From assembly GCF_947492715.1 (NCBI RefSeq), contig NZ_CANLNS010000003.1, positions 186,001-250,000 of the forward strand: a DNA stretch of 64,000 bases, in the 5' to 3' direction. This stretch comes from an uncultured Psychroserpens sp. (GTDB lineage Bacteria > Bacteroidota > Bacteroidia > Flavobacteriales > Flavobacteriaceae). Below, in pieces: positions 1-64,000 of this stretch. The stretch's first letter is position 1; each line of letters opens with the position of its first letter. Under the pieces are notes generated by a model. The model had not been told where the DNA came from. It ran no database searches and saw nothing but the letters and a program-made list of their open reading frames with translations. Position numbers and translations under genes: made by a program.

Positions 1-358
1 AGAACGAGACATCCTTATTGGCTTTTTGAAATTTTTTAGCTGCCTTTTCGGTTAGACGTAAAGATTTAAAAATATACAGTGCTAAGAATGAAATAGCGAA
101 GAGTCCAAGAATCCATAAAGGTTTATTTAAAAAGTGTAACCAAATATGATCTAGACGTTTTCCGTTTAAGATAAATGGTATAATTACGATAATCGTTAGA
201 CAGATTAAAATGAGTCCGGTTTGTCTAAATACTAGAATTTTTGAGCTGGGTTGCTCTATAAGTAATTGTCTTGCTTTTTTTCCATTCCAAATAGCGTAAG
301 CAGGAAATATAATGCCAACAATTAGTGCAGCTATTGTATATAAGTATAGACTTGACAT
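1..358 (-). CDS. Membrane protein, C-terminus cut by window edge (possibly CPBP/CAAX protease family)
   Basis: The first 119 codons of a leftward gene can be read from an ATG at 358, one base after the stop of the AraC gene upstream of it, so the two are probably co-transcribed. The protein begins with a hydrophobic segment (residues 4-22), then a basic loop with GKKARQ, a second segment (about 47-64) and a third (about 80-97). It ends with a Lys/Ala-rich stretch where the window stops. This order of helices resembles the N-terminal part of CPBP intramembrane proteases of Flavobacteriia. The catalytic motifs (EExxxR and two His) would lie outside the window, so the family is a guess. It is certainly an integral membrane protein. 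Confidence 0.55.
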   Translation of the reverse strand, partial: MSSLYLYTIAALIVGIIFPAYAIWNGKKARQLLIEQPSSKILVFRQTGLILICLTIIVIIPFILNGKRLDHIWLHFLNKPLWILGLFAISFLALYIFKSLRLTEKAAKKFQKANKDVSF

Positions 359-359
359 A

Positions 360-959
360 TTACATAGAATTTAAAAGTGTTCTCCAAATTTTTTGATCTT
401 CTGCAATTATAAATTTGTTTTTTATAGTGTTCTCATCCTGCGGAACACTATTAATCTTAGGCATAATAGATAGTACCTTTGCTTTTTTAATGTCTTCATC
501 AGAGTAGCCTTTATGTTTTAGATCTTCTTTAAGATTATGTACCAAGCCCTCAATATGTTCTTTAATGTCCTCTATTGTATCAACCTCAAATGTTTTAATG
601 ATAAAGCCCTCTGGTCCAATATTTAGTAATGTTTTAATTTTTTGGGCAATAGCTTTCAAATCATCTGGAGCAATGAAATAATGTTTTTTAAAGGCTCTTG
701 TAAAGGTTTCATAGTCACTATAACCAAAAATTTCGGTCAACTCATGAACTTTATGAGTACCAGAAAGGAGTAAGGTATAGGCTTTACGCATTTTAATCTC
801 TTCTATAAATTCAAAGGGTGTTCTTCCTGTTTCTTTTTTGAAAACACGATGAAAATAACTAGGAGACATGCATGATATCTGAGCTAAGTCATTTAGCGCT
901 AGCTTTGAAGATAAATGACTTTCTATATGGTCTAATACTTTGCCTATTCGTGCATCCAT
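360..959 (-). CDS. AraC-family transcriptional regulator
   Basis: 199 aa. The N-terminal 100 residues form a double helix-turn-helix AraC/XylS DNA-binding domain: the first HTH is around ALNDLAQISCMSPSYFHRVF (21-40) and the second around the IFGYSDYETFTRAFKKH stretch (78-94). Having the DNA-binding domain first and an unassigned roughly 90-residue domain after it is the reverse of classical AraC. This order occurs in small SoxS/Rob-like regulators with a C-terminal ligand-binding tail such as GyrI-like domains. The tail here is Lys/Asp/Glu-rich and not recognised. The stop lies one base from the ATG of the membrane protein downstream, which makes that gene a likely target or partner. Confidence 0.85.
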   Translation of the reverse strand: MDARIGKVLDHIESHLSSKLALNDLAQISCMSPSYFHRVFKKETGRTPFEFIEEIKMRKAYTLLLSGTHKVHELTEIFGYSDYETFTRAFKKHYFIAPDDLKAIAQKIKTLLNIGPEGFIIKTFEVDTIEDIKEHIEGLVHNLKEDLKHKGYSDEDIKKAKVLSIMPKINSVPQDENTIKNKFIIAEDQKIWRTLLNSM

Positions 960-1069
960 AAATCAAAAGTAAGGAAATGTTGGAGGAGGCTGTATGACAA
1001 ATCTTGCATTAATTTGTTGCTTTTTAAGGCTTAATTAAGCTCATATAATAGAAAAAGTATTAAAGGTCG

Positions 1070-1077
1070 TAACTTTG
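1070..1077 (+). promoter_or_regulatory. Putative -7 element for era
   Basis: TAACTTTG matches the Bacteroidota sigma-ABfr -7 consensus TAnnTTTG and lies 22 bp before the era start codon. No clean TTTG -33 element is visible at 19-20 bp spacing, so this is a -7-only prediction. Confidence 0.45.
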
Positions 1078-1099
1078 TAGCCTATTTAAATTAAAAAGA

Positions 1100-1984
1100 A
1101 TGAGTCACAAAGCAGGTTTTGTAAACATAATAGGTAATCCAAATGTTGGAAAGTCCACTTTAATGAATGCTTTTATCGGTGAGAAATTATCCATTATTAC
1201 ATCTAAGGCACAAACCACAAGGCATCGTATTTTAGGGATCGTAAATGGCGATAATTTTCAAGTCATTTTAAGTGATACTCCAGGAATTATAAAACCAGCT
1301 TATGAGTTGCAGGAGTCAATGATGGATTTTGTGAAATCGGCTTTTGAAGATGCAGATGTGCTTATTTATATGGTTGAAATAGGAGAAAAAGAGCTTAAGG
1401 ATGAAGCCTTTTTTAAGAAGATTACCAATTCTAAAATTCCAGTATTACTACTTTTAAATAAGATAGATAAATCAGATCAACAGCAGTTAGAGGCACAAGT
1501 TCAAATCTGGTCTGAAAAAGTGCCCAATGCCGAAATTTTTCCAATTTCAGCCTTAGAAGGTTTTAATGTTACTGAAGTTTTTAATAGAATTATTGAGCTA
1601 TTGCCTGCTTCACCAGCCTTTTATCCAAAAGATCAGCTAACAGATAAGCCAGAACGCTTTTTTGTTAATGAAACCATTAGAGAGAAAATTTTGATGCACT
1701 ATAAAAAGGAGATTCCTTATGCTGTTGAAATTGATACAGAAGAGTTTTTTGAGGAAGATAAAATCATTAGAATGCGATCTGTAATTATGGTAGAACGTAA
1801 CACACAAAAGGGGATAATTATTGGTCATAAAGGAAGTGCCCTTAAGCGTGTAGGTATTGAAGCTAGAAAGGATTTAGAACAATTTTTCGGCAAACAGGTT
1901 CATCTTGAATTATATGTTAAAGTGAACAAAAATTGGAGAAGTGATCAACGTCAACTTAAACGTTTTGGTTACAATCAAAAATAA
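1100..1984 (+). CDS. era: GTPase Era (30S ribosome assembly)
   Basis: 294 aa, the usual length for Era. Era binds the 3' end of 16S rRNA and helps late 30S maturation. The P-loop GNPNVGKST (12-20), the DTPG switch II motif and the NKID base-recognition motif mark the GTPase domain. A KH RNA-binding domain begins near residue 238 with GIIIGHKGSALKRVG. A TAnnTTTG -7 box lies directly upstream. The next ribosome GTPase gene, der, lies 670 bp downstream with one convergent small gene between them, an arrangement I believe is common in Flavobacteriia. Confidence 0.98.
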   Translation: MSHKAGFVNIIGNPNVGKSTLMNAFIGEKLSIITSKAQTTRHRILGIVNGDNFQVILSDTPGIIKPAYELQESMMDFVKSAFEDADVLIYMVEIGEKELKDEAFFKKITNSKIPVLLLLNKIDKSDQQQLEAQVQIWSEKVPNAEIFPISALEGFNVTEVFNRIIELLPASPAFYPKDQLTDKPERFFVNETIREKILMHYKKEIPYAVEIDTEEFFEEDKIIRMRSVIMVERNTQKGIIIGHKGSALKRVGIEARKDLEQFFGKQVHLELYVKVNKNWRSDQRQLKRFGYNQK

Positions 1985-1985
1985 G

Positions 1986-2504
1986 TTAAACTTCGGCATG
2001 GATATTTTTATTTCTGAGGGTATCGCGCATAAAATGATGTAATTCGTGCATTTGATTCATACCTGTTTTTTTACCCAATCGGCCACCAAAATATAAAACA
2101 AACCATATAACAATCATAAGTAAGGTGACAAACAGTTGTATGGCGTAGTCGTTACCTAGAGACCAGTTTACATAAGACCAAATTCCAAATCCAATAAATA
2201 ACCCTGCTACTACAAAATGAAAGAACATAAACATGGTCCAAACAGTAGGGTTTGGTCCAAAGAGACCATAAATAATACTGCCACTAGCAGCTTCATTCTT
2301 GTTAATTTCTAAATGTAACTGAGGCGACCAAAAGTGTTGTTTTACTTTTGGGATTTTAATAAATACATGGTCATCTATTCGAGATACGATAAAGTCCGAT
2401 TGAGACGTTTTAGTATCTTCAAAGAGTTTCAAGAGCATTTCATGATCCTCCTTAAGGGGGAACTTAAAACGCGGTCGTAATACAATTTCGTTAGTAGTAG
2501 ACAT
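1986..2504 (-). CDS. Two-helix membrane protein between era and der, function unknown
   Basis: 172 aa, convergent with era (1 bp between the stops). The N-terminal ~90 residues are soluble and include the IKIPKVKQHFWSPQLHLEI stretch. Two hydrophobic segments follow (about 92-111 and 121-141), and then a His-rich tail with MHELHHFMRD. I do not recognise a characterised family. Homologues in this position are sometimes labelled GTP-binding protein, but no P-loop is visible here, so that name would be misleading. A membrane-anchored sensor or scaffold is possible. Existence as a gene is well supported by codon use and by its clean fit between the neighbours. Confidence 0.8.
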   Translation of the reverse strand: MSTTNEIVLRPRFKFPLKEDHEMLLKLFEDTKTSQSDFIVSRIDDHVFIKIPKVKQHFWSPQLHLEINKNEAASGSIIYGLFGPNPTVWTMFMFFHFVVAGLFIGFGIWSYVNWSLGNDYAIQLFVTLLMIVIWFVLYFGGRLGKKTGMNQMHELHHFMRDTLRNKNIHAEV

Positions 2505-2603
2505 GTTGCATTGAAATAGTATTTCAAATTACTATTTTTTATTCAAACAGACCTTATAATTAAGGTTTAACGTAAAATTCGTACGACCTCAGTAGTTATT
2601 TAG

Positions 2604-2611
2604 TATCTTTG
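2604..2611 (+). promoter_or_regulatory. Putative -7 element for der
   Basis: TATCTTTG is a perfect match to the Bacteroidota -7 consensus TAnnTTTG and lies 43 bp before the der ATG. No good -33 TTTG is seen at the expected spacing. Confidence 0.5.
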
Positions 2612-2654
2612 CAGCCGCTTACAGGATATGTAATGCAGATAAAATATAAAAGTT

Positions 2655-3965
2655 ATGAGTAATATAGTTGCTATTGTAGGAAGACCAAATGTAGGGAAGT
2701 CTACTTTTTTTAATCGCTTGATACAGCGACGAGAAGCCATCGTAGATGCCGTTAGTGGTGTAACCAGAGATCGTCACTACGGAAAAAGTGATTGGAATGG
2801 AAAGGAGTTTTCTTTAATTGATACAGGAGGCTATGTTAAGGGAAGTGATGATGTTTTCGAAGCTGAAATTGATAAGCAAGTAGAGCTAGCAATTGAAGAA
2901 GCCGATGCTATAATTTTTATGGTAGATGTCGAAACGGGAGTGACAGGAATGGATGAAGATGTGGCGAGATTGCTCAGAAAAGTTGACAAACCTGTTTTTT
3001 TAGCTGTCAATAAGGTAGATAATAACAAACGTTCGGAAGATGCCGTCGAGTTTTATGCGCTTGGATTAGGTGAATATTATACCATAGCAAGTATAAATGG
3101 TAGCGGAACAGGTGACTTACTTGATGCTCTGGTAGAAGCGTTGCCCGAAAATGACGAAGATGAAAAGGAAGAAGATCAACTACCTAGGTTTGCTGTTGTA
3201 GGAAGACCTAACGCAGGAAAATCATCATTTATAAATGCCTTAATAGGTGAAGATCGTTACATTGTAACAGATATTGCTGGTACAACTAGAGATTCTATAG
3301 ATACTAAATACAACCGTTTCGGATTTGAATTTAATTTGGTAGATACCGCTGGGATTAGACGTAAATCAAAAGTCAAAGAAGATTTAGAGTTTTATTCAGT
3401 AATGAGAAGTGTTAGAGCTATTGAACATTGTGATGTATGTTTACTAGTCTTAGATGCTACAAGAGGCTTTGATGGTCAGGTTCAAAATATATTTTGGTTA
3501 GCAGAACGTAACCGTAAAGGTATTGTAATACTAGTTAATAAATGGGACCTTATCGAAAAGAACACACAATCTACAAGAGATTTTGAACGTGTGATTAGAA
3601 AGGAAATCGAACCATTTACAGATGTGCCCATCGTTTTTATTTCGGTATTGAATAAACAACGTATCTTTAAGGCTATCGAGACTGCTGTTGAGGTGTATGA
3701 AAATAGAACTAAGAAAATTAAGACGAGTAAACTTAATGAGGTTTTATTACCAATTATAGAAAACTATCCACCTCCAGCATATAAAGGTAAGTTTGTGAAA
3801 ATAAAATATATAATGCAATTGCCTACACCACAACCTCAGTTCGCTTTTTTCTGTAACCTACCGCAATATGTTAGAGATCCATATAAGCGTTTTCTAGAGA
3901 ATAATTTACGAGAACATTTCGATTTTAAAGGTGTACCTGTTAGTGTGTATATGAGAAAGAAGTAA
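2655..3965 (+). CDS. der: Ribosome biogenesis GTPase Der (EngA)
   Basis: 436 aa, full length. Two tandem GTPase domains are each marked by a P-loop (GRPNVGKST at 9-17, GRPNAGKSS from about 183) with DTGG/DTAG switch motifs and NKVD/NKWD specificity motifs. The C-terminal ~90 residues form the KH-like domain ending in YMRKK. The tandem domains are unique to Der, which is needed for 50S subunit maturation. The linker between the domains is rich in acidic residues ([10 protein letters not shown]). A secreted lectin-like gene starts 12 bp after the stop on the same strand and could be read through. Confidence 0.98.
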
Positions 3966-3977
3966 TTTGTTAAAAGG

Positions 3978-6416
3978 ATGAGAACCAAGGTGTTTTTTGT
4001 GTTGATACTTATATTCGGTTATTCTGAATATGGTTTTGCACAAAATGCCCCTCCAGTAATTACAGTAGAAGGAAACCAAGAGTTTTGCGGAAACGCTCCA
4101 ATGAACATTGTGACGAGCGTAAGTATAACAGATGCTGATGCTGGTGATACTACTTTAGAAAATGTATTTATTCAAATTTCCGAAGGTTATACCATAAATC
4201 AAGATCTTCTAGTTTTAAATGGCATCTATCCAAATATTACATCAAGTTGGTTAGTTCAAGAAGGTAAACTAACCTTAGAAGGACCTGCAAGTTTTACCGA
4301 ATTTATCGATGCGATAAGTAATGTCACATTTCAAACAACACAAACTAATTTCACTCAAGATAAATCGTTTTCGATTAACTTAGGAGATGCTAATTATTTA
4401 CCGTCTACAGGACATTATTATTTGTATGTATCTAGCGATGGTATAACATGGACAGCAGCTCGTGATGCCGCCGAGAATTTAGACTATTTTGGATTACAAG
4501 GATATTTAGCGACCTTGACATCTGAAGAAGAATCGACGTTTGCAGGAGAGCAAAGTCCAGGAACAGGGTGGATTGGTGCTAGTGACGTTGGAGTTGAAAG
4601 TACATGGAGATGGGAAACTGGTCCCGAAGCTGGTACCGTTTTTTGGATGGGCACAGCAAATGGCCAACCTGTTAATGGAGAATACTCATTTTGGAATAAT
4701 GGTGAGCCAAATAATTTTGGAAATGAAGATTATGCGCATATAACAGATCCAAGTATTGGGAATATAGGATCATGGAATGACTTACCTAATGCTGGAGATC
4801 CAGCGGGACCTGGGAATCCCTATTATCCTAGAGGTTTTTTTGTTGAGTTTGGAGGAATGCCAGGAGATCCTGTCGTGAATTTATCGGCCAGTTCTATTAT
4901 TATAACACCAAAAATGACTTTTGATGATACCATTGTAGTATGCAATGAAGGAGAGGTTAGCGTGAATATTAATGCCAATACAGATACTGTTCTTTGGTAT
5001 GAAACACCATCCTCAACAACGTTATTAAATGATGGGTTTACTTTTAGTGAATTCATAACAACTACTACAACGTATTGGGTACTACCTGTATTTGATGGTT
5101 GTGTAGGAGGGCCAAGAACGCCAATTACGGTTACAGTACCAGATGTGCCAGATGCAAATAATATTTCAATTACGCAGTGTGATGATAGTACTCAAGATGG
5201 TATTACATCGTTTAATATTGACAATGCTTTTGAGTTAATTACTGGCGGGATCATTAACAACAGGATTATAAATTATTTTGAAGATGTTAACTTGAATAAC
5301 GCGATTAACGGCAGTGATTATACAAATAGTTCCAATCCACAAATTATATATGCGCAAGTTATAGATATTCTAAATGGCTGTGCCAATATCGCAGAGGTAA
5401 CTCTAGAAGTGATTGTGTCGTCAAATGGTAGTTCTGCACTTATAGAAACTTGTGATGATTTGGTAGAAGATGGTTTTGTGTTTTTTGATTTGTCTGAAGC
5501 AAATAATCAAGTATTATCTGGTGCGCCACAAAACGCAACGGTTAGTTATTATGAAACTTATGATGATGCATCTTTAGAACTTAATGGCTTACCTAACGCA
5601 TATTTCAATACCATTCAAAATGAGCAAACAATATATGCCAGAATCAATAATGAAGGAGCGTGTTATGGGATTTCAGAAGTACTATTAAGAGTGAAACCAC
5701 TTCCTAATGTTAATACGATTGAAGAAGTGTATTACTGCTTAAACGACTTTCCAGAAACGATAACATTAAGTGGTGGTATTATAGATGGCATTCCAAATAA
5801 CTATTACTATAATTGGTCTACAGGAGAAACAACAATGGCTATTGAAATCAACGAAATTGGCTCATACTCGGTAGTAGTGACTGAGCCTGATGGTTGTGCA
5901 AATGAAAGAACCATAAATGTCATAGCGTCTAACGTGGCAACTATTGATAACGTTGAGGTTGAAGACGTATCTGCAAATAATTCGATAACCATATTGGTCT
6001 CTGGTGAAGGAGAGTACGACTATTCTATTACGAGCGTTAACGGTCCATATCAAAGTTCAAATACGTTTACAGATGTGGTTCCAGGTATTTATACGGTTTA
6101 TGTTAGAGATATAAAAAACAATTGTGGTGTTGCAACAGAGAATGTTTCTGTAATTGGTTATGCTAAATTTTTTACACCAAATAATGATGGTTACAACGAT
6201 ACCTGGAAACTCAAGGGAATTTCAGAACAGTTTCAGCCTAATAGTAAGGTTTTTATTTTTGATCGCTTCGGAAAATTGCTTTACACATTAAATTCACCAA
6301 TAGATGCATGGGATGGTACTTTTAAGGGGAATCCACTACCTGCTAGCGACTACTGGTTTTCTGCAACCTTAGAAGATGGCAGAACGTTTAAAAACCACTT
6401 CACGTTAAAGCGATAA
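3978..6416 (+). CDS. Secreted C-type-lectin-domain protein with T9SS type B sorting domain
   Basis: 812 aa. A signal peptide (1-22, ending GFAQ) is followed by a cadherin-like beta region and then a C-type lectin domain (about 145-290). That domain carries an EPN sugar/Ca-binding tripeptide near 243-245 and a WND motif (SWNDLP); in characterised lectins EPN favours mannose-type ligands. Several Ig-like or repeat segments with phrases such as QCDDSTQDGITSFNI follow. The last ~85 residues are the gliding-motility-associated type B T9SS sorting domain (FFTPNNDGYNDTW, FDRFGKLLY, DGTFKGNPLPASDYWF). The protein should be exported by Sec and then placed on or released from the cell surface by T9SS. 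The start is only 12 bp after der. The sugar ligand is inferred from the motif only. Confidence 0.9.
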   Translation: MRTKVFFVLILIFGYSEYGFAQNAPPVITVEGNQEFCGNAPMNIVTSVSITDADAGDTTLENVFIQISEGYTINQDLLVLNGIYPNITSSWLVQEGKLTLEGPASFTEFIDAISNVTFQTTQTNFTQDKSFSINLGDANYLPSTGHYYLYVSSDGITWTAARDAAENLDYFGLQGYLATLTSEEESTFAGEQSPGTGWIGASDVGVESTWRWETGPEAGTVFWMGTANGQPVNGEYSFWNNGEPNNFGNEDYAHITDPSIGNIGSWNDLPNAGDPAGPGNPYYPRGFFVEFGGMPGDPVVNLSASSIIITPKMTFDDTIVVCNEGEVSVNINANTDTVLWYETPSSTTLLNDGFTFSEFITTTTTYWVLPVFDGCVGGPRTPITVTVPDVPDANNISITQCDDSTQDGITSFNIDNAFELITGGIINNRIINYFEDVNLNNAINGSDYTNSSNPQIIYAQVIDILNGCANIAEVTLEVIVSSNGSSALIETCDDLVEDGFVFFDLSEANNQVLSGAPQNATVSYYETYDDASLELNGLPNAYFNTIQNEQTIYARINNEGACYGISEVLLRVKPLPNVNTIEEVYYCLNDFPETITLSGGIIDGIPNNYYYNWSTGETTMAIEINEIGSYSVVVTEPDGCANERTINVIASNVATIDNVEVEDVSANNSITILVSGEGEYDYSITSVNGPYQSSNTFTDVVPGIYTVYVRDIKNNCGVATENVSVIGYAKFFTPNNDGYNDTWKLKGISEQFQPNSKVFIFDRFGKLLYTLNSPIDAWDGTFKGNPLPASDYWFSATLEDGRTFKNHFTLKR

Positions 6417-6553
6417 TTTTAACTTTGTGTAAAATACTGATTTTTAACATGTTACAATTTAAATAGCAATTATTTTTGATAAAAAGTAAAGTAAAGTTTA
6501 CATTTTGTAAATTTTTGTTTACTTTTGAAATCTAATATTTAAATTAAATTATT

Positions 6554-7030
6554 ATGAAATCTAATTATTTACTTTCAAATAAATATAAAATTCCGGGATG
6601 GGGATTATTAGTTTCAGGACTAGTTTTGGGCGTATATTTAATAGTATCAGGAATGGAATCTGATATTCTAGAAACAAAAGTTTTAGCAATTTTAGGCGGA
6701 GGAAATGGTCTTTTTAGTAGTTCTAATACTGGTGCTGTTGGTGATTACTTTAGAATTATTGAAAACAGTGTTTTTGATGAAATTGTTGCATTAATGATCA
6801 TTATTGGTGGCTTATTTGTTGGCTTCTCAAAGGAAAAAGTAGAAGATGAATTTATTTATAAACTAAGAAAAGACTCTTTGGTATGGGCAATTATTCTAAA
6901 CTATATTGTATTAATTTTTGCTATCATTTTTGTTTACAATTTTTCATTTTTCAATATACTGGTCTATAATATGTTTACACCTTTGTTGTTTTTTATAATT
7001 AGATTTAATTTTTTAAAGCATAGATCATGA
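6554..7030 (+). CDS. Small polytopic membrane protein paired with an Xre regulator
   Basis: 158 aa with four predicted membrane helices (about 15-33, 76-92, 108-128 and 132-152) and a Gly/Ser-rich loop (GGGNGLFSSSNTG). No recognised enzymatic motif. Its last 4 bases overlap the ATG of the following Xre-type regulator, so the two are translationally coupled. Membrane protein plus a short YozG/Xre-type regulator is a recurring bacterial pair in which the membrane partner is thought to act as sensor or be the regulated product. TACTTTTG at 6520-6527 could be its -7 box. Confidence 0.75.
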   Translation: MKSNYLLSNKYKIPGWGLLVSGLVLGVYLIVSGMESDILETKVLAILGGGNGLFSSSNTGAVGDYFRIIENSVFDEIVALMIIIGGLFVGFSKEKVEDEFIYKLRKDSLVWAIILNYIVLIFAIIFVYNFSFFNILVYNMFTPLLFFIIRFNFLKHRS

Positions 7031-7227
7031 AGAACAATATAAAAATAGAACGGGCTCGACATGATATGACTCAAGGAGACTTGGCCGAAAAAATAGGCGT
7101 GAGTAGACAATCAATTAATGCTATTGAAAAAGGGAAATATGTGCCTTCAGCTTTATTGGCAATTAAAATAGCCAAACTATTCAAACTACCCGTAGAAGAA
7201 TTGTTCTTTCTAGAGGAAGGAGAATAA
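7027..7227 (+). CDS. Xre/Cro-type helix-turn-helix regulator (YozG-like)
   Basis: 66 aa that is almost entirely a Cro/C1-type HTH. ERARHDMTQGDLAEKIGVSR places the recognition helix around GVSRQSINAIEKGKY, followed by the usual LLAIKIAKLFKLPVEELFF helix pair. Its ATG overlaps the stop of the upstream membrane-protein gene by 4 bp (ATGA). Tiny Xre proteins of this kind typically autoregulate their two-gene operon. A toxin-antitoxin role is conceivable, but the upstream partner is a polytopic membrane protein rather than a known toxin fold. Confidence 0.85.
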   Translation: MKNNIKIERARHDMTQGDLAEKIGVSRQSINAIEKGKYVPSALLAIKIAKLFKLPVEELFFLEEGE

Positions 7228-7381
7228 ACTAAATTTTATAATAATATTAAGAAAATTCATACGAAAACAATATTATTTTCGTTTTGAAATTGATAAAAAA
7301 AATCATTTAACTATTTTTTTAGTTTTATAACTGTTTTTATAGTTATACTTGTAACGTATAAACCATCAATCAATCAACCAC

Positions 7382-10162
7382 ATGAAGAAATTCCTTTTTT
7401 TCATAGCGCTTTTAACTGTTTCATTAGCGTTTTCACAATCAAAATCTTTTAAGATTTCTGGAAACATTGTTGCTAACGACAATAAATCGCCTTTAGAATC
7501 AGCCACAATTTATCTCGAACGCGTCAAGGATAGCAGTCTGGTAACCTATACAATTTCAGATAAGAGCGGAAACTTTGTCTTAGAAAATGAAACTTATGAT
7601 GATAAGCTCAATCTCTTTATAGACTATGTAGGTTATCAAACTTATTTTAAGCAAATTTCCATAGATAAAGAAGAGATCGATTTAAAAACGATTGCATTAA
7701 AAATTAGCAATGCTTTGGATGAAGTGGTTATCAAATCTAGAGCACCAATTACCATAAAAAAAGATACGCTCGAGTTTAATGTTAAATCGTTCAAAACCAA
7801 AAAGGATGCTAATGTTGAAGATCTACTTAAAAAACTACCTGGTGTTGAGGTTGACGAAAATGGAAAGATTACAGTAAATGGAAAAGATGTCAGTAAAATT
7901 TTGGTTAATGGAAAGCCGTTTTTTGGAGATGACCCAACCATTACCACGCGTAATTTAACTAAAGATATTATAGAAAAAGTTCAAATTACCGATACCAAAA
8001 CAAAGTCTGAGGCCTTTTCAGGTGAAGAGGGAGATAAAGAAAATAAAACCATAAACCTTACAATAAAAGAAGAGAATAATAAAGGTGTTTTTGGACGACT
8101 AGCCGCTGGAGCAGGAACGGATGAACGTTATGAATTGGCAGGAATGGTTAATCTATTTGATAATGATCGACGCGTAAGTATATTGGCGGGCGGAAACAAC
8201 ACCAATTCTCCTGGATTTAGTTTTGGCGAAATTCAAAAAATGTTTGGTAATGCTAATAGTATGAGCATTAGTAGTAATGGATCTTTTGCTATAAATGGAC
8301 GTTCTTTTGGTGGCGGACAAGGGATAACGACTTCACAAAATGTTGGTGCAAATTATGCCGATGTATTAAGTGAAAAAGTAGAAGTTACAGCCGATTATTT
8401 TTATTCAGGAAGTGATTCTGAAAACGAAACGTTAACGCAACGCGAAAACATTCTGCCAGATTCGAGATTCTTCTCAGATTCACGGTCGAGATCTATTAAC
8501 GATGGTCAGAATCATAGCGCTAATTTAGGGTTTGATATCGAAGTAGATTCCACGTTTTTAATTACGGTTAATCCATCTTTCCGATGGTCTACATCTAAGA
8601 CCTCTTTTTCTCAAGATGAAGAAACCCGTGACGAAAATAACGACTTAACAAACCAATCCACAACGGGTTCTTTTGTAGATGGCAATGCCCAAAGTTTTGG
8701 TGCCGAATTTGACCTTACCAAACGTTTTGGAAATGATGGAGCCTTTTTGAAATTTGAGTTTGATAATGATATTAATAAAAATGAATCTGATGATTTTCTA
8801 ACTTCTGAGACTAATTTTTTTAATACCACAGATGATGATATTATAAGAGATCAGTTTACCGATTCTGAAACGGAAAATAGAACATTACGATTGTCGTCTA
8901 CCTATAGGTTACCCATAAAAGCCAAGGAGTTGTTTTTAGATTTCAAATATACCTTTAGAGACGAGAAACGAACAAACTTAAGAAGTACCTTTGATCGCGA
9001 TATGACGACTAATTTGTACGACGATTTTAATCTAGATTTGAGTTCAGATTTCGAATATTTTAATCAAGAAAATACGCCATCGGTGAAGTTAACGCTTAGA
9101 AAAGAAAAATGGTCTACAAGTATCACTTCCAGTTATGTGTTTAGAACTTTAGAGAATAGAGATTTTCTAAGACCTGAATTAAGTCTTAAACGAAACTTTC
9201 AAGCTGTAGAATTACGAGGAAATTTTAATTATAGGTTTAGCCCTAAGTCGTCAATGTATACAGGGTATTCACTTAATAATTCACCGCCAAGTTTGTCTCA
9301 ACTGCAACCATTTCAGAATGTGTCTAATCCCTTAAATACAATTACAGGAAACCCAAACTTAGAGCCTACAAATAGACACCGTTTGTATATGGGATATAAT
9401 GCTTTCGATTTTCAGAAGAAAACAGGAGTATATAGCTATGCTAGTGTGAATTTTAGTAGAAATCAAGTCGTATCAAGAACTATTGTTGATCCAGAAACCC
9501 TAAAACGAACAACAACTTATGCCAATGTTAATGGTAATTATAATGTCTTCGGAAATGTTAATTACAGTAAAACTTTCAAGGCTGATTCTTTAAAAACGAT
9601 CAAATATGATATTGGACTATCAGCTAGTTTTAACCGAAATATTAATTTCAATAATGAGGTACAATATGAAAGTAACGTTAGCTCGTTAACACCAAGCATT
9701 GGATTGCGCTTTAATTGGAAAGAAGTCCTAGAATTTAGACCAAGATATCGCATGTCTTTCACCAAAAACACTTACGATATTGAAACCTTTGAGGACGTAG
9801 ATTTTCTTAGACATGATGTTGATTTAAATTTCACAACCTATTTGCCAAAACAGTTTGAATGGACCAATACTGTGGATTTTGCCTATAATCCTAATGTGGC
9901 TCCAGGATTTCAAAAAAGCGCTTGGTTTTGGAACTCCACTTTAGCCTATTCTTTCATGAAAGACAAGGCAGTAATGACCTTAAAGGTTTACGATTTACTC
10001 AATCAAAACACAAATGCTAGACGACGTGCCACTCAAAATTATATTGAAGATAGACAGAGTACAGTATTACAACAGTACTTTATGCTTAGTTTTAGTTGGA
10101 AATTTAATAGTTTAGGTTCAAAAGGAGAGGTGAGTAAAAACAGTTTTTTCATTTTAGACTAA
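7382..10162 (+). CDS. Outer-membrane beta-barrel protein, TonB-receptor-like (OMP_b-brl_3)
   Basis: 926 aa. The signal peptide is 1-19 (MKKFLFFIALLTVSLAFSQ). A carboxypeptidase-regulatory-like beta-sandwich domain (about 22-105) comes next, then a plug-like region (about 110-225) with KLPGVEVDENGKITVNGK and FFGDDPTITTRNL. The remainder is a large barrel rich in alternating aromatic residues and ends at FSWKFNSLGSKGE. This architecture is that of the outer-membrane beta-barrel family of Bacteroidota. No SusD partner is present, so a polysaccharide-utilisation role is unlikely. The substrate is unknown; siderophore, peptide or protein assembly are all possible. It is preceded by a 154-bp gap containing a weak TATACTTG box. 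Confidence 0.88.
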   Translation: MKKFLFFIALLTVSLAFSQSKSFKISGNIVANDNKSPLESATIYLERVKDSSLVTYTISDKSGNFVLENETYDDKLNLFIDYVGYQTYFKQISIDKEEIDLKTIALKISNALDEVVIKSRAPITIKKDTLEFNVKSFKTKKDANVEDLLKKLPGVEVDENGKITVNGKDVSKILVNGKPFFGDDPTITTRNLTKDIIEKVQITDTKTKSEAFSGEEGDKENKTINLTIKEENNKGVFGRLAAGAGTDERYELAGMVNLFDNDRRVSILAGGNNTNSPGFSFGEIQKMFGNANSMSISSNGSFAINGRSFGGGQGITTSQNVGANYADVLSEKVEVTADYFYSGSDSENETLTQRENILPDSRFFSDSRSRSINDGQNHSANLGFDIEVDSTFLITVNPSFRWSTSKTSFSQDEETRDENNDLTNQSTTGSFVDGNAQSFGAEFDLTKRFGNDGAFLKFEFDNDINKNESDDFLTSETNFFNTTDDDIIRDQFTDSETENRTLRLSSTYRLPIKAKELFLDFKYTFRDEKRTNLRSTFDRDMTTNLYDDFNLDLSSDFEYFNQENTPSVKLTLRKEKWSTSITSSYVFRTLENRDFLRPELSLKRNFQAVELRGNFNYRFSPKSSMYTGYSLNNSPPSLSQLQPFQNVSNPLNTITGNPNLEPTNRHRLYMGYNAFDFQKKTGVYSYASVNFSRNQVVSRTIVDPETLKRTTTYANVNGNYNVFGNVNYSKTFKADSLKTIKYDIGLSASFNRNINFNNEVQYESNVSSLTPSIGLRFNWKEVLEFRPRYRMSFTKNTYDIETFEDVDFLRHDVDLNFTTYLPKQFEWTNTVDFAYNPNVAPGFQKSAWFWNSTLAYSFMKDKAVMTLKVYDLLNQNTNARRRATQNYIEDRQSTVLQQYFMLSFSWKFNSLGSKGEVSKNSFFILD

Positions 10163-10326
10163 CGCCAGGCACTCATAATCGAATCTAATCCAGAAGAGAG
10201 AGATGCCTAGGTAATAGTTGCCTTCTTTAAATTTGGCGATCATGACCTTATCAATAATGTCTTAACAGATTTGGTTCTACAAGAGATACCAATTACAAAG
10301 AGAAGTAAAAGAACAACTTTTTTCAT
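10154..10326 (-). pseudogene. Small lipoprotein gene, apparently frameshifted
   Basis: Six bases after the stop of the 279-aa TPM gene an ATG (10326) opens a reading frame with a convincing lipoprotein signal (MKKVVLLLLFVIGISC, lipobox GISC). It stops after 28 residues at 10240. A one-base shift continues into an open frame (10243-10154) encoding MIAKFKEGNYYLGISLFWI and about ten more residues, ending inside the stop region of the outer-membrane barrel gene. The simplest reading is a small lipoprotein gene, last in the envelope operon, with a frameshift. A genuine 28-aa lipopeptide, or a sequencing error, cannot be excluded. Confidence 0.45.
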
Positions 10327-10332
10327 CGTTTA

Positions 10333-11172
10333 TTACCAACTACCTGAAGCGCCACCTCCACCAAAGCCGCCACCACCGAAGCCACCTCCAAAGCCACTGC
10401 CCCCAAAACTTCCTCCAGAAGAGCCGCTTCCAAAGCCACCACCAAAAATGCCCCCACTAGAACTACCACGTCCACCATAGCTACCGCGCCCCATATTGCT
10501 TAGTATAATGGCATCTAAAATACTGGTGCCATTAGTGCGTTGACCTCCACCATTTCCTCCATTTCTTCTGTTCTTGGAAATGGCAATAATAAATATGATG
10601 AAAATGACTAGTAAGAAAATGAGAATCTCGAATGGAAATCGAGAAGCATTATTTTCGCGGACACCCTCAAATTCACCATATAATATTTGGAATATGACAT
10701 CTGTACCTTTATCTAGACCGCTATAAAAATCTCCTTTCTTAAACTCTGGGATAATTACCCTATTTATAATACGCTCCGCATCAATATCACTCAGTCGGTA
10801 TTCAATTCCATAACCTGTATTAATATCAATTTCTCGATCATCTTTGACTAGCAAAATGAGTATTCCGTTATCTTCGTCGGCTTGTCCGATTCCCCATTTT
10901 TGACCCCATTCAGCTCCAACTAAAGTGATATCGTCACCGTTAAGTGTACTTATTATAGCTACCACAATTTGAGTTGATGTCGTATCAGAATACCGAATTA
11001 GTTTTTGCTCAAGGTTATTTTTTTGTGAGGACGTTAAAAGATGTATGTTATCATAAACACTGGTTTGTTCTTTAGGAACGGGAGGTATTTTATATTGGGC
11101 AAATGCTGTATGAGAAAAGCTGCCTATAATACAAATTAAAATAAGAAAGCCAGTATGTTTTAGTTTCAGCAT
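10333..11172 (-). CDS. TPM-domain protein with Gly-rich tail (YgcG-like)
   Basis: 279 aa. The signal peptide is about 1-25 (ending AFAQ). A TPM (TLP18.3/Psb32/MOLO-1) domain covers about 30-175, with VYDNIHLLTSSQKNNLEQKL at its start and the conserved GIGQADEDNGILILL core. A membrane helix follows (about 184-203). The tail from about 207 is extremely Gly/Ser/Phe-rich (GGGFGGGG-like runs), as in E. coli YgcG-type proteins. It probably acts in envelope or membrane-protein maintenance; biochemical function is not established. It overlaps the next TPM gene upstream by 1 bp and belongs to the lemA operon, a frequent partnership. Confidence 0.88.
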   Translation of the reverse strand: MLKLKHTGFLILICIIGSFSHTAFAQYKIPPVPKEQTSVYDNIHLLTSSQKNNLEQKLIRYSDTTSTQIVVAIISTLNGDDITLVGAEWGQKWGIGQADEDNGILILLVKDDREIDINTGYGIEYRLSDIDAERIINRVIIPEFKKGDFYSGLDKGTDVIFQILYGEFEGVRENNASRFPFEILIFLLVIFIIFIIAISKNRRNGGNGGGQRTNGTSILDAIILSNMGRGSYGGRGSSSGGIFGGGFGSGSSGGSFGGSGFGGGFGGGGFGGGGASGSW

Positions 11173-11609
11173 TATCCTTTAGAGATTTCGTTAGGCAATT
11201 CATTAGTATCACCATGAATCCATGGGAAATGTTCTTCTAACTGCTGGCCTGCTTTTAGCACGCCTTCAATAAGGCCCTGTTTAAATCGATTGGCTTTAAA
11301 ATGGGATTGCATCACATCTTTTGTGCTATCCCAAAAACTTTGGGATACGACATCGTTGATACCTTTATCGCCATAAATTACAAAAACTCTTGTATCTACG
11401 GCAACATAGATTAACACGCCATTTTGAAGTTTGGTGTTGTCCATTTTTAAGAAGTGAAAAACTTCCATTGCCCGCTCGGTAGGATCAAGTTTTGTGCTAT
11501 GTTCTATATGAATACGAATCTCTCCAGATGTAGAGCTTTCGGCTTTTCGTATTGCACTAATAATTTCTTCTTCTTCAAACGCCGTTAAGAAATCTTCGAT
11601 GTTAGACAT
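11172..11609 (-). CDS. Short cytoplasmic TPM-domain protein
   Basis: 145 aa with no signal peptide. The TPM fold is visible in FLTAFEEEEIISAIRKAE, then SSTSGEIRIHIEH, NGVLIYVAVDTRVFVIYGDKGI and GLIEGVLKAGQQLEEHF. It lies 5 bp after lemA and overlaps the larger TPM gene by one base (shared A of TAATG type). The pair of a short and a long TPM protein with LemA is common in Bacteroidota. Its role is inferred only from that association with envelope proteins. Confidence 0.85.
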   Translation of the reverse strand: MSNIEDFLTAFEEEEIISAIRKAESSTSGEIRIHIEHSTKLDPTERAMEVFHFLKMDNTKLQNGVLIYVAVDTRVFVIYGDKGINDVVSQSFWDSTKDVMQSHFKANRFKQGLIEGVLKAGQQLEEHFPWIHGDTNELPNEISKG

Positions 11610-11614
11610 GGTTA

Positions 11615-12214
11615 TTATTCTCTAATACTATCATTAACATCAGGTGCAACTTCGATACCATCATCACCATCAAATCGTGATTTTTTTTCAAAACCAAATA
11701 CAGATGCATATAGGTTATTAGGAAATTTTCTGACTAAACTGTTATAAGGTGTAATCGCTTCATTGAAACGATCACGCTCTACTTTAATACGTTTTTCGAC
11801 CCTATCATAAGAATTCATTACTTCCTTGTAATTCTCGTGGGCTTTTAAATCTGGATAACGTTCAAATACTGCTAAAAGTCTTGATAGCGCCGACGTCATA
11901 GAACCCTGAACTTTCTTAAATTGTTCCAGTTGCTCTGGAGTAATATTTGAAGGATCAATTTGGATACTAGTCGCTTTAGATCTTGCATCTGTTACACTTT
12001 TAAATGTCTCTTGCTCGTATTCAGCATAACGTTCAGCAATCTTCATTAAATTGGGAATTAAATCGCTTCTCAATTGATAAGCACTTTCAACTTTAGACCA
12101 CTGTTCCCCAATATTTTCTTCTTGCACAATTACTTTATTATAGAAGCCCTTACCCGTAGAATATAATCCAATTGCAATTATCGCTATAATAATCCATGGT
12201 AACCATTTTTTCAT
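11615..12214 (-). CDS. lemA: LemA-family membrane protein
   Basis: 199 aa, typical for LemA. An N-terminal membrane anchor (about 5-22, WLPWIIIAIIAIGLYSTG) precedes a long helical bundle with the family signature EQWSKVESAYQLRSDLIPNL and RFNEAITPYNSLVRKFPNN. The protein faces the periplasm in structural models of the family. Its molecular activity is unknown. It sits between a MerR-type regulator (12 bp gap) and two TPM proteins, the standard LemA-TPM neighbourhood, and appears to be part of one leftward operon starting at the M23 peptidase. Confidence 0.93.
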   Translation of the reverse strand: MKKWLPWIIIAIIAIGLYSTGKGFYNKVIVQEENIGEQWSKVESAYQLRSDLIPNLMKIAERYAEYEQETFKSVTDARSKATSIQIDPSNITPEQLEQFKKVQGSMTSALSRLLAVFERYPDLKAHENYKEVMNSYDRVEKRIKVERDRFNEAITPYNSLVRKFPNNLYASVFGFEKKSRFDGDDGIEVAPDVNDSIRE

Positions 12215-12226
12215 AATGATAGTGTT

Positions 12227-12556
12227 TTAAAGTTGTGATTTTATTTTTAAAAGTTGTGCCTTAACACTTTCTAGTTTTTCTATAATCTCAAAAGTACTTA
12301 GAGACTGTTTTTTGCCTTCTTTAAGATGTGTTTTAGCACCTTCAAGCGTAAATCCACGTTCCTTTACCAAATGGTAAATGAATTTTAAATTTTTAATGTC
12401 TTCGGGTGTAAACTTACGATTGCCTTTAGCGTTTTTCTTAGGTTTTAGAACATCAAATTCCTTTTCCCAAAAACGAATCAATGATGTGTTAACATTAAAT
12501 GCTTTAGCGACTTCGCCAATGCCATAGTAACGTTTTTCCGGAAGATCAATGTGCAT
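12227..12556 (-). CDS. MerR-family transcriptional regulator
   Basis: 109 aa. The N-terminal winged HTH is characteristic of MerR: YYGIGEVAKAFNVNTSLIRFW, then EKEFDVLKPKKNAKGNRKFT, then a dimerisation helix (LKFIYHLVKERGFTLEGAK). There is no C-terminal metal or drug-binding domain and no Cys, so it is a minimal regulator. It lies 4 bp downstream of the M23 peptidase and 12 bp upstream of lemA, so it is embedded in the operon and could control envelope genes including its own. Confidence 0.9.
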   Translation of the reverse strand: MHIDLPEKRYYGIGEVAKAFNVNTSLIRFWEKEFDVLKPKKNAKGNRKFTPEDIKNLKFIYHLVKERGFTLEGAKTHLKEGKKQSLSTFEIIEKLESVKAQLLKIKSQL

Positions 12557-12560
12557 AGTC

Positions 12561-13532
12561 CTAGTCTAAAGATTGGTTTTCTAATGATGCTTTTTCTAAT
12601 AGTCGTGCGTATTCTTCGGCAGTTAAATTGCCGTAATAGAAATTTATTGGGTTAATACGATCACCATCTTTAAAAACTTCGTAATGTAAATGTGGTGCCT
12701 CAGAACGCCCTGTACTTCCTACATAACCTATTAAGTCTCCACGCTTCACTTTTTGATTCGCTTTAACGTTATAACGGTATAAATGAGCATATAGGGATAC
12801 ATAGCCGTAACCATGATCAATTCTAATATGTTTACCGTAACCAGATGAGTTAGCATCTGCACGTTTCACTACACCATCGCCTGTGGCGTACACTGGTGTA
12901 CCTCTTGGTGCCGTAAAATCCATACCATAGTGAAATTTACGCACCTTGGTAAATGGATCAGTTCTATAACCATAACCCGATGCCATATGTTTTAAATCCT
13001 CATTCCTTACAGGTTGGATTGCAGGAATAGCCGACAAAAATTTCTCTTTGTCTTCAGCAAGAATTTTAATCTCATCTAAAGAACGCGATTGAACATCTAT
13101 GGCCTTTTGTAAAAGCTCTAAACGTTTATTACTTTCAATAATCAACTTAGAATTATCAAACCCTTCATATTTTTTATAACGATAAATACCACCAAAACCA
13201 GCTCTACGCTGCTCCATCGGAATAGGATTAGCTTCAAAATATAATCTGTAAATATTATTATCGCGCTCTTCAACACTCTCCAAAGCGGCAAAGGCATTGT
13301 CTATATTTTTGTTTAATACGTCGTACTGTAGCTGTAAATTAGCAAGCTCATGTTTTAAAGCACGTTCTCTTGGAGATTCGATATATTGACTTGCAATAAA
13401 GAGAATTAAAAACGCAAAAAGAGCAGAAGCCAATAAAAACAGCATTCCAAACTTAATGGTCTTACCTTTCTTACGCTCAATTTTGCGGTAAGACAGGGTT
13501 TCAGAATCGTAATAATATTTTACTTTAGACAT
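12561..13532 (-). CDS. Membrane-anchored M23 peptidase (LytM/NlpD-like)
   Basis: 323 aa. A cytoplasmic N-terminus of about 25 residues and one membrane helix (about 29-48) are followed by a coiled coil (about 53-90) and a C-terminal M23 Zn endopeptidase domain (about 195-300). That domain keeps the metal-binding motifs HYGMDFTAPRGTP (HxxxD) and HLHYE (HxH), together with YVSLYAHL, so it is predicted active. It should cleave peptidoglycan cross-links in the periplasm. It is the first gene of the leftward envelope operon, divergent from alaS across a 107-bp gap. Confidence 0.95.
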   Translation of the reverse strand: MSKVKYYYDSETLSYRKIERKKGKTIKFGMLFLLASALFAFLILFIASQYIESPRERALKHELANLQLQYDVLNKNIDNAFAALESVEERDNNIYRLYFEANPIPMEQRRAGFGGIYRYKKYEGFDNSKLIIESNKRLELLQKAIDVQSRSLDEIKILAEDKEKFLSAIPAIQPVRNEDLKHMASGYGYRTDPFTKVRKFHYGMDFTAPRGTPVYATGDGVVKRADANSSGYGKHIRIDHGYGYVSLYAHLYRYNVKANQKVKRGDLIGYVGSTGRSEAPHLHYEVFKDGDRINPINFYYGNLTAEEYARLLEKASLENQSLD

Positions 13533-13639
13533 ATCTTAAAAAATTCTATTTTTGCAAGAATAATAGAACGTAACACAAATATATAAATTGTTTCTTATTT
13601 AAAGGAATTAAATAAGAACAAGGTACTTAACAACTGATT

Positions 13640-16255
13640 ATGAAGTCTCAAGACGTCCGACATACTTTTCTGAATTTTTTTGAAGAAAAAAAACATAGCA
13701 TTGTGCCATCTGCGCCAATGATTTTAAAAGATGATCCAACCTTAATGTTTGTCAATTCTGGGATGGCACCTTTTAAAGAATTTTTCCTCGGAAATGCACA
13801 ACCTAAAAACAATCGTCTAACCGATTCGCAAAAATGTCTACGTGTTTCAGGTAAACAAAACGATTTGGAAGAAGTTGGACATGATACTTATCATCATACG
13901 CTTTTTGAAATGCTCGGAAACTGGAGTTTCGGGGACTATTTCAAAAAAGAGGCGATCGCTTGGGCCTGGGAATTATTGACTGAAGTCTATAAAATAGATA
14001 AAAATAGCCTGTATGTAACCGTTTTTGAAGGGAGCGATGATGCTGATAATTTAAAAATGGATCAAGAGGCCTATGATCTATGGAAGAAGATAATTCCTGA
14101 AGATCGTATCCTCATGGGAAATAAGAAAGATAACTTTTGGGAAATGGGAGATCAAGGACCTTGTGGACCTTGTAGTGAAATTCATGTCGACATACGTTCT
14201 GAAGAAGAGAAATCAAAAGTTGATGGGAAATCTTTGGTAAATATGGATCACCCTCAAGTGGTTGAAATATGGAACCTCGTATTCATGCAATACAATCGTA
14301 AAGCCGATAGCTCTTTGGAGATTCTTCCAGATAAACATATCGATACAGGGATGGGGTTTGAACGTTTATGTATGGTGTTGCAAGGTGTTCAATCCAATTA
14401 TGACACAGATGTGTTTACGCCCATCATTCGAGAAATCGAAACCATTACAGATAAAGATTATGGAAAAGATGAAAAGACCGACATCGCTATACGTGTGATT
14501 TCAGATCATGTTCGTGCTGTTGCTTTTTCTATTGCTGATGGCCAACTACCTAGTAATACGGGAGCAGGTTACGTGATTCGTAGAATTTTACGTCGTGCCG
14601 TACGTTACGGATTTACATTTCTCGATAAAAAAGAACCTTTTATATATCGATTAGTTGATGTTCTTGTTAAAAAAATGGGCAAGGCTTTTCCAGAATTAAA
14701 AGAACAAAGACAACTTGTAGAGAATGTCATTAAGGAAGAAGAAACCTCTTTTTTAAGAACGCTAGAGCAAGGTTTAATTCTCCTAGATCGCATTATTGAG
14801 AATGCAAAAACTAAAGAAATTTCTGGAGCTAAAGTGTTTGAACTTAAAGACACTTACGGGTTTCCTGAAGATTTAACGAACCTTATACTTCGTGAAAAAG
14901 GATTTACATACCATGTTGAAGATTTTAAAAAGAAACTCAAGGAACAACAAGAACGCGGAAAACAAGCATCTGAGTTAAAATCGGATGACTGGACCATACT
15001 TGTAGAAGACGAAGATCAAGAGTTTATTGGTTATGATACTTTAGATGCCCAAGTGAAAATCACTAAATACCGAAAAGTATCATCTAAGAAAGATGGCGAA
15101 CTCTATCAATTGGTGTTTAATATGACGCCTTTCTATGCTGAAGGAGGAGGTCAAGTAGGAGATAAGGGATATCTAGAAGATATGCATGGTGATGTGGTAT
15201 ATATTATTGATACTAAGAAGGAGAATAACGTTTCCATTCATTTTGCTAAGAGCTTACCTAAGCATCTTAATGAAACATTTAAAGCTGTCGTTGATGGGAA
15301 GCAGCGCTATAGAACCGAATGTAATCATACAGCAACGCACTTATTGCATCAAGCATTGCGCGAAGTCTTGGGGCCTCATGTGGAACAAAAAGGATCGGCT
15401 GTCCATTCTAAATATTTGCGTTTTGACTTCTCACATTTTTCTAAACTTACTGTAGATGAATTACGCGAAGTAGAAAACTTTGTAAATAGACGTATCGAAG
15501 GGAAGTTACCTTTGCAAGAACAACGTAATATTCCAATGCAACAAGCGATTGACGAAGGTGCAATGGCACTTTTTGGCGAAAAATATGGTGACACAGTTCG
15601 TGCTGTTCGTTTCGGGCAATCTATAGAACTTTGTGGAGGAACACATGTAAAAAACACTGGTGATATCTGGCATTTTAAAATTGTATCTGAAGGTGCTGTA
15701 GCGGCAGGTATTCGTCGTATTGAAGCTATAACGAGTGATGCTGTTAAAGATTTCTATTTCGATAATAATAGAGCATATTTTGAAATGAAAGATTTACTTA
15801 ATAATGCTAAGGAACCAGTAAAGGCTTTACAAAGTCTTCAAGATGAAAATGTGAGTTTGAAAAAACAAATTGATACCTTATTAAAAGAAAAAGCAAAATC
15901 TATTAAAGGCGATCTGAAAAATGAACTAACCGATGTAAATGGTGTTCAATTTTTAGCTAAAAAATTGGATTTAGATGCAGCCGGAATAAAAGACGTATGT
16001 TTCGAATTGGGAAGTCAGTTTGATAATTTGTTTTTATTATTTGGTGCAGATAACAACGGCAAAGCTATTTTATCATGTTATATCTCTAAAGAATTAGTAG
16101 CGAGCAAAGATTTAAATGCAGGAACTATTGTGCGAGAATTAGGTAAATACATCCAAGGTGGAGGTGGTGGTCAACCGTTTTTTGCAACAGCTGGAGGTAA
16201 AAACCCAGAGGGCATCGATGAGGCTTTAAAGGCAGTCAAAGACTATTTAAACTAA
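13640..16255 (+). CDS. alaS: Alanine--tRNA ligase
   Basis: 871 aa, the normal length. It begins with the class II catalytic core ([33 protein letters not shown]). The editing domain carries HTATH (His563, His567) and CGGTH (Cys665, His669), which bind Zn and hydrolyse mischarged Ser/Gly-tRNA-Ala. The C-Ala domain ends in [19 protein letters not shown]. All key residues are present. The GSCFA gene follows after 6 bp. Confidence 0.99.
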
Positions 16256-16261
16256 GTTAAT

Positions 16262-17212
16262 TTGAATTTTCAAACGAACATACCCATACAACCGCAACAG
16301 TTTAATCAAATTGATTATCATTCTAAAGTGCTGTTATTGGGATCATGTTTTTCGGAAAATATAGGTGATAAGTTTAGTTATTTCAAATTTCAGAAATTTC
16401 AAAACCCATTTGGTATTTTATTTCATCCTTTGGCAATAGAACGTTTAATTACTAATGCTATTAATGAAAAAATATATACTAAGGATGATATTGTTTTTCA
16501 TAATGAGCAATGGCATTGTTTTGATGCGCATTCTAAATTAAGCAGTCCTTCCGAAATAGAATTGCTTCAAAATTTGAATACCCATCTCGAAGCAACGCGC
16601 CAGTTTTTGAGTGAAACAACCCATGTAATCATTACATTGGGAACGGCATGGGCATATCGATTTATTGAAACAGATAAATTTGTTGCAAATTGCCATAAGA
16701 TACCACAGAAGAAATTCTTAAAAGAACTTTTGGAAGTAGATCAAATCGTTCAGTCATTGGAGGCTATTGTTAGCTTGATAAGAAGTATAAATGCTAAAGC
16801 GTCCGTTATTTTTACGGTATCACCAGTAAGACATACAAAAGATGGTTTTACTCAGAATACTTTAAGTAAAGCGCACTGTATAGCTGCTATTCATCAGGTT
16901 GCCGATCCTAGACATCATAATTATTACTTCCCATCGTATGAAATTATGATGGATGAGCTCCGAGATTACAGATTCTATAGCGATGACATGATTCACCCAA
17001 ATGCGACTGCAGTTCAATATATTTGGAATCGTTTTCATGACACATGGATTTCCGAAGAGACACAAAAAACGATGAACGCTATAGATTCAATTCAAAAGGG
17101 GTTGGCGCATCGACCATTTAATCCGAAATCTGAAGCGCATCAAACATTTCTTCATCAGCTTACCCATCAACAATCAATTATCAATTCGAAGTTTCCTCAT
17201 ATCGAATTCTAA
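16262..17212 (+). CDS. GSCFA-domain protein (SGNH-like hydrolase)
   Basis: 316 aa, read from a TTG codon 6 bp after alaS; no upstream ATG exists in frame and the family motif begins soon after. The signature GSCFSENIG (27-35) gives the family its name and is followed by NPFGILFHP, TLGTAWAYR, FTVSPVRH and MIHPN. The fold is thought to be SGNH/GDSL-like, with Ser in GSC and the DxIHPN block as candidate catalytic residues; substrates are unknown. It is probably co-transcribed with alaS, a common arrangement in Flavobacteriia. Confidence 0.92.
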   Translation: MNFQTNIPIQPQQFNQIDYHSKVLLLGSCFSENIGDKFSYFKFQKFQNPFGILFHPLAIERLITNAINEKIYTKDDIVFHNEQWHCFDAHSKLSSPSEIELLQNLNTHLEATRQFLSETTHVIITLGTAWAYRFIETDKFVANCHKIPQKKFLKELLEVDQIVQSLEAIVSLIRSINAKASVIFTVSPVRHTKDGFTQNTLSKAHCIAAIHQVADPRHHNYYFPSYEIMMDELRDYRFYSDDMIHPNATAVQYIWNRFHDTWISEETQKTMNAIDSIQKGLAHRPFNPKSEAHQTFLHQLTHQQSIINSKFPHIEF

Positions 17213-17704
17213 TCCTGTTTTTTTATTTTTCTAAATAAGGACATCTTCTTATAAAATAGAAACTATTTATGCTGTCGAGACTAGGATAAAGCGGTATATC
17301 TAAATTGTCTTAATAATTAAGATAGTGTTACAGAAATTATGTTTAGGTGTGATTTTTGTAAGATTACGCTTAATCTTTTTTAATTGCTTCTTGTCGAAAA
17401 AATCATACAGAACCTCGAACTAAGTTATATATTCGTCATGCTATTAATCAATTTTTATAAAAAGCGTCAGTTAATTTTGTTGTCCCAAAAGGCCTTTCAA
17501 ATCTGATGCTTTTTTTATGCATTCTATTGAGTATTATAGCACTTGTTTTTCTTTCCATTTGAAGTTACTCTTCTGAAATTATAATATTATGAAATAGCAG
17601 TTAATGTATTTAAAGAAATATCTAAGTGCATTGAAAAATGTTTTACAACAATTTCAAAGGTTATATTAAATTATAACTATACTAGAAAGCCAAACGAAAC
17701 AACC
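17213..17704. other. 492-bp AT-rich intergenic region between convergent genes
   Basis: No open frame of credible coding quality, no tRNA-like fold and no clear intrinsic terminator could be seen. It separates the GSCFA gene from coaD, which are convergent, so no promoter is required here. It may be decayed sequence or contain an unrecognised RNA. Confidence 0.6.
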
Positions 17705-18160
17705 TTATTTGACTCTAACACTTTTAGGAACCAACTTGGTGTAATCGCCATTGTTTCTTATAACATCTCTAACTATTGATGATGAAATATAAGACGTACT
17801 TGCAGCAGTTAACAAGAATACCGTTTCAATAGGAGCCAAGTCTCGATTGGTGTGGGCTATAGCTTTTTCAAATTCAAAATCTGCGGGATTACGCAAGCCT
17901 CTTAAAATAAATTCTACATTATTTTCTTTACAAAAGTCTACGGTAAGCCCTTTATAAGTCACCACTTTTACTTTAGGTTCATCTTTAAAGGCTTCTTCAA
18001 TAAATTGTTGACGTTCGTCAAGTGAGAACATATACTTTTTGTCGGCATTAATGCCAATCGCAACAATAACTTCATCAAAAAGCCTAACACTACGTTTTAT
18101 AATGTCGTAGTGACCAAGTGTAATCGGATCAAAAGATCCAGGAAAGATTGCTCGTTTCAT
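17705..18160 (-). CDS. coaD: Phosphopantetheine adenylyltransferase
   Basis: 151 aa. It catalyses the penultimate step of coenzyme A synthesis. The nucleotidyltransferase signature FPGSFDPITLGHYDII contains the TxGH motif, and LRGLRNPADFEFE and the C-terminal ASTSYISSSIVRDV (the ISSS motif) are all conserved. Full length. It is transcribed leftwards after ddl and a zinc-ribbon protein gene with gaps of 10 and 41 bp, probably one unit. Confidence 0.98.
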   Translation of the reverse strand: MKRAIFPGSFDPITLGHYDIIKRSVRLFDEVIVAIGINADKKYMFSLDERQQFIEEAFKDEPKVKVVTYKGLTVDFCKENNVEFILRGLRNPADFEFEKAIAHTNRDLAPIETVFLLTAASTSYISSSIVRDVIRNNGDYTKLVPKSVRVK

Positions 18161-18201
18161 AGGTTAAAGATACAATTCTGTTTTTATTTAAGACGCTTAA
18201 A

Positions 18202-18834
18202 CTAGCTTCTGTTTACGACTTTAATATATTTTGTCTCGTAGTATTCTTTTAGTTTTTGAAGCGAAAAGCGATTAGTAAATGTTGAGTCATAAAACTTGGC
18301 CTTATCAATAAGTCTACTTTTGTAGACCTTTTTTACGGTCTTGGTGTTGTACATAACCGTTATACTATCATTAGAGACATCAATTACTTTCATAAGTGTA
18401 TAATGAGACGAATAATCATTAATATGTTCCTTAGTTTTATCTACCTTAATAGTATATATGTCACCAATCTTTGGATGATCTATAAGATTTTGATCTTTAA
18501 TCTCACGGTCTGCAAAAAGTACAGAAAGTAGATAAATTAGAATAGTCGATATGGCAATACCACTAAAATACCAAAGCGGATATTTTGTGCGTATTCTATT
18601 TTTAAAATGCTGTTGTATATCCTTAGGAAGGGTTTTTAATTGAAATTGCTCGGCACAGGTATCACATTCTAAGTGTTTTTTTTTACCTATTGGAAACATA
18701 GGAACCCAAAAGAGGTATAAGTATTTACCAAAGACTTCATATGACATGGAGGTTTTACTTTGACATTTTGGACAAGTGACATGTCTTAGTTCTCCTTCAT
18801 CAAGTTTGTTTTTCTCAATCCCCCAAAGTATCAT
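18202..18834 (-). CDS. Membrane protein with N-terminal zinc-ribbon, function unknown
   Basis: 210 aa. Two CxxC pairs (CPKCQS near 20 and CDTCAEQF near 58) suggest a zinc ribbon on the cytoplasmic side. One membrane helix (about 90-110) follows, then a ~100-residue extracytoplasmic domain that is rich in Lys and Thr with KVIDVSNDSITVMYNTK. No enzymatic motif is seen. It lies 10 bp after ddl and 41 bp before coaD. The gene is well supported, but any role in cell-wall or CoA metabolism would be guesswork from position. Confidence 0.75.
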   Translation of the reverse strand: MILWGIEKNKLDEGELRHVTCPKCQSKTSMSYEVFGKYLYLFWVPMFPIGKKKHLECDTCAEQFQLKTLPKDIQQHFKNRIRTKYPLWYFSGIAISTILIYLLSVLFADREIKDQNLIDHPKIGDIYTIKVDKTKEHINDYSSHYTLMKVIDVSNDSITVMYNTKTVKKVYKSRLIDKAKFYDSTFTNRFSLQKLKEYYETKYIKVVNRS

Positions 18835-18844
18835 AATAGCTATG

Positions 18845-19822
18845 TTAGGAATTTAGTTCAGATTCAATGGCATTTTCAAATAATGCACTTAAACTAATTC
18901 CTGCTTCGGCCGCTTGTTGAGGTAAAATGCTTGCAGCTGTCAAACCAGGAATTGTATTGACTTCTAAAAGGTGTGGGTCACCATCTTTAAAAATATATTC
19001 ACTGCGGCTGAACCCTTTTAATTTAAGTACTTCGTATACTTTTTTTGCAATTTGTCTTACTTTCTTTGCTGAAACATCATCTATTCGGGCAGGAGTGATT
19101 TCTTGAGACTCACCTAAGTATTTTGCCTTATAATCAAAAAAGTCATTATTAGAGACGATTTCAGTAATTGGTAAAACTTTTATTTCACCTTTATAGTTAA
19201 TAACACCAACAGAAACTTCTGTACCATCCAAAAAGGATTCTATAATAACTTCATCATCTTCTTTAAAGGCAACTTCCAAAGCCTGCTGAATATCTTCTTT
19301 CTTATAGACTTTAGTAATTCCAAAACTACTTCCGGCTCTATTTGCTTTTACAAAACAAGGAAGTCCAACGGTCTTAACTATAGTATCTTCGTCAATGGTA
19401 TCCCCAAAATTGACGTAATAAGAGTTTGCTGTTTTAATACCATATGGCTTCAAAGCACTTAAACAATCTCTTTTGTTAAAAGTTAGAGCCGCTTGGTACA
19501 TGCCACAACTTGTATGAGGCATACCGAGTAACTCAAAATAACCTTGCATGAATCCATCTTCTCCAGGAGAACCATGAATGGCATTAAAAACACAGTCGAA
19601 ATTGATTTTGACTTCATTTACCACAACCGAAAAGTCATTTTTATCGATCGGGAATTCTTCGTTTAGATCATTTACAAAAACCCATTTGTCTTTAAAAATA
19701 TGAATGCGATACGCATTATATTTAGATTTGTCTAAGGTGTCGTAAACTACTTGTCCGCTTTTGAGAGAGATTTCATATTCACTTGAAAACCCACCCATTA
19801 TGATGGCTATATTCTTTTTCAT
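18845..19822 (-). CDS. ddl: D-alanine--D-alanine ligase
   Basis: 325 aa. ATP-grasp enzyme making the D-Ala-D-Ala dipeptide of peptidoglycan. Visible motifs are GGFSSEYEISLKSG at the N-terminus, the HGSPGEDG substrate loop, CFVKANRAGSSFGITKV (ATP binding), EVSVGVI, and the metal site LLEVNTIPGLTAASILP. Full length with an ATG start. It is divergent from the PASTA-domain gene across 160 bp. Confidence 0.98.
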   Translation of the reverse strand: MKKNIAIIMGGFSSEYEISLKSGQVVYDTLDKSKYNAYRIHIFKDKWVFVNDLNEEFPIDKNDFSVVVNEVKINFDCVFNAIHGSPGEDGFMQGYFELLGMPHTSCGMYQAALTFNKRDCLSALKPYGIKTANSYYVNFGDTIDEDTIVKTVGLPCFVKANRAGSSFGITKVYKKEDIQQALEVAFKEDDEVIIESFLDGTEVSVGVINYKGEIKVLPITEIVSNNDFFDYKAKYLGESQEITPARIDDVSAKKVRQIAKKVYEVLKLKGFSRSEYIFKDGDPHLLEVNTIPGLTAASILPQQAAEAGISLSALFENAIESELNS

Positions 19823-19982
19823 AAACCAATTGTACTCAAGAGATAGTCTTTTTATTTATGTTCAATCGTATATCTTATTTAACAATAATACGCTTCAAAT
19901 CGAGTTAAGCTAAAATAGCATATTAAACCCATAAAAAAAACGCTTTCGTTTTTATATATTTGTCGCACAGTAAATTTTTTAC

Positions 19983-20546
19983 ATGAGTCTTATAAAGTTT
20001 CTTAAGAGTAAAACATTTTTTAAACAATTAGGATTAGCAATTGTTGCGTTAGTGATTATTTTGTTTTTGACTATGCAATGGCTAAAAAGCACTACAAATC
20101 ATGGTGAATTTATTAAAGTTCCTGATTTAAAAGGTAAGACACTCCAAACAGTGGAAATAGAATTAAATGATAATGATTTGGTGATGGAAATTCAAGATTC
20201 AGCGAACTATAATCCTAAATACCCAAAATATTCGGTTATAGAACAATACCCTAAAGCTGGAGCTCAAGTAAAAGAAGATAGAAAAATATATCTTACTTTA
20301 AATCCATCGGGATATCGTAAAGTTCCTGTTCCTAATATTGTACGTCGTACATTTCGTCAAGCAAAACCTACATTGGAAACCCTAGGTTTTAATGTTGGAC
20401 AAGTGACCTATGTTGATGATATAGGTAAAGATGAAGTGATTTCAATAAAGTACAAAGGAGAAACAATTGAAGCGGGAAAATTACTTCCGCTAACTTCTAA
20501 AATTGACGTCGTTTTAGGAAACGGAAAACGCGGCGGATCTAACTAA
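19983..20546 (+). CDS. Single-pass membrane PASTA-domain protein
   Basis: 187 aa. A short cytoplasmic N-terminus and one helix (about 17-31) are followed by about two PASTA domains (about 43-110 and 113-180), with FIKVPDLKGKTLQTVEIEL, VIEQYPKAGAQVK and VPVPNIVRRTFRQAKPTLE. PASTA domains bind muropeptides or other cell-wall ligands. There is no kinase or PBP domain, so this is a stand-alone sensor or scaffold. It ends 2 bp before the pseudouridine synthase gene, a frequent pairing in Flavobacteriia. Confidence 0.92.
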   Translation: MSLIKFLKSKTFFKQLGLAIVALVIILFLTMQWLKSTTNHGEFIKVPDLKGKTLQTVEIELNDNDLVMEIQDSANYNPKYPKYSVIEQYPKAGAQVKEDRKIYLTLNPSGYRKVPVPNIVRRTFRQAKPTLETLGFNVGQVTYVDDIGKDEVISIKYKGETIEAGKLLPLTSKIDVVLGNGKRGGSN

Positions 20547-20548
20547 TA

Positions 20549-21589
20549 ATGACCACAGAAAATACATCCATTGAACAGAATGACGATGAGTTATTCGAGC
20601 ATCACGCTTTTATAGTAGATAAGGGCCAAACTCCGCTGCGCATTGATAAATATTTGATGAATCGTATAGAGAATGCTACTCGAAATAAAATACAAGCTGC
20701 GGCTAAAGATGGAAGTATTTATGTAAATGATATGCCTGTAAAACAAAATTATAAGGTTAAGCCATTTGATAAGATTAGAGTACTTTTTGAGCATCCTCCT
20801 TATGAGTATTTACTAACACCAGAGAATATACCTTTAGATATAGTTTATGAAGATGATGAACTACTTGTTCTTAATAAACCTGCAGGAATGGTTGTGCACC
20901 CAGGCCATGGTAACTATTCAGGAACTTTAATTAATGCCTTGGTTTATCATTTCGAAAACTTACCTAATAACTCTAGTGAGCGACCAGGTTTAGTACATCG
21001 TATAGATAAAGATACCAGTGGCTTACTTGTTGTGGCAAAGACCGAGCAAGCAATGACCCATTTATCTAAGCAGTTTTTTGATAAAACAAGCGAACGCGAA
21101 TATGTAGCTATAGTATGGGGAAATATGTCAGAAGATGAAGGCTCTATAGAAGGGCATATTGGTCGTCATCCTAAAAACAGATTGCAGAATACAGTTTTCG
21201 AAGGAGACGATATAGATAAAGGAAAACCCGCAGTTACGCATTATAAAGTTATCGAACGTTTAGGTTATGTGACATTAGTGTCTTGTAAATTAGAAACGGG
21301 ACGCACGCATCAAATTCGCGTACACATGAAACACATTGGACATACCCTTTTCAATGATGAACGTTATGGAGGCGAGCGTATCTTAAAAGGGACAACTTTT
21401 TCTAAATACAAACAATTTGTAGATAATTGTTTTAAAGTGTTACCAAGACAAGCATTGCATGCTAAAACTTTAGGTTTTGAACATCCCAGAACGGGTGAAC
21501 ATATGAGTTTTGATTCTCCAATTCCTGATGATATGCAGCAGTGCATTGATAAATGGAGACATTATGCAAGACATCAAGATACAAATTGA
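20549..21589 (+). CDS. RluA-family rRNA pseudouridine synthase (RluD-like)
   Basis: 346 aa. The S4 RNA-binding domain (about 30-95) precedes the pseudouridine synthase domain. The catalytic motif is HRIDKDTSG (150-158) with the nucleophile Asp153, followed by LETGRTHQIRVHM. Length and S4 domain fit RluD, which modifies helix 69 of 23S rRNA, but the exact target cannot be read from sequence. Co-directional with the PASTA gene at 2-bp spacing. Confidence 0.95.
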   Translation: MTTENTSIEQNDDELFEHHAFIVDKGQTPLRIDKYLMNRIENATRNKIQAAAKDGSIYVNDMPVKQNYKVKPFDKIRVLFEHPPYEYLLTPENIPLDIVYEDDELLVLNKPAGMVVHPGHGNYSGTLINALVYHFENLPNNSSERPGLVHRIDKDTSGLLVVAKTEQAMTHLSKQFFDKTSEREYVAIVWGNMSEDEGSIEGHIGRHPKNRLQNTVFEGDDIDKGKPAVTHYKVIERLGYVTLVSCKLETGRTHQIRVHMKHIGHTLFNDERYGGERILKGTTFSKYKQFVDNCFKVLPRQALHAKTLGFEHPRTGEHMSFDSPIPDDMQQCIDKWRHYARHQDTN

Positions 21590-21619
21590 AAATTTAGTTT
21601 TATAATTCAAAAAAAATAC

Positions 21620-21627
21620 TATTTTTG
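21620..21627 (+). promoter_or_regulatory. Putative -7 element before the DDGYY-repeat gene
   Basis: TATTTTTG matches TAnnTTTG and lies 23 bp upstream of the start codon at 21651, so the repeat gene could have its own promoter. No -33 TTTG at standard spacing. Confidence 0.4.
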
Positions 21628-21650
21628 TGTAAGAAATTTAGTTCAAACAG

Positions 21651-21893
21651 ATGAAAAGAAGAGACTTTATAAAGAAATCGGGACAAACATTAGTAATAAC
21701 TTCAGTAGCCAGTATTGTTGGGCTTTCGGCGGTTTCATGTTCGTCCGATTCTGATGACGATAATGGAATGTTTGATGATGGCTATTATGATGATGGCTAT
21801 TATGACGATGGTTACTATGATGACGGTTATTACGATGATGGATATTATGACGATGGTTACTATGATGACGGTTATTACGATGGGGGGTATTAA
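21651..21893 (+). CDS. Tat-signal lipoprotein consisting of DDGYY tandem repeats
   Basis: 80 aa. The N-terminus KRRDFIK (2-8) fits the twin-arginine motif (S/T)RRxFLK and is followed by a hydrophobic segment and a lipobox-like AVSC (Cys30). The predicted mature part starts CSSDSDDDNGMF and then consists of seven perfect DDGYY units (42-76) and a final DGGY. A Tat signal implies export after folding or modification in the cytoplasm. The repeats offer 14-15 Tyr and as many Asp as possible modification sites. Two downstream glycosyltransferase genes on the same strand are candidate modifying enzymes. It is not a recognised family to me; its function is unknown. Confidence 0.8.
   Translation: MKRRDFIKKSGQTLVITSVASIVGLSAVSCSSDSDDDNGMFDDGYYDDGYYDDGYYDDGYYDDGYYDDGYYDDGYYDGGY
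21774..21890 (+). repeat. 15-bp in-frame tandem repeat with 45-bp higher-order duplication
   Basis: Seven 15-bp units (21774-21878) encode DDGYY, plus a partial 12-bp unit. Units 2-4 (21789-21833) and 5-7 (21834-21878) are the same 45 bp with a single mismatch (ggc versus gga), and 33 bp from 21804 recur identically from 21849. Synonymous variation (gat/gac, tat/tac, ggc/ggt/gga) distinguishes units, so the repeat expanded by duplication while the peptide stayed unchanged. Confidence 0.95.
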
Positions 21894-22044
21894 TCCATTC
21901 AAATGATCTTATAAAAAATAGAATTTAGATTCTAGATATGGTGTTTTTTGAGTTATACAATTTGGTATAATTTGGAAAACACTTTTAGTTAATAAACATA
22001 TTTATTAATATTACTTCGCTTTTAACAAATCAAAAACTTTAAGA

Positions 22045-23223
22045 ATGGGAGCTCTCAAAAGTGCTGCAAAAGAATCTATTTTAGTCTATAAAAGTTATGG
22101 AGGTATAGGAGATATCTTTTTTACGGTTCCATCATTATACATGCTAAAGCAAAAGTTTAATGAGGTAACTTATGCAACGCAACCAAGACTAGTTAATCTT
22201 TTTAAAACCCATTTGGAAGGGATTCTGGTTATAGACGAAACTACTGTAGATGAATCTCATTATGATACTATTATAGAATTAGGCAATTATCCTCGATTTA
22301 ATAATGACCTAGAGAAGAAACCTCAAATAGTTTATCATACGCATAAAAAAGTAAAACAGCATTCCATTGAGCATTATAAGGATGGTATAGTTTCAGAATT
22401 TCCAGATATTGTTAAGACAAAAACAGCGTATCCATATTTTAAAAAAAGAAAAGCCTCCGAGATCTATTATACAGTGCACCCAGGAGCAGGTTTTATTTTA
22501 AAAGCTTGGCCAATTGACTATTATGCTAGTTTAATTGAGTTAATTTATGAGCACTATCCTCAATTAAAAGCGAAGATAATTATTGGTCCTAACGACCCAA
22601 ATCCAGAACCTTATTTTAAAAGTAAAGCACTTAACTACGAATTAGTTACTGGAGATATAGATGAAGTTGGGCATGTCGTTTCTGGCGCTCAGTTTCACAT
22701 AGGAAATGATGCTGGAATAACACATTTGGCAGGTGCATTTAATATCCCTATACTCACCATCTACGGACCTACAGGTCCTGGATCATGGGGAGCATTCTCT
22801 GAGAAAGTCGAGCTTATATGGGGAAAACGTGGGAATTGTAATTTGAGATGCAATTATGAAGTTATTATTAATTGTGAAGATAAGGTTTGTTTAAACAAAG
22901 TTTTACCTAAAAAAATGCTCTTTCAGTTATTAAAGCTACTCAATAAGATTTATAAATCTACCTCCCAATTGTATATTTTAAATCAAGATTTTAGGATTAT
23001 AATAGAGGATGATAGTTATATATTTAAAAGTAATGACAAAGAGTTCTTACTTGAAATTAAAGATTTTGAAAGCCGAAAGTTTTTAGCCAATAATCTTTCT
23101 GATAAAGACATTGATATTGAATATATGCCAACACAGTTTCTCGAAACTTTTAAGGCTTTAGAGCAATTAGATGTGTTTTATCCTTATCCTAATATTAATC
23201 ATAACACTTCGGCCAATGCTTAA
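22045..23223 (+). CDS. GT9 (heptosyltransferase-like) glycosyltransferase with extra C-terminal domain
   Basis: 392 aa. The GT-B fold of ADP-heptose:LPS heptosyltransferases (GT9) is seen in YKSYGGIGDIFFTVPSLYML near the N-terminus, HPGAGFILKAWP (145-156), HIGNDAGITHLAG (218-230) and PILTIYGPTGPGSWGAFS. A Cys-rich stretch (GNCNLRCNYEVIINCEDKVC, 263-282) follows. Residues about 300-385 are an addition beyond normal GT9 enzymes: a short beta segment (DFRIIIEDDSYIFKSNDKEF) then a helix (FLETFKALEQLDVF). This could be a small peptide-binding (PqqD/RRE-like) domain, but that is inference. It overlaps the next gene by 8 bp, and the repeat lipoprotein lies 151 bp upstream on the same strand. Confidence 0.88.
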   Translation: MGALKSAAKESILVYKSYGGIGDIFFTVPSLYMLKQKFNEVTYATQPRLVNLFKTHLEGILVIDETTVDESHYDTIIELGNYPRFNNDLEKKPQIVYHTHKKVKQHSIEHYKDGIVSEFPDIVKTKTAYPYFKKRKASEIYYTVHPGAGFILKAWPIDYYASLIELIYEHYPQLKAKIIIGPNDPNPEPYFKSKALNYELVTGDIDEVGHVVSGAQFHIGNDAGITHLAGAFNIPILTIYGPTGPGSWGAFSEKVELIWGKRGNCNLRCNYEVIINCEDKVCLNKVLPKKMLFQLLKLLNKIYKSTSQLYILNQDFRIIIEDDSYIFKSNDKEFLLEIKDFESRKFLANNLSDKDIDIEYMPTQFLETFKALEQLDVFYPYPNINHNTSANA

Positions 23224-24595
23224 CTTAGATAATGTGACCTTACTTGGTGTTGATTGTATTGATATTAATAGATTGATACAAGCTGCAGATATATCACAAA
23301 AATTTGTAAGTTTCAAATCGGTAAAGTTACTTACACATCTAGAGTCTAGCGACAAAAGAATTGTTAGAATCCCACAAATCGATTCTATTGAAGGGTATAG
23401 TAAGTTTATGATTAAAGAACTCGAAAAGTATGTAGATACTGAGTTTGTACTAATTTTTCAATATGACGGATTTGTACTTAACCCTAATCGTTGGTCTGAA
23501 ACCTTTTTAGAATATGACTATATCGGAGCTCCAGCTTTTTGGGGTATGGGAAATGGCGGATTTAGCCTTAGGTCTAAAAAATTACTCAGTATTCTTAGCG
23601 AAACTAATGATATTGAAGAATTCCACCCTGAAGATTTAAGAATATGTAAAACATATAGATCTTCTTTAGAATCTAAAGGCATTCAATTTGCACCAGAAGA
23701 AATAGCTCATAAATTTAGCGTAGAAAATAATGCATGGAATGGACAGTTTGGATTTCATAATGCAGATATTTCACTTTGGGATAGTAACAAGTTTATTAAT
23801 ACTAAGGCGCAGCAATTATTTATTGATAAAATTCAAAACCAAGGGCCTGATGCTAATGATCTAAAATTGAGTTACGTCGTACAGTTTTATCTTGAAGATA
23901 ATAAATCAAACCCCTTAGAAGAACTAATAAGAGTCTACAGTAGCTATAGCCGAGATATTTTAAAAAAAATTCATTTCGTGTTTGTTGATGACCATTCTAA
24001 CGTTCCAATTCATATCCCAGAGGATATCGTTTTAAATTATACGTTGCTAAGAGTTAAAACAGACATAAAATGGAATCAAGGAGGCGCCAGAAATCTTGGC
24101 GTGAAATACGCAAAATCTGAAAATATCATTGTTACAGATTTAGATATTCTGTTTCCAGAAAACTTATTGGGTAGATTAACAGATTATAAATTGCCTAATA
24201 ATTCGATATTTAAATTTAATACTATTTCCAACTTGCAAACGGTAAGACCTCACGTGAATGTGTTTTTTATGACGAAATCTATTTATATGAAAACTAATGG
24301 CGTCGACGAAGAATTCTGTGGTAATTATGGTTATGAAGATATATTCTTTTATCATCAACAAAAAGCAATTGGAACAAAGTTTTATTTGTATAGTTATTCT
24401 AATATAGTTCATAAAGAACATAAAGATTCCGAAGCAACTCAACATAATAGTTTAATAAGAGATGCTGAGATTAACGAAAAACTCATTGCAGATAAATTAG
24501 AAATTATTGCAACATCCAAAAATCCATTAGATGCTAGAAGTGAGTTATATCTTAATTTTGAATGGGAAGTGGTTTCAGAAGAAGTACAGAAGTAA
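23216..24595 (+). CDS. Two-domain glycosyltransferase: DUF5672 plus GT2/GT27-like
   Basis: 459 aa from the ATG at 23216. An in-frame upstream extension to 23171 lies inside the GT9 gene and is unlikely to be used, because the 8-bp ATGCTTAA overlap gives tight coupling. The N-terminal ~215 residues resemble DUF5672 (LLGVDCIDINRLIQAAD, FVLIFQYDGFVLNP, YIGAPAFWGMGNGGFSLRS), a GT-A-like domain found in glycan clusters. The C-terminal half has WNQGGARNLGVKYAKSENII and the metal-binding TDLDILFP (DxD), with NYGYEDIFFYH near the end as in galactosyltransferase C-terminal regions. So one polypeptide may add two sugars. Together with the GT9 gene it forms a compact operon. The acceptor is unknown. Confidence 0.85.
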   Translation: MLNLDNVTLLGVDCIDINRLIQAADISQKFVSFKSVKLLTHLESSDKRIVRIPQIDSIEGYSKFMIKELEKYVDTEFVLIFQYDGFVLNPNRWSETFLEYDYIGAPAFWGMGNGGFSLRSKKLLSILSETNDIEEFHPEDLRICKTYRSSLESKGIQFAPEEIAHKFSVENNAWNGQFGFHNADISLWDSNKFINTKAQQLFIDKIQNQGPDANDLKLSYVVQFYLEDNKSNPLEELIRVYSSYSRDILKKIHFVFVDDHSNVPIHIPEDIVLNYTLLRVKTDIKWNQGGARNLGVKYAKSENIIVTDLDILFPENLLGRLTDYKLPNNSIFKFNTISNLQTVRPHVNVFFMTKSIYMKTNGVDEEFCGNYGYEDIFFYHQQKAIGTKFYLYSYSNIVHKEHKDSEATQHNSLIRDAEINEKLIADKLEIIATSKNPLDARSELYLNFEWEVVSEEVQK

Positions 24596-24728
24596 TCATC
24601 ATTAATTTTTATTATTATAGTATTTAATATTGCATTTGTAACTGTTCAAATGTATGAGTTTATGGTTGTATCTTTAACCTGAAAAAAACAAAGAAATATT
24701 GTAATTTAGTTAACGAAAAATATCGTTT

Positions 24729-25487
24729 ATGAAACTCGTACTCTCTCCAGCAAAATCATTAGACTTCGAAAGCAAGTTACCTACTACAAAAACAACTGAA
24801 GGCTGTTTTTTAAATGAAGCCGTACGTCTAAACAAGTTATTAAAGAAGAAATCTGCAAAAAGTTTGTCTAAATTGATGAAAATATCTGATAATTTGGGTC
24901 AACAAAATTACCAACGTAATCAGGATTGGAGCTTACCTTTTACACAAGACAACGCAAGACAGGCCATTTATGCATTTAGCGGAGATGTTTATAGAGGACT
25001 AGATGCTTATACTATTGATTCAAAAAAAATAGACAAACTCCAAGATACAGTAAGGGTCATTTCAGGATTGTATGGTGTTTTAAAACCTTTAGATTTAATT
25101 CAGCCTTATCGATTGGAAATGGGAACAAAATTTCCCGTTGGAAAGAATAAAAACCTCTACGAGTTTTGGCGAAAGAAAGTAACTCAAGCCTTAAATGAAG
25201 AACTTGAAGAAGATGAATTATTTTTAAACCTTGCTAGCAACGAATACTTTAAGGCCATAGATACGAAAGCCTTAAAAGTGCCAGTAATTACTGCAAATTT
25301 TAAAGATTTTAAGAACGGAGAGTATAAAACAATAATGACCTTTGCCAAACTAGCACGAGGCTATATGACACGCTATATTATTGATTCTAATGCAAAAAGT
25401 ATAGATGATGTAAAAGGGTTTAATTATGAAAATTATCGATTCTCAGATGAATTATCTAGTGCAACCGAACTTGTATTTACAAGATAA
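24729..25487 (+). CDS. yaaA: Peroxide stress protein YaaA (DUF328/UPF0246)
   Basis: 252 aa, typical. The family signatures LVLSPAKSLDFES at the start, FSGDVYRGLDAYT, RVISGLYGVLKPLDLIQPYRLEMGTK, NLASNEYFKA and KLARGYMTRYI are all present. E. coli YaaA lowers free iron and protects DNA during H2O2 stress and has DNA-binding ability. The stop shares one base with the ATG of the downstream uracil-DNA-glycosylase-like gene, so here it is coupled to a probable DNA repair protein. Confidence 0.96.
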   Translation: MKLVLSPAKSLDFESKLPTTKTTEGCFLNEAVRLNKLLKKKSAKSLSKLMKISDNLGQQNYQRNQDWSLPFTQDNARQAIYAFSGDVYRGLDAYTIDSKKIDKLQDTVRVISGLYGVLKPLDLIQPYRLEMGTKFPVGKNKNLYEFWRKKVTQALNEELEEDELFLNLASNEYFKAIDTKALKVPVITANFKDFKNGEYKTIMTFAKLARGYMTRYIIDSNAKSIDDVKGFNYENYRFSDELSSATELVFTR

Positions 25488-26140
25488 TGTTTTTTCATAA
25501 GCATCCTTATACGCCATTTATTAAAAAAGAAACCACCAAACTCATTGTAGGCACGTTACCACCTCCAAGGTTTAGTACTGGAGAATTGCTTGAAAAAGAT
25601 GTTGATTTTTGCTACGGAAGTTACTACAATTCACTCTGGTTATTTATAGACGAAATTCATAAATTGGGTTTGAGATATGATAATTCTCAAGAAGCAATCC
25701 AAGAACGCAAAGCGTTTTTAATTCAGCATAATATTGGCGTTTGTGATATCGTTGAAAGTGCAGAACGTGAGAAAATTGATGCCTCAGATTTGGGTATGAA
25801 AAATATCAAATTACGTGATGTCGTAAACTACTTAAAGCAATACCCTAAAATTGACACACTGCTGTTTACAGGTGGCAACAGTAAAAACGGACCAGAATAT
25901 TTCTTTAGGAGACATCTCAAAAACTATAATAAGAAACTAGAATTAATATCTAATGAGGTTCCCAGAATCCATAAATTTAACCTAGATGGAAGAACTATAA
26001 AAACGGTATCATTAACCTCTGGCTCTGGTGCGGCAAATATCTCAATAAGTAGACTTCCGCTGTACAAACAACTTAAAGCTAAGAACCCTAAGTTTAATAC
26101 CTTCGATTTTAGAGTACTTCAATATCGCGAGTTTTTTTAA
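25487..26140 (+). CDS. Uracil-DNA glycosylase superfamily protein
   Basis: 217 aa. It starts with HPYTPFIKKETTKLIVGTLPPP, where GTLPPPR replaces the classic GQDPY/GEAPG motif of the UDG fold. SYYNSLWLFIDEI, NIGVCDIVESAER (motif region), LLFTGGNSKNG and the late VSLTSGSGAANIS (corresponding to the HPSP-type loop) follow. These match the family labelled uracil-DNA glycosylase family protein in Bacteroidota; true glycosylase activity is not established. It overlaps yaaA by 1 bp, which suggests an oxidative DNA damage function. Confidence 0.82.
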   Translation: MFFHKHPYTPFIKKETTKLIVGTLPPPRFSTGELLEKDVDFCYGSYYNSLWLFIDEIHKLGLRYDNSQEAIQERKAFLIQHNIGVCDIVESAEREKIDASDLGMKNIKLRDVVNYLKQYPKIDTLLFTGGNSKNGPEYFFRRHLKNYNKKLELISNEVPRIHKFNLDGRTIKTVSLTSGSGAANISISRLPLYKQLKAKNPKFNTFDFRVLQYREFF

Positions 26141-26146
26141 AGTAAT

Positions 26147-27124
26147 TTAGTGCTCAGGTTTTCTATAAACACCAAAAACAAAATCTGAAGGGTTGTGTTT
26201 TAAATACTCATCTTCAAATTCAAAAATAGCATCAAGAGCTTTTGTCTTTTCGTCATCTAGATCGATAAAATGATGAGAAATATCTTTAAGAGCATTCATT
26301 AAAATATTCCCACCATAGGGCTTTTCTATAATCACCTTAAAGTGCTTATTGATTGAAGGCATGATGCTAGATGAATCGACACATTCTGAAGGATCTGCAA
26401 TAATCATTCTTAGTAGTCCTGATCCCGAAAAGCTGTTTTTGTATAGTGAGGATTTATACCGTCTTCTGAATTTTTTAGGAAGCAATTGAATACCCTTGTT
26501 AATCTTCTGTATTTGTGCCTTTGGAAATTGCAAACGATTTGGTCCAACGTACTCGTTAATAACAAGTAAACCAGAACTCGTTAAGCAGGGAACTATTTTT
26601 TCTGACAATAAGGTATCCACGTGTCTAAAATGATGAAGTGAAGCATTAAAAAGTACAACATCATAGTGATCCTCTTTAAAACTGAAATTGTCAATATTAG
26701 AACATACAAATGAGATGTTTTGTAGATTGTTTTGTGCGGCCTTTTTCTCGGCTTGTGAAATTCTATATTCAGATAAGTCAACACAAGTAATGGCTTCAAA
26801 TTGCTTATATTGTGCCAACTCAAGTTCATGACTGCAAGTACCACTTCCTAGGGATAAGAGCTTTAAATTTGAATGATCTTTTAGGACAGTCTCCATGAGA
26901 TATTGCTTATAGTTTTGATGTTCATCATTGGTCATCATTTTATTCCAACGCTTTTTTACATATGGAATTTCCCACCAATTGGCACTAATTACAGCAGAAC
27001 TATTAAAAGCACTTTTTGTACGCGCATTATTTTGAAAGGTAAATTTGGAAAGAATAAAATCCCAACCTCTTTGCTTACCTTTTAATAAGGTGTCTTTAAA
27101 ATCGTCTAATGTAATTAATCTCAT
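26147..27124 (-). CDS. Class I SAM-dependent methyltransferase
   Basis: 325 aa. Motif I LLSLGSGTCSHELEL (near 94-108), the acidic loop ITCVDLSEYRI, and YDVVLFNASLHHF (motif IV) mark a Rossmann methyltransferase. N-terminal ~75 residues (LLKGKQRGWDFILSKFTF) and a long C-terminal part (with PYGGNILMNALKDI and the YRKPEH end) are family-specific. The substrate is unknown; the HHFRH segment is typical for small-molecule or lipid methyltransferases. Convergent with the UDG-like gene, with 6 bp between stops, and divergent from the DEAD-box helicase. Confidence 0.87.
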   Translation of the reverse strand: MRLITLDDFKDTLLKGKQRGWDFILSKFTFQNNARTKSAFNSSAVISANWWEIPYVKKRWNKMMTNDEHQNYKQYLMETVLKDHSNLKLLSLGSGTCSHELELAQYKQFEAITCVDLSEYRISQAEKKAAQNNLQNISFVCSNIDNFSFKEDHYDVVLFNASLHHFRHVDTLLSEKIVPCLTSSGLLVINEYVGPNRLQFPKAQIQKINKGIQLLPKKFRRRYKSSLYKNSFSGSGLLRMIIADPSECVDSSSIMPSINKHFKVIIEKPYGGNILMNALKDISHHFIDLDDEKTKALDAIFEFEDEYLKHNPSDFVFGVYRKPEH

Positions 27125-27242
27125 ATCGAAACTTACAGCAATCCTGTATTACAAAGTTAACCAATAGACATGCAGACAAAAATTAAAACAGATTATTTTT
27201 TTAACTAAATGAAATATGTAGAGTTAACAAGCAAATAAGCAG

Positions 27243-27250
27243 TACCTTTG
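27243..27250 (+). promoter_or_regulatory. Putative -7 element for the DEAD-box helicase operon
   Basis: TACCTTTG matches TAnnTTTG, 71 bp before the helicase ATG. The roughly 65-nt leader it would leave is long enough to hold the cold-responsive untranslated region often found before such helicases, though no structure was resolved by eye. Confidence 0.45.
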
Positions 27251-27321
27251 TTTAAAATAAGAGAGATGATGTTATAATTAAGAGTCATCTTAAATGCCAA
27301 TAATAGGCCCAATTAATTTTT

Positions 27322-28608
27322 ATGTCATTTCAATCTTTAGGCTTATCTGACGCCTTGTTAAAAGCAATTAGCAAAAAAGGATACACGACACCTAGTCCAA
27401 TACAAGAAAAAGCAATTCCTCCAATTTTGGAAGGTCGAGACGTGTTAGCTTCGGCTCAAACAGGAACTGGTAAAACTGCAGGCTTTACATTGCCACTATT
27501 ACATTATTTATCAGAAAACCCTAAAGATAAGTTTAGACCAATTCGTGCTCTAATTTTAACGCCAACAAGAGAGCTGGCGGCTCAAGTTTATGAAAGCGTT
27601 AAAGATTATAGCGAGTTTTTAAATATTAAAAGCGCAGTTATCTTCGGAGGTGTCAATCAGAAACCTCAGGTTGCAACACTTCGCAGAGGTGTTGATGTGT
27701 TAGTGGCGACACCAGGACGTTTGCTGGATTTACAGAATCAGAATCTATTATCTATTAAGCGTGTTGAAGTCTTTGTATTAGATGAAGCCGATAGAATGTT
27801 AGACATGGGTTTTTTACGAGATATTGAACGTGTTATGAACTTAATGCCAAATAAGCGTCAAAACTTAATGTTCTCGGCAACCTTTTCAAAAGATATTAGG
27901 AAATTAGCAAACAGTATTCTTAATCAGCCAGTGCAAGTTGAAGCGACGCCAGAAAATTCTACAGTAGAAGCGATTTCGCAAAAAGTATATCGCGTGGCTA
28001 AAAACAAAAAAACAGACCTTATTATTAAACTAATTTCCGATGGCAATTGGAAACAAGCATTAGTTTTTACACGAACCAAGCATGGCGCTAATCGATTAAC
28101 AAAAAAGATGATCTCTGCAGGTATTAGTGCTGCTGCGATTCATGGCAATAAAAGTCAAGGTGCACGAACCAAGGCTTTGGCTGGTTTTAAAAAAGGAACG
28201 GTTAGAGTATTGGTAGCAACAGATATTGCAGCTCGCGGATTAGATATTCCATTGTTACCTCATGTTGTAAACTTTGAATTACCTAATATTTCTGAAGATT
28301 ATGTGCATAGAATAGGAAGAACGGGTAGAGCTGGGGCCAATGGTCAGGCATTATCTTTAGTGAGTGCCGATGAGACGTTATACCTTAAAAATATTGAAAA
28401 ACTAATAGGAGAACGTATTGAAGTAGAAATTATTGAAGGCTTTGAACCCGATCCAAATGCATCTACCGAGCCTATTAAACCTGGACAAAATAGACAAGGG
28501 AGTAATAATTCTAGAAAATCTAAGTCTCATAATTCTGGAAGAAATCAAAATAGAAATAGACGAAATAAAAACACGAATTCAAGGAGGCATAACGATAAAC
28601 GTAATTAA
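27322..28608 (+). CDS. DEAD-box RNA helicase (RhlE-like)
   Basis: 428 aa. Q-motif ([15 protein letters not shown]), Walker A AQTGTGKT (45-52), PTRELAAQ, Walker [17 protein letters not shown], and the [10 protein letters not shown] motif VI are intact. A basic, Asn/Arg-rich tail (about 375-428, [22 protein letters not shown]) probably gives non-specific RNA binding. It acts in ribosome assembly or RNA turnover. Two small genes follow with 1-bp spacing and a 1-bp overlap, forming an operon. Confidence 0.96.
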
Positions 28609-28609
28609 A

Positions 28610-28825
28610 ATGACACCTGTTTTAAAAGCGAAAATAATTAAGATTTGTGATGAAAAAATCGCTAAAAAAGGAACTAGCGTAGGTGTCTCATTTTATGCTT
28701 TTTTCAAGAATAAGAATGACACTCCAGAACTTTTGATGGAAGCTGCAACATGGTGGATTGAAACACATCAATTAGACCATTTCGAAAAAGCAATAAAAAT
28801 CAAAAATCTTGTATTAAAGAGCTAA
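28610..28825 (+). CDS. Small DUF6500-family protein
   Basis: 71 aa starting at ATG 28610, one base after the helicase stop; a longer in-frame opening upstream lies inside the helicase gene and is not needed. The sequence MTPVLKAKIIKICDEKIAKK, VGVSFYAFFKNKNDTPELL and TWWIETHQLDHFEKAIKI matches small proteins grouped as DUF6500. No known biochemical role. The stop overlaps the next ATG (TAATG), so translation is coupled with the VF530 gene. Confidence 0.82.
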   Translation: MTPVLKAKIIKICDEKIAKKGTSVGVSFYAFFKNKNDTPELLMEAATWWIETHQLDHFEKAIKIKNLVLKS

Positions 28826-29064
28826 TGGCAACTCAAAAAAACAACCCATTACATGGTGTGAATTTAGAACAAATTGTAACCGAACTAGAAGCGCATTACG
28901 GATGGGAGTATATGGGACATCAAATTAATATTAGATGTTTTACTCACGATCCATCCGTAAAATCTAGCTTAAAGTTCTTAAGACGTACGCCTTGGGCTAG
29001 AGCCAAAGTTGAACGTTTGTATTTGGATATGTTACAGAAAAACCCATCTAAAAGACCTCTTTAA
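28825..29064 (+). CDS. VF530-family (DUF2132) putative DNA-binding protein
   Basis: 79 aa. NPLHGVNLEQIVTELEAHYGW, IRCFTHDPSVKSSLKFLR and TPWARAKVERLYL are the conserved blocks of the VF530 family, named after the Vibrio fischeri protein whose structure suggests DNA binding. Last gene of the helicase operon. It converges with, and overlaps by 17 bp, a small leftward ORF. Confidence 0.92.
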   Translation: MATQKNNPLHGVNLEQIVTELEAHYGWEYMGHQINIRCFTHDPSVKSSLKFLRRTPWARAKVERLYLDMLQKNPSKRPL

Positions 29065-29224
29065 GAGTGTCTTCATCTTCTTCGTCTTCTCGTTTTTCTA
29101 CTTGTTCTATTAGATGTTTTGGTAAATTGTCTTTTTGATTAAATTGTATTGGGAATGGGACAATACAAGCTAAAAAAATCATAAAAATCAAGGCCATTAG
29201 CCTTAAGGTTTTTTTTATCTTCAT
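29048..29224 (-). CDS. Possible 58-aa membrane or secreted peptide with acidic tail
   Basis: An ATG at 29224 opens 58 codons: a basic start (KIKKTLR), a hydrophobic stretch with LMALIFMIFLACIVP (9-23, an AxxC but no good lipobox), and an acidic tail (EKREDEEDEDTLKE). It fits the gap between the VF530 gene and the next leftward gene and overlaps VF530 by 17 bp at the 3' end. The signal/anchor-plus-charged-tail layout is more gene-like than chance, but there is no homology I can name. Confidence 0.4.
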   Translation of the reverse strand: MKIKKTLRLMALIFMIFLACIVPFPIQFNQKDNLPKHLIEQVEKREDEEDEDTLKEVF

Positions 29225-29306
29225 AGTATATTGAATGAAAGAGCAGTCAAACGGTTGTTTGACGCTATTAGCAAAAAGTAAACTCCAATGGAGTTAGTGA
29301 ACTCTA

Positions 29307-29681
29307 TTATACTATGTGGTTGTGGTAAAAAGTTTTGTTGTGATACAAGGCGTACACTTCGGAGTGAAGTTTCTTAAACTTTATATTAAATGCTTTATTT
29401 GTATAAGATTTAAAAGCGGTAACTTGATTATGACTATGGAAAAGTCTAATCGCATAAAAAGAAAAGTTTACCTGATTATTTAAACAGCTTATAAGGGACT
29501 CTGAGGCTTTCTGAAATGATATGGAAAAGCGCGAATTATTACTAGATTGACCAACAACTAAAGTCGTTTTTACCCCCTCAATTTGCGGTTGTAATTCTAC
29601 GCCAGAAAAAGAGCCTAAACCGACTAGCAGTGTTAGCCCAAAACATAAAAGGCTTAATTTTTTCAACGGTTGCATATTCAA
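29307..29681 (-). CDS. Small secreted protein of unknown function
   Basis: 124 aa. A probable signal peptide (basic MNMQPLKK then LSLLCFGLTLLVGLGSFSG) is followed by about 95 residues rich in Ser, Asn, Phe and His, with a Tyr/His-rich end. No known domain. It starts 18 bp after trmL on the same strand and may be the last gene transcribed from the trp/trmL unit. Confidence 0.55.
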   Translation of the reverse strand: MNMQPLKKLSLLCFGLTLLVGLGSFSGVELQPQIEGVKTTLVVGQSSNNSRFSISFQKASESLISCLNNQVNFSFYAIRLFHSHNQVTAFKSYTNKAFNIKFKKLHSEVYALYHNKTFYHNHIV

Positions 29682-29699
29682 ATATAACGAATATATAAT

Positions 29700-30167
29700 C
29701 TAATAATCATAAATATTACCTAATTGTCTCAAACCCTCAAAGACCACAATACTCACGGCATTGGCTAGATTTAAACTTCTAACATGTTCATTGTTTATGG
29801 GTATTTTATATAACTGTTGTTGCTGTTGTTCAATTAAAGGTTTAGGTAGGCCAACAGATTCTTTTCCAAAGACCATAAACAAATCATTTTGAAACGGTAT
29901 ATCCCAGTGTGGTGAAGAACCATGACTTGATAGAAACACAAATTTTGCATTTTTATGTACATTGAAAAAACCCTCAATAGATTCGTATATATGTACATCT
30001 AAATGTTGCCAATAATCCAATCCAGCTCTTTTAAGTCGGCTGTCACTCAATTCGAAACCAAAGGGTTTTACCAGATGTAACTTAGAGCCAGAGGCTAGGG
30101 CCAACCTTCCTATGTTACCTGTATTGTTTGGAATTTCGGGTTCTATAAGAACAATATTTAATGGCAT
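29700..30167 (-). CDS. trmL: tRNA (cytidine/uridine(34)-2'-O)-methyltransferase TrmL
   Basis: 155 aa, the minimal SPOUT methyltransferase TrmL (YibK), which 2'-O-methylates the wobble base of tRNA-Leu isoacceptors. Conserved: IEPEIPNNTGNIGRLALA at the N-terminus, RLKRAGLDYW, and the trefoil-knot SAM site VFGKESVGLP and IPINNEHVRSLNLANAVSIV. It lies 25 bp after trpA, so read-through from the trp operon is plausible. Confidence 0.95.
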   Translation of the reverse strand: MPLNIVLIEPEIPNNTGNIGRLALASGSKLHLVKPFGFELSDSRLKRAGLDYWQHLDVHIYESIEGFFNVHKNAKFVFLSSHGSSPHWDIPFQNDLFMVFGKESVGLPKPLIEQQQQQLYKIPINNEHVRSLNLANAVSIVVFEGLRQLGNIYDY

Positions 30168-30192
30168 AATGTAATGTTGTTTATATGTTCTT

Positions 30193-30960
30193 TTATTTAT
30201 TCAGAATAGACGCTGTAAATTCTCCTATTTTATTAGTGCCAGCATGTTTTAAGTGCTTTATAAATGCACTACCAATAATAGCGCCTTTTGCGTATTGCGT
30301 TGCTTGGGTAAATGTTTCGTTATTTGAGATGCCAAAACCTACAATTTGTGGATTTTTTAGTTTCATGTCTGCGATGCGTTTAAAGTATGTTGTTTGCTCA
30401 GTTCCAAACCCAGAATTACTTCCTGTGACACTCGCTGTACTTACCATATATATAAATCCTTTCGATATAGAATCTATAAATTTGATACGATCTATTGAGG
30501 TTTGCGGTGTAATTAAGAAGACATTAATTAAGCCATGTCTATCAAAAATAGCTTTATAGTGTTCATTGAATACATCAACAGGCAAATCAGGAATGATAAG
30601 ACCATCAATACCAATCTCTTGACATTTAGCACAAAAAGCCTCAACGCCATATTGCAACATAGGGTTAAAATATCCCATAAGAATTAACGGGATAGAAACC
30701 GTTTTGCGAATGTCTTTTAATTGGTTAAAGAGTACATTTGTGGTCATTCCATTTTCTAAGGCTTGAGTTGAACTCGCTTGTATTGTTGGTCCATCGGCTA
30801 ATGGATCGCTAAATGGCAATCCGATCTCAATCATATCTGCACCATTTTTTTCGAGACTTTGGATAATAGACGCGGTATCTTCCAGACTAGGATAACCAGC
30901 AGTGAAATATATAGATAAGAGTTTGTGATTCTCTTGAAGTTTTTTCTGTATTCTATTCAT
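30193..30960 (-). CDS. trpA: Tryptophan synthase alpha chain
   Basis: 255 aa. Splits indole-3-glycerol phosphate to indole, which is passed to TrpB. The signature MIEIGLPFSDPLADGP carries the catalytic Glu45 and Asp56, with GLIIPDLPV, STASVTGSN and VGFGISN (phosphate site) later. The start codon lies inside the end of the GHL10-like gene (8-bp overlap). The gene is thus separated from trpB by two lipoprotein genes but clearly in the same operon. Confidence 0.97.
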   Translation of the reverse strand: MNRIQKKLQENHKLLSIYFTAGYPSLEDTASIIQSLEKNGADMIEIGLPFSDPLADGPTIQASSTQALENGMTTNVLFNQLKDIRKTVSIPLILMGYFNPMLQYGVEAFCAKCQEIGIDGLIIPDLPVDVFNEHYKAIFDRHGLINVFLITPQTSIDRIKFIDSISKGFIYMVSTASVTGSNSGFGTEQTTYFKRIADMKLKNPQIVGFGISNNETFTQATQYAKGAIIGSAFIKHLKHAGTNKIGEFTASILNK

Positions 30961-32041
30961 TTTTAAACTCTTCTTTTAACTTTATAAATACGGACTTTTG
31001 TTCGTCACTTAAATTATCGGCTGTAAAAAATGAAAACCCTTTTGCTCCTTTTTCTTTAACGAGCCGAATAGCTTTCTCTAAATCTTTAGGATTAGTTAGG
31101 GCAGGACTATAGAGGCCAGCATAAATTGGAAACTCCACATCCTTGACCCCTTGTTCAATAGCAAAACCAATCCAATTCACATTTTCTCTATAAAAATTAT
31201 TATAAACCATTGGGAAGGCTGAATCTAAGTTCCAATCGTTCCATGCTTGTCTTACCATTTGACGCGACATTTCAGGAAAAGGAAAAACTGCTGCACTCAT
31301 TTTTTGCTCATGCTTATGCGCAATATCTACAAGTTCATTAACTAAAGATGTAATCGCATTTAAGCGATACTGACGCCATTCTGTACTGAGTTCTGGATGT
31401 GCTAAATCTAGAGGGTCTTTTCCGAAAATTGCTTTAAATCCTTCGCGTGCAATGGGATGATAGCCATAGTCATATTCTGGCATTTCGGTATTTTGAACTA
31501 GCCCATACTTTGGTTGTAAATCTGCACCTAAAATAACATCGACATAACGCACATAATCTAAATGAATCGAGGCAAGCCCTTTAATTTTCGCAAGTTCTTT
31601 TACATTATTTTTGATATAGTCTCTGGCTTCAGGATGAAAAGGGCTAAGCCATTGATAGTAATCTACGTAAGCCCTATATTCTAATGAGTTTTTACCTTTT
31701 CGATTAACGGCGTACCATTCGGGATGTTTATTTGCTGTTGTATCATTTGGTCTATTTAAAGTCCACATCCATGCATGGATTTTGATGTTTCTTTTTTCAG
31801 CGATCGGAATGAGTTGTCTATAGAAATCAGGACTACCGCCAACGAGGACTTCAGAGATTCCTAAAGTATCATAAGAAGCTAATTTAGTTTCCCACTTTTC
31901 TTTATTAAACACGCCTCCTGGGTTGGTCCAAGTTGCAAAAATAAATTTGTCCTTAACCATTTCAGTAGGTTTTGGAACTTCTTGCTTTTCTTTGCAAGAC
32001 ATGACGAAAAATACAGTGAGAATTAGTGTTAGATATTTCAT
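30953..32041 (-). CDS. Lipoprotein glycoside-hydrolase-like protein (GHL10-type)
   Basis: 362 aa. Lipoprotein signal with lipobox VMSC (Cys16). The following TIM-barrel-like domain (about 30-355) reads FIFATWTNPGG, ISEVLVGGSPDFYRQLIPIAEKRNIKIHAW, ASIHLDYVRYVD and AVFPFPEMSRQMVRQAWNDW, the pattern of glycosyl-hydrolase-like family 10 proteins (GHL10, YngK-related). The Asp in HLDYVRY and acidic residues on later strands are candidate catalytic groups. Likely on the envelope surface or periplasmic side. It sits between CBM9-like and trpA with overlaps of 4 and 8 bp, an unexpected place for a sugar-active protein. Confidence 0.83.
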   Translation of the reverse strand: MKYLTLILTVFFVMSCKEKQEVPKPTEMVKDKFIFATWTNPGGVFNKEKWETKLASYDTLGISEVLVGGSPDFYRQLIPIAEKRNIKIHAWMWTLNRPNDTTANKHPEWYAVNRKGKNSLEYRAYVDYYQWLSPFHPEARDYIKNNVKELAKIKGLASIHLDYVRYVDVILGADLQPKYGLVQNTEMPEYDYGYHPIAREGFKAIFGKDPLDLAHPELSTEWRQYRLNAITSLVNELVDIAHKHEQKMSAAVFPFPEMSRQMVRQAWNDWNLDSAFPMVYNNFYRENVNWIGFAIEQGVKDVEFPIYAGLYSPALTNPKDLEKAIRLVKEKGAKGFSFFTADNLSDEQKSVFIKLKEEFKNE

Positions 32042-33132
32042 ATCGATTTTAGTGTTCCCTCTTGATTAATAATATAGACTTTATCAGAATTAGGGCTTTT
32101 AATTTTGTATTCAAAACCAAAAAGTGTTTTATAAAATACAGCGTTTAGGCTTTTGTTTTCGTCATAAGTTACTAATAGTGGTTTCGAGTTGCTGTTTATG
32201 TCTTCTAATAAAAACTTAAGTGCTCCATATCTTGTTTTTCGAAACAAGGCATAAGCTGTTTGTTTAATATCTAGATCTTCGTCTTGGATAAATACAATGT
32301 CGCGAGATGAGGAGGCTTCTGTAAACTGTAGGTAACCCCATTTTTCGGGTTCATGCATGTTAATGACCTTTTGATTACTCCATACCCAATTGTATTCTCT
32401 TAGAAATTTATCCTTCTCCTTCTTACGATGATATTGATCATCAATTATATCATGATCCCATTGTACTCTTGAAAAATTAATTCGCCATTGCTCTCCTTCG
32501 GTTGGTAAGGTTTGTGGTCTGTTTTTTAAACCAATAAAAGGCTTTAAGGGAATGGCCATTTCAACCGTCCAAATAGAGTCCTTATCACTAGGGTTATTTA
32601 ATGTCCCATGAATTTTGACGGCTGTTTTTAAATTATCGAGATTCCATTGAAAATTCGCTTTGCCACCAATTCTATAGGGCTTGTTTAAATACAAATCCCA
32701 AACCGTATTTAAAGCATTCATTTCAATTTCACCATATCCTATACCATCACCTGTTGGATCTAGAAACACTTCAAAATCATTATTGTAATATATGATGGTA
32801 TCGCGTTGTTTTAAGGTTCCCCAAATATGTGGTTCATTTAATTGGGCGTAAACATAGAGAAAAGTATTGTCCCAAAGCATTTTAACTTTTGTATCAAATT
32901 TAGGCGTTTTAATCCCTTCGATATCAATGAATTTATCGGTAAAACTAGATTGTTTCCAACTTTCTTCATTAGCATTTCCATCTATAGTTATTGGATTTAT
33001 AGATTTTGAAACAATATAATGCTTTGGCTTCACGATGTCATCAATAACAGAAACCTGTAATGGTTCTATCTGCTGTTTTTCATTACAGGAACAAATGCAA
33101 GCGCATAAAATGATGTATATATAATATTTCAT
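32038..33132 (-). CDS. Lipoprotein with CBM9-like carbohydrate-binding domain
   Basis: 364 aa. Lipoprotein signal ending CSC (Cys16). The CBM9-like beta-sandwich (about 48-270) shows ITIDGNANEESWKQSSFTDKF, VKMLWDNTFLYVYAQLNEPHI, YYNNDFEVFLDP, WTVEMAIPLKPF and WRINFSRVQWDHD, typical of the DOMON/CBM9 fold. A ~90-residue C-terminal region follows. It overlaps trpB by 1 bp and the GHL10-like gene by 4 bp. Together these two lipoproteins look like a binding protein and its enzyme. Confidence 0.85.
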   Translation of the reverse strand: MKYYIYIILCACICSCNEKQQIEPLQVSVIDDIVKPKHYIVSKSINPITIDGNANEESWKQSSFTDKFIDIEGIKTPKFDTKVKMLWDNTFLYVYAQLNEPHIWGTLKQRDTIIYYNNDFEVFLDPTGDGIGYGEIEMNALNTVWDLYLNKPYRIGGKANFQWNLDNLKTAVKIHGTLNNPSDKDSIWTVEMAIPLKPFIGLKNRPQTLPTEGEQWRINFSRVQWDHDIIDDQYHRKKEKDKFLREYNWVWSNQKVINMHEPEKWGYLQFTEASSSRDIVFIQDEDLDIKQTAYALFRKTRYGALKFLLEDINSNSKPLLVTYDENKSLNAVFYKTLFGFEYKIKSPNSDKVYIINQEGTLKSI

Positions 33133-34313
33133 TAATAACTAAAATAATCAATATAATTCTGTAAATCTTTATCACCGCGTCCAGAAAGGTTGATAATTAC
33201 AATGTCATCTGGTTCAAATGTTTTTTGTTCAAGAACAGCAAATGCATGCGAACTTTCTATGGCAGGAATAATACCTTCCAACTGACTTAACTCTAATCCA
33301 GCAGTCATGGCTTGGTCATCTGTAATGGATATGAACTCGGCACGACCAGAAGTATAGAGGTGTGCATGCATTGGTCCAACACCTGGATAATCCAATCCGG
33401 CAGAAATAGAATAAGGCTCTGTAATTTGCCCATCATGGGTTTGCATTAATAAGGTTTTACTTCCATGAATAATACCTTCACGACCTAAGGCTGAGGTAGC
33501 AGCGCTTTCACCAGAGTGAATGCCTTTGCCAGCTGCTTCTACAGCAATAAGTTTAACGTCAATATCGTCTAAATAATGATAAAAAGCACCAGCAGCATTA
33601 CTGCCGCCACCAACGCAAGCTAATACATAGTTTGGTTTGGTTGTTCCTTCTTTTTCTTGAAGTTGCCATTGAATTTCTTCTGAAACTACAGCTTGAAAAC
33701 GAGCCACCATATCTGGATAGGGATGAGGGCCAACCACGCTACCAATAATATAATGCGTGTCTATGGGGTTGTTAATCCAGTCTCTAATTGCCTCGTTTGT
33801 AGCATCTTTAAGCGTCCGGCTTCCTGACAATGCAGGTCTCACTTCGGCACCTAACATTTTCATTCTTGCTACATTTGGCGCTTGACGAGCAATATCAACT
33901 TCTCCCATATATACAATGCAGGTCAATCCCATTAAAGCACAAACAGTTGCCGTCGCCACACCATGCTGACCAGCTCCAGTTTCGGCAATAATTCTTGATT
34001 TACCTAAACGTTGTGCCATTAGAATTTGCCCAATCGTATTATTGACTTTATGCGCTCCTGTATGATTTAAGTCTTCACGTTTAAGATAGATTTTTGTGTT
34101 GTATTTTTCGCTTAATCGCTTTGCAAAATAAAGAGGAGATGGTCTACCAACATAATCCTTGAGTAATTGATTAAATTCACTTTTAAATGAAGGCTCTGAC
34201 ATGATTTTAAGATAATTTTGCCGCAACTCTTCTACATTAGGATAGAGCATTTCTGGAATATATGCACCTCCAAATTTACCGTAATATCCTTTATCGTTAA
34301 TGTTATAACTCAT
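33132..34313 (-). CDS. trpB: Tryptophan synthase beta chain
   Basis: 393 aa. PLP enzyme joining indole and serine. KREDLNHTGAHKVNN holds the Schiff-base Lys89, and ETGAGQHGVATATVCALMG, CVGGGSNAAGAF (phosphate loop) and LDYPGVGPMHAHL are conserved. Length and N-terminus (YYGKFGGAYIPEML) fit the canonical TrpB1 type. Three bp separate it from trpF; it overlaps the CBM9-like gene by 1 bp downstream. Confidence 0.98.
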   Translation of the reverse strand: MSYNINDKGYYGKFGGAYIPEMLYPNVEELRQNYLKIMSEPSFKSEFNQLLKDYVGRPSPLYFAKRLSEKYNTKIYLKREDLNHTGAHKVNNTIGQILMAQRLGKSRIIAETGAGQHGVATATVCALMGLTCIVYMGEVDIARQAPNVARMKMLGAEVRPALSGSRTLKDATNEAIRDWINNPIDTHYIIGSVVGPHPYPDMVARFQAVVSEEIQWQLQEKEGTTKPNYVLACVGGGSNAAGAFYHYLDDIDVKLIAVEAAGKGIHSGESAATSALGREGIIHGSKTLLMQTHDGQITEPYSISAGLDYPGVGPMHAHLYTSGRAEFISITDDQAMTAGLELSQLEGIIPAIESSHAFAVLEQKTFEPDDIVIINLSGRGDKDLQNYIDYFSY

Positions 34314-34316
34314 GTT

Positions 34317-34982
34317 TTATTTTTTTGTTCCTCGAAAATTAATTGAAGCAACGTTTGTTCTGAATTGTTCTAATTCAAATATGTTTTTTAGTCCAGGTTT
34401 GATTTCAAATTTACTGTTTACATCAATGGCATAACAATATTTAGAAGCCTGAGTGGCTTTAAATTGTTTTAGGTTTTCTATTTCGCTATTACCAATACCA
34501 CCACTTAAAAAGTAAGGCTTGCTTGAAGGGTATTTGCTTAAGATATCCCAATTAAATGCGTACCCATTTCCGCCTGGTAATTTTCCTTTGGTATCGAATA
34601 AAAAATAATTGCAAAGCGACTCATAGGGTTGTAATACCGAAAAATCGAAATCATCTTTAATACTAAAAACTTTTATGATTTCAACCAAACTAAAGTTAGA
34701 GTCTGCAAACATTCGTATGAGTTCTTTAATGAATTCTGGCGATTCCTTACCATGTAATTGGACGGCTTGTAAATTGTGGGTCATGACTTTTTCTGCAATA
34801 CTTTCTAAAGAAGAGTTTACAAAAACACCAACTTTTTTTATTGAATCTGGCAATGTGGGAATTTCCCCATTAAAAAACCGACTAGACTTTTCGTAGAATA
34901 TAAACCCTAAATAATCGGGCCGCAATAGAGCAACCTCCTGAATATTATTTTTATAGTTCATGCCGCAGACTTTCAGTTTCAT
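34317..34982 (-). CDS. trpF: Phosphoribosylanthranilate isomerase
   Basis: 221 aa. KVCGMNYKNNI contains the catalytic Cys near residue 5, with YLGFIFYEKSSRF, VGVFVNSS, AVQLHGKESP, LFDTKGKLPGGNGYAFNW (catalytic Asp) and FLSGGIGNSEI all conserved. Start overlaps the trpC stop by 4 bp. Confidence 0.97.
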   Translation of the reverse strand: MKLKVCGMNYKNNIQEVALLRPDYLGFIFYEKSSRFFNGEIPTLPDSIKKVGVFVNSSLESIAEKVMTHNLQAVQLHGKESPEFIKELIRMFADSNFSLVEIIKVFSIKDDFDFSVLQPYESLCNYFLFDTKGKLPGGNGYAFNWDILSKYPSSKPYFLSGGIGNSEIENLKQFKATQASKYCYAIDVNSKFEIKPGLKNIFELEQFRTNVASINFRGTKK

Positions 34983-35764
34983 TGTTGGAGGTCTTTTATA
35001 AATTGAGCAGCACTTTCACCAGCATTTTTCGTTTTCATAAAATTTTCGCCAATGAGAAAACCTTTATATCCACAAGGGCGTAAAGTTCTAATAGCTTCGA
35101 TGTTGCTAATTCCACTTTCAGATACTTTTACAAAATCATTAGGAATTAATTCACTTAACTCCATACTTGTATCTAAACTGACTTCAAAAGTTTTAAGATT
35201 TCTATTATTTACGCCTAACATATCAAGGCTAGGCATGATTGATTTCTGTAATTCTTCTTCATTATGAACTTCGAGAAGTACGTCTAGATGTAGTTGTTTG
35301 GCGAGTTCTGAAAGCAGTTTGATTTCTGCTTTAGATAGAATAGATGCAATCAATAAAATAACATCGGCACCATGAGCTTTAGCTTCTATAATTTGGTACG
35401 TATCAATTATAAACTCTTTACGGAGTAATGGTAAATTACTACAAGAACGTGCGGTTAATAAATCGTCTAAACTACCACCAAAGTATTTACCATCTGTCAA
35501 GACAGACATTCCGCAAACACCAGCATTTTCATAACCTTTGGCAACGTCAAATACATTTAAACTATTATTAATAGTCTGTTTGGAAGGTGAGCGACGCTTA
35601 TGTTCTGCAATAATGCCTGTATTACTTTTTTGAAGTGTTTTGGCCAACGAAATGGTCTCGCGCTCAAACAGTACAGATTGCTCTAGTTGTTTAATAGGAA
35701 TTAACTGTTTTCGAAGATTAACTTCAATACGTTTGTCTGTTATTATTTTAGTTAAAATATCCAT
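34979..35764 (-). CDS. trpC: Indole-3-glycerol phosphate synthase
   Basis: 261 aa. TIM-barrel enzyme closing the indole ring. GIIAEHKRRSPSK (catalytic Lys), MSVLTDGKYFGGS, PLLRKEFIIDTYQI, GVNNRNLKTFEVSL and SESGISN are in the expected order. Stand-alone TrpC, not fused to TrpF as in enterobacteria; it overlaps trpF by 4 bp and shares one base with trpD. Confidence 0.97.
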   Translation of the reverse strand: MDILTKIITDKRIEVNLRKQLIPIKQLEQSVLFERETISLAKTLQKSNTGIIAEHKRRSPSKQTINNSLNVFDVAKGYENAGVCGMSVLTDGKYFGGSLDDLLTARSCSNLPLLRKEFIIDTYQIIEAKAHGADVILLIASILSKAEIKLLSELAKQLHLDVLLEVHNEEELQKSIMPSLDMLGVNNRNLKTFEVSLDTSMELSELIPNDFVKVSESGISNIEAIRTLRPCGYKGFLIGENFMKTKNAGESAAQFIKDLQQ

Positions 35765-36756
35765 TAGTTACTTAATTCAACGAGTTTTTCTAAACTTGCT
35801 TTCGCTCGTCCACTTTCTAGACTGTCCTTGGCATGTTGAAACCCTTCTACATGTGATATTTGGTTCACGGTGGCAATTGCTAATCCGGCATTAGCGCAAA
35901 CCACATTGTTTTGAGCCTCTGTTCCTTTTCCATTTATAATGGTCTTGAAAATTTTAGCTGCTTGTTTAACGTTGGTTCCTCCGAAAATTTCAGAAGCCTC
36001 TATTTGTTTTAAGCCTAAGTCTGATGGACTTAGCATTACTTCAGACGTATTAGAAATGATTTTAGCATTACCGGTTAAAGAAATTTCATCATAACCATCT
36101 AAAGCATGTACAATGCTGTAGTTTTTGTCTGTGGCTTGGTATAAATAACCATAAATGCGTTGTAATTCTAAATTAAAAACGCCTACCATTTGGTTTTTAG
36201 GAAATGCCGGATTTACCATTGGGCCGAGCATATTAAAAAACGTCTTTACGCCAAGTTCTTTTCTAATTGGAGCTACATTTTTCATGGCAGGATGAAACAA
36301 AGGTGCATGCATAACACAAATTCCTGCCTGATCAATATTGCGTTTTAATTGATTGACATCGTTGGTGAATTTAACACCAAGTGCTTCCATTACATTTGAG
36401 GATCCAGATGCAGACGATACACCATAATTACCGTGTTTTGCAACTTTCACACCAGCTCCAGCTGTAATAAATGATGCTAATGTGGAAATATTGAAAGTGT
36501 CCTTACCATCACCGCCAGTTCCACATAAATCAATGGCATTAAAATCTGATAAGTCCACAGGGATGCATAGTTCTAATAAAGCATCTCGAAAGCCTTGCAG
36601 TTCTTCTATGGTAATACTGCGCATCATGTATATGGTTAGAAAGGAGGCAATTTGACTTTGGTTGTATTTGCCTTCGGAAATATTCACTAGAACATTTTTT
36701 GCTTCCTCACTAGAGATACTCTCTTGGTTAATTAATCTATTTAATATATGTTTCAT
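35764..36756 (-). CDS. trpD: Anthranilate phosphoribosyltransferase
   Basis: 330 aa. IDLCGTGGDGKDTFNISTLASF gives the PRPP-binding glycine loop (shown here only as a landmark near residues 80-100), KHGNYGVSSASGSSNVMEALG and RKELGVKTFFNMLGPMVNP are conserved. Stand-alone TrpD, one base from the trpG stop upstream and sharing one base with trpC. Confidence 0.97.
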   Translation of the reverse strand: MKHILNRLINQESISSEEAKNVLVNISEGKYNQSQIASFLTIYMMRSITIEELQGFRDALLELCIPVDLSDFNAIDLCGTGGDGKDTFNISTLASFITAGAGVKVAKHGNYGVSSASGSSNVMEALGVKFTNDVNQLKRNIDQAGICVMHAPLFHPAMKNVAPIRKELGVKTFFNMLGPMVNPAFPKNQMVGVFNLELQRIYGYLYQATDKNYSIVHALDGYDEISLTGNAKIISNTSEVMLSPSDLGLKQIEASEIFGGTNVKQAAKIFKTIINGKGTEAQNNVVCANAGLAIATVNQISHVEGFQHAKDSLESGRAKASLEKLVELSN

Positions 36757-36757
36757 G

Positions 36758-37321
36758 TTAACTATTAATCCAATTTTCTAAAATTTGTTTTCCATCTGGC
36801 GTTAGAACCGATTCTGGATGGTATTGTACACCTTTAACATCATAAATTCTATGTCTTAAAGACATTACTTGTCCGTTATCATCAAAAGATGTTGCTTCTA
36901 ATACTTCAGGCAAATCGGGATTAACAACCCAAGAGTGGTAGCGGCCAACTTGGATAGAATTATTTAAATTCTTGAAAAGAGATTCATCGGTTACGCTAAT
37001 ATTAATTTGCGTTGAGACACCATGATGTACAGTATCCAAATTTATGAGTGAACCACCAAAAACTTCGCCAATAGCTTGTTGCCCTAAACATACACCTAAG
37101 ATGCTTTTAGTTGGTGCATACGTTTTTATAATGGCCTTTAGTAGTCCGGCTTCATCAGGAATTCCTGGTCCAGGCGAGAGCACTATTTTTTGAAAAGCAT
37201 CTACTTCCTCAATGGTGAGTTTGTCATTTCGTTTTACTGTAACGTCACAATTTAAATCTTCCAAATAATGAACTAAATTATACGTAAAACTATCGTAGTT
37301 ATCTATTACTAATACTTTCAT
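36758..37321 (-). CDS. trpG: Anthranilate synthase glutamine amidotransferase subunit
   Basis: 187 aa. Class I glutaminase with the nucleophile Cys78 in GVCLGQQAIGE, the oxyanion strand LSPGPGIPDEAG and the His/Glu pair in YHPES. It gives ammonia to TrpE. The start overlaps the trpE stop by 4 bp. In some bacteria TrpG also serves PabB; no pabB is nearby. Confidence 0.97.
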   Translation of the reverse strand: MKVLVIDNYDSFTYNLVHYLEDLNCDVTVKRNDKLTIEEVDAFQKIVLSPGPGIPDEAGLLKAIIKTYAPTKSILGVCLGQQAIGEVFGGSLINLDTVHHGVSTQINISVTDESLFKNLNNSIQVGRYHSWVVNPDLPEVLEATSFDDNGQVMSLRHRIYDVKGVQYHPESVLTPDGKQILENWINS

Positions 37322-38718
37322 ATATCTTCTGCTAATTCTATAGCTTTTGTTAAAGCGCCAAGTTTGTTATATACTTCTTGTAATTCGTGTTCTGGATTAG
37401 ATTTTGATACTAATCCTGCTCCAGCTTGCCAATGTAATTTATGATTTTGACTCATAAAAGTTCTTATCATTATGGCGTGATTATAGTTGCCGTTAAAATC
37501 CATAAAACCTATAGCGCCACCATAAAATGTTCTGCTCGTTTTTTCATATTGCTCAATAAGTTGCATTGCACGATGTTTAGGCGCTCCACTTAATGTTCCA
37601 GCAGGAAAAGTGTCGGCAACCACTTCCATGGTTGTTGTGTTTTTGTGTATTTTCCCTGTGACTTTGCTTACGAGGTGGATTACATGAGAGAAAAATTGCG
37701 CTTCTCTATAGGTTTCTACTTTAACACTACTTCCATGTCTACTTAAGTCGTTTCTTGCGAGGTCAACTAACATAACATGCTCTGCATTTTCCTTATCGTC
37801 AACAGCGAGTTGTTTTGCCAATTTTTGATCTTCTTCATCATTTCCTGTTCTTTTAAAAGTTCCAGCAATGGGATGAATTTCGGCTTGACCATTATGAATA
37901 ACCAATTGAGCTTCGGGCGAACTCCCAAAGATTTTAAAATTTCCGTAGTCAAAATAGAATAAATATGGAGATGGATTGATACTTCTAAGAGCGCGATATA
38001 CATTGAATTCGTCACCCTTAAAAGCCTGTTCGAATTTTTTAGAAAGTACTAATTGAAATACATCTCCTCTGGCACAATGCTTTTTGGCAAGTTCCACATG
38101 ACTTTTATAGTCTTCGTCGGTTAGATTTGAAGAGATTTCAGAGTCTCTTTTAAAATTATAGGTAGCAAAATTTTTAGAGTTAATAAGTTGTAAAACTTCG
38201 TCTATATTGTTTTCGGCTTCAAAGCAATGTGCAAAAATATAGGCTTCATTTTTGAAGTGATTTATGGCAATGATATTTTGATATACAGCATAGTAAATAT
38301 CTGGAATATCTAATGAATTTGGTTTTTTACTAATGTCGACATCTTCAAAATACTTGACTGCATCATAAGCCGTATAGCCAAAAATTCCGTTGTTTATAAA
38401 CTTAAAGTTTTCATCAGAGTTTACTTTAAAGCGTTTGGTAAACTTGTGAATTTCTTCTGTTACCGAAATGTTTTTCGCCTTATTTGTTTTGGTGCTTCCA
38501 TCTGGATATTGTTGCTTAATCACATATTCATCTACTGTAATCGAGGCAATAGGGTTAAAGCAGATGTAGGAAAAACTGTTATCGTTTGCATGATAGTCAC
38601 TACTCTCTAATAGAATACTATTAGGAAATTTGTCTCTAATCTTCAAATAGATACTAACAGGAGTTATGGTATCTGCTAAAATCTTCTTGTAATGTGTATA
38701 TAAACTAAATGTTTTCAT
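37318..38718 (-). CDS. trpE: Anthranilate synthase component I
   Basis: 466 aa. The chorismate-using core has VLSKKFEQAF, SPSPYLF-like INPSPYLFYFDYG, GSSPEAQLV, HPIAGTFKRTG, LVDLARNDLSRH, FPAGTLSGAPKHRAMQLIEQ and YGGAIGFMDFNG, all typical of TrpE. An N-terminal LLESSDYHAND resembles the LLES Trp feedback site. It is the first structural gene, and its ATG lies only 10-13 bases after the U-run of the attenuator hairpin. Confidence 0.97.
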   Translation of the reverse strand: MKTFSLYTHYKKILADTITPVSIYLKIRDKFPNSILLESSDYHANDNSFSYICFNPIASITVDEYVIKQQYPDGSTKTNKAKNISVTEEIHKFTKRFKVNSDENFKFINNGIFGYTAYDAVKYFEDVDISKKPNSLDIPDIYYAVYQNIIAINHFKNEAYIFAHCFEAENNIDEVLQLINSKNFATYNFKRDSEISSNLTDEDYKSHVELAKKHCARGDVFQLVLSKKFEQAFKGDEFNVYRALRSINPSPYLFYFDYGNFKIFGSSPEAQLVIHNGQAEIHPIAGTFKRTGNDEEDQKLAKQLAVDDKENAEHVMLVDLARNDLSRHGSSVKVETYREAQFFSHVIHLVSKVTGKIHKNTTTMEVVADTFPAGTLSGAPKHRAMQLIEQYEKTSRTFYGGAIGFMDFNGNYNHAIMIRTFMSQNHKLHWQAGAGLVSKSNPEHELQEVYNKLGALTKAIELAEDI

Positions 38719-38730
38719 TTTTTGATATTA

Positions 38731-38761
38731 AAAAAGGCTTGTCGTGATTGACAAGCCTTTT
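38731..38761 (-). terminator. Attenuator terminator before trpE
   Basis: On the minus strand a 12-bp perfect stem (38761-38750 with 38743-38732), a six-base loop (AATCAC) and a run of six T form an intrinsic terminator between the leader peptide and trpE. Loop plus the start of the 3' arm (TCACGAC, 38747-38741) is exactly complementary to GTCGTGA at 38803-38797 inside the last leader codons. That pairing would destroy the terminator: a classical attenuator/antiterminator choice. Confidence 0.88.
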
Positions 38762-38791
38762 GTATATGTTATTTTAAATATACCTACAGGT

Positions 38792-38854
38792 TTAGTTCAC
38801 GACTTTTTCGTTTCGAGACATCCACCACCAAGTATGATTTAAATTTGTGTTCAT
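38792..38854 (-). CDS. trpL: trp operon leader peptide with three consecutive Trp codons
   Basis: A 20-codon ORF starting at ATG 38854 with TGG TGG TGG at codons 9-11 (HTWWWM). It lies between the promoter and the attenuator hairpin. A ribosome stalled at the Trp codons leaves the GTCGTGA segment (codons 18-20) free for antitermination; a ribosome at the stop codon covers it and lets the terminator form. Three adjacent Trp codons in a 20-residue ORF are very unlikely by chance. Confidence 0.88.
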   Translation of the reverse strand: MNTNLNHTWWWMSRNEKVVN

Positions 38855-38869
38855 TGTTGTATTAAAGTT

Positions 38870-38900
38870 CAAATATAGAAATCAAAATTTAGTTTTCAAA
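38870..38900 (-). promoter_or_regulatory. trp operon promoter (-33 TTTG, -7 TATATTTG)
   Basis: On the minus strand TTTG (38900-38897) is separated by exactly 19 bp from TATATTTG (38877-38870). Both match the Bacteroidota consensus TTTG-N19-TAnnTTTG. The transcript would begin near 38863, leaving a very short leader before trpL. Confidence 0.75.
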
Positions 38901-38911
38901 TTTAATTCTAT

Positions 38912-38943
38912 AAAAAAGAAAAGATTCCCACGTTAATGGGAAC
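38912..38943 (-). terminator. Intrinsic terminator after the YceI gene
   Basis: Minus-strand hairpin TTCCCA / TGGGAA (six bp, loop TTAACG) followed by a T-rich tail (TCTTTTCTTTTTT). It lies 37 bp after the YceI stop and isolates the yceI/marR unit from the trp promoter just downstream. Confidence 0.7.
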
Positions 38944-38979
38944 CTTAATCACTAAATGTTGCTATTAATCAAAATTTAT

Positions 38980-39552
38980 TTAAAACTTCAATGTGACATT
39001 TAGATCAAATTCATCATAGATAGCTTTGTCCTTTAAATTATTAAAAAAGCTAGGTGAACCATATCGTACATCAAATTTAGACCTATCAACTTTTAAGTTG
39101 GCCGTTGCCGTGTTTTTATTAACATTCATGTCGAATGTTATCGTGTTTGTTTTTGATTTAATCGTTAAATCACCTGTAACTTTATAATTACCATCTTTTC
39201 CTTTTACTTTGGTAATGGTAAATGTTGCCTTTGGAAAAGTACTAGTTCCAAAAAAGTCATCAGATTTTAAGTGACCTTCAAGTTTCTCTTTTCCTTTTCC
39301 TGCTTCTAAATCTGTTACCGAAATACTAGACATGTCTATCGTGAAATGTCCACCAGTTAGTTTTTTTCCTTCAAACATAAGTGTGCCATCACTCAAAGTT
39401 ATGCTACCAGCATGAGACCCAGTAACTTTATGACCTTTCCAAGTAATTGTTGATTCTTTAACTTTTATTTCTTTTTTAATAATGCTGGTAAAGGATGCAA
39501 ACGATAAAGCTAATACTAGTATTGCTGCTAATTTTAAAGTGTTGTTTTTCAT
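38980..39552 (-). CDS. YceI-family periplasmic lipid-binding-like protein
   Basis: 190 aa. Signal peptide about 1-24 and then the YceI lipocalin-like barrel: STITWKGHKVTGSHAGSITLS, HFTIDMSSISVTDLE, GHLKSDDFFGTSTFPKATF and VDRSKFDVRYGSPSFF. The fold binds polyprenyl-type lipids; physiological role unclear. It follows a MarR regulator gene by 42 bp and is likely its regulated partner. Confidence 0.93.
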   Translation of the reverse strand: MKNNTLKLAAILVLALSFASFTSIIKKEIKVKESTITWKGHKVTGSHAGSITLSDGTLMFEGKKLTGGHFTIDMSSISVTDLEAGKGKEKLEGHLKSDDFFGTSTFPKATFTITKVKGKDGNYKVTGDLTIKSKTNTITFDMNVNKNTATANLKVDRSKFDVRYGSPSFFNNLKDKAIYDEFDLNVTLKF

Positions 39553-39594
39553 TGTTTTTGTTATTAAAATTTGTGTTTGGGTTATTGTTGTTAT

Positions 39595-40050
39595 TTAATG
39601 AGTTCTTAATTTATCTAACAATTCGTTGAGTGTTGTTAGTTCTTTGTGGTTTAAACTTTTTGTGATTTCTAAATTACTCGAAGTCACTATAACGTCTAAT
39701 TCGGTTAATAAGTCTAAGCCCTTTTGTGTGATTAGTATTTCTATTTTTCGTCTGTTAGACGGACATGTTTGTCGGGTTACTAATTCTTTTTTTAATAGTT
39801 TATCAATTAAACGGGTCGTATTACTCATTTTGTTAAGCATACGTTCTTGAATGGTACTTAGATTTGCAGGATGTCCTTTTTGACCTCTTAAAATTCTAAG
39901 CACATTATATTGTTCAGACGATAAATCATAATCTTTAAAAAATGCCTGTGTTTTTTCTTTAAGCCAGTTTGTAGTATATATTAAATTAATAACGGTTTTA
40001 CTTTTTATATCTAGCTTAATCGTACTTTTTATTTCACTTTCTATTGACAT
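39595..40050 (-). CDS. MarR-family transcriptional repressor
   Basis: 151 aa from the ATG at 40050; a longer frame to a TTG at 40077 would run through the operator and is less likely. Winged HTH: LSSEQYNVLRILRGQKGHPANLSTIQERM, recognition helix region MLNKMSNTTRLIDKLLKKELVTRQTC, wing RRKIEILITQKGLDLL. One Cys (RQTCPSNRR) sits at the wing and could be redox-sensitive, which would suit the redox genes next door. The start codon is embedded in a palindromic operator, so autoregulation is likely. Confidence 0.9.
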   Translation of the reverse strand: MSIESEIKSTIKLDIKSKTVINLIYTTNWLKEKTQAFFKDYDLSSEQYNVLRILRGQKGHPANLSTIQERMLNKMSNTTRLIDKLLKKELVTRQTCPSNRRKIEILITQKGLDLLTELDVIVTSSNLEITKSLNHKELTTLNELLDKLRTH

Positions 40051-40081
40051 TTGTATATACAATTGTTGTGTGTACAAATGT
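40047..40081. promoter_or_regulatory. Palindromic operator over the marR start
   Basis: ACATTTGTA (40047-40055) and TACAAATGT (40073-40081) are perfect 9-bp inverted arms. Nested inside are TTGTATATACAA (40051-40062, a perfect 12-bp palindrome) and TTGTGTGTACAA (40066-40077, arms TTGT/ACAA), 15 bp apart. The layout fits two MarR dimer sites covering the region between marR and the divergent thioredoxin-like gene. Confidence 0.7.
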
Positions 40082-40158
40082 AATACAAAAATTGAACAGT
40101 GCTTTTAATATTTTGTTAAATTTATCAATGTCCGTTATTTGATTCATAAATTTATAGA

Positions 40159-40683
40159 ATGAAACAGGTTGCGCTAATTATAACTTTGCTTTTGATGTCT
40201 TACGGAAATGGACGCTACGAGGCTCATTCGTCCGATAAAGAGACGATAAGAAAAAGTGATGATAGTTTGAAGGTTTTTGATTTTAATGAACTTCAAACGT
40301 ATTTAAGTGCTAAGGATGCCAATAAAACCTACGTCATTAATTTTTGGGCCACTTGGTGTGCACCTTGTGTGAAAGAACTTCCTTATTTTGAAACATTGAA
40401 TACCAATTATTCTAATAAAAATGTTGAAGTCATTTTAGTTAGTTTAGATTTTCCGAGGCAAATAGAGACCAAATTAAAACCATTTCTTAAAAAGAAGGCC
40501 CTTAAAAGCGAAGTGGTAGTCTTAGATGATGTAGATGCCAATACATGGATTCCAAAAGTGAATAAAGATTGGTCAGGGGCGATTCCTGCGACACTTATAT
40601 ATAATAAAAATAAAAAAGCATTTTACGAACGCTCTTTTAATTACCAAGAATTAGAAAACGAATTAAAACAATTTATTAAATAG
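40159..40683 (+). CDS. TlpA-like thioredoxin-fold protein (exported)
   Basis: 174 aa. Possible signal peptide (MKQVALIITLLLMSYG) and a thioredoxin domain with the active site WATWCAPCVKELP and the cis-Pro region IPATLIYN. It is a likely periplasmic thiol-disulfide reductase. It is divergent from marR across the palindromic operator and followed after 7 bp by a second thioredoxin-fold gene, so both may belong to the MarR regulon. Confidence 0.9.
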   Translation: MKQVALIITLLLMSYGNGRYEAHSSDKETIRKSDDSLKVFDFNELQTYLSAKDANKTYVINFWATWCAPCVKELPYFETLNTNYSNKNVEVILVSLDFPRQIETKLKPFLKKKALKSEVVVLDDVDANTWIPKVNKDWSGAIPATLIYNKNKKAFYERSFNYQELENELKQFIK

Positions 40684-40690
40684 AATAACC

Positions 40691-41299
40691 ATGAAAAACA
40701 CACTTAAAACACTTTTAGCCTTAGTTGTATTAATTGCAACATCGGCGTTTACACCAGTTGGGTCTGGGTATGATATAGGAGATATCGCTACAGATTTTAA
40801 ACTAGAAAACATAGATGGTAACATGGTCTCAATGGCAGATTTTAAAGATGCTAAGGGATTTATTGTTGTATTCACTTGTAATACGTGTCCGTATGCCGTG
40901 GCTTATGAAGATCGCGTAGAAGCACTAAACAAAAAATATGCAGATAAAGGTTATCCTGTTATTGCTATTATGCCTAATAATACAGATGTAAAACCAGGAG
41001 ATAACATGTCTGCTATGAAGGCAAGAGCTAAGGCAAAAGGGTTTACATTTCCATATTTAATGGATAAAGGTCAGAAAATTTATCCGCAGTATGGAGCAAC
41101 AAAGACACCACATGTTTATATATTGGAGAAAACAAAAAAGGGGCCTCAAGTAAAATACATTGGAGCCATAGATGATAACTATAAAGATGCAAGTGCAGTA
41201 ACAAAAACTTATGTTGAAGATGCTGTTGATGCGCTGTTAGCAGGAAAAGAAGTACCAGAGGCAAAAACAAGAGCTATTGGCTGCTCCATTAAGGTATAA
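40691..41299 (+). CDS. Exported thioredoxin/peroxiredoxin-like protein
   Basis: 202 aa. Signal peptide (KNTLKTLLALVVLIATSAF) and an AhpC/TSA-thioredoxin fold: IGDIATDFKLENIDGNMVSM, active site FTCNTCPYAVAYEDR, and KTPHVYILEK (cis-Pro). The NTCP pair is the form found in a family of Bacteroidota secreted redoxins. Co-transcribed with the TlpA-like gene; terminated by the hairpin at 41325. Confidence 0.9.
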   Translation: MKNTLKTLLALVVLIATSAFTPVGSGYDIGDIATDFKLENIDGNMVSMADFKDAKGFIVVFTCNTCPYAVAYEDRVEALNKKYADKGYPVIAIMPNNTDVKPGDNMSAMKARAKAKGFTFPYLMDKGQKIYPQYGATKTPHVYILEKTKKGPQVKYIGAIDDNYKDASAVTKTYVEDAVDALLAGKEVPEAKTRAIGCSIKV

Positions 41300-41324
41300 A
41301 TTCAATTTTATTTTAAGATTTTAG

Positions 41325-41356
41325 AATCCGAAGTGTAACACTTCGGATTTTTTTTC
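41325..41356 (+). terminator. Intrinsic terminator after the thioredoxin pair
   Basis: AATCCGAAGTG, loop TAA, CACTTCGGATT: an 11-bp perfect stem followed by a T8 run. Strong rho-independent terminator on the plus strand. Confidence 0.92.
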
Positions 41357-41377
41357 GTCTTTATCATAAGGAAACGT

Positions 41378-41385
41378 TAAATTTG
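41378..41385 (+). promoter_or_regulatory. Putative -7 element for the rhodanese pair
   Basis: TAAATTTG matches TAnnTTTG and lies directly after the terminator and 24-31 bp before the preferred ATG at 41409. Confidence 0.5.
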
Positions 41386-41408
41386 CACGATTATTGATGT
41401 ATAAAAAT

Positions 41409-41723
41409 ATGGCTGATTTAACACAACAAGAATGGACTTCTAAACTACATGCAGATGATAATGCCGTAGTATTAGATGTTAGGACACCAGAAGAAGTAGC
41501 ACAAGGAATTATACCTAATGCTATTGCTATTGATATTTATAAAGGTCAAGGATTTATTTACGAAGTTGAAGAACTTGATAAATCTAAAAACTATTATGTG
41601 TATTGTAAAGCAGGCGGTCGTAGTGCTCAAGCTTGTAGTGTCATGAATCAGTTAGGATTTAAAAACACATATAATCTCATTGGAGGCTTCAGCGAATGGA
41701 CAGGTGAAGTTGCTTCAATTTAA
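41409..41723 (+). CDS. Cytoplasmic single-domain rhodanese
   Basis: 104 aa from ATG 41409 (MADLTQQEW), chosen because the predicted transcript starts around 41392; an ATG at 41397 would add four residues. The rhodanese domain shows AVVLDVRTPEEVAQGIIPNA and the active-site loop YCKAGGRSAQAC with the persulfide Cys. Sulfurtransferase or thiol relay. A lipoprotein rhodanese follows at 12 bp, so the pair would work on both sides of the membrane. Confidence 0.9.
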   Translation: MADLTQQEWTSKLHADDNAVVLDVRTPEEVAQGIIPNAIAIDIYKGQGFIYEVEELDKSKNYYVYCKAGGRSAQACSVMNQLGFKNTYNLIGGFSEWTGEVASI

Positions 41724-41735
41724 AAATCAATCAAG

Positions 41736-42134
41736 ATGAAAAACAAGGTACTTATTTACTTTTTTGCAGTTTTTACTTTAGCATTTAGTTGCACAGAAGA
41801 GCCACAGAGTGAAGTTAAAATGATTTCTGCGGAAGAAATGCAATCGCGCCTAGAACTGGAGGACATTCAATTAGTAGATGTAAGAACTCCCGAAGAACAT
41901 AAAGAAGGTTTTATAGAACAATCACAAAATATAGATTTTAGATCGTCAACGTTTGACGAAGACATTGCTAAGTTAGATAAAACAAAACCAGTTATTGTAT
42001 ATTGTAAATCTGGAACTCGAAGTTCTAAATGTTCGAAAGAATTAAAAGAGAAAGGTTTTGTAAAAATATATGATTTGGAAGGTGGCTTCGAAAAATGGAA
42101 ATTTGGTGGCAACCCCATTGAAACCTATCAGTAA
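41736..42134 (+). CDS. Lipoprotein rhodanese
   Basis: 132 aa. Lipobox LAFSC (Cys19) and a rhodanese domain with LVDVRTPEEHKEGFIEQS and active-site YCKSGTRSSKCSKE. Predicted periplasmic membrane-anchored sulfurtransferase. A good terminator follows immediately. Paired with the cytoplasmic rhodanese upstream. Confidence 0.92.
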   Translation: MKNKVLIYFFAVFTLAFSCTEEPQSEVKMISAEEMQSRLELEDIQLVDVRTPEEHKEGFIEQSQNIDFRSSTFDEDIAKLDKTKPVIVYCKSGTRSSKCSKELKEKGFVKIYDLEGGFEKWKFGGNPIETYQ

Positions 42135-42142
42135 ATAATTTA

Positions 42143-42168
42143 AACCGAACTTAATGTTCGGTTTTTTT
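42143..42168 (+). terminator. Intrinsic terminator after the rhodanese pair
   Basis: AACCGAAC, loop TTAAT, GTTCGGTT then a T run: an 8-bp stem with T7. Rho-independent, plus strand. Confidence 0.92.
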
Positions 42169-42263
42169 ATGTTCAAGACTGCCGTTTAATAATATCTTAA
42201 TCCTAGCAATTAATCCCTTGGTTTTTTATAAATTAGCGTCTTTCAAAAACCTAATTATTTCTA

Positions 42264-44657
42264 ATGAAGAATTTAATTATTACGCTTTGTGCTGCAATCA
42301 TCTTTTCAATGACAAGCCATGCGCAGATATTCGAACCCGTATCATGGGAAACGTCTATTGAGAAAATTTCAGATGATGAATACGATTTAATTGCCACTGC
42401 AACTATTGATTCTGGTTGGCATTTGTATTCTCAAAGTGTTCCTGAAGATGGCCCAATACCAACAACATTTAAGTATAAAACTAACGCTAATTTCGAATTA
42501 ATTGGTAAAACCATTGAAGAAGAAGGACACACCATTGACGATCCTGTATTTCAAATGATGATTAAATTTTTCGAGGATAAGGCCGAGTTTAGACAACGAA
42601 TTAAAGTGTTAAATGAAGAACTGTCTATCGTTGAAGGCGAGGTAGAATTCATGGTTTGTGATGACGAAAAATGTTTACCACCAGATTATGTTGATTTAAA
42701 TTTCACTATAAAAAAAAATGATGCTTCTAAAGAAGGGGTAAGCTTATCTCCATTTGGAGTTACCGATGACACATCGCAAATTCTTGAACCTGTAAAATGG
42801 TCGTCTTCTGTAGAAAAACTTTCAGACAACGAATATGTTTTAGTATCAAAAGCTACTATTAATCAGAACTGGCACCTTTACTCTCAGGTACCTCCGAAAG
42901 AAGCTGGTCCAATACCAACAACATTTGAATATGAAGTAGGAGAAGGTGTTGAGCTAATAGGTAAAACATCTGAAGACAAAGGGAAAACAGTAGAAGACAA
43001 AGTCTTTGGCATAAAAGTGAAATACTTTGAAAATGAAGCCGAGTTTAGACAAAAAATAAAAGTAGCCAATGCTGATATCAAAACAGTGAAAGCCGAAGTA
43101 GGGTTTATGGCCTGTGATGATAAACAATGCTTAACACCTACTTTTATAGATTTGGATTATGATTTAGCGAAAGCAGTAAAAGGTACAGATAAAGGAACCT
43201 CTGATGATGAAGGTGAAAATAGAGGATTATGGTCTATTTTTATAGTAGCATTTCTTTCGGGGTTCGTGGCATTATTGACGCCATGCGTATTTCCAATGAT
43301 ACCAATGACAGTAAGTTTCTTCATTAAACAAAGTCAATCTAAAGCCAAAGGCATTAGAAATGCTATTATTTATGGATTGTCAATTGTTGTTATTTATGTG
43401 TTACTAGGAACAATTATTACTGCAATTTTTGGAGCAGATGCACTAAATGCCTTGGCAACAAATGTTTGGTTTAACCTTATATTCTTTGCACTCTTGGTGG
43501 TATTTGCCATATCCTTTTTAGGTGCTTTTGAAATTGTATTGCCTAATTCTTGGGCGAATAAAGCAGATAAGCAAGCCGATAGAGGAGGACTCGTAGGGAT
43601 TTTCTTTATGGCATTGGCTTTGGCCATAGTGTCGTTTTCATGTACAGGTCCGATTGTAGGAACCATATTAGTTGAAGCCGCTTCAAAAGGAGGGATTGCT
43701 CCTGTAATAGGAATGTTAGGTTTTTCTTTAGCAATTGCACTACCATTTACCCTGTTCGCTGCGTTTCCAGGTTGGTTAAATTCACTTCCGAAATCGGGAG
43801 GATGGCTTAATACTGTAAAAGTGGTGTTAGGATTTTTAGAATTGGCCTTAGCATTCAAATTTTTATCACAAGCCGATTTGGTATTACAGTTACATTTATT
43901 AGAGAGAGAAGTATTTATTGCGATTTGGATTGCAATTTTTGGTACGTTGTCTTTATATCTTCTTGGTAAAATACAATTACCACACGATTCACCTTTAAAG
44001 CACATTTCCGTAGGAAGGTTACTATTAGGTTTATTGACGTTGTCGTTCACCATTTATATGATTCCTGGACTTTGGGGAGCACCATTAAATATAATTAGTG
44101 CGTTTCCTCCGCCTCTAGATTATAGCGAATCACCTTATGGTGTAGGAAATTCGAAAGGAGGAACAGGAACGACTTCTGCTGATCATTCAGATTTACCCGA
44201 CGGAGGGCATCTATTAGCTCCTCATGATATTTTGGCGTTTAATGATTATGATAAAGGCTTGGCATATGCAAAGGAAGTTGGAAAACCTATAATGATTGAT
44301 TTTACAGGTTGGGCCTGTGTAAATTGTCGAAAAATGGAACAGAATGTTTGGGTGAAACCTAATGTATTGTCTACGCTTAAAAATGATGTTGTACTGATTT
44401 CGTTGTATGTGGACGATAAACGAAAGTTGCCTGAAGGCGAGGTTACCGATTCTAAATTACGTCCTGGTAAGAAACTCAAATATATTGGCCAAAAATGGAG
44501 CGAATTACAAACCATTAAATATAAAACGAATACGCAACCCTTTTATGTGCTGATGAATCATAATGAAGAAAATCTGATAAAACCAGTTGGTTATACTCCA
44601 GATGCCGATGAATACTATGATTGGTTAACTAATGGTATAAAGAATTTTGAAGAATAA
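42264..44657 (+). CDS. dsbD: DsbD-type thiol:disulfide interchange protein with duplicated N-terminal domain
   Basis: 797 aa. Signal peptide (ending SHAQ) followed by two consecutive DsbD N-terminal immunoglobulin-like domains (about 22-150 and 172-300). Both have the paired blocks [27 protein letters not shown] and the redox motif CDDEKC or CDDKQC. The membrane domain (about 320-610) keeps its two Cys in [14 protein letters not shown] and [11 protein letters not shown]. The C-terminal thioredoxin domain has [13 protein letters not shown]. It should carry electrons from cytoplasmic thioredoxin to periplasmic substrates. The duplication gives two output domains where most DsbD have one. Confidence 0.95.
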
Positions 44658-44667
44658 GATAAGGGAC

Positions 44668-44937
44668 CTAATTGTACTTTATCTGGCAAGTTTTGCACGT
44701 ATAAGTGTCTCTGTCAATTGAAATTCCGGAAATGTTAGTTTCCACAATTTTATTGATGAAGTTGTTGTAAGTGTCATCGCGTTTTTCATTTTTACTGCCT
44801 TTCATGAAATCATAAAACTCGCCTTCCCATTGTTGTTTTCCCCAACAATTTGGACAAATACCTTCTGGAGCTGGTCCTGTACTTTCATTATTTCTTTTTT
44901 TATTGAAGTAGTTTTTGATGTTATCCACTAGTGACAT
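44668..44937 (-). CDS. Small zinc-ribbon-like protein
   Basis: 89 aa with two CxxC pairs, GICPNCWGKQQWEGEFYDF (near 27) and YTCKTCQIKYN (C-terminal), which should bind one Zn. The middle is helical and charged. Unknown function, 5 bp after the hydrolase gene on the same strand; a protein of the same layout is common in Flavobacteriia next to redox genes. Confidence 0.72.
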   Translation of the reverse strand: MSLVDNIKNYFNKKRNNESTGPAPEGICPNCWGKQQWEGEFYDFMKGSKNEKRDDTYNNFINKIVETNISGISIDRDTYTCKTCQIKYN

Positions 44938-44942
44938 AGGTC

Positions 44943-45794
44943 TTATTGTTTTTGAATAAATTGATGTGTTAATTTAATTATTTTTTCAGGTACTTCCTCT
45001 TGTATAAAGTGCTTCCCTTCAATAGAATGAACGTTTTCGTTTTTTATTTGGAGTGCATGTTTTATGGTGTCTTCTTGAGGTTCCCATTTTAAAAATTCGT
45101 CATGTTTCCCCCAAATCACAAGTGCAGGTTGCTTTAATGTTGGAAGTAAAGCGCTATAGTTTGGTAGGTTATGACAGGTTTTAGAGAAAAAATAATACAT
45201 GCCTTTAATTTTTCCTTTTAGCAACGGCGTTTTATAACCTTCAATGTCTGCTTTACTTAGATTATTGTGAAGCAAACCAGACTTAAATAACCCTTTCATT
45301 AGCATACCATTTGTAAGTCTATAGGAATACAGACTAATCATAAATTTGGTTACAAAATTATTTCCAAAGCGCATTGGAGGTGTAAATCCTGATTTTAATA
45401 TTATAGTATTTAATATAATAAGTTGTTTAATTGCTTGTGGTTGTATTTTTAAAAGCTCCCATGTCCATAACCCTCCAGCATCATGGAACATATGTGTCCA
45501 TTCGTCTATTTTCAAATGTTCCATGAGTTTCAAAAGGCGTTGAGCCTGATGCTTTTCATGATATTTATCGTAGCCTTTTGGCGAATCACTAGACCCAAAT
45601 CCAAACATGTCTGGTACAATAACCCGATATCCTTTTTTAACAAGTACGGGAAATATATGCCTGTATAACCATCCTGAAGTGGGCACACCATGAAGTAACA
45701 TGATTGGTTCTCCTTGTCCTTCATCAATGTAGGCGAGCTGACCTTCTGGTAATCTTAACGATTTCTGTTTGGTTTTAAATTCATTATAGGTCAT
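44943..45794 (-). CDS. Alpha/beta hydrolase of the haloalkane dehalogenase type
   Basis: 283 aa. Oxyanion HGVPTSGW (35-42), DMFGFGSSD (typical of dehalogenase/epoxide hydrolase), and the nucleophile elbow HDAGG where Asp105 replaces Ser. The catalytic base is likely His in EGKHFIQEE near the end. Asp as nucleophile means haloalkane dehalogenase or epoxide hydrolase-like chemistry rather than esterase. Actual substrate unknown. Confidence 0.85.
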   Translation of the reverse strand: MTYNEFKTKQKSLRLPEGQLAYIDEGQGEPIMLLHGVPTSGWLYRHIFPVLVKKGYRVIVPDMFGFGSSDSPKGYDKYHEKHQAQRLLKLMEHLKIDEWTHMFHDAGGLWTWELLKIQPQAIKQLIILNTIILKSGFTPPMRFGNNFVTKFMISLYSYRLTNGMLMKGLFKSGLLHNNLSKADIEGYKTPLLKGKIKGMYYFFSKTCHNLPNYSALLPTLKQPALVIWGKHDEFLKWEPQEDTIKHALQIKNENVHSIEGKHFIQEEVPEKIIKLTHQFIQKQ

Positions 45795-45812
45795 TATGGT
45801 TATCGTGTTGGT

Positions 45813-46076
45813 TTAGTCTTTTGACGTTAGTTTATTAAGCCATTTATCGAGTTCTCGTCGAGATGGATTTCGAAGTTTTTTTGAACCAATAGTAATTGTA
45901 GGAAAGTTAAGGTTTCCATTGAGATAAAGACCACGCAATGCTCTTGCGTGGTCTTCGTTGATTTCAACATCTAAAAACGTATATGGCAAATTTGTGTCAT
46001 TTAAAACACTAATATAGTATTGTGTTTTGTGGCAACGTTCTGCTCCATATAGTGTTATGGTTTGTGTTGTGTTCAT
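45813..46076 (-). CDS. Glutaredoxin-like protein with a single active-site Cys
   Basis: 87 aa with the glutaredoxin fold: TLYGAERCHKTQYYISVL, then FLDVEINEDHARAL and NFPTITIGSKKLRNPS. The CxxC site is CHKT, so it has only the N-terminal Cys, and the TVP cis-Pro motif is FPT. It is 3 bp from the redoxin gene upstream and 18 bp before the hydrolase, in a leftward redox operon. Confidence 0.82.
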   Translation of the reverse strand: MNTTQTITLYGAERCHKTQYYISVLNDTNLPYTFLDVEINEDHARALRGLYLNGNLNFPTITIGSKKLRNPSRRELDKWLNKLTSKD

Positions 46077-46079
46077 TTA

Positions 46080-46565
46080 TCAGAGACTTTTTAAAAATGT
46101 GATAGCCGCATCCACATTAAGGTGAAAGTCGGCAAACACAACATTATCGTGTTTGTCTATAAATATAAACCATGGTGTACCTCCCGTTTGATAATTAGTC
46201 ATAATGTTAGAACGTGAGTTACCATCATCACCTGCGTCATGACCAAAAGGAATGCTCAAGTTATATTGTTTTTGTGTCTCTATTATTTTATCGTAGGTAT
46301 TAGATTCAAAACCTTCAAAGACCGTTTGAATGGCTAAAAATGTAATATTAGTATGCTCAGACAATGCCTCGACCATTGTTTTTAAATCTGGAAGCCCTTT
46401 ACTATGGCAACCAGGACACCAACTTTGGAAACAATATAACACTTTAAATTGTCCTTTTAAATTTGACAAAGTAATCGGGTCAATCTTATTTCCTTTAGCA
46501 TCAATCCAATCTTTGACCTGAAACTCAGGTGCTTTAAATATGGTGTTTTCTGTTTGATTTGACAT
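46080..46565 (-). CDS. Cytoplasmic TlpA/ResA-like redoxin
   Basis: 161 aa without a signal peptide. VLYCFQSWCPGCHSKGLPDL is the thioredoxin site (CPGC) and TGGTPWFIFIDKHDNVVF the cis-Pro region. It is probably a thiol peroxidase or disulfide reductase in the cytoplasm. Upstream of the glutaredoxin-like gene. Confidence 0.86.
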   Translation of the reverse strand: MSNQTENTIFKAPEFQVKDWIDAKGNKIDPITLSNLKGQFKVLYCFQSWCPGCHSKGLPDLKTMVEALSEHTNITFLAIQTVFEGFESNTYDKIIETQKQYNLSIPFGHDAGDDGNSRSNIMTNYQTGGTPWFIFIDKHDNVVFADFHLNVDAAITFLKSL

Positions 46566-46670
46566 GTGATTATGTCCTTTCTTTTTTATGAATTAAAGAT
46601 TAAAATGAATACCATATCATGATCATCAAATAACGTTTGACAACCATGACATGGTACCTTAGTTTATGCA

Positions 46671-47222
46671 TTATGCAACATGTGTTTTTAACTTGTCGGC
46701 ATGCATCTTTCTAAGTTTCGCTAGTTTAGGTGTGATCACAAAACTACAATAACCTTGTGTTTGATTATTTGCATAATAGTTTTGATGCACAGCTTCAGCT
46801 TCAAAGAATTCACCAAGCGGACTTACTTCGGTCACGATTGGGTTGTCATAGTAAGTTGACATTTCATTTATAACGGTTTCTGCAATGGTTTTCTGTTCGT
46901 CATTATGATAAAAAATTACAGAACGATATTGTGTCCCAACATCAGCACCTTGACGATTTAATGTTGTTGGATCATGACTTGTCATAAAAATGATTAACAG
47001 GTCTTCAAGTGTAATTATTTCAGGGTCAAAAGTAACTTGAACCACTTCGGCATGACCAGTTAAACCAGAACACACTTCTCTATAGGTTGGTGTGCCAGGA
47101 ACTGTTCCACCACTGTATCCTGATATTACTTTTTCAACACCTTTTACTTGATTATAAACGGCTTCAATGCACCAAAAGCATCCTGCGCCAACAGTAAATT
47201 GTTCTAAAACTCTGTTTCTCAT
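46671..47222 (-). CDS. msrA: Peptide methionine-(S)-S-oxide reductase
   Basis: 183 aa. Catalytic GCFWC (Cys15) in VGAGCFWCIEAVYNQVKGV, GYSGG, GHAEVVQVTFDPE and YRSVIFYHNDEQ are conserved. It reduces the S form of oxidised methionine. No Cys near the C-terminus except CSFV, the probable resolving Cys. It shares one base with the msrB stop. Confidence 0.97.
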   Translation of the reverse strand: MRNRVLEQFTVGAGCFWCIEAVYNQVKGVEKVISGYSGGTVPGTPTYREVCSGLTGHAEVVQVTFDPEIITLEDLLIIFMTSHDPTTLNRQGADVGTQYRSVIFYHNDEQKTIAETVINEMSTYYDNPIVTEVSPLGEFFEAEAVHQNYYANNQTQGYCSFVITPKLAKLRKMHADKLKTHVA

Positions 47223-47683
47223 TATTTTGTCTCCTCTACTTTAGAATCTAATTGCATAGATTCTGAATTAATACAATAACGCAATCCACTTGGTTCTGGT
47301 CCATCAGGAAAAACATGTCCTAAATGGCCATCACAAGTATTGCACATCACTTCTACGCGAACCATACCAAAAGAATCATCTTTTTCATACTTAATCGCAT
47401 TAGGCTGGATAGGTTGGGTAAAACTAGGCCAACCGGAACCAGATTCGAATTTAATCGTTGAATCAAACAAAGGCGTGTTACAACAAATACAGTTGTATTG
47501 ACCTTCATCATAGATACTACATAGAGCACCACTATGAGGGCGTTCTGTACCTTTCTGACGTGTAATTCGAAATTGTTCTGGGGTTAATTGTTGACGCCAT
47601 TCGGCATCTGTTTTTTCTACTCTGCGATCTGGAATTGGGTTTCCATGTACAGCGAAGCTAATAACTTCTTTCCAAGTTAACAT
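47222..47683 (-). CDS. msrB: Peptide methionine-(R)-S-oxide reductase
   Basis: 153 aa. Zn-binding CICCNTPLF and CNTCDGHLGHVFPDGP pairs, FESGSGWPSFTQP, and catalytic Cys in RYCINSESM. Complements MsrA on the R epimer; both are one operon. Cytoplasmic, no signal peptide. Confidence 0.97.
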   Translation of the reverse strand: MLTWKEVISFAVHGNPIPDRRVEKTDAEWRQQLTPEQFRITRQKGTERPHSGALCSIYDEGQYNCICCNTPLFDSTIKFESGSGWPSFTQPIQPNAIKYEKDDSFGMVRVEVMCNTCDGHLGHVFPDGPEPSGLRYCINSESMQLDSKVEETK

Positions 47684-47922
47684 AACTATTTGTCCTTTCT
47701 GTTTTTAATTAATAAATATGGTATAATTAACTTACTTTAATAGTCGGAATTAAAACAGATTTCTTACAATGTAAAACCGTTTTATATTCTAATCAAATGA
47801 GACTAATAATGACTCATAAAGTTACAAGATAAATTATATAGTATGATCTATTTCTTATAGTAAACATCTATTCTTACAATTACCACGTATATAAAAATAA
47901 GACTATAATTTAAATCCTATTT

Positions 47923-50235
47923 ATGAAATTTACCTTAAAATCTGTGTGGCTCAAACGTTTTCTTAAAGCTGCAGTAGGAGGCTTTTCGTTAGTCTTATTA
48001 TTTTGGTTTTCTGTTTACATGGGTTTTTGGGGAAAATTACCTTCTAAAGAAGACATTAAAAGTCTTAAACAAGCCGAAGCTTCGTTGCTTTTAGATGCAA
48101 ACGACGAATTATTAGGTAAATATTTTGTTTTTGATAGGCAAATAGTAAAATATGATGACCTGCCTAAACATTTGGTAAATGCTCTTGTCGCTACGGAAGA
48201 TGCACGTTTCTATGAACACAATGGTGTAGATTATACGAGTTTAATCCGTGTGTTTTTCAAATCTATTTTGATGCAAAATAACTCATCTGGAGGTGGGAGT
48301 ACCATTAGCCAACAACTGGTTAAAAATATCTATAAGAGGGAAAAGCATGGTTGGTTTACGATGCCTGTAAATAAAGTCAGGGAAATGATTCTTGCAAAGC
48401 GTTTTGAAAGTATCTATTCTAAAAACGAAATCATAGCCATGTATTTAAATACTGTGCCTTTTAGTGAGAATGTTTTTGGTATAGAAAGCGCTTCTCAACG
48501 GTTTTTTAATAGTAAAACTAAAGATCTCAACTTGGCGCAATCAGCCACTTTAATCGGAACATTAAAAGCAACCCATAGTTTTAATCCTCGATTATTTCCA
48601 GAGCGAAGTCAGTTGCGACGAGATGTTGTGCTTCAGCAAATGGAGAAATATGGTTTTATTGATGAAGACTTAAAAGTAGCCACCAGCGATATCCCTTTGA
48701 CAACCAACTATAAAAAGTTTAATGCTAATAACGGTGTTGCCCCATATTTTCGTGAGAAAGTGCGATTAGAAGTTAAAAGTTTGTTGGACAGTGTAAATAC
48801 AAAGAATAAAACATCTTATGATCTCTATAAAGATGGTTTGAAAATTTACACGACACTCGATATTGATATGCAGCGTTATGCTGAGACAGCGATGCAAGAG
48901 CATATGAAATCGTTACAAGCACAATTTGAAAAGGCCTATGGCAAGAATGCGCCATGGATAAAAAATACAGCATTAATAAACAAGCGTATCAAAGGTCTGA
49001 AACTTTATAAATCATTGAAAAATAAAAAATGGAGTGATAAGGATATCATGGATAGCCTTAAGGTTCAAGGAACCTTTAATTTGTTTTCATGGAATAAAGA
49101 TGAGACCCTTAAAAAGGGATCTGTTATTGATAGCCTAAAACATACGATGAAATTTTTAAATACTGGTTTCGTTGCTGTTGATCCTAGTTCGGGAGCAATA
49201 AAAGCCTATGTTGGAGGTATAAATTTTGAGCATTTTAAGTTTGATCATGTGGCATCCTCGAAAAGACAAGTAGGGTCTACATTTAAACCTATAGTATATA
49301 CTACGGCTTTAGAAAGAGGAATTGAACCTTGTAGTTACTATTCGGTAAAAGAAGTGACATATACCAACCAAAAGGGTTGGACTCCAACAAATGGAGGTAA
49401 AGAAGAAGCAGATAGGCACCTCAATTACTCATTAGAGAAGGCTATGAGTGAATCTATTAATACCATTGCGGTAAAAGTGTTAGAGGATGTAGGCATAGAT
49501 TCTGTTATTGAACAAGCACAAAAAATGGGTATTTTATCAGAACTACCCAATGTACCTTCTTTGGCATTGGGTACGGCTCAGTTATCTATGTTAGAACTTA
49601 TAGGAGCTTATACAAGTTATGCCAACGATGGGCGAGTGTCTAAGCCATTTTATATTACCAAAATAACTGATAAGTCTGGAGAGGTAATTTATGAGCGCCC
49701 TAAAGCAGAACCTATGCCAGAAGCCTTTTCTAAGGAGACGAGGCAGACTATGATTGAAATGATGAAATCTACCATTAATTCTGGTACGGCAAATCGCATG
49801 CGTTCGCGTTATGGACTTAAAAATGACTTGGCAGGAAAAACCGGGACTACTCAGAACAATAAGGATGGTTGGTTTGTTGCTGTGAGCCCAAAACTTGTTA
49901 TGTTGTCGTGGGTTGGAAATGATGATCATCGTATTGGATTTAGTAATACATCTATTGGTCAAGGCGCTAATTCGGCATTGCCAACCACAGCCTTGTTTTT
50001 AAAGCTGATGAATCGAGATAAACGATTTAATTATATTACTCAGGCCACATTTGAAACGCCTTCAGAATCGGTAAAAGAGGCGCTCGCCTGTGATGAAGAA
50101 AAGCGAGATGGTTTTTTAAAACGTCTGTTCAAAAAAGATCGTAAAGAACGAGAGTTCGATATTGAAAGCGAGGATAGTAAGAAGAAAAAGAAGAAAGGCT
50201 TGTTTGGTTTTTTGAAGAAGAAGGACGAGGACTAA
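47923..50235 (+). CDS. Class A penicillin-binding protein (PBP1A type)
   Basis: 770 aa. A membrane anchor (about 15-32), a GT51 transglycosylase domain (ATEDARFYEHNGVD, GGSTISQQLVKNIY, KNEIIAMYLNTVPF) and a transpeptidase domain (SxxK in GSTFKP, SESINTIAVK as SxN, and KTGTT). A linker and a long Lys-rich C-terminal tail (KKKKKGLFGFLKKKDED-like) follow, the latter cytosolic-like in charge but exported. Polymerises and cross-links peptidoglycan. Stand-alone gene. Confidence 0.96.
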   Translation: MKFTLKSVWLKRFLKAAVGGFSLVLLFWFSVYMGFWGKLPSKEDIKSLKQAEASLLLDANDELLGKYFVFDRQIVKYDDLPKHLVNALVATEDARFYEHNGVDYTSLIRVFFKSILMQNNSSGGGSTISQQLVKNIYKREKHGWFTMPVNKVREMILAKRFESIYSKNEIIAMYLNTVPFSENVFGIESASQRFFNSKTKDLNLAQSATLIGTLKATHSFNPRLFPERSQLRRDVVLQQMEKYGFIDEDLKVATSDIPLTTNYKKFNANNGVAPYFREKVRLEVKSLLDSVNTKNKTSYDLYKDGLKIYTTLDIDMQRYAETAMQEHMKSLQAQFEKAYGKNAPWIKNTALINKRIKGLKLYKSLKNKKWSDKDIMDSLKVQGTFNLFSWNKDETLKKGSVIDSLKHTMKFLNTGFVAVDPSSGAIKAYVGGINFEHFKFDHVASSKRQVGSTFKPIVYTTALERGIEPCSYYSVKEVTYTNQKGWTPTNGGKEEADRHLNYSLEKAMSESINTIAVKVLEDVGIDSVIEQAQKMGILSELPNVPSLALGTAQLSMLELIGAYTSYANDGRVSKPFYITKITDKSGEVIYERPKAEPMPEAFSKETRQTMIEMMKSTINSGTANRMRSRYGLKNDLAGKTGTTQNNKDGWFVAVSPKLVMLSWVGNDDHRIGFSNTSIGQGANSALPTTALFLKLMNRDKRFNYITQATFETPSESVKEALACDEEKRDGFLKRLFKKDRKEREFDIESEDSKKKKKKGLFGFLKKKDED

Positions 50236-50263
50236 TTTTATCTATGAAGATTTATTCTAAAGA

Positions 50264-50295
50264 TTTGACTTACTAAATAAAAAAAAGTATATTTG
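50264..50295 (+). promoter_or_regulatory. Promoter of the GAF-kinase operon
   Basis: TTTG (50264-50267), 20 bp spacer, TATATTTG (50288-50295): good match to TTTG-N19/20-TAnnTTTG. The transcript would start near 50302 and contain an inverted repeat with arms AACCACG (from 50311) and CGTGGGTT (to 50341), directly before the TTG start codon at 50357. Confidence 0.7.
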
Positions 50296-50356
50296 GTTTC
50301 CTCCCTATAAGAACCACGACATTAGTTTATTACGTGGGTTTATATATTGTATATAC

Positions 50357-53263
50357 TTGAACAAAATCATCACAACATTAATCAATGAAATTAATGAGAT
50401 AACTCGGGCTGAGAGCTTAAAAGAGTTATCATCAATCATTAGTGATCATCTTCAACATGGAGGTCTAAATTTTCAGTTTTATACTATAGCCTTAATAGAT
50501 GAGATTTCAGAAAGAATCAAGGTGCATAAAGTATATGGAGGTAAATCCATAACCGATAAAATCGATATTAGAATATGGACAGAGAATATTGATTATAGTT
50601 TAAAAGATAAGAATATTTTATCCTTTGTGGTTGGAACTAGACAATCAGTTTTGGTTAACGGAAGAAGTGTTTGTTTCATAAAAGATGGTAAGAAATCAAA
50701 GAATAAAACCAGAGCGGAATTAGAACATTATGGTATTCTCCTTAAGGAAGAAGTATTTGTTGAAAACCCTATTTTAGGGAGAGAATGTAATCGAATATTT
50801 ATACCAATAATACACCATTCTAAAGGGTCCAATAGCAAGCGTGTTTTAGGTGTTTTTCATGTTGGAGTTATAAAATCAAAAAAGAATGTATTTTATCCAA
50901 GTGTTCGTCTAAGACTTCAATTATATATTGATAACTTAGCTCAGGTTATAGCAAAAATACATGAGAAAAATGAAGTTTTAAGAATCAATCAAACCTTAAA
51001 TCAACTCTATGTTCAGGTAGAAGATAACTCGATGTTGATTGAGGATACTTTTTTGGAGTATGTTGCTGATTACCTTTTCAAATCTACACATGCGAAATCA
51101 ATGCGGTTGTTATTATTTGAAGATGCACACTATTCGAAAATTTCTGATAAATCTCTTATTCTAAATAAAGAACGATTAGCACATACTTTAAGTGAAGATT
51201 TTGATCTTTTAATGAGCGAGAGTAAAATAGTTAGAGGCAACTCTGAAATGTTCTCAAGGGATAAAAGATATAAAAGACTGGTTGTACCAATCGTCTCTGG
51301 TGAAGAATATATTGGGATATTAGAATTAATGAGCACTCATGGTACATGGAATAAGAATTCACATAAAAACAACTTTGCTGTAAATCTTTTGTCTGAAGCG
51401 GGAGAATATCATGAGGTATTGAAATTTGATAAAATACTGAGTCGTTTAGTCGTTCCTGTAAATCCTAGTCTATATCAAAAGTTGGAAGTCCCATTTATTG
51501 CTTTTTGTAAGGAGTATTTTAGGACATCATACGTGAGTTTTTGGTTTAGGGAAACATTTCAAAATTTAAATAGTAACCCTACAGATGCTATTTCATTAGA
51601 GCGAATATACCAAACTAAAGAGATTAAATCAGATTGTTTACTTACAAGTGAGGAACGAATTATTGTTTCAAAATTTGAGAACCCTAAGCTAATTTTATGT
51701 GACAATAAAGAAGACACCTATAAGGTTAATCCTAAGTTCAGAAAATTTGCAAAAGCAAATGATTTTAAGACAATTATTCTATTTCCTTTATTCAATAAAC
51801 AACGATTTTTAGGTGTAGTAAGCATTTATCTAAAACGAAGAAAAGATGAACTAACTCCACTAGATAAAGGGTTTATATCGATGGTTTGCGAAAAGTTTGT
51901 TGCGTTTGTTTCTAATAAAAATTATTTCGAATCCTTGGAGAAGATTCAAAATTCTATAGGAATAAAGTCTGCTGAGAGCATTTTTGAAAGTATAACTAAA
52001 GAGTCACTAAAATCACTTCAATCTGATATTACTTTTACCTATAAACCACAAAAGCATGGCGTAGTTAAATTTTCTAACGGCCACAAGGCAGGTTCTTTTT
52101 TTAACAATGAAATTCATAATTATTATAAGGAGAGACAAGATGAAAACATTCCGTTAATAGAAGCTATTATAAGGAGTAAAGAAACCAGATGGTTAAAGTC
52201 GCAAGAAGAAATTTCAAACTATTACAATCAGTTTGAGAATACTTGGTCTTCAGATATATTTAAAGTACGTTTTTGGGAGAGGGAAAATATAAACTCATGT
52301 GCCATTGTTCAGCTAAAAAATAGTAATTCTGAAATTTTAGCATTGATGATTCTCAATTACAGAGAACCTCAGTTTTTTGATGATGTTCAAAAGAACTCTA
52401 TTATTCTTTTTGCCCAAAATATGGTTAATGCCTTAGAAAAAGATGAAACATTCAAAGATGCTATTCTTGAACGAGATAAGGCAATAGTTGATATGAAATA
52501 TTATGCTGAATTGACCGAACAATTGATGCTTAAGGCAACAAGAACCTCCTTTTATTTAATCTTAGAAGGTATCAATCATGAGATCAAGAATTTGCTTATG
52601 AGAATGACGTCTTCACTACTCCAAATTGAAAAGAATTCTGATCGATTATTTAAAAAAGAAAAAAACTTAATTAAGAAAAGAAAGAAAGATTTGAATTTTG
52701 GCGTCGATATGATTTACAATCTTTTAAAGCTGTTTGATTTTAAGCAAAGAGAACGACGGAGATATAGTATAAATGAAATTGTTATTGAGGTAGTTAATTT
52801 CTTTGAAAGAGATAATGATGAGGATGAAAATATCGAATATGATGTGTCTGAACTGGATGAAGGTTTAGAAGAATTGAATTGCTATCGTGTTGAATTTGTG
52901 ATGATATTTTATAACCTAATTACTAATGCTATTAGTGCTATAAATGATTTGAGGATAAGCACAAATGCTAAAAGAAAGGGGGAAATATCATTTCGAACCG
53001 AAATGATAAAAAACAACTATAGATTAGAGGTTACAGATAATGGTATAGGCGTAGATAAAAGTATTGAAGAAAAAATCTTTATAGCAGGTTTTTCGAAACG
53101 GAAGAACGACAATGAAAAAGGTACAGGTATTGGTTTGCATTTTGTGAAACTTATACTTGAAGAAAATTATTTAGGAACAATTAAGTGCAGTTCCAGTACA
53201 GAAAAGACCACGTTTATTATTGATATCCCCTACAAAGCCAACTTTGTAAATGAACATAATTAA
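50357..53263 (+). CDS. Soluble multi-GAF sensor histidine kinase
   Basis: 968 aa, read from a TTG codon; no ATG is available before the first domain. Several GAF-like modules can be traced (about 10-200, 215-350, 380-530, 560-700: e.g. NRIFIPIIHHSKGS, KRLVVPIVSGEEYIGILEL, KTIILFPLFNKQRFLGVVSIYL). Then a dimerisation helix with the phospho-His in GINHEIKNLLM (His741) and an HATPase domain: N box NLITNA (853-858), DNGIG (894-898), GTGIGL (922-927). There are no membrane segments. Translation of a receiver protein starts 15 bp later. Signal unknown. Confidence 0.9.
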   Translation: MNKIITTLINEINEITRAESLKELSSIISDHLQHGGLNFQFYTIALIDEISERIKVHKVYGGKSITDKIDIRIWTENIDYSLKDKNILSFVVGTRQSVLVNGRSVCFIKDGKKSKNKTRAELEHYGILLKEEVFVENPILGRECNRIFIPIIHHSKGSNSKRVLGVFHVGVIKSKKNVFYPSVRLRLQLYIDNLAQVIAKIHEKNEVLRINQTLNQLYVQVEDNSMLIEDTFLEYVADYLFKSTHAKSMRLLLFEDAHYSKISDKSLILNKERLAHTLSEDFDLLMSESKIVRGNSEMFSRDKRYKRLVVPIVSGEEYIGILELMSTHGTWNKNSHKNNFAVNLLSEAGEYHEVLKFDKILSRLVVPVNPSLYQKLEVPFIAFCKEYFRTSYVSFWFRETFQNLNSNPTDAISLERIYQTKEIKSDCLLTSEERIIVSKFENPKLILCDNKEDTYKVNPKFRKFAKANDFKTIILFPLFNKQRFLGVVSIYLKRRKDELTPLDKGFISMVCEKFVAFVSNKNYFESLEKIQNSIGIKSAESIFESITKESLKSLQSDITFTYKPQKHGVVKFSNGHKAGSFFNNEIHNYYKERQDENIPLIEAIIRSKETRWLKSQEEISNYYNQFENTWSSDIFKVRFWERENINSCAIVQLKNSNSEILALMILNYREPQFFDDVQKNSIILFAQNMVNALEKDETFKDAILERDKAIVDMKYYAELTEQLMLKATRTSFYLILEGINHEIKNLLMRMTSSLLQIEKNSDRLFKKEKNLIKKRKKDLNFGVDMIYNLLKLFDFKQRERRRYSINEIVIEVVNFFERDNDEDENIEYDVSELDEGLEELNCYRVEFVMIFYNLITNAISAINDLRISTNAKRKGEISFRTEMIKNNYRLEVTDNGIGVDKSIEEKIFIAGFSKRKNDNEKGTGIGLHFVKLILEENYLGTIKCSSSTEKTTFIIDIPYKANFVNEHN

Positions 53264-53278
53264 TTTATTTAAGAAACT

Positions 53279-54043
53279 ATGAGACTTTATATTTTTGAAG
53301 ATAACCCTGACCAAGCCCAGTTTATGGTCGCCGAATTGAAGGAACGTAAGCCAGAATATGACATTGTTGTTTTTCCTAGTTTGAATAATTATCATAAACG
53401 AAAGGAAAAAGAAATAATCAATTATGAAGGAGAAAAATCATATCTGGTTGATAAGTCCCTTCGTAAAGGAGGTAAAGATAGAGATGGCCTTGTGGCCATT
53501 GAAGATATAAGGACTATAGATCATGAATATTCTCCAGTCATAGCATATTCGGCAACAGCAAATTATAGAGAAGAAGCGATAAGGGCAGGCGCAGACAGGT
53601 TTTGTGAAAAAACCCCGAAAGAAGAAGAATATAAGGCAATGCACGATTATATTATTGATATTATCGTAAGCATTTCTAAAAGAAATAGTGAAAATAAAAA
53701 GAGAATTGTTAAAACAACTTTTGAGGCAATTGTTTCAGGGTTTAATAAAGACAAAGAAACTGTAAGTTTAAGAATTCAAAACCCCAAAAAAAGTGAAGAT
53801 TTTGTATATAAAGATGTTCATGCCAAACGGTTAGGAGGAATTGAAGGAATTAAAGTTAATCAAGTATTTAGGGTTGTGAAAATTGTTAGTCAAGATGGAA
53901 GAGATATTAGACTGAAATTTGAAAACACAGGTGAGACTAAAAAAGAGTCAGAATTGTTCTCAAAATTTGATGAAAATATTGGAAACTCATTTGATGAAGT
54001 TTATAAAAAGTATAATGAAGAAAGGAACAAAAGAAAAAATTAA
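53279..54043 (+). CDS. Receiver-domain protein with C-terminal beta domain
   Basis: 254 aa. A response-regulator-like domain (1-120): acidic pair Glu7/Asp8 in FEDNPDQA, phospho-acceptor candidate Asp58 in LVDKSL, Ser91 in AYSATA and Lys111 in CEKTP. The second part (about 130-215, TTFEAIVSGFNKDKETVSLRI, VNQVFRVVKIV) is a small beta domain and not an HTH, so it is not a standard transcription factor. Its 3' end overlaps the metallo-beta-lactamase gene by 29 bp. Probable partner of the GAF kinase. Confidence 0.85.
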   Translation: MRLYIFEDNPDQAQFMVAELKERKPEYDIVVFPSLNNYHKRKEKEIINYEGEKSYLVDKSLRKGGKDRDGLVAIEDIRTIDHEYSPVIAYSATANYREEAIRAGADRFCEKTPKEEEYKAMHDYIIDIIVSISKRNSENKKRIVKTTFEAIVSGFNKDKETVSLRIQNPKKSEDFVYKDVHAKRLGGIEGIKVNQVFRVVKIVSQDGRDIRLKFENTGETKKESELFSKFDENIGNSFDEVYKKYNEERNKRKN

Positions 54044-55100
54044 AGTTGAGTTTATTGACGTTGGTCAAGGTGATTGCATAGTTCTAAATTGGACAAAAGA
54101 CGAAGGAAGTCCTGGCCTAGGAATTGTGGATTGTGCAAACTTTGATAAGAGTCGATTGTATTTTGAAAACAAAGCGATTAAAGAAATTGACTTTTTAGTG
54201 CTATCTCATCCTCATTCAGATCATTTTTATGGTATGAGACGACTTTTAGAGTTCTTTAAAGAACAAGAGATTGTGGTAAAGGAAATATGGATTACATTCC
54301 TTTTTGCTAGAGCATTTTTAAATGGTGAAAATGGAATATCTCAAAAAGACTTTATAAAGGGAGCCGTGAAAGATGTATATTTACTGGATGAGTTATGTGC
54401 GCTCATGGCAGAAATTGATAGAAGGCATAACGCCAAAGAATCAATACTAAAGTTTGCTTTTGAAGATAAAACCATTTCTCTTAATTCAGAATATCAACTT
54501 AAAGTCTTAGCTCCTGACATTGTAGAGTCCACACAATCGTTTATAGATTTTACTTTTACACCCAAAACTAGAAAACTAAAGAAGACTTTAAAAAACGACT
54601 TAACTCAAAATCCAGATGCTAACCTTTTGAGCAGTTGCTTATTGCTTTTGTCAAAACAAGGAAATGTTTTATTAACCTCAGATTTAACGTCTAAAGAAAA
54701 GAAACGCATTTTTGAAAAACACATTGTTAATTTAGACGATTTACAACTCATGCAAGTGCCTCATCATGGTTCTTTAAATGGATTTTGTAAAACGTGTTTG
54801 AATCAAATGCCCTATAAGCAAGATTGTATCGCTGTGATATCTGTAGGAAGTAATAATTATGGCCATCCTAAGGATGAAGTCGTTAAATACTATAATTTGA
54901 ATTTCAAAAATTTACATTTAACAGGAGATTGTATTGACTCCAATAAAGTAGAAAATCAATTTTTTAACGAAGAGAGTTCGTTGGCCGAATTAGTCGACTG
55001 CCTTGATCTTAATGATATTATTGGTTTAGAAAGCCTAGAAACTACCTATAAAGGAGCAAAGTCGTTTACTATTTCAAATGGTAATTGTAATGATGGCTAA
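54015..55100 (+). CDS. ComEC-like metallo-beta-lactamase-fold hydrolase
   Basis: 361 aa from ATG 54015; a longer frame from 53919 lies inside the receiver gene and is non-conserved in look. IDVGQGDCIVLNW is the ComEC/Rec2-type start, LSHPHSDHFYGM the HxHxDH metal site (His65, His67, Asp69, His70), LLTSDLTSKEKK and VPHHGSLNGF further metal ligands. No membrane helices, so not a DNA-uptake channel; nuclease or phosphodiesterase activity is likely. Translationally coupled with the receiver protein. Confidence 0.88.
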   Translation: MKKGTKEKIKVEFIDVGQGDCIVLNWTKDEGSPGLGIVDCANFDKSRLYFENKAIKEIDFLVLSHPHSDHFYGMRRLLEFFKEQEIVVKEIWITFLFARAFLNGENGISQKDFIKGAVKDVYLLDELCALMAEIDRRHNAKESILKFAFEDKTISLNSEYQLKVLAPDIVESTQSFIDFTFTPKTRKLKKTLKNDLTQNPDANLLSSCLLLLSKQGNVLLTSDLTSKEKKRIFEKHIVNLDDLQLMQVPHHGSLNGFCKTCLNQMPYKQDCIAVISVGSNNYGHPKDEVVKYYNLNFKNLHLTGDCIDSNKVENQFFNEESSLAELVDCLDLNDIIGLESLETTYKGAKSFTISNGNCNDG

Positions 55101-55254
55101 TTAGTGTAATTTACAGGTGTGCAATGATAAAAGCACAGAAAATGAAATTAAGTGATTTGATGAAAATATTCTTTTAAAATTACAATATTGTCCTTCAAAG
55201 ACCAGAAGCCATAATTTCTAACATAGATGTTATTAACTAAATATTTGTACCATA

Positions 55255-55758
55255 ATGATAAAAAATGTCTTCCAATTTATTTCTAACGAATTAGAACAAT
55301 ACTTGAGACAAACATTGTCTTTAAATGAAAACCACGTCGTTTGTAATCCTGTCATCAATACAGATGGGTCTATTCCGATGCAAAATCAAAATAAAGTAGT
55401 TTTGTCTTTATTAAATATTCAACAAGAAGCATCGCGATCTATGATGAATATTAGTAGAAATACCCATAGCGCCGATATAGTGTCAAATCAACCAGAACAA
55501 TATAGTATTAATGTATTGGTCACATCTTCTTTTGAGGATTATTTGGAGGCTCTAAATTTTTTGGATAAAGCCATGCGCTTCTTTCAAAAACATGCATTAA
55601 TTAGCCCCGAAAGCAATCCTAATTTGCCTGAAGGATTATTAAAATTAAGTTTCGAATTTGAAGCTACTAATTATGCTGAAATGGAAAGCATTTGGACTAT
55701 TCTTGGAACAAAACACCAACCTTGTATCATTTATAAATTGCGCATCACAACGTCTTAA
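55255..55758 (+). CDS. DUF4255 (Pvc16_N) family protein
   Basis: 167 aa matching DUF4255: MIKNVFQFISNELEQYLRQTL at the start, NKVVLSLLNIQQEASRSM, YSINVLVTSSFEDYLEALNFLDKAMRFFQ and MESIWTILGTKHQPCIIYKLR. In extracellular contractile injection systems this family includes the tail terminator (Afp16/Pvc16). No sheath, tube or baseplate gene is in the window, so it is an orphan here. Preceded by a 154-bp gap, followed by a gene starting 13 bp downstream. Confidence 0.85.
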   Translation: MIKNVFQFISNELEQYLRQTLSLNENHVVCNPVINTDGSIPMQNQNKVVLSLLNIQQEASRSMMNISRNTHSADIVSNQPEQYSINVLVTSSFEDYLEALNFLDKAMRFFQKHALISPESNPNLPEGLLKLSFEFEATNYAEMESIWTILGTKHQPCIIYKLRITTS

Positions 55759-55771
55759 TCAACAAAGTACT

Positions 55772-56695
55772 ATGAATACCATATTTAAGAAATTCTACAG
55801 ATTTTTTTATTGGAAAACAGGAGGATATATCCCGTCTATGCCATTAAACCAAAAAATATACCCAGGAGATTTCTTCCAAATAAGGAATGGTGAAATGGTC
55901 GTTTTAGGAAATATTTTTAAAGGGTCATTAGTTAACGCGGACGATGCAGATTTGACGTATAATTTAAAACTAAACCCCATGAATTGGGTGTTTAGTGATG
56001 GCGTTACTAAGCCGTATTCAGGGAGAGGAAACGAACATAATATAATAGATGGGGATTTTGAATTCGCTAAGCAAATCTTAGCTTTTGATAAAGCTGGAAG
56101 TTTTTTATTTAAAGGAGAACATCCAGAAAGTGTAAAACTCTCAAATTGGAGCTTTATTGAACAGGAGTTAATCATAAAATTGACGCAAACATATTATTCG
56201 TTTAGAGAGGTATATGTTGTAACAGAATCTACAACTACAAGCAATTGGGCTTTGGCTATTGCAGAACGTGAAAAGGCAGAGTTGGAGTTAGCTGTCCAAA
56301 ATAACAATTATGAATTGTTAGATTTATTTGGGCATCAAGATACGAAGACAATTAGTTCTAGAGATATTGCATACCATCACAGAGAAAATAAACGTATTCC
56401 TAGTTTCTTTAGAGCCAAAAAATTAGTTGTACAAGTGGATAAAATTCAAAATTTCATCAATAATATGACTCAAGAATACGGAAATAAAGACGATTGGGCT
56501 CACAGTTTCTTTGAAGCTCGTTATGAGAGTTCTGGAGTCATGCCGTCCATTGGATTTCCTAATGTTGGAACTAGTATTTTAGATATGCTCCCAGCAAATG
56601 CCTTAAACCCTAATACGGCTCTAAATTATTTTAAGTGGGATGACGCTAACATGGATGACATTGAAAAACTGTTTTTAGGGTATTCTGAAGACTAA
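55772..56695 (+). CDS. Beta-rich protein of unknown family (possible pore-former-like layout)
   Basis: 307 aa from ATG 55772, 13 bp after the DUF4255 gene. No signal peptide. The N-terminus is amphipathic and basic (IFKKFYRFFYWKTGG), then YPGDFFQIRNGEMVVLGNIF, a region with REVYVVTESTTTSNWALAIA (145-164), a Glu/Ala-rich beta stretch, and RIPSFFRAKKLVVQVD (209-224). A Pro/Asn-rich tail (GVMPSIGFPNVGTSILDML) of about 70 residues ends the protein. The order recalls gasdermin N-domains (lipid-facing N-terminus, long beta hairpins after a VYVVTE-like strand), but no protease gene is adjacent and this is an idea only. Otherwise unrecognised. Confidence 0.6.
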   Translation: MNTIFKKFYRFFYWKTGGYIPSMPLNQKIYPGDFFQIRNGEMVVLGNIFKGSLVNADDADLTYNLKLNPMNWVFSDGVTKPYSGRGNEHNIIDGDFEFAKQILAFDKAGSFLFKGEHPESVKLSNWSFIEQELIIKLTQTYYSFREVYVVTESTTTSNWALAIAEREKAELELAVQNNNYELLDLFGHQDTKTISSRDIAYHHRENKRIPSFFRAKKLVVQVDKIQNFINNMTQEYGNKDDWAHSFFEARYESSGVMPSIGFPNVGTSILDMLPANALNPNTALNYFKWDDANMDDIEKLFLGYSED

Positions 56696-56942
56696 AATTT
56701 CGGAAACGCGCAACTAAGAGATGGGTCGATAAGAAAGTTTAAACCTAAATCTTAAATAAAATCTAGCGTTAATAATGATTTAAATAACTTTTCTGTCTTT
56801 TTTTAATTTTGTTGTTCAGCCCGTTGAGTCACTTGTATTTTGCGTCTTTTTGGTGTTTTTGTAGCCCATTTGTAACCCCATGCATTTAGCTTAGTAAAAA
56901 CTGTTTTTATACATTTATAGCATAAATGTACACCCCCTTTAA

Positions 56943-57444
56943 ATGAAACGTTTTTTCGTAGGCTTCTTTTTTGTGCTATTATGTCAATCTTTTTTTTGCT
57001 CAAACTAAGAGCAATGACCTCACCAAAGAGTCTTTAGACCAAAAGGTTAATGAACTGAAGCAAAAAATTGAATCCTCTAAAGAAGGAAAACGACTTAAAT
57101 TATTAGATAGTCTTTCATGGCTTGTCAATAATAAAACAAAATATAGTTTCGATTCTATTGCCAAAATAACTATAGATTATGCTTACGAGTTGGATTCAAT
57201 CAATATGGCATTGAGACACACTTCCAACCTTATGTTTTATTATGCTAATAGGGCTTCTAATGCCCAAGCAGGTGTAAAGGTTTTTGAAGATTTTAAAACA
57301 AAAAACACAAACAGTAAAGATTATGATCTTTTAGGACGGCTTTATACAAACGCCGCAGATAGTTATTATTTTTCAGGAAAAACAAATGAGTCTCTGACTG
57401 CCTTTACAGTAGCTATTACTCATCGTTTAATAACATTTTATTAA
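56943..57444 (+). pseudogene. Broken TPR-type sensor gene (frameshift and 3' truncation)
   Basis: ATG 56943 opens a signal peptide (KRFFVGFFFVLLCQSFF) but the frame stops at 57006 because of a run of eight T (56990-56997). With one T fewer it would continue as AQTKSNDLTKESLDQ into a ~145-residue alpha-helical TPR-like region (ending SYYFSGKTNESLTAFTV). That is the usual N-terminus of Bacteroidota TPR/HTH regulators, but the C-terminal part is missing and the frame ends abruptly at 57444 in promoter-like DNA of the next gene. Either a decayed gene or, for the T8 run, a phase-variable switch. Confidence 0.6.
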
Positions 57445-57524
57445 CGTTTTTACATTCTTTATTTTTTATATTCAGTATTGTGAGAAAAGGGATTTACCAA
57501 CCGCTCGTCTTTTAAATACATGAT

Positions 57525-58262
57525 ATGAATAAAACACTACTCATTGCAATGAGTCTATTTGCCTGTCTAAACATAACAGCTCAAAAAATAGACACCCTTC
57601 TTGTAGAACCTGGATCTAAATATATTGATGGGTCATTTTTGAAAAATTACACCAATAAATGGAAGGTTAGTTTTATCGATTTGCAAGGAAAAAAAACACC
57701 AAATAAAGTATGGACAGATTATGGAGAGATGGTAGAATTAGGTGGTAAAACATATTTTCATCGTGTTCAAGATATATATTCTCCAGATTTGGTTCATATA
57801 GATACTTGGGTCAATATGGTTGAAAAATCAACATTGAAGCCATGGCAGTTTTATTCAACGAATGCTTCAGGAAGTAATACGTTTTACCAATTTTCGGATA
57901 CTGAATTAGTTATCAATTCGAATAAAAATGAAGAGAAAGTTCAAAAATCTGATACCATAAGCCTAAAGAAACCTGTATTCGATTGGAATCTTTATGGTAT
58001 GTTGTTGGTAGGCCTTCCGTTAGAAAAAGAGGCCATTTACAAATTCCCGTATTACGATGCAAATACCAAGAAATTAGCCTATTTAGTAGCGACTATTGAG
58101 GGTGAAGAAGAAGTGATTAATGCCAACGAAAAACGAATAAAAACTTGGAAAATAAAATGTAGTGATGGGCTCGTTTTCTGGGTAACAAAAGCGGCACCTT
58201 ATGTGATTCAGTTAGAATTACCAGTTCCAGAACGCGGGAAATTATTTTGGAATTCATATTGA
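57525..58262 (+). CDS. Secreted DUF3108-like protein
   Basis: 245 aa. Signal peptide 1-19 (ending ITAQ). Beta-rich body with YFHRVQDIYSPDLVHIDTWVNMVEK, LKPWQFYSTNASGSNTFYQFSD, GMLLVGLPLEKEAIYKFPYYD and the end KAAPYVIQLELPVPERGKLFW, which resembles DUF3108 periplasmic proteins. Function unknown. A membrane AraC regulator follows after 49 bp on the same strand. Confidence 0.7.
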   Translation: MNKTLLIAMSLFACLNITAQKIDTLLVEPGSKYIDGSFLKNYTNKWKVSFIDLQGKKTPNKVWTDYGEMVELGGKTYFHRVQDIYSPDLVHIDTWVNMVEKSTLKPWQFYSTNASGSNTFYQFSDTELVINSNKNEEKVQKSDTISLKKPVFDWNLYGMLLVGLPLEKEAIYKFPYYDANTKKLAYLVATIEGEEEVINANEKRIKTWKIKCSDGLVFWVTKAAPYVIQLELPVPERGKLFWNSY

Positions 58263-58311
58263 TATCTAGGACCTTAAAAGTGATTTCCTTGGTTAAATAA
58301 TATTAGTATTG

Positions 58312-59430
58312 ATGAACGTATTATCTGTTTTATTCTTGATTAATGTTATCCATGGGTTCTTCTTGGCTACGATTCTATTAATTAATAGTGCAAAACAAAG
58401 AAAGAGTGTTGTTTTTTTAGTGCTTTTGATTATTATAATTTCACTTTATCAAATCAAGGCAATAATTGTTCTAGAGGGTTATTATAGTTCATTTCCGTTC
58501 TTAATACAGTTTTTTTTACCGTTCCATTTTTTGCTTGGACCATTATTCTACTTTTACATTAGGTATACCGCAAATAAGGACGATGGATTTAAAATGAAGG
58601 ATCTCTTACATTTTATTCCAGCATTAGTTTGTTTATTGATCTTACTTCCGTTTTATCTCAAATCTGGGGTAGAGAAATTAGCAATCTATAGTGCGCCAGA
58701 ACCAGATAACTTTAATGTGGCTTCTACTAAGATGTTCTACTATATTCCAATTTTAATCTCTATTCTTTTATATTGTTGGATTTCATGGAAATTTATAAGA
58801 TCAAAACATAAGAATTTAGATGGTAGAGCCAATAAAAACTATCTGGAGAAATTGCTGTGGTTACAGAAATATACTAATGTATTCTTAATTTTTATATGCT
58901 GTTTTATAGTTGCTATGCTCATTTTTGTTTTCACAGATTTTTATCAGTTCTATGTGATGTTAGCAACAGTATTTGCGTCTTCAATGTTAATACATTATAT
59001 CGCCTATTGGGCAATAAAAGAATCTAGAGTTGTACAAAGTCATATGTCTACAACACATAATGAGTTGGGCATTTTGACTCAAGATCGTATAACAGACTTA
59101 AAAAAAGAGATTATAAATATTTTGGAGCACGAACAACTTTTTTTAGACAGTAATTTATCTGCGCGTGATTTCTGTAGTCGTTTAAAAATTAACTCTCAAT
59201 ATTTATCACAAATTGTCAATACTGAATTTCAATGTAATTTATCCTATTTAATTAATTCGTATCGTATAGAATATGCTCAAAATATTATTGCGAGTGGAGC
59301 ATACAATCATCTTAATTTTTTGGGTATAGCTAATATGTCTGGATTTAATTCGGCGAATGCTTTTACAAGAGTATTTAAACAACATACCAAGATTACACCT
59401 TCACAGTATAAAAAACAGCAAGAGGCTTAA
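58312..59430 (+). CDS. Membrane-bound AraC-family regulator
   Basis: 372 aa from ATG 58312. Seven probable membrane helices cover about 1-240 (starting NVLSVLFLINVIHGFFLATILLIN-like, then YFYIRYTA, LLHFIPALVCLLILL). A C-terminal AraC HTH pair follows (LSARDFCSRLKINSQYLSQIV, then NMSGFNSANAFTRVFKQH). Membrane-tethered AraC regulators of this form are common in Flavobacteriia; the ligand is unknown. Possibly controls the neighbouring DUF3108-like and hydrolase genes. Confidence 0.9.
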   Translation: MNVLSVLFLINVIHGFFLATILLINSAKQRKSVVFLVLLIIIISLYQIKAIIVLEGYYSSFPFLIQFFLPFHFLLGPLFYFYIRYTANKDDGFKMKDLLHFIPALVCLLILLPFYLKSGVEKLAIYSAPEPDNFNVASTKMFYYIPILISILLYCWISWKFIRSKHKNLDGRANKNYLEKLLWLQKYTNVFLIFICCFIVAMLIFVFTDFYQFYVMLATVFASSMLIHYIAYWAIKESRVVQSHMSTTHNELGILTQDRITDLKKEIINILEHEQLFLDSNLSARDFCSRLKINSQYLSQIVNTEFQCNLSYLINSYRIEYAQNIIASGAYNHLNFLGIANMSGFNSANAFTRVFKQHTKITPSQYKKQQEA

Positions 59431-59567
59431 CTTTAGTTTGATAGGCGCTTTAATCACTCAATTTATAAATTGTGTGCTTTTCTATACATTTTCACTGAAA
59501 CAGATTCTTAATTTTCTAGTCTTGTTGGTATATGAAGGTTATAACAAGGATAAGTAAATATGTAACA

Positions 59568-61514
59568 ATGAAGAAAATAAAGATTAAAAAGAGAATTTGG
59601 GTGCTATTAATCGTTTTAGGATTAGGCGGTTATTTGTTATACAATGTGATTTTTGTGAGCGATATTCCTATTACTGAGCCTAATGTGAATCACAAAGACA
59701 TAAATACTTTAGAAATTACAAAAGACACGTTACACGATTATTTAAATAATAGACTTGCCGTTATAGAACAAGGAAAGTTGGTTGTTCTCGAAGACCAGTT
59801 AGATTCAATATCAAATCACATTGAGCTCTATTTTGAACGATTTAAATGCACTTCTGAAAGCCCACTAACACCCATTGTGTTTTTAGCAGGAGGTCCTGGT
59901 TCTGCGTCTACAAGTATAGGTCGTTCAGAGTATTTTTATTTGTTTAGAGCGTTGTCAAAATATGCCGATGTCATTTTATTAGACCAAAGAGGAGTTGGGA
60001 ACTCGATCCCAAATTTATCTTGTCGAAATTCTCTAGATACACCAACCGAAATAACCCATAACGTACAACAACAGATTTTAAAAGATCTTGTGGCAAAATG
60101 TAAAGAATGTGCTAATGAATTTCTTGATTTGGGTATAGACTTAAGTGCTTATAATTCGTATCAGAGTGTCTTAGATATTGAAAATTTAAGACAAGCACTA
60201 GGCTATCGCAAGATTTCATTATATGGATATAGTTATGGAACCGAATTGGCTCAACTTTATATTAAATATTTTCAAGAAAATGTTGATAAAGTGATTCTTG
60301 CTGGTCCTTTAGGTCCTGATCATGGGCTGAAATTACCGCTAGAAGTGCAAGGGCAATTTGAAAAAATGGATTCATTAATTAAGATAGATAAGAAATTGTC
60401 TAAATATATTCCAGATTTTATGCAATTAGTAAAGTCTACGCATAGTGGTTTGCAAGCACAACCAAAATTTATTCAGGTTCCTTTGCAGGATGCATTTGAT
60501 CAGGACGATACGTCAGAACGATTTCTTGGAGATATTATCTCAAAAGTGAGGCCCACTTGGGATATGACGCTAACAGACGAACATCTTCAAATGATGGTTT
60601 CAGATCAAATAGGAAAAGATCAATGGATAAAAGATTTCCCCAGCTTTTACTATCAAATAAGTCAGGATAATTGTCGCGACGTAGGTAATTTACTTAGGAA
60701 TTTTAGACGACGACGATTACCAAATGCCTTATTCTTTACGGCAAATGCTGCTTCAGGCTATACAGATGAACGCTGGGAAATGGCTAAAAAACACGAGCAA
60801 TCTTCGGTGTTTTCTCACTTCGGAATTTCCTACGGACGATTTCCTGAGGTGTACAATGCATTTGGAGTTAAAAAAATCAACAATTTAAATACTCCTGTTT
60901 CAGCTCCAACTAAAACCTTGCTCATTGGGGGAACTCTAGATGGGAGAACACCGCCAAACCAAGTTGAAGATATGATAAAGAGATTTCCAAATTACAATCG
61001 AATTATAGTTGAAAATGCAGGACATAATGGGCTACTGGATAATGATATAATGAATACTATTGTGGCTTTTATTAAAGAGGATTCATTAAAGAAGCAGGTC
61101 GTTATTCATCGAAAATTAGAATTCAAATCTCCTGTGCCTTATCGTTATGCTATTAATGATACTATTATCAATACAATAAAGGTGTCTGGAGTTAAAGAAG
61201 CTATAGACTTATATCAGAATTTGCATAATCAATATGCGTCAGTGCCAGATTATATTTTCAATTTTAGTGAAGGCGCTATCGATGATATTTACGATGTTTT
61301 GGCTAATAAAAACGACTATGAAAATGCCATTGAATTTCTAGAATTCACGCTAACTGTATTCCCAAACAGTCATAAACTCTATCGCAACTTGGGAGAAGCA
61401 TATTATCATAATAATGATAAGACAAAAGCTAAAGACAATTTAGTGAAGGCAATAGCCCTTGATTTTTTTGACCCAAGAACACAAGCATTGCTTGCCAAAT
61501 TGAATAGAAATTAA
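59568..61514 (+). CDS. Membrane-anchored TAP-like alpha/beta hydrolase with TPR tail
   Basis: 648 aa from ATG 59568; an upstream ATG at 59532 adds 12 residues before the same basic KKIKIKKR run. A signal anchor (about 9-28) precedes a hydrolase domain with VFLAGGPGSASTS (oxyanion), LDQRGVGNS, the nucleophile GYSYGTELAQ and a TAP-like C-terminal part (TLLIGGTLDGRTPP for Asp, ENAGHNGLL for His). Prolyl/tripeptidyl aminopeptidase-like. The last ~90 residues form TPR repeats (NAIEFLEFTLTVFPNSHKLY, LGEAYYHNNDKTKAKDNL). Periplasmic peptidase or esterase. Confidence 0.88.
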   Translation: MKKIKIKKRIWVLLIVLGLGGYLLYNVIFVSDIPITEPNVNHKDINTLEITKDTLHDYLNNRLAVIEQGKLVVLEDQLDSISNHIELYFERFKCTSESPLTPIVFLAGGPGSASTSIGRSEYFYLFRALSKYADVILLDQRGVGNSIPNLSCRNSLDTPTEITHNVQQQILKDLVAKCKECANEFLDLGIDLSAYNSYQSVLDIENLRQALGYRKISLYGYSYGTELAQLYIKYFQENVDKVILAGPLGPDHGLKLPLEVQGQFEKMDSLIKIDKKLSKYIPDFMQLVKSTHSGLQAQPKFIQVPLQDAFDQDDTSERFLGDIISKVRPTWDMTLTDEHLQMMVSDQIGKDQWIKDFPSFYYQISQDNCRDVGNLLRNFRRRRLPNALFFTANAASGYTDERWEMAKKHEQSSVFSHFGISYGRFPEVYNAFGVKKINNLNTPVSAPTKTLLIGGTLDGRTPPNQVEDMIKRFPNYNRIIVENAGHNGLLDNDIMNTIVAFIKEDSLKKQVVIHRKLEFKSPVPYRYAINDTIINTIKVSGVKEAIDLYQNLHNQYASVPDYIFNFSEGAIDDIYDVLANKNDYENAIEFLEFTLTVFPNSHKLYRNLGEAYYHNNDKTKAKDNLVKAIALDFFDPRTQALLAKLNRN

Positions 61515-61583
61515 AAGATCATTAGAAATAGTATGATGTCTCTCAATTAAGTTGTTGACGTATATCGTTTATTCGAGTTTTAA

Positions 61584-63251
61584 TTAGTCTGGACATTTCT
61601 TCTTATCACGCTTCTTTTTCTTGAGTTTAGCCTTGAGTTTAGCCCAATCTTTTTTGGTTGGCACTTGTTTTAAGTTAACAGGCTTTATGATTATAGTATC
61701 GGTAACACCACCAACACTTATGTCATCTGGGTCTACTGTATATGTGGTGTTAACAGACCACATAAAGGAAGCGAGTACCTTTTCTGGAGTAGGGTCAATG
61801 CATATGAGTTGCGTAAGGAAAGTTGATGTTCTGAGAACCACATCTCCTTTTTTAAAGATATGCCTTTTACCACCAACCCAAACGGTGTCATTTTGAACAA
61901 TATGAGGCCCATCGGCAAATACAAGGTTGCCGTTTTCTTCATATTGTGCCTGATAACAAAACCAGTCTGCATCAGTCCCAAGGGTGTTATTATCAACATG
62001 AAAGCCTTTAGAATCGTATAATGGTTTTTTAGACTCCCCATTTTTAGTGATTTTAGTGGACACAAATTGAACCCAACATGCTTCATTGCAGCCCATTTCT
62101 GTAATACTAGTAAGTGGTACAGATATTTTGGCAAGTCCTCCAGATCCAATATGAGGTTTTGGAGTGCCCCAATTCGCATTATCACGTCGTATGGCACCTC
62201 CTGTAACATCTTTAGGAAAAGGCATAGATTCTGGAATACAAGGATCTTTTATAGTAAAATCCACAATTTCAAAAATATCTTGAGGTCTTACCTGTGTTGC
62301 GCCTTCGCCAGCGGGTTGAAAATTTTCTTTATATATTCCTTTTTTTATGGTCTCACAATCAAAATTGAACGTGGCAAAAGGAGCTTTGTTTTTAACAATA
62401 AGAATCGTGATGTTTTTAGCTTTCGACCTTAGTGTTCGCTCTTTTTTCGGCTTTAATTTTTTACCACTTCCTTCTGCCTCCTCACCACTGTCATTATAGG
62501 CAAATATTTTAATGCCTTTCATGTGTCCTTTAAAGACAATTCTAGTAATGCAACAACTATCTTCACTAACACCATACTCTTCTTCAGGGATTTCAGGAAC
62601 CTCTTGAAACATGATGTTTTTGGAAATTTCAGAATAGGCAATATTGCCTGGTGTCATTCCATATTTATAGACTGGGAGTTGTAAGCTATTAATACCATTA
62701 GATTGCAAACTTACCGATGTGCCATCATCTGAAATTTCTGGAAGTTCTTCAAAATAAACATAGAGGCTATCGGCTTCAATGCCACCTTCAATAAATTTTG
62801 AAGGCTGTAAAGTTTGATTCATGAAATGTATTTCTGTTTCAGGACTAAGGTTGACACCAGCAATAATTAATTCTGCAGGCTCTCCAGTCTCGATATCGTC
62901 TTCAATAAAATCGGCATAAATTAGTGACGGCCTTTTTCCGCTTAAGACATCCTCCATAAACTGAATGTCATCTTGATTAATTTTGCCGTCTCTATTTACA
63001 TCTAATTCGGGATAATGAGGTATTGTTTCGTCAAAGGCAGATTGAATGATAATTAAGTCTTCTTTATTTACATTTCCATCGTCGTTTAGATCACCACCAT
63101 AACCAAATTCGTAGTCTTCAATGGGTGGCATTTCTTCTGGTGTAATATCTAAGCCACCTTTGGGATTGGTGCTAGTTGAGTCTTTACAAGATGCAACTAA
63201 TAACAGTAAGCCAAGCAATCCTAATAAAATAATGTGTATTGTATTTCTCAT
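61584..63251 (-). CDS. Lipoprotein with dockerin-like EF-hand pair
   Basis: 555 aa. Lipobox VASC (Cys22). Residues about 51-104 form a dockerin type I-like pair of calcium loops: DLNDDGNVNKEDL (54-66) and DVNRDGKINQDDI (84-96). An IPT/TIG-like segment (IIAGVNLSPETEIHF) follows, then a long uncharacterised beta-rich part with CFYQ/WVQFVSTKITK-like blocks and CNEACW. The C-terminus is very Lys-rich (about 535-553). Probably surface exposed. Dockerins usually bind cohesins; no cohesin is visible here. Transcribed alone. Confidence 0.75.
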   Translation of the reverse strand: MRNTIHIILLGLLGLLLLVASCKDSTSTNPKGGLDITPEEMPPIEDYEFGYGGDLNDDGNVNKEDLIIIQSAFDETIPHYPELDVNRDGKINQDDIQFMEDVLSGKRPSLIYADFIEDDIETGEPAELIIAGVNLSPETEIHFMNQTLQPSKFIEGGIEADSLYVYFEELPEISDDGTSVSLQSNGINSLQLPVYKYGMTPGNIAYSEISKNIMFQEVPEIPEEEYGVSEDSCCITRIVFKGHMKGIKIFAYNDSGEEAEGSGKKLKPKKERTLRSKAKNITILIVKNKAPFATFNFDCETIKKGIYKENFQPAGEGATQVRPQDIFEIVDFTIKDPCIPESMPFPKDVTGGAIRRDNANWGTPKPHIGSGGLAKISVPLTSITEMGCNEACWVQFVSTKITKNGESKKPLYDSKGFHVDNNTLGTDADWFCYQAQYEENGNLVFADGPHIVQNDTVWVGGKRHIFKKGDVVLRTSTFLTQLICIDPTPEKVLASFMWSVNTTYTVDPDDISVGGVTDTIIIKPVNLKQVPTKKDWAKLKAKLKKKKRDKKKCPD

Positions 63252-63577
63252 AACATAAAAGGTTTAGTGTCATGGAATTTATAGATGTATAAAGAGCGGA
63301 GATATTAAAGATACTAAAAATCAACGACTTAGAAAATGTGAATGTCATTTTTATTTTATGCTGTTCGTTGCCATTTAGTTGTACGCATTCTAGACTTAAT
63401 CAAACAAAAGTTAAACCATTTTAATCTAGGGTTGTTAGATTTAAACCTATGTTTTGAGATATTATATAAGGAAGATTCCCTTTTTTTAAGTTCATCAGTT
63501 TTGTTTAACTATCTTTGGATGGAATTGATAAAATTGCCTCTACATTGATTTTAGATTGTTCTAATTTGGTTAAGTTT
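63252..63577. other. Intergenic region with one promoter element
   Basis: AT-rich stretch between two divergent genes. The only recognisable element is TATCTTTG (63510-63517), a perfect TAnnTTTG -7 box directed rightwards towards the TPR gene. No RNA gene, repeat or credible ORF seen. Confidence 0.55.
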
Positions 63578-64000
63578 TTGACAGGCTTTAGCAAACATTG
63601 TGTTTGCTTTCTTGTTATGTCTGTCTTCACGATTACATTAAATGCGCAAAATGATAGCCTCGAAGTTGAGAGACTCTATAAACTTGGGATTGACAGTTTA
63701 AGAGTGAAAACACAAAAATCAATACACAATTTTGAGAAAGCCATACAAATTATTAATGACAGTATTTTAACTAAAGAAACCGATAACAACTATTTTTTAT
63801 TAAAAAAAGCGTTAATACTAGATGAGTTAAGTCATTATTATCGAAAAGATACTGATGATGTACCTAGTTTAAAAGCCATACAAGAAAGTTTAAAAATAAA
63901 AGAAAGTATCGGAGAGACCTATACACTATCTAGCACATATCGAATTCTAGGTAGACTATATCGTTATAAAAAGGATAGTATTAAGGCATTAGAATATTAT
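63578..64000 (+). CDS. Exported TPR protein, C-terminus cut by window edge
   Basis: The frame is open from 63509 to the end of the window. No ATG occurs before 63617; a TTG at 63578 gives a proper signal peptide (TGFSKHCVCFLVMSVFTITLNAQ-like, cleaved after NA), so I prefer it. The mature part is helical with TPR-like repeats (SIHNFEKAIQIINDS, SLKAIQESLKIKESIG, YRILGRLYRYKKDSIKALEYY-like). This is typical for the N-terminus of Bacteroidota TPR-histidine kinases or TPR-HTH regulators; the output domain is outside the window. Similar in type to the broken gene at 56943-57444. Confidence 0.65.
   Translation, partial: MTGFSKHCVCFLVMSVFTITLNAQNDSLEVERLYKLGIDSLRVKTQKSIHNFEKAIQIINDSILTKETDNNYFLLKKALILDELSHYYRKDTDDVPSLKAIQESLKIKESIGETYTLSSTYRILGRLYRYKKDSIKALEYY

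What the first reader, a model, noticed from the sequence alone, without database searches (positions are those of the whole stretch)
21651..24595. Tat-exported DDGYY-repeat lipoprotein followed by two glycosyltransferase genes: candidate modified-repeat-peptide system
Seen: an 80-aa protein with a KRRDFIK Tat motif, AVSC lipobox and seven DDGYY repeats. On the same strand, 151 bp later, come a GT9-type enzyme with an unusual C-terminal extension and an overlapping DUF5672+GT2 protein (three glycosyltransferase domains in total). Known: Tat exports proteins already folded or modified in the cytoplasm, and these glycosyltransferases use cytoplasmic nucleotide sugars. Inference: the repeat peptide is glycosylated on Tyr or Asp in the cytoplasm and then exported by Tat and lipidated, giving a surface glycopeptide with one sugar chain per repeat. 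A RiPP-like precursor/maturase pair is an alternative.
Basis: partly seen in the sequence, partly recalled or inferred. Interest (0 to 1): 0.85.

Follow-up and report, generated by a model that had tools for sequence, protein, structure and literature searches.

The report
Repeat lipoprotein paired with glycosyltransferase
In some marine bacteria a tiny exported protein built of repeats of the letters D-G-Y-Y is encoded beside its own sugar-transferring enzyme, which suggests a so far undescribed way of making sugar-coated surface peptides inside the cell before export.

Summary
The 80-aa Tat/lipobox peptide with seven DDGYY repeats is followed by a GT9 enzyme and a DUF5672+GT2 protein. In 23 genomes of the genus, 13 have peptide, GT9 and GT2, 10 have none. 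In 397 genomes of the family, 27 have the peptide, 28 the GT9, 27 both; the odd one has its GT9 at a contig end. In 33 of 34 loci the GT9 frame opens directly behind the peptide, in differing chromosomal settings. The GT9 C-terminal extension resembles RiPP recognition elements, weakly and not by the strict definition; one genome keeps it as a separate 79-aa gene. Codon changes show selection on DGYY. Best reading: GT9 glycosylates the repeats, probably on Tyr, in the cytoplasm; Tat then exports a surface lipoprotein. Modification, acceptor and donor are unproven; a heptose-kinase domain was not found in 28 of 28 system genomes.

The parts
21651..21893 (+). Repeat peptide: Tat-type lipoprotein precursor, 80 aa, seven DDGYY units
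   Evidence: homologues
21651..21737 (+). Twin-arginine signal peptide, residues 1-29 (KRRDFIK ... AVS); possible leader for enzyme recognition (inference)
   Evidence: RRxF[ILV] in 38 of 38 distinct peptides, G/A/S before Cys in 38 of 38
21738..21764 (+). Cys30 and acidic stretch CSSDSDDDN, resembles the Bacteroidota lipoprotein export signal
   Evidence: 36 of 38 peptides have at least 3 acidic and no basic residue at +2..+9 (my own criterion); signal described in PMC5080379 (passages)
21774..21890 (+). Repeat region: seven DDGYY units and terminal DGGY
   Evidence: unit statistics
22045..23223 (+). GT9-fold glycosyltransferase, 392 aa, with C-terminal extension
   Evidence: PF01075; model pLDDT 86.1; best PDB matches WaaF, a Veillonella GT9, WaaC, then TibC
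22837..22890 (+). Four invariant cysteines C265-x3-C269-x7-C277-x4-C282
   Evidence: 63 of 63 aligned sequences; motif in 32 of 32 GT9 frames
22951..23220 (+). C-terminal domain of GT9 (residues 303-392), fold like RiPP recognition elements; candidate peptide-binding module (inference)
   Evidence: model pLDDT 85.4; PDB matches; free-standing homologue in L089
23216..24595 (+). DUF5672 + GT2 protein (ORF open from 23171; likely start 23216), probable chain-extending transferases (inference)
   Evidence: PF18922, PF00535; DLD in 12 of 12 aligned GT2 rows; family survey

Best explanation
A dedicated cytoplasmic protein-glycosylation system. (1) The peptide is made with a Tat signal (shown by sequence). 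(2) The GT9 enzyme binds the unmodified precursor, probably through its RRE-like C-terminal domain, and attaches a first sugar to the repeats, most likely to a Tyr of each DGYY unit (inferred). (3) Accessory transferases, which differ between lineages (DUF5672 and GT2 here; a fused GT4-type domain in most loci read; a GT25 domain in some database relatives), extend the chain (inferred from domain content). (4) The modified peptide is exported by Tat, lipidated at the Cys after the signal peptide and, because of its acidic post-Cys stretch, moved to the outside of the outer membrane (inferred from motifs). The product would be a small lipid-anchored glycopeptide with several sugar chains.
For: Co-occurrence in the genus (13 all, 10 none of 23; in three of the 13 only the GT2 part of the third gene is there) and 27 of 27 peptide and 28 GT9 genomes in the family sample (Fisher 5e-41, not corrected for kinship). 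Same order and strand in 33 of 34 loci, GT9 frame opening at most 171 nt behind the peptide stop, although flanking genes differ. In the genus the unit sits at two different sites, and rluD is followed directly by yaaA in 11 of the 13 genomes without the unit there. The partner GT is exchanged while GT9 stays. GT9 Asp23, Lys153 and Asp222 are invariant in 63 rows; the last two align with WaaC 192 and 261 (their catalytic role is recalled). EX7E in 24 of 25 fusions, DLD in 12 of 12 GT2 rows. Synonymous/nonsynonymous changes between neighbouring units are 148/14, 186/6, 136/5 and 152/8 at positions 2-5 but 96/79 at position 1. TatC in 28 of 28 system genomes. RRE-like C-terminal fold. Precedent for Tyr O-glycosylation with GT2 and GT4 enzymes: cacaoidin (PMC8068269, passages).
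Confidence: 0.66

Rival explanations
1. RiPP pathway in the narrow sense: the Tat region is a leader, the repeats are the core, and short (glyco)peptides are cut out and released as a signal or toxin.
For: Small precursor, adjacent modifying enzyme, RRE-like domain, free-standing RRE-like ORF beside a peptide.
Against: Only peptide and GT9 genes are shared by nearly all loci, the next cluster being in 11 of 33 regions, so no peptidase or exporter is a constant neighbour. A lipobox-type Cys (38 of 38) and acidic stretch (36 of 38) follow the signal. 9 of 38 peptides continue after the repeats into a further conserved stretch of about 110 aa, which suits a surface protein.
Confidence: 0.12
2. 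The peptide is the anchor or primer on which a longer polysaccharide is built (glycogenin-like), the repeats serving as multiple priming sites.
For: Several GT domains per locus; Tyr-rich acceptor; the one GT2 relative found outside the system lies among polysaccharide-type genes (these named by eye).
Against: No third gene is constant across the loci; in most loci the four profiles I used found only GT4 and GT9 domains next to the peptide.
Confidence: 0.1
3. The transferases make or trim LPS or capsule and the repeat peptide is an unmodified acidic, Tyr-rich surface or metal-binding protein; the linkage reflects shared regulation only.
For: The best-matching known GT9 enzymes are LPS heptosyltransferases; acidic repeats could bind metal.
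Against: The two-gene unit is kept together in differing settings and is present or absent as a whole; the heptose-kinase domain of classical ADP-heptose synthesis was not found in 28 of 28 system genomes.
Confidence: 0.1

Closest known systems
Bacterial autotransporter heptosyltransferases (TibC/AAH with TibA/AIDA-I)
   Different: No N-terminal beta-barrel region, different cysteine spacing (C-x3-C-x7-C-x4-C against Cys339/342/358/370), extra C-terminal domain, Tat lipoprotein instead of autotransporter, heptose-kinase domain not found.
RRE-containing RiPP enzymes (ThcOx, LynD, McbB, PbtF, lasso B1 proteins)
   Same: The C-terminal domain resembles parts of these enzymes; the enzyme is encoded beside a small precursor.
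   Different: Strict RRE order is bbb-aaa (PMC12710340, passages); here bbbb-a-b-a-b. The passages I saw name RRE fusions to PF00535 glycosyltransferases and none to PF01075. The product here looks like a surface lipoprotein.
Glycosylated RiPPs, cacaoidin (Tyr-linked disaccharide)
   Same: Several GTs (GT2, GT4) proposed for an O-glycosylated Tyr in a ribosomal peptide (PMC8068269, passages).
   Different: One glycosylated Tyr, lanthipeptide chemistry, made by a Streptomyces; the three GTs named there are of families 2 and 4.
Serine-rich repeat adhesins with GtfA/GtfB and accessory Sec (recalled)
   Same: Cytoplasmic stepwise glycosylation of a repeat surface protein by a dedicated enzyme set with lineage-specific extenders.
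   Different: Ser/Thr acceptors and Gram-positive accessory Sec rather than Tat; nothing here was compared with GtfA/GtfB.

Membership tests
Bacterial autotransporter heptosyltransferase (BAHT) | GT9-type catalytic fold | tested here: met
Bacterial autotransporter heptosyltransferase (BAHT) | N-terminal beta-barrel domain | tested here: not met
   Residue 1 of the protein aligns with TibC residue 86; nothing precedes the catalytic fold in the model
Bacterial autotransporter heptosyltransferase (BAHT) | Iron finger, Cys at 339, 342, 358, 370 in TibC | tested here: not met
   Four invariant Cys but spacing x3-x7-x4 instead of x2-x15-x11; metal binding untested
Bacterial autotransporter heptosyltransferase (BAHT) | ADP-heptose donor | tested here: inconclusive
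   No RfaE domain I (TIGR02198) at E<=1e-20 in 28 of 28 system genomes; other routes not searched
RiPP recognition element (RRE) | bbb-aaa fold | tested here: not met
   bbbb-a-b-a-b in the window's domain; one helix fewer. Relatives' domains were not modelled
RiPP recognition element (RRE) | Structural similarity to solved RREs | tested here: inconclusive
RiPP recognition element (RRE) | Binds the leader of the precursor | not testable with these tools
   No complex prediction or binding data
RiPP system | Precursor gene beside modifying enzyme | tested here: met
   33 of 34 loci; that the enzyme modifies the peptide is inferred
RiPP system | Modified core, leader removed | not testable with these tools
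   Needs mass spectrometry
Tat-exported lipoprotein | Twin-arginine motif, lipobox-type Cys and a TatC in the genome | tested here: met
   RRxF[ILV] 38 of 38, G/A/S before Cys 38 of 38; TatC in 28 of 28
Surface lipoprotein with LES | Polar then acidic residues directly after Cys | tested here: met
   36 of 38 by my own criterion; compared with SDDDD/SDDFE of PMC5080379 (passages). The paper shows that the motif differs between species; location itself is untested
GT4 glycosyltransferase (N-terminal domain of the fusions) | EX7E motif (recalled) | tested here: met
   24 of 25 fusions; L093 has lost that part. PF00534 is precomputed for some relatives, e.g. P0068; Pfam shows no GT4 in the L097, L085 and L093 fusions scanned
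Serine-rich repeat glycoprotein system | GtfA/GtfB and accessory Sec | not tested
   No search made

The most novel reading that the evidence does not exclude
A new class of ribosomal glycopeptide in which the Tat signal peptide doubles as the leader: an RRE-like domain fused to a GT9 (or GT4-GT9) enzyme binds the Tat region, the enzyme adds a sugar to a Tyr of every DGYY repeat, lineage-specific transferases extend it, and Tat, lipidation and the surface-export signal display a multivalent Tyr-O-glycan on the outer membrane of Flavobacteriaceae.
Probability: 0.35. Interest if true: 0.9.

Novelty: new variant of a known kind. Interest (0 to 1): 0.76.

Why it matters
It would add a cytoplasmic, repeat-directed protein glycosylation route in Bacteroidota, tie the Tat pathway to export of a pre-modified glycopeptide, and link RiPP-style peptide recognition to a GT9 enzyme. 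A two-gene minimal unit (peptide plus one fused enzyme) is also easy to test and could become a tool for multivalent glycosylation.

Tried and rejected
BAHT membership: considered because of the GT9 fold, repeat glycosylation and the four cysteines. I had first recalled a TibC cysteine spacing like ours; the paper gives Cys339/342/358/370, so it was dropped.

Sequence proof of an RRE: Pfam scan of 32 extension sequences, no PqqD; the PDB profile search gave CyaGox and a SagB-type dehydrogenase (N-terminal parts) at E 0.4 beside a designed protein, but septins and SegC with a second profile that included the free-standing ORF. NCBIfam gives nothing useful for the domain. I therefore rest on structure alone and call it RRE-like.

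DUF5672+GT2 as an obligatory partner: rejected; the GT2 profile finds 7 of 397 genomes, 6 beside a peptide and one (G403, lower score) among polysaccharide-type genes.

Wider spread: in phylum-wide samples neither the GT9 profile (345 genomes) nor the peptide profile (296) hit anything but the own genome. As none of the other genomes known to be positive turned up, the samples did not contain them, so these two searches say little about how far the system reaches. No plasmid match at the limits used.

Literature: searches for DUF5672 with glycosyltransferase, Tat/lipoprotein/tyrosine glycosylation/Bacteroidetes, DGYY strings, RiPP with Tat and lipoprotein, GT9 and cytoplasmic glycosylation, Psychroserpens with lipoprotein/glycosylation/Tat listed no paper that describes this system by its title or the start of its abstract. 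Some lists were capped (10 of 1,942, 8 of 2,753), and the library is open-access PMC only. Passages of a survey of RiPP clusters in Bacteroidales (PMC10352776) mention glycosyltransferases and S-glycosyltransferases in some clusters, with no occurrence of 'lipoprotein' or 'Tat'.

Rows dropped: 6 of 33 genomes with peptide-profile matches at E<=0.001 (G031, G036, G266, G365, G380, G392; E 5.4e-5 to 1e-3) were left out as partial matches inside frames of 194-653 codons; none is among the GT9 genomes.

Full report
1. The observation. The window holds, on the + strand, an rluD-like gene (20549-21589), the 80-aa peptide (21651-21893), a GT9 gene (22045-23223), a DUF5672+GT2 gene (likely 23216-24595) and yaaA (24729-25487). 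The peptide has the twin-arginine motif, a Cys at residue 30 preceded by AVS, an acidic stretch and seven exact DDGYY units. Codons differ between units, so it is not a fresh expansion.

2. It is a conserved gene. A protein search gave 17 relatives, all short proteins with a twin-arginine start and DGYY-type repeats; six of the 17 have a longest contig of exactly the length given for a GT9 relative, consistent with shared contigs. Among 38 distinct peptides read from the genome loci, all have RRxF[ILV], all have G/A/S before Cys, 36 have at least three acidic and no basic residue in the eight positions after Cys, and the repeat count by my pattern runs from 4 to 19, median 8. The acidic stretch resembles the export signal of surface lipoproteins in Bacteroidota (PMC5080379, passages read).

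3. Pairing with the glycosyltransferase. In the 23 genomes of the genus held here, peptide, GT9 and the third gene occur in the same 13 and are missing from the same 10; in three of the 13 (G001, G014, G018) only the GT2 part of the third gene matches. In 397 genomes of the family the peptide profile hits 33 at E<=0.001; 27 hits are strong (E<=1e-27) and 6 weak ones (E>=5e-5, inside longer frames) were set aside. The GT9 profile hits 28, all at E<=2.2e-169; 27 are the peptide genomes. The 28th, G126, has the GT9 on the minus strand at 48526-50031 of a contig that ends at 50053, so a peptide may lie beyond the end. Fisher's test gives 5e-41 for the family and 9e-7 for the genus, but these ignore kinship; on a RluD tree of the genus the presence pattern needs 5 changes, with 2 independent pairs on well-supported branches and 5 on all.

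4. The unit stays together. I fetched 33 regions around peptides, 25 from the family sample and 8 from the genus (G001 and G021 count for the genus), and read them with the window. In 33 of 34 loci the GT9 frame opens directly behind the peptide on the same strand, at most 171 nt away. Clustering of neighbours shows peptide and GT9 in nearly all regions, the next cluster (GT2) in 11; the flanks fall into different settings: rluD/yaaA, a lysS-like gene, a nitroreductase setting (PF00881), a setting with sigma-70-, rpe- and ftsZ-like genes, and single cases (lysS, sigma-70, rpe and ftsZ named by eye). Where genomes of the genus lack the unit at rluD, yaaA follows directly in 11 of 13; in G018 a 218-aa ORF lies between, in G022 about 1 kb without an ORF of 90 aa.

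5. Architecture varies around a constant GT9. In ten genomes of the genus and in G177 the order is peptide, GT9, DUF5672+GT2. Of the 32 GT9 frames in the fetched regions 25 are fusions behind a GT4-type domain, 686-719 codons from stop to stop except L093 with 565; the EX7E motif is in 24 of 25. Some database relatives have a GT25 domain there (P0073, P0096). The GT2 subfamily is found in 7 of 397 genomes, six of them beside a peptide; the seventh lies among polysaccharide-type genes. I infer that GT9 starts the modification and the others extend it.

7. What is selected in the repeat. In 332 units position 1 is D 248, G 49, N 16 and others; positions 2-5 are D 319, G 327, Y 325, Y 326. Between neighbouring units, synonymous against nonsynonymous codon changes are 96/79, 148/14, 186/6, 136/5 and 152/8. 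So the selected unit is x-D-G-Y-Y. Peptides of related genomes are counted separately, so the numbers are not independent. Both Tyr are nearly fixed, but so are Asp and Gly, as one would expect of a recognition sequence around an acceptor.

8. Donor and export. TatC is present in 28 of 28 system genomes. The heptose-kinase domain TIGR02198 is not found at E<=1e-20 in any of the 28; 3 of 12 comparison genomes give weak hits below the family's cut-off. A classical ADP-heptose donor is therefore unlikely, although the fold is that of heptosyltransferases.

9. Mechanism and standing. Shown: the genes, their conservation, their pairing, the predicted enzyme folds, the selected repeat unit. Inferred: that the peptide is the acceptor, that it is modified before export, that Tyr carries the sugar, that the C-terminal domain binds the peptide, and surface display. 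Nearest in principle are the autotransporter heptosyltransferases (PMC4358343, abstract and passages), Tyr-glycosylated RiPPs (PMC8068269, passages) and, recalled, the serine-rich repeat adhesins; the system fails defining tests of the first and of a strict RRE. It is best filed as a new variant: dedicated cytoplasmic glycosylation of a Tat-exported repeat lipoprotein.

Noticed in passing
L089:7752-7988 (-), genome G251: Free-standing 79-aa ORF like the GT9 C-terminal extension, between a repeat peptide and a GT2-only gene; a near-identical protein is recorded from Hanstruepera ponticola (P0119).
   Followed up: yes
L072, L073, L074, L075, L076, L084, L085, L088, L095: Nine of 38 peptides continue after the repeats into a conserved stretch of about 110 aa that looks lipocalin-like (recalled pattern); no Pfam hit in the two scanned and no PDB sequence hit for the one tried.
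   Followed up: partly
L075:8033-9063: Two tandem repeat peptides in one locus (G122): one repeat-only, one with the extra C-terminal stretch.
   Followed up: no
L093:8067-8357: Diverged repeats (VDGYY, MDGYY, EDGYY, NDGYY) next to a fusion whose GT4-type part has lost its EX7E region, with a GT2 gene on the other strand.
   Followed up: partly
L072, L077, L079, L080, L081, L083, L085, L092: In 8 of the 11 GT4::GT9 frames printed the start seems to be TTG rather than ATG (read by eye), possibly keeping enzyme levels low relative to the peptide.
   Followed up: no
window 21620-21627: TATTTTTG upstream of the peptide fits the Bacteroidota promoter element TAnnTTTG (recalled), so the peptide may have its own promoter.
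   Followed up: no
P0073, P0077, P0081, P0096: GT9 relatives with an N-terminal GT25 domain (PF01755) instead of GT4; their gene context was not available.
   Followed up: no
P0095, P0110: GT9 relatives of 685 and 564 aa named as from Flavobacterium silvaticum and F. sediminis; whether a repeat peptide sits beside them was not checked.
   Followed up: no
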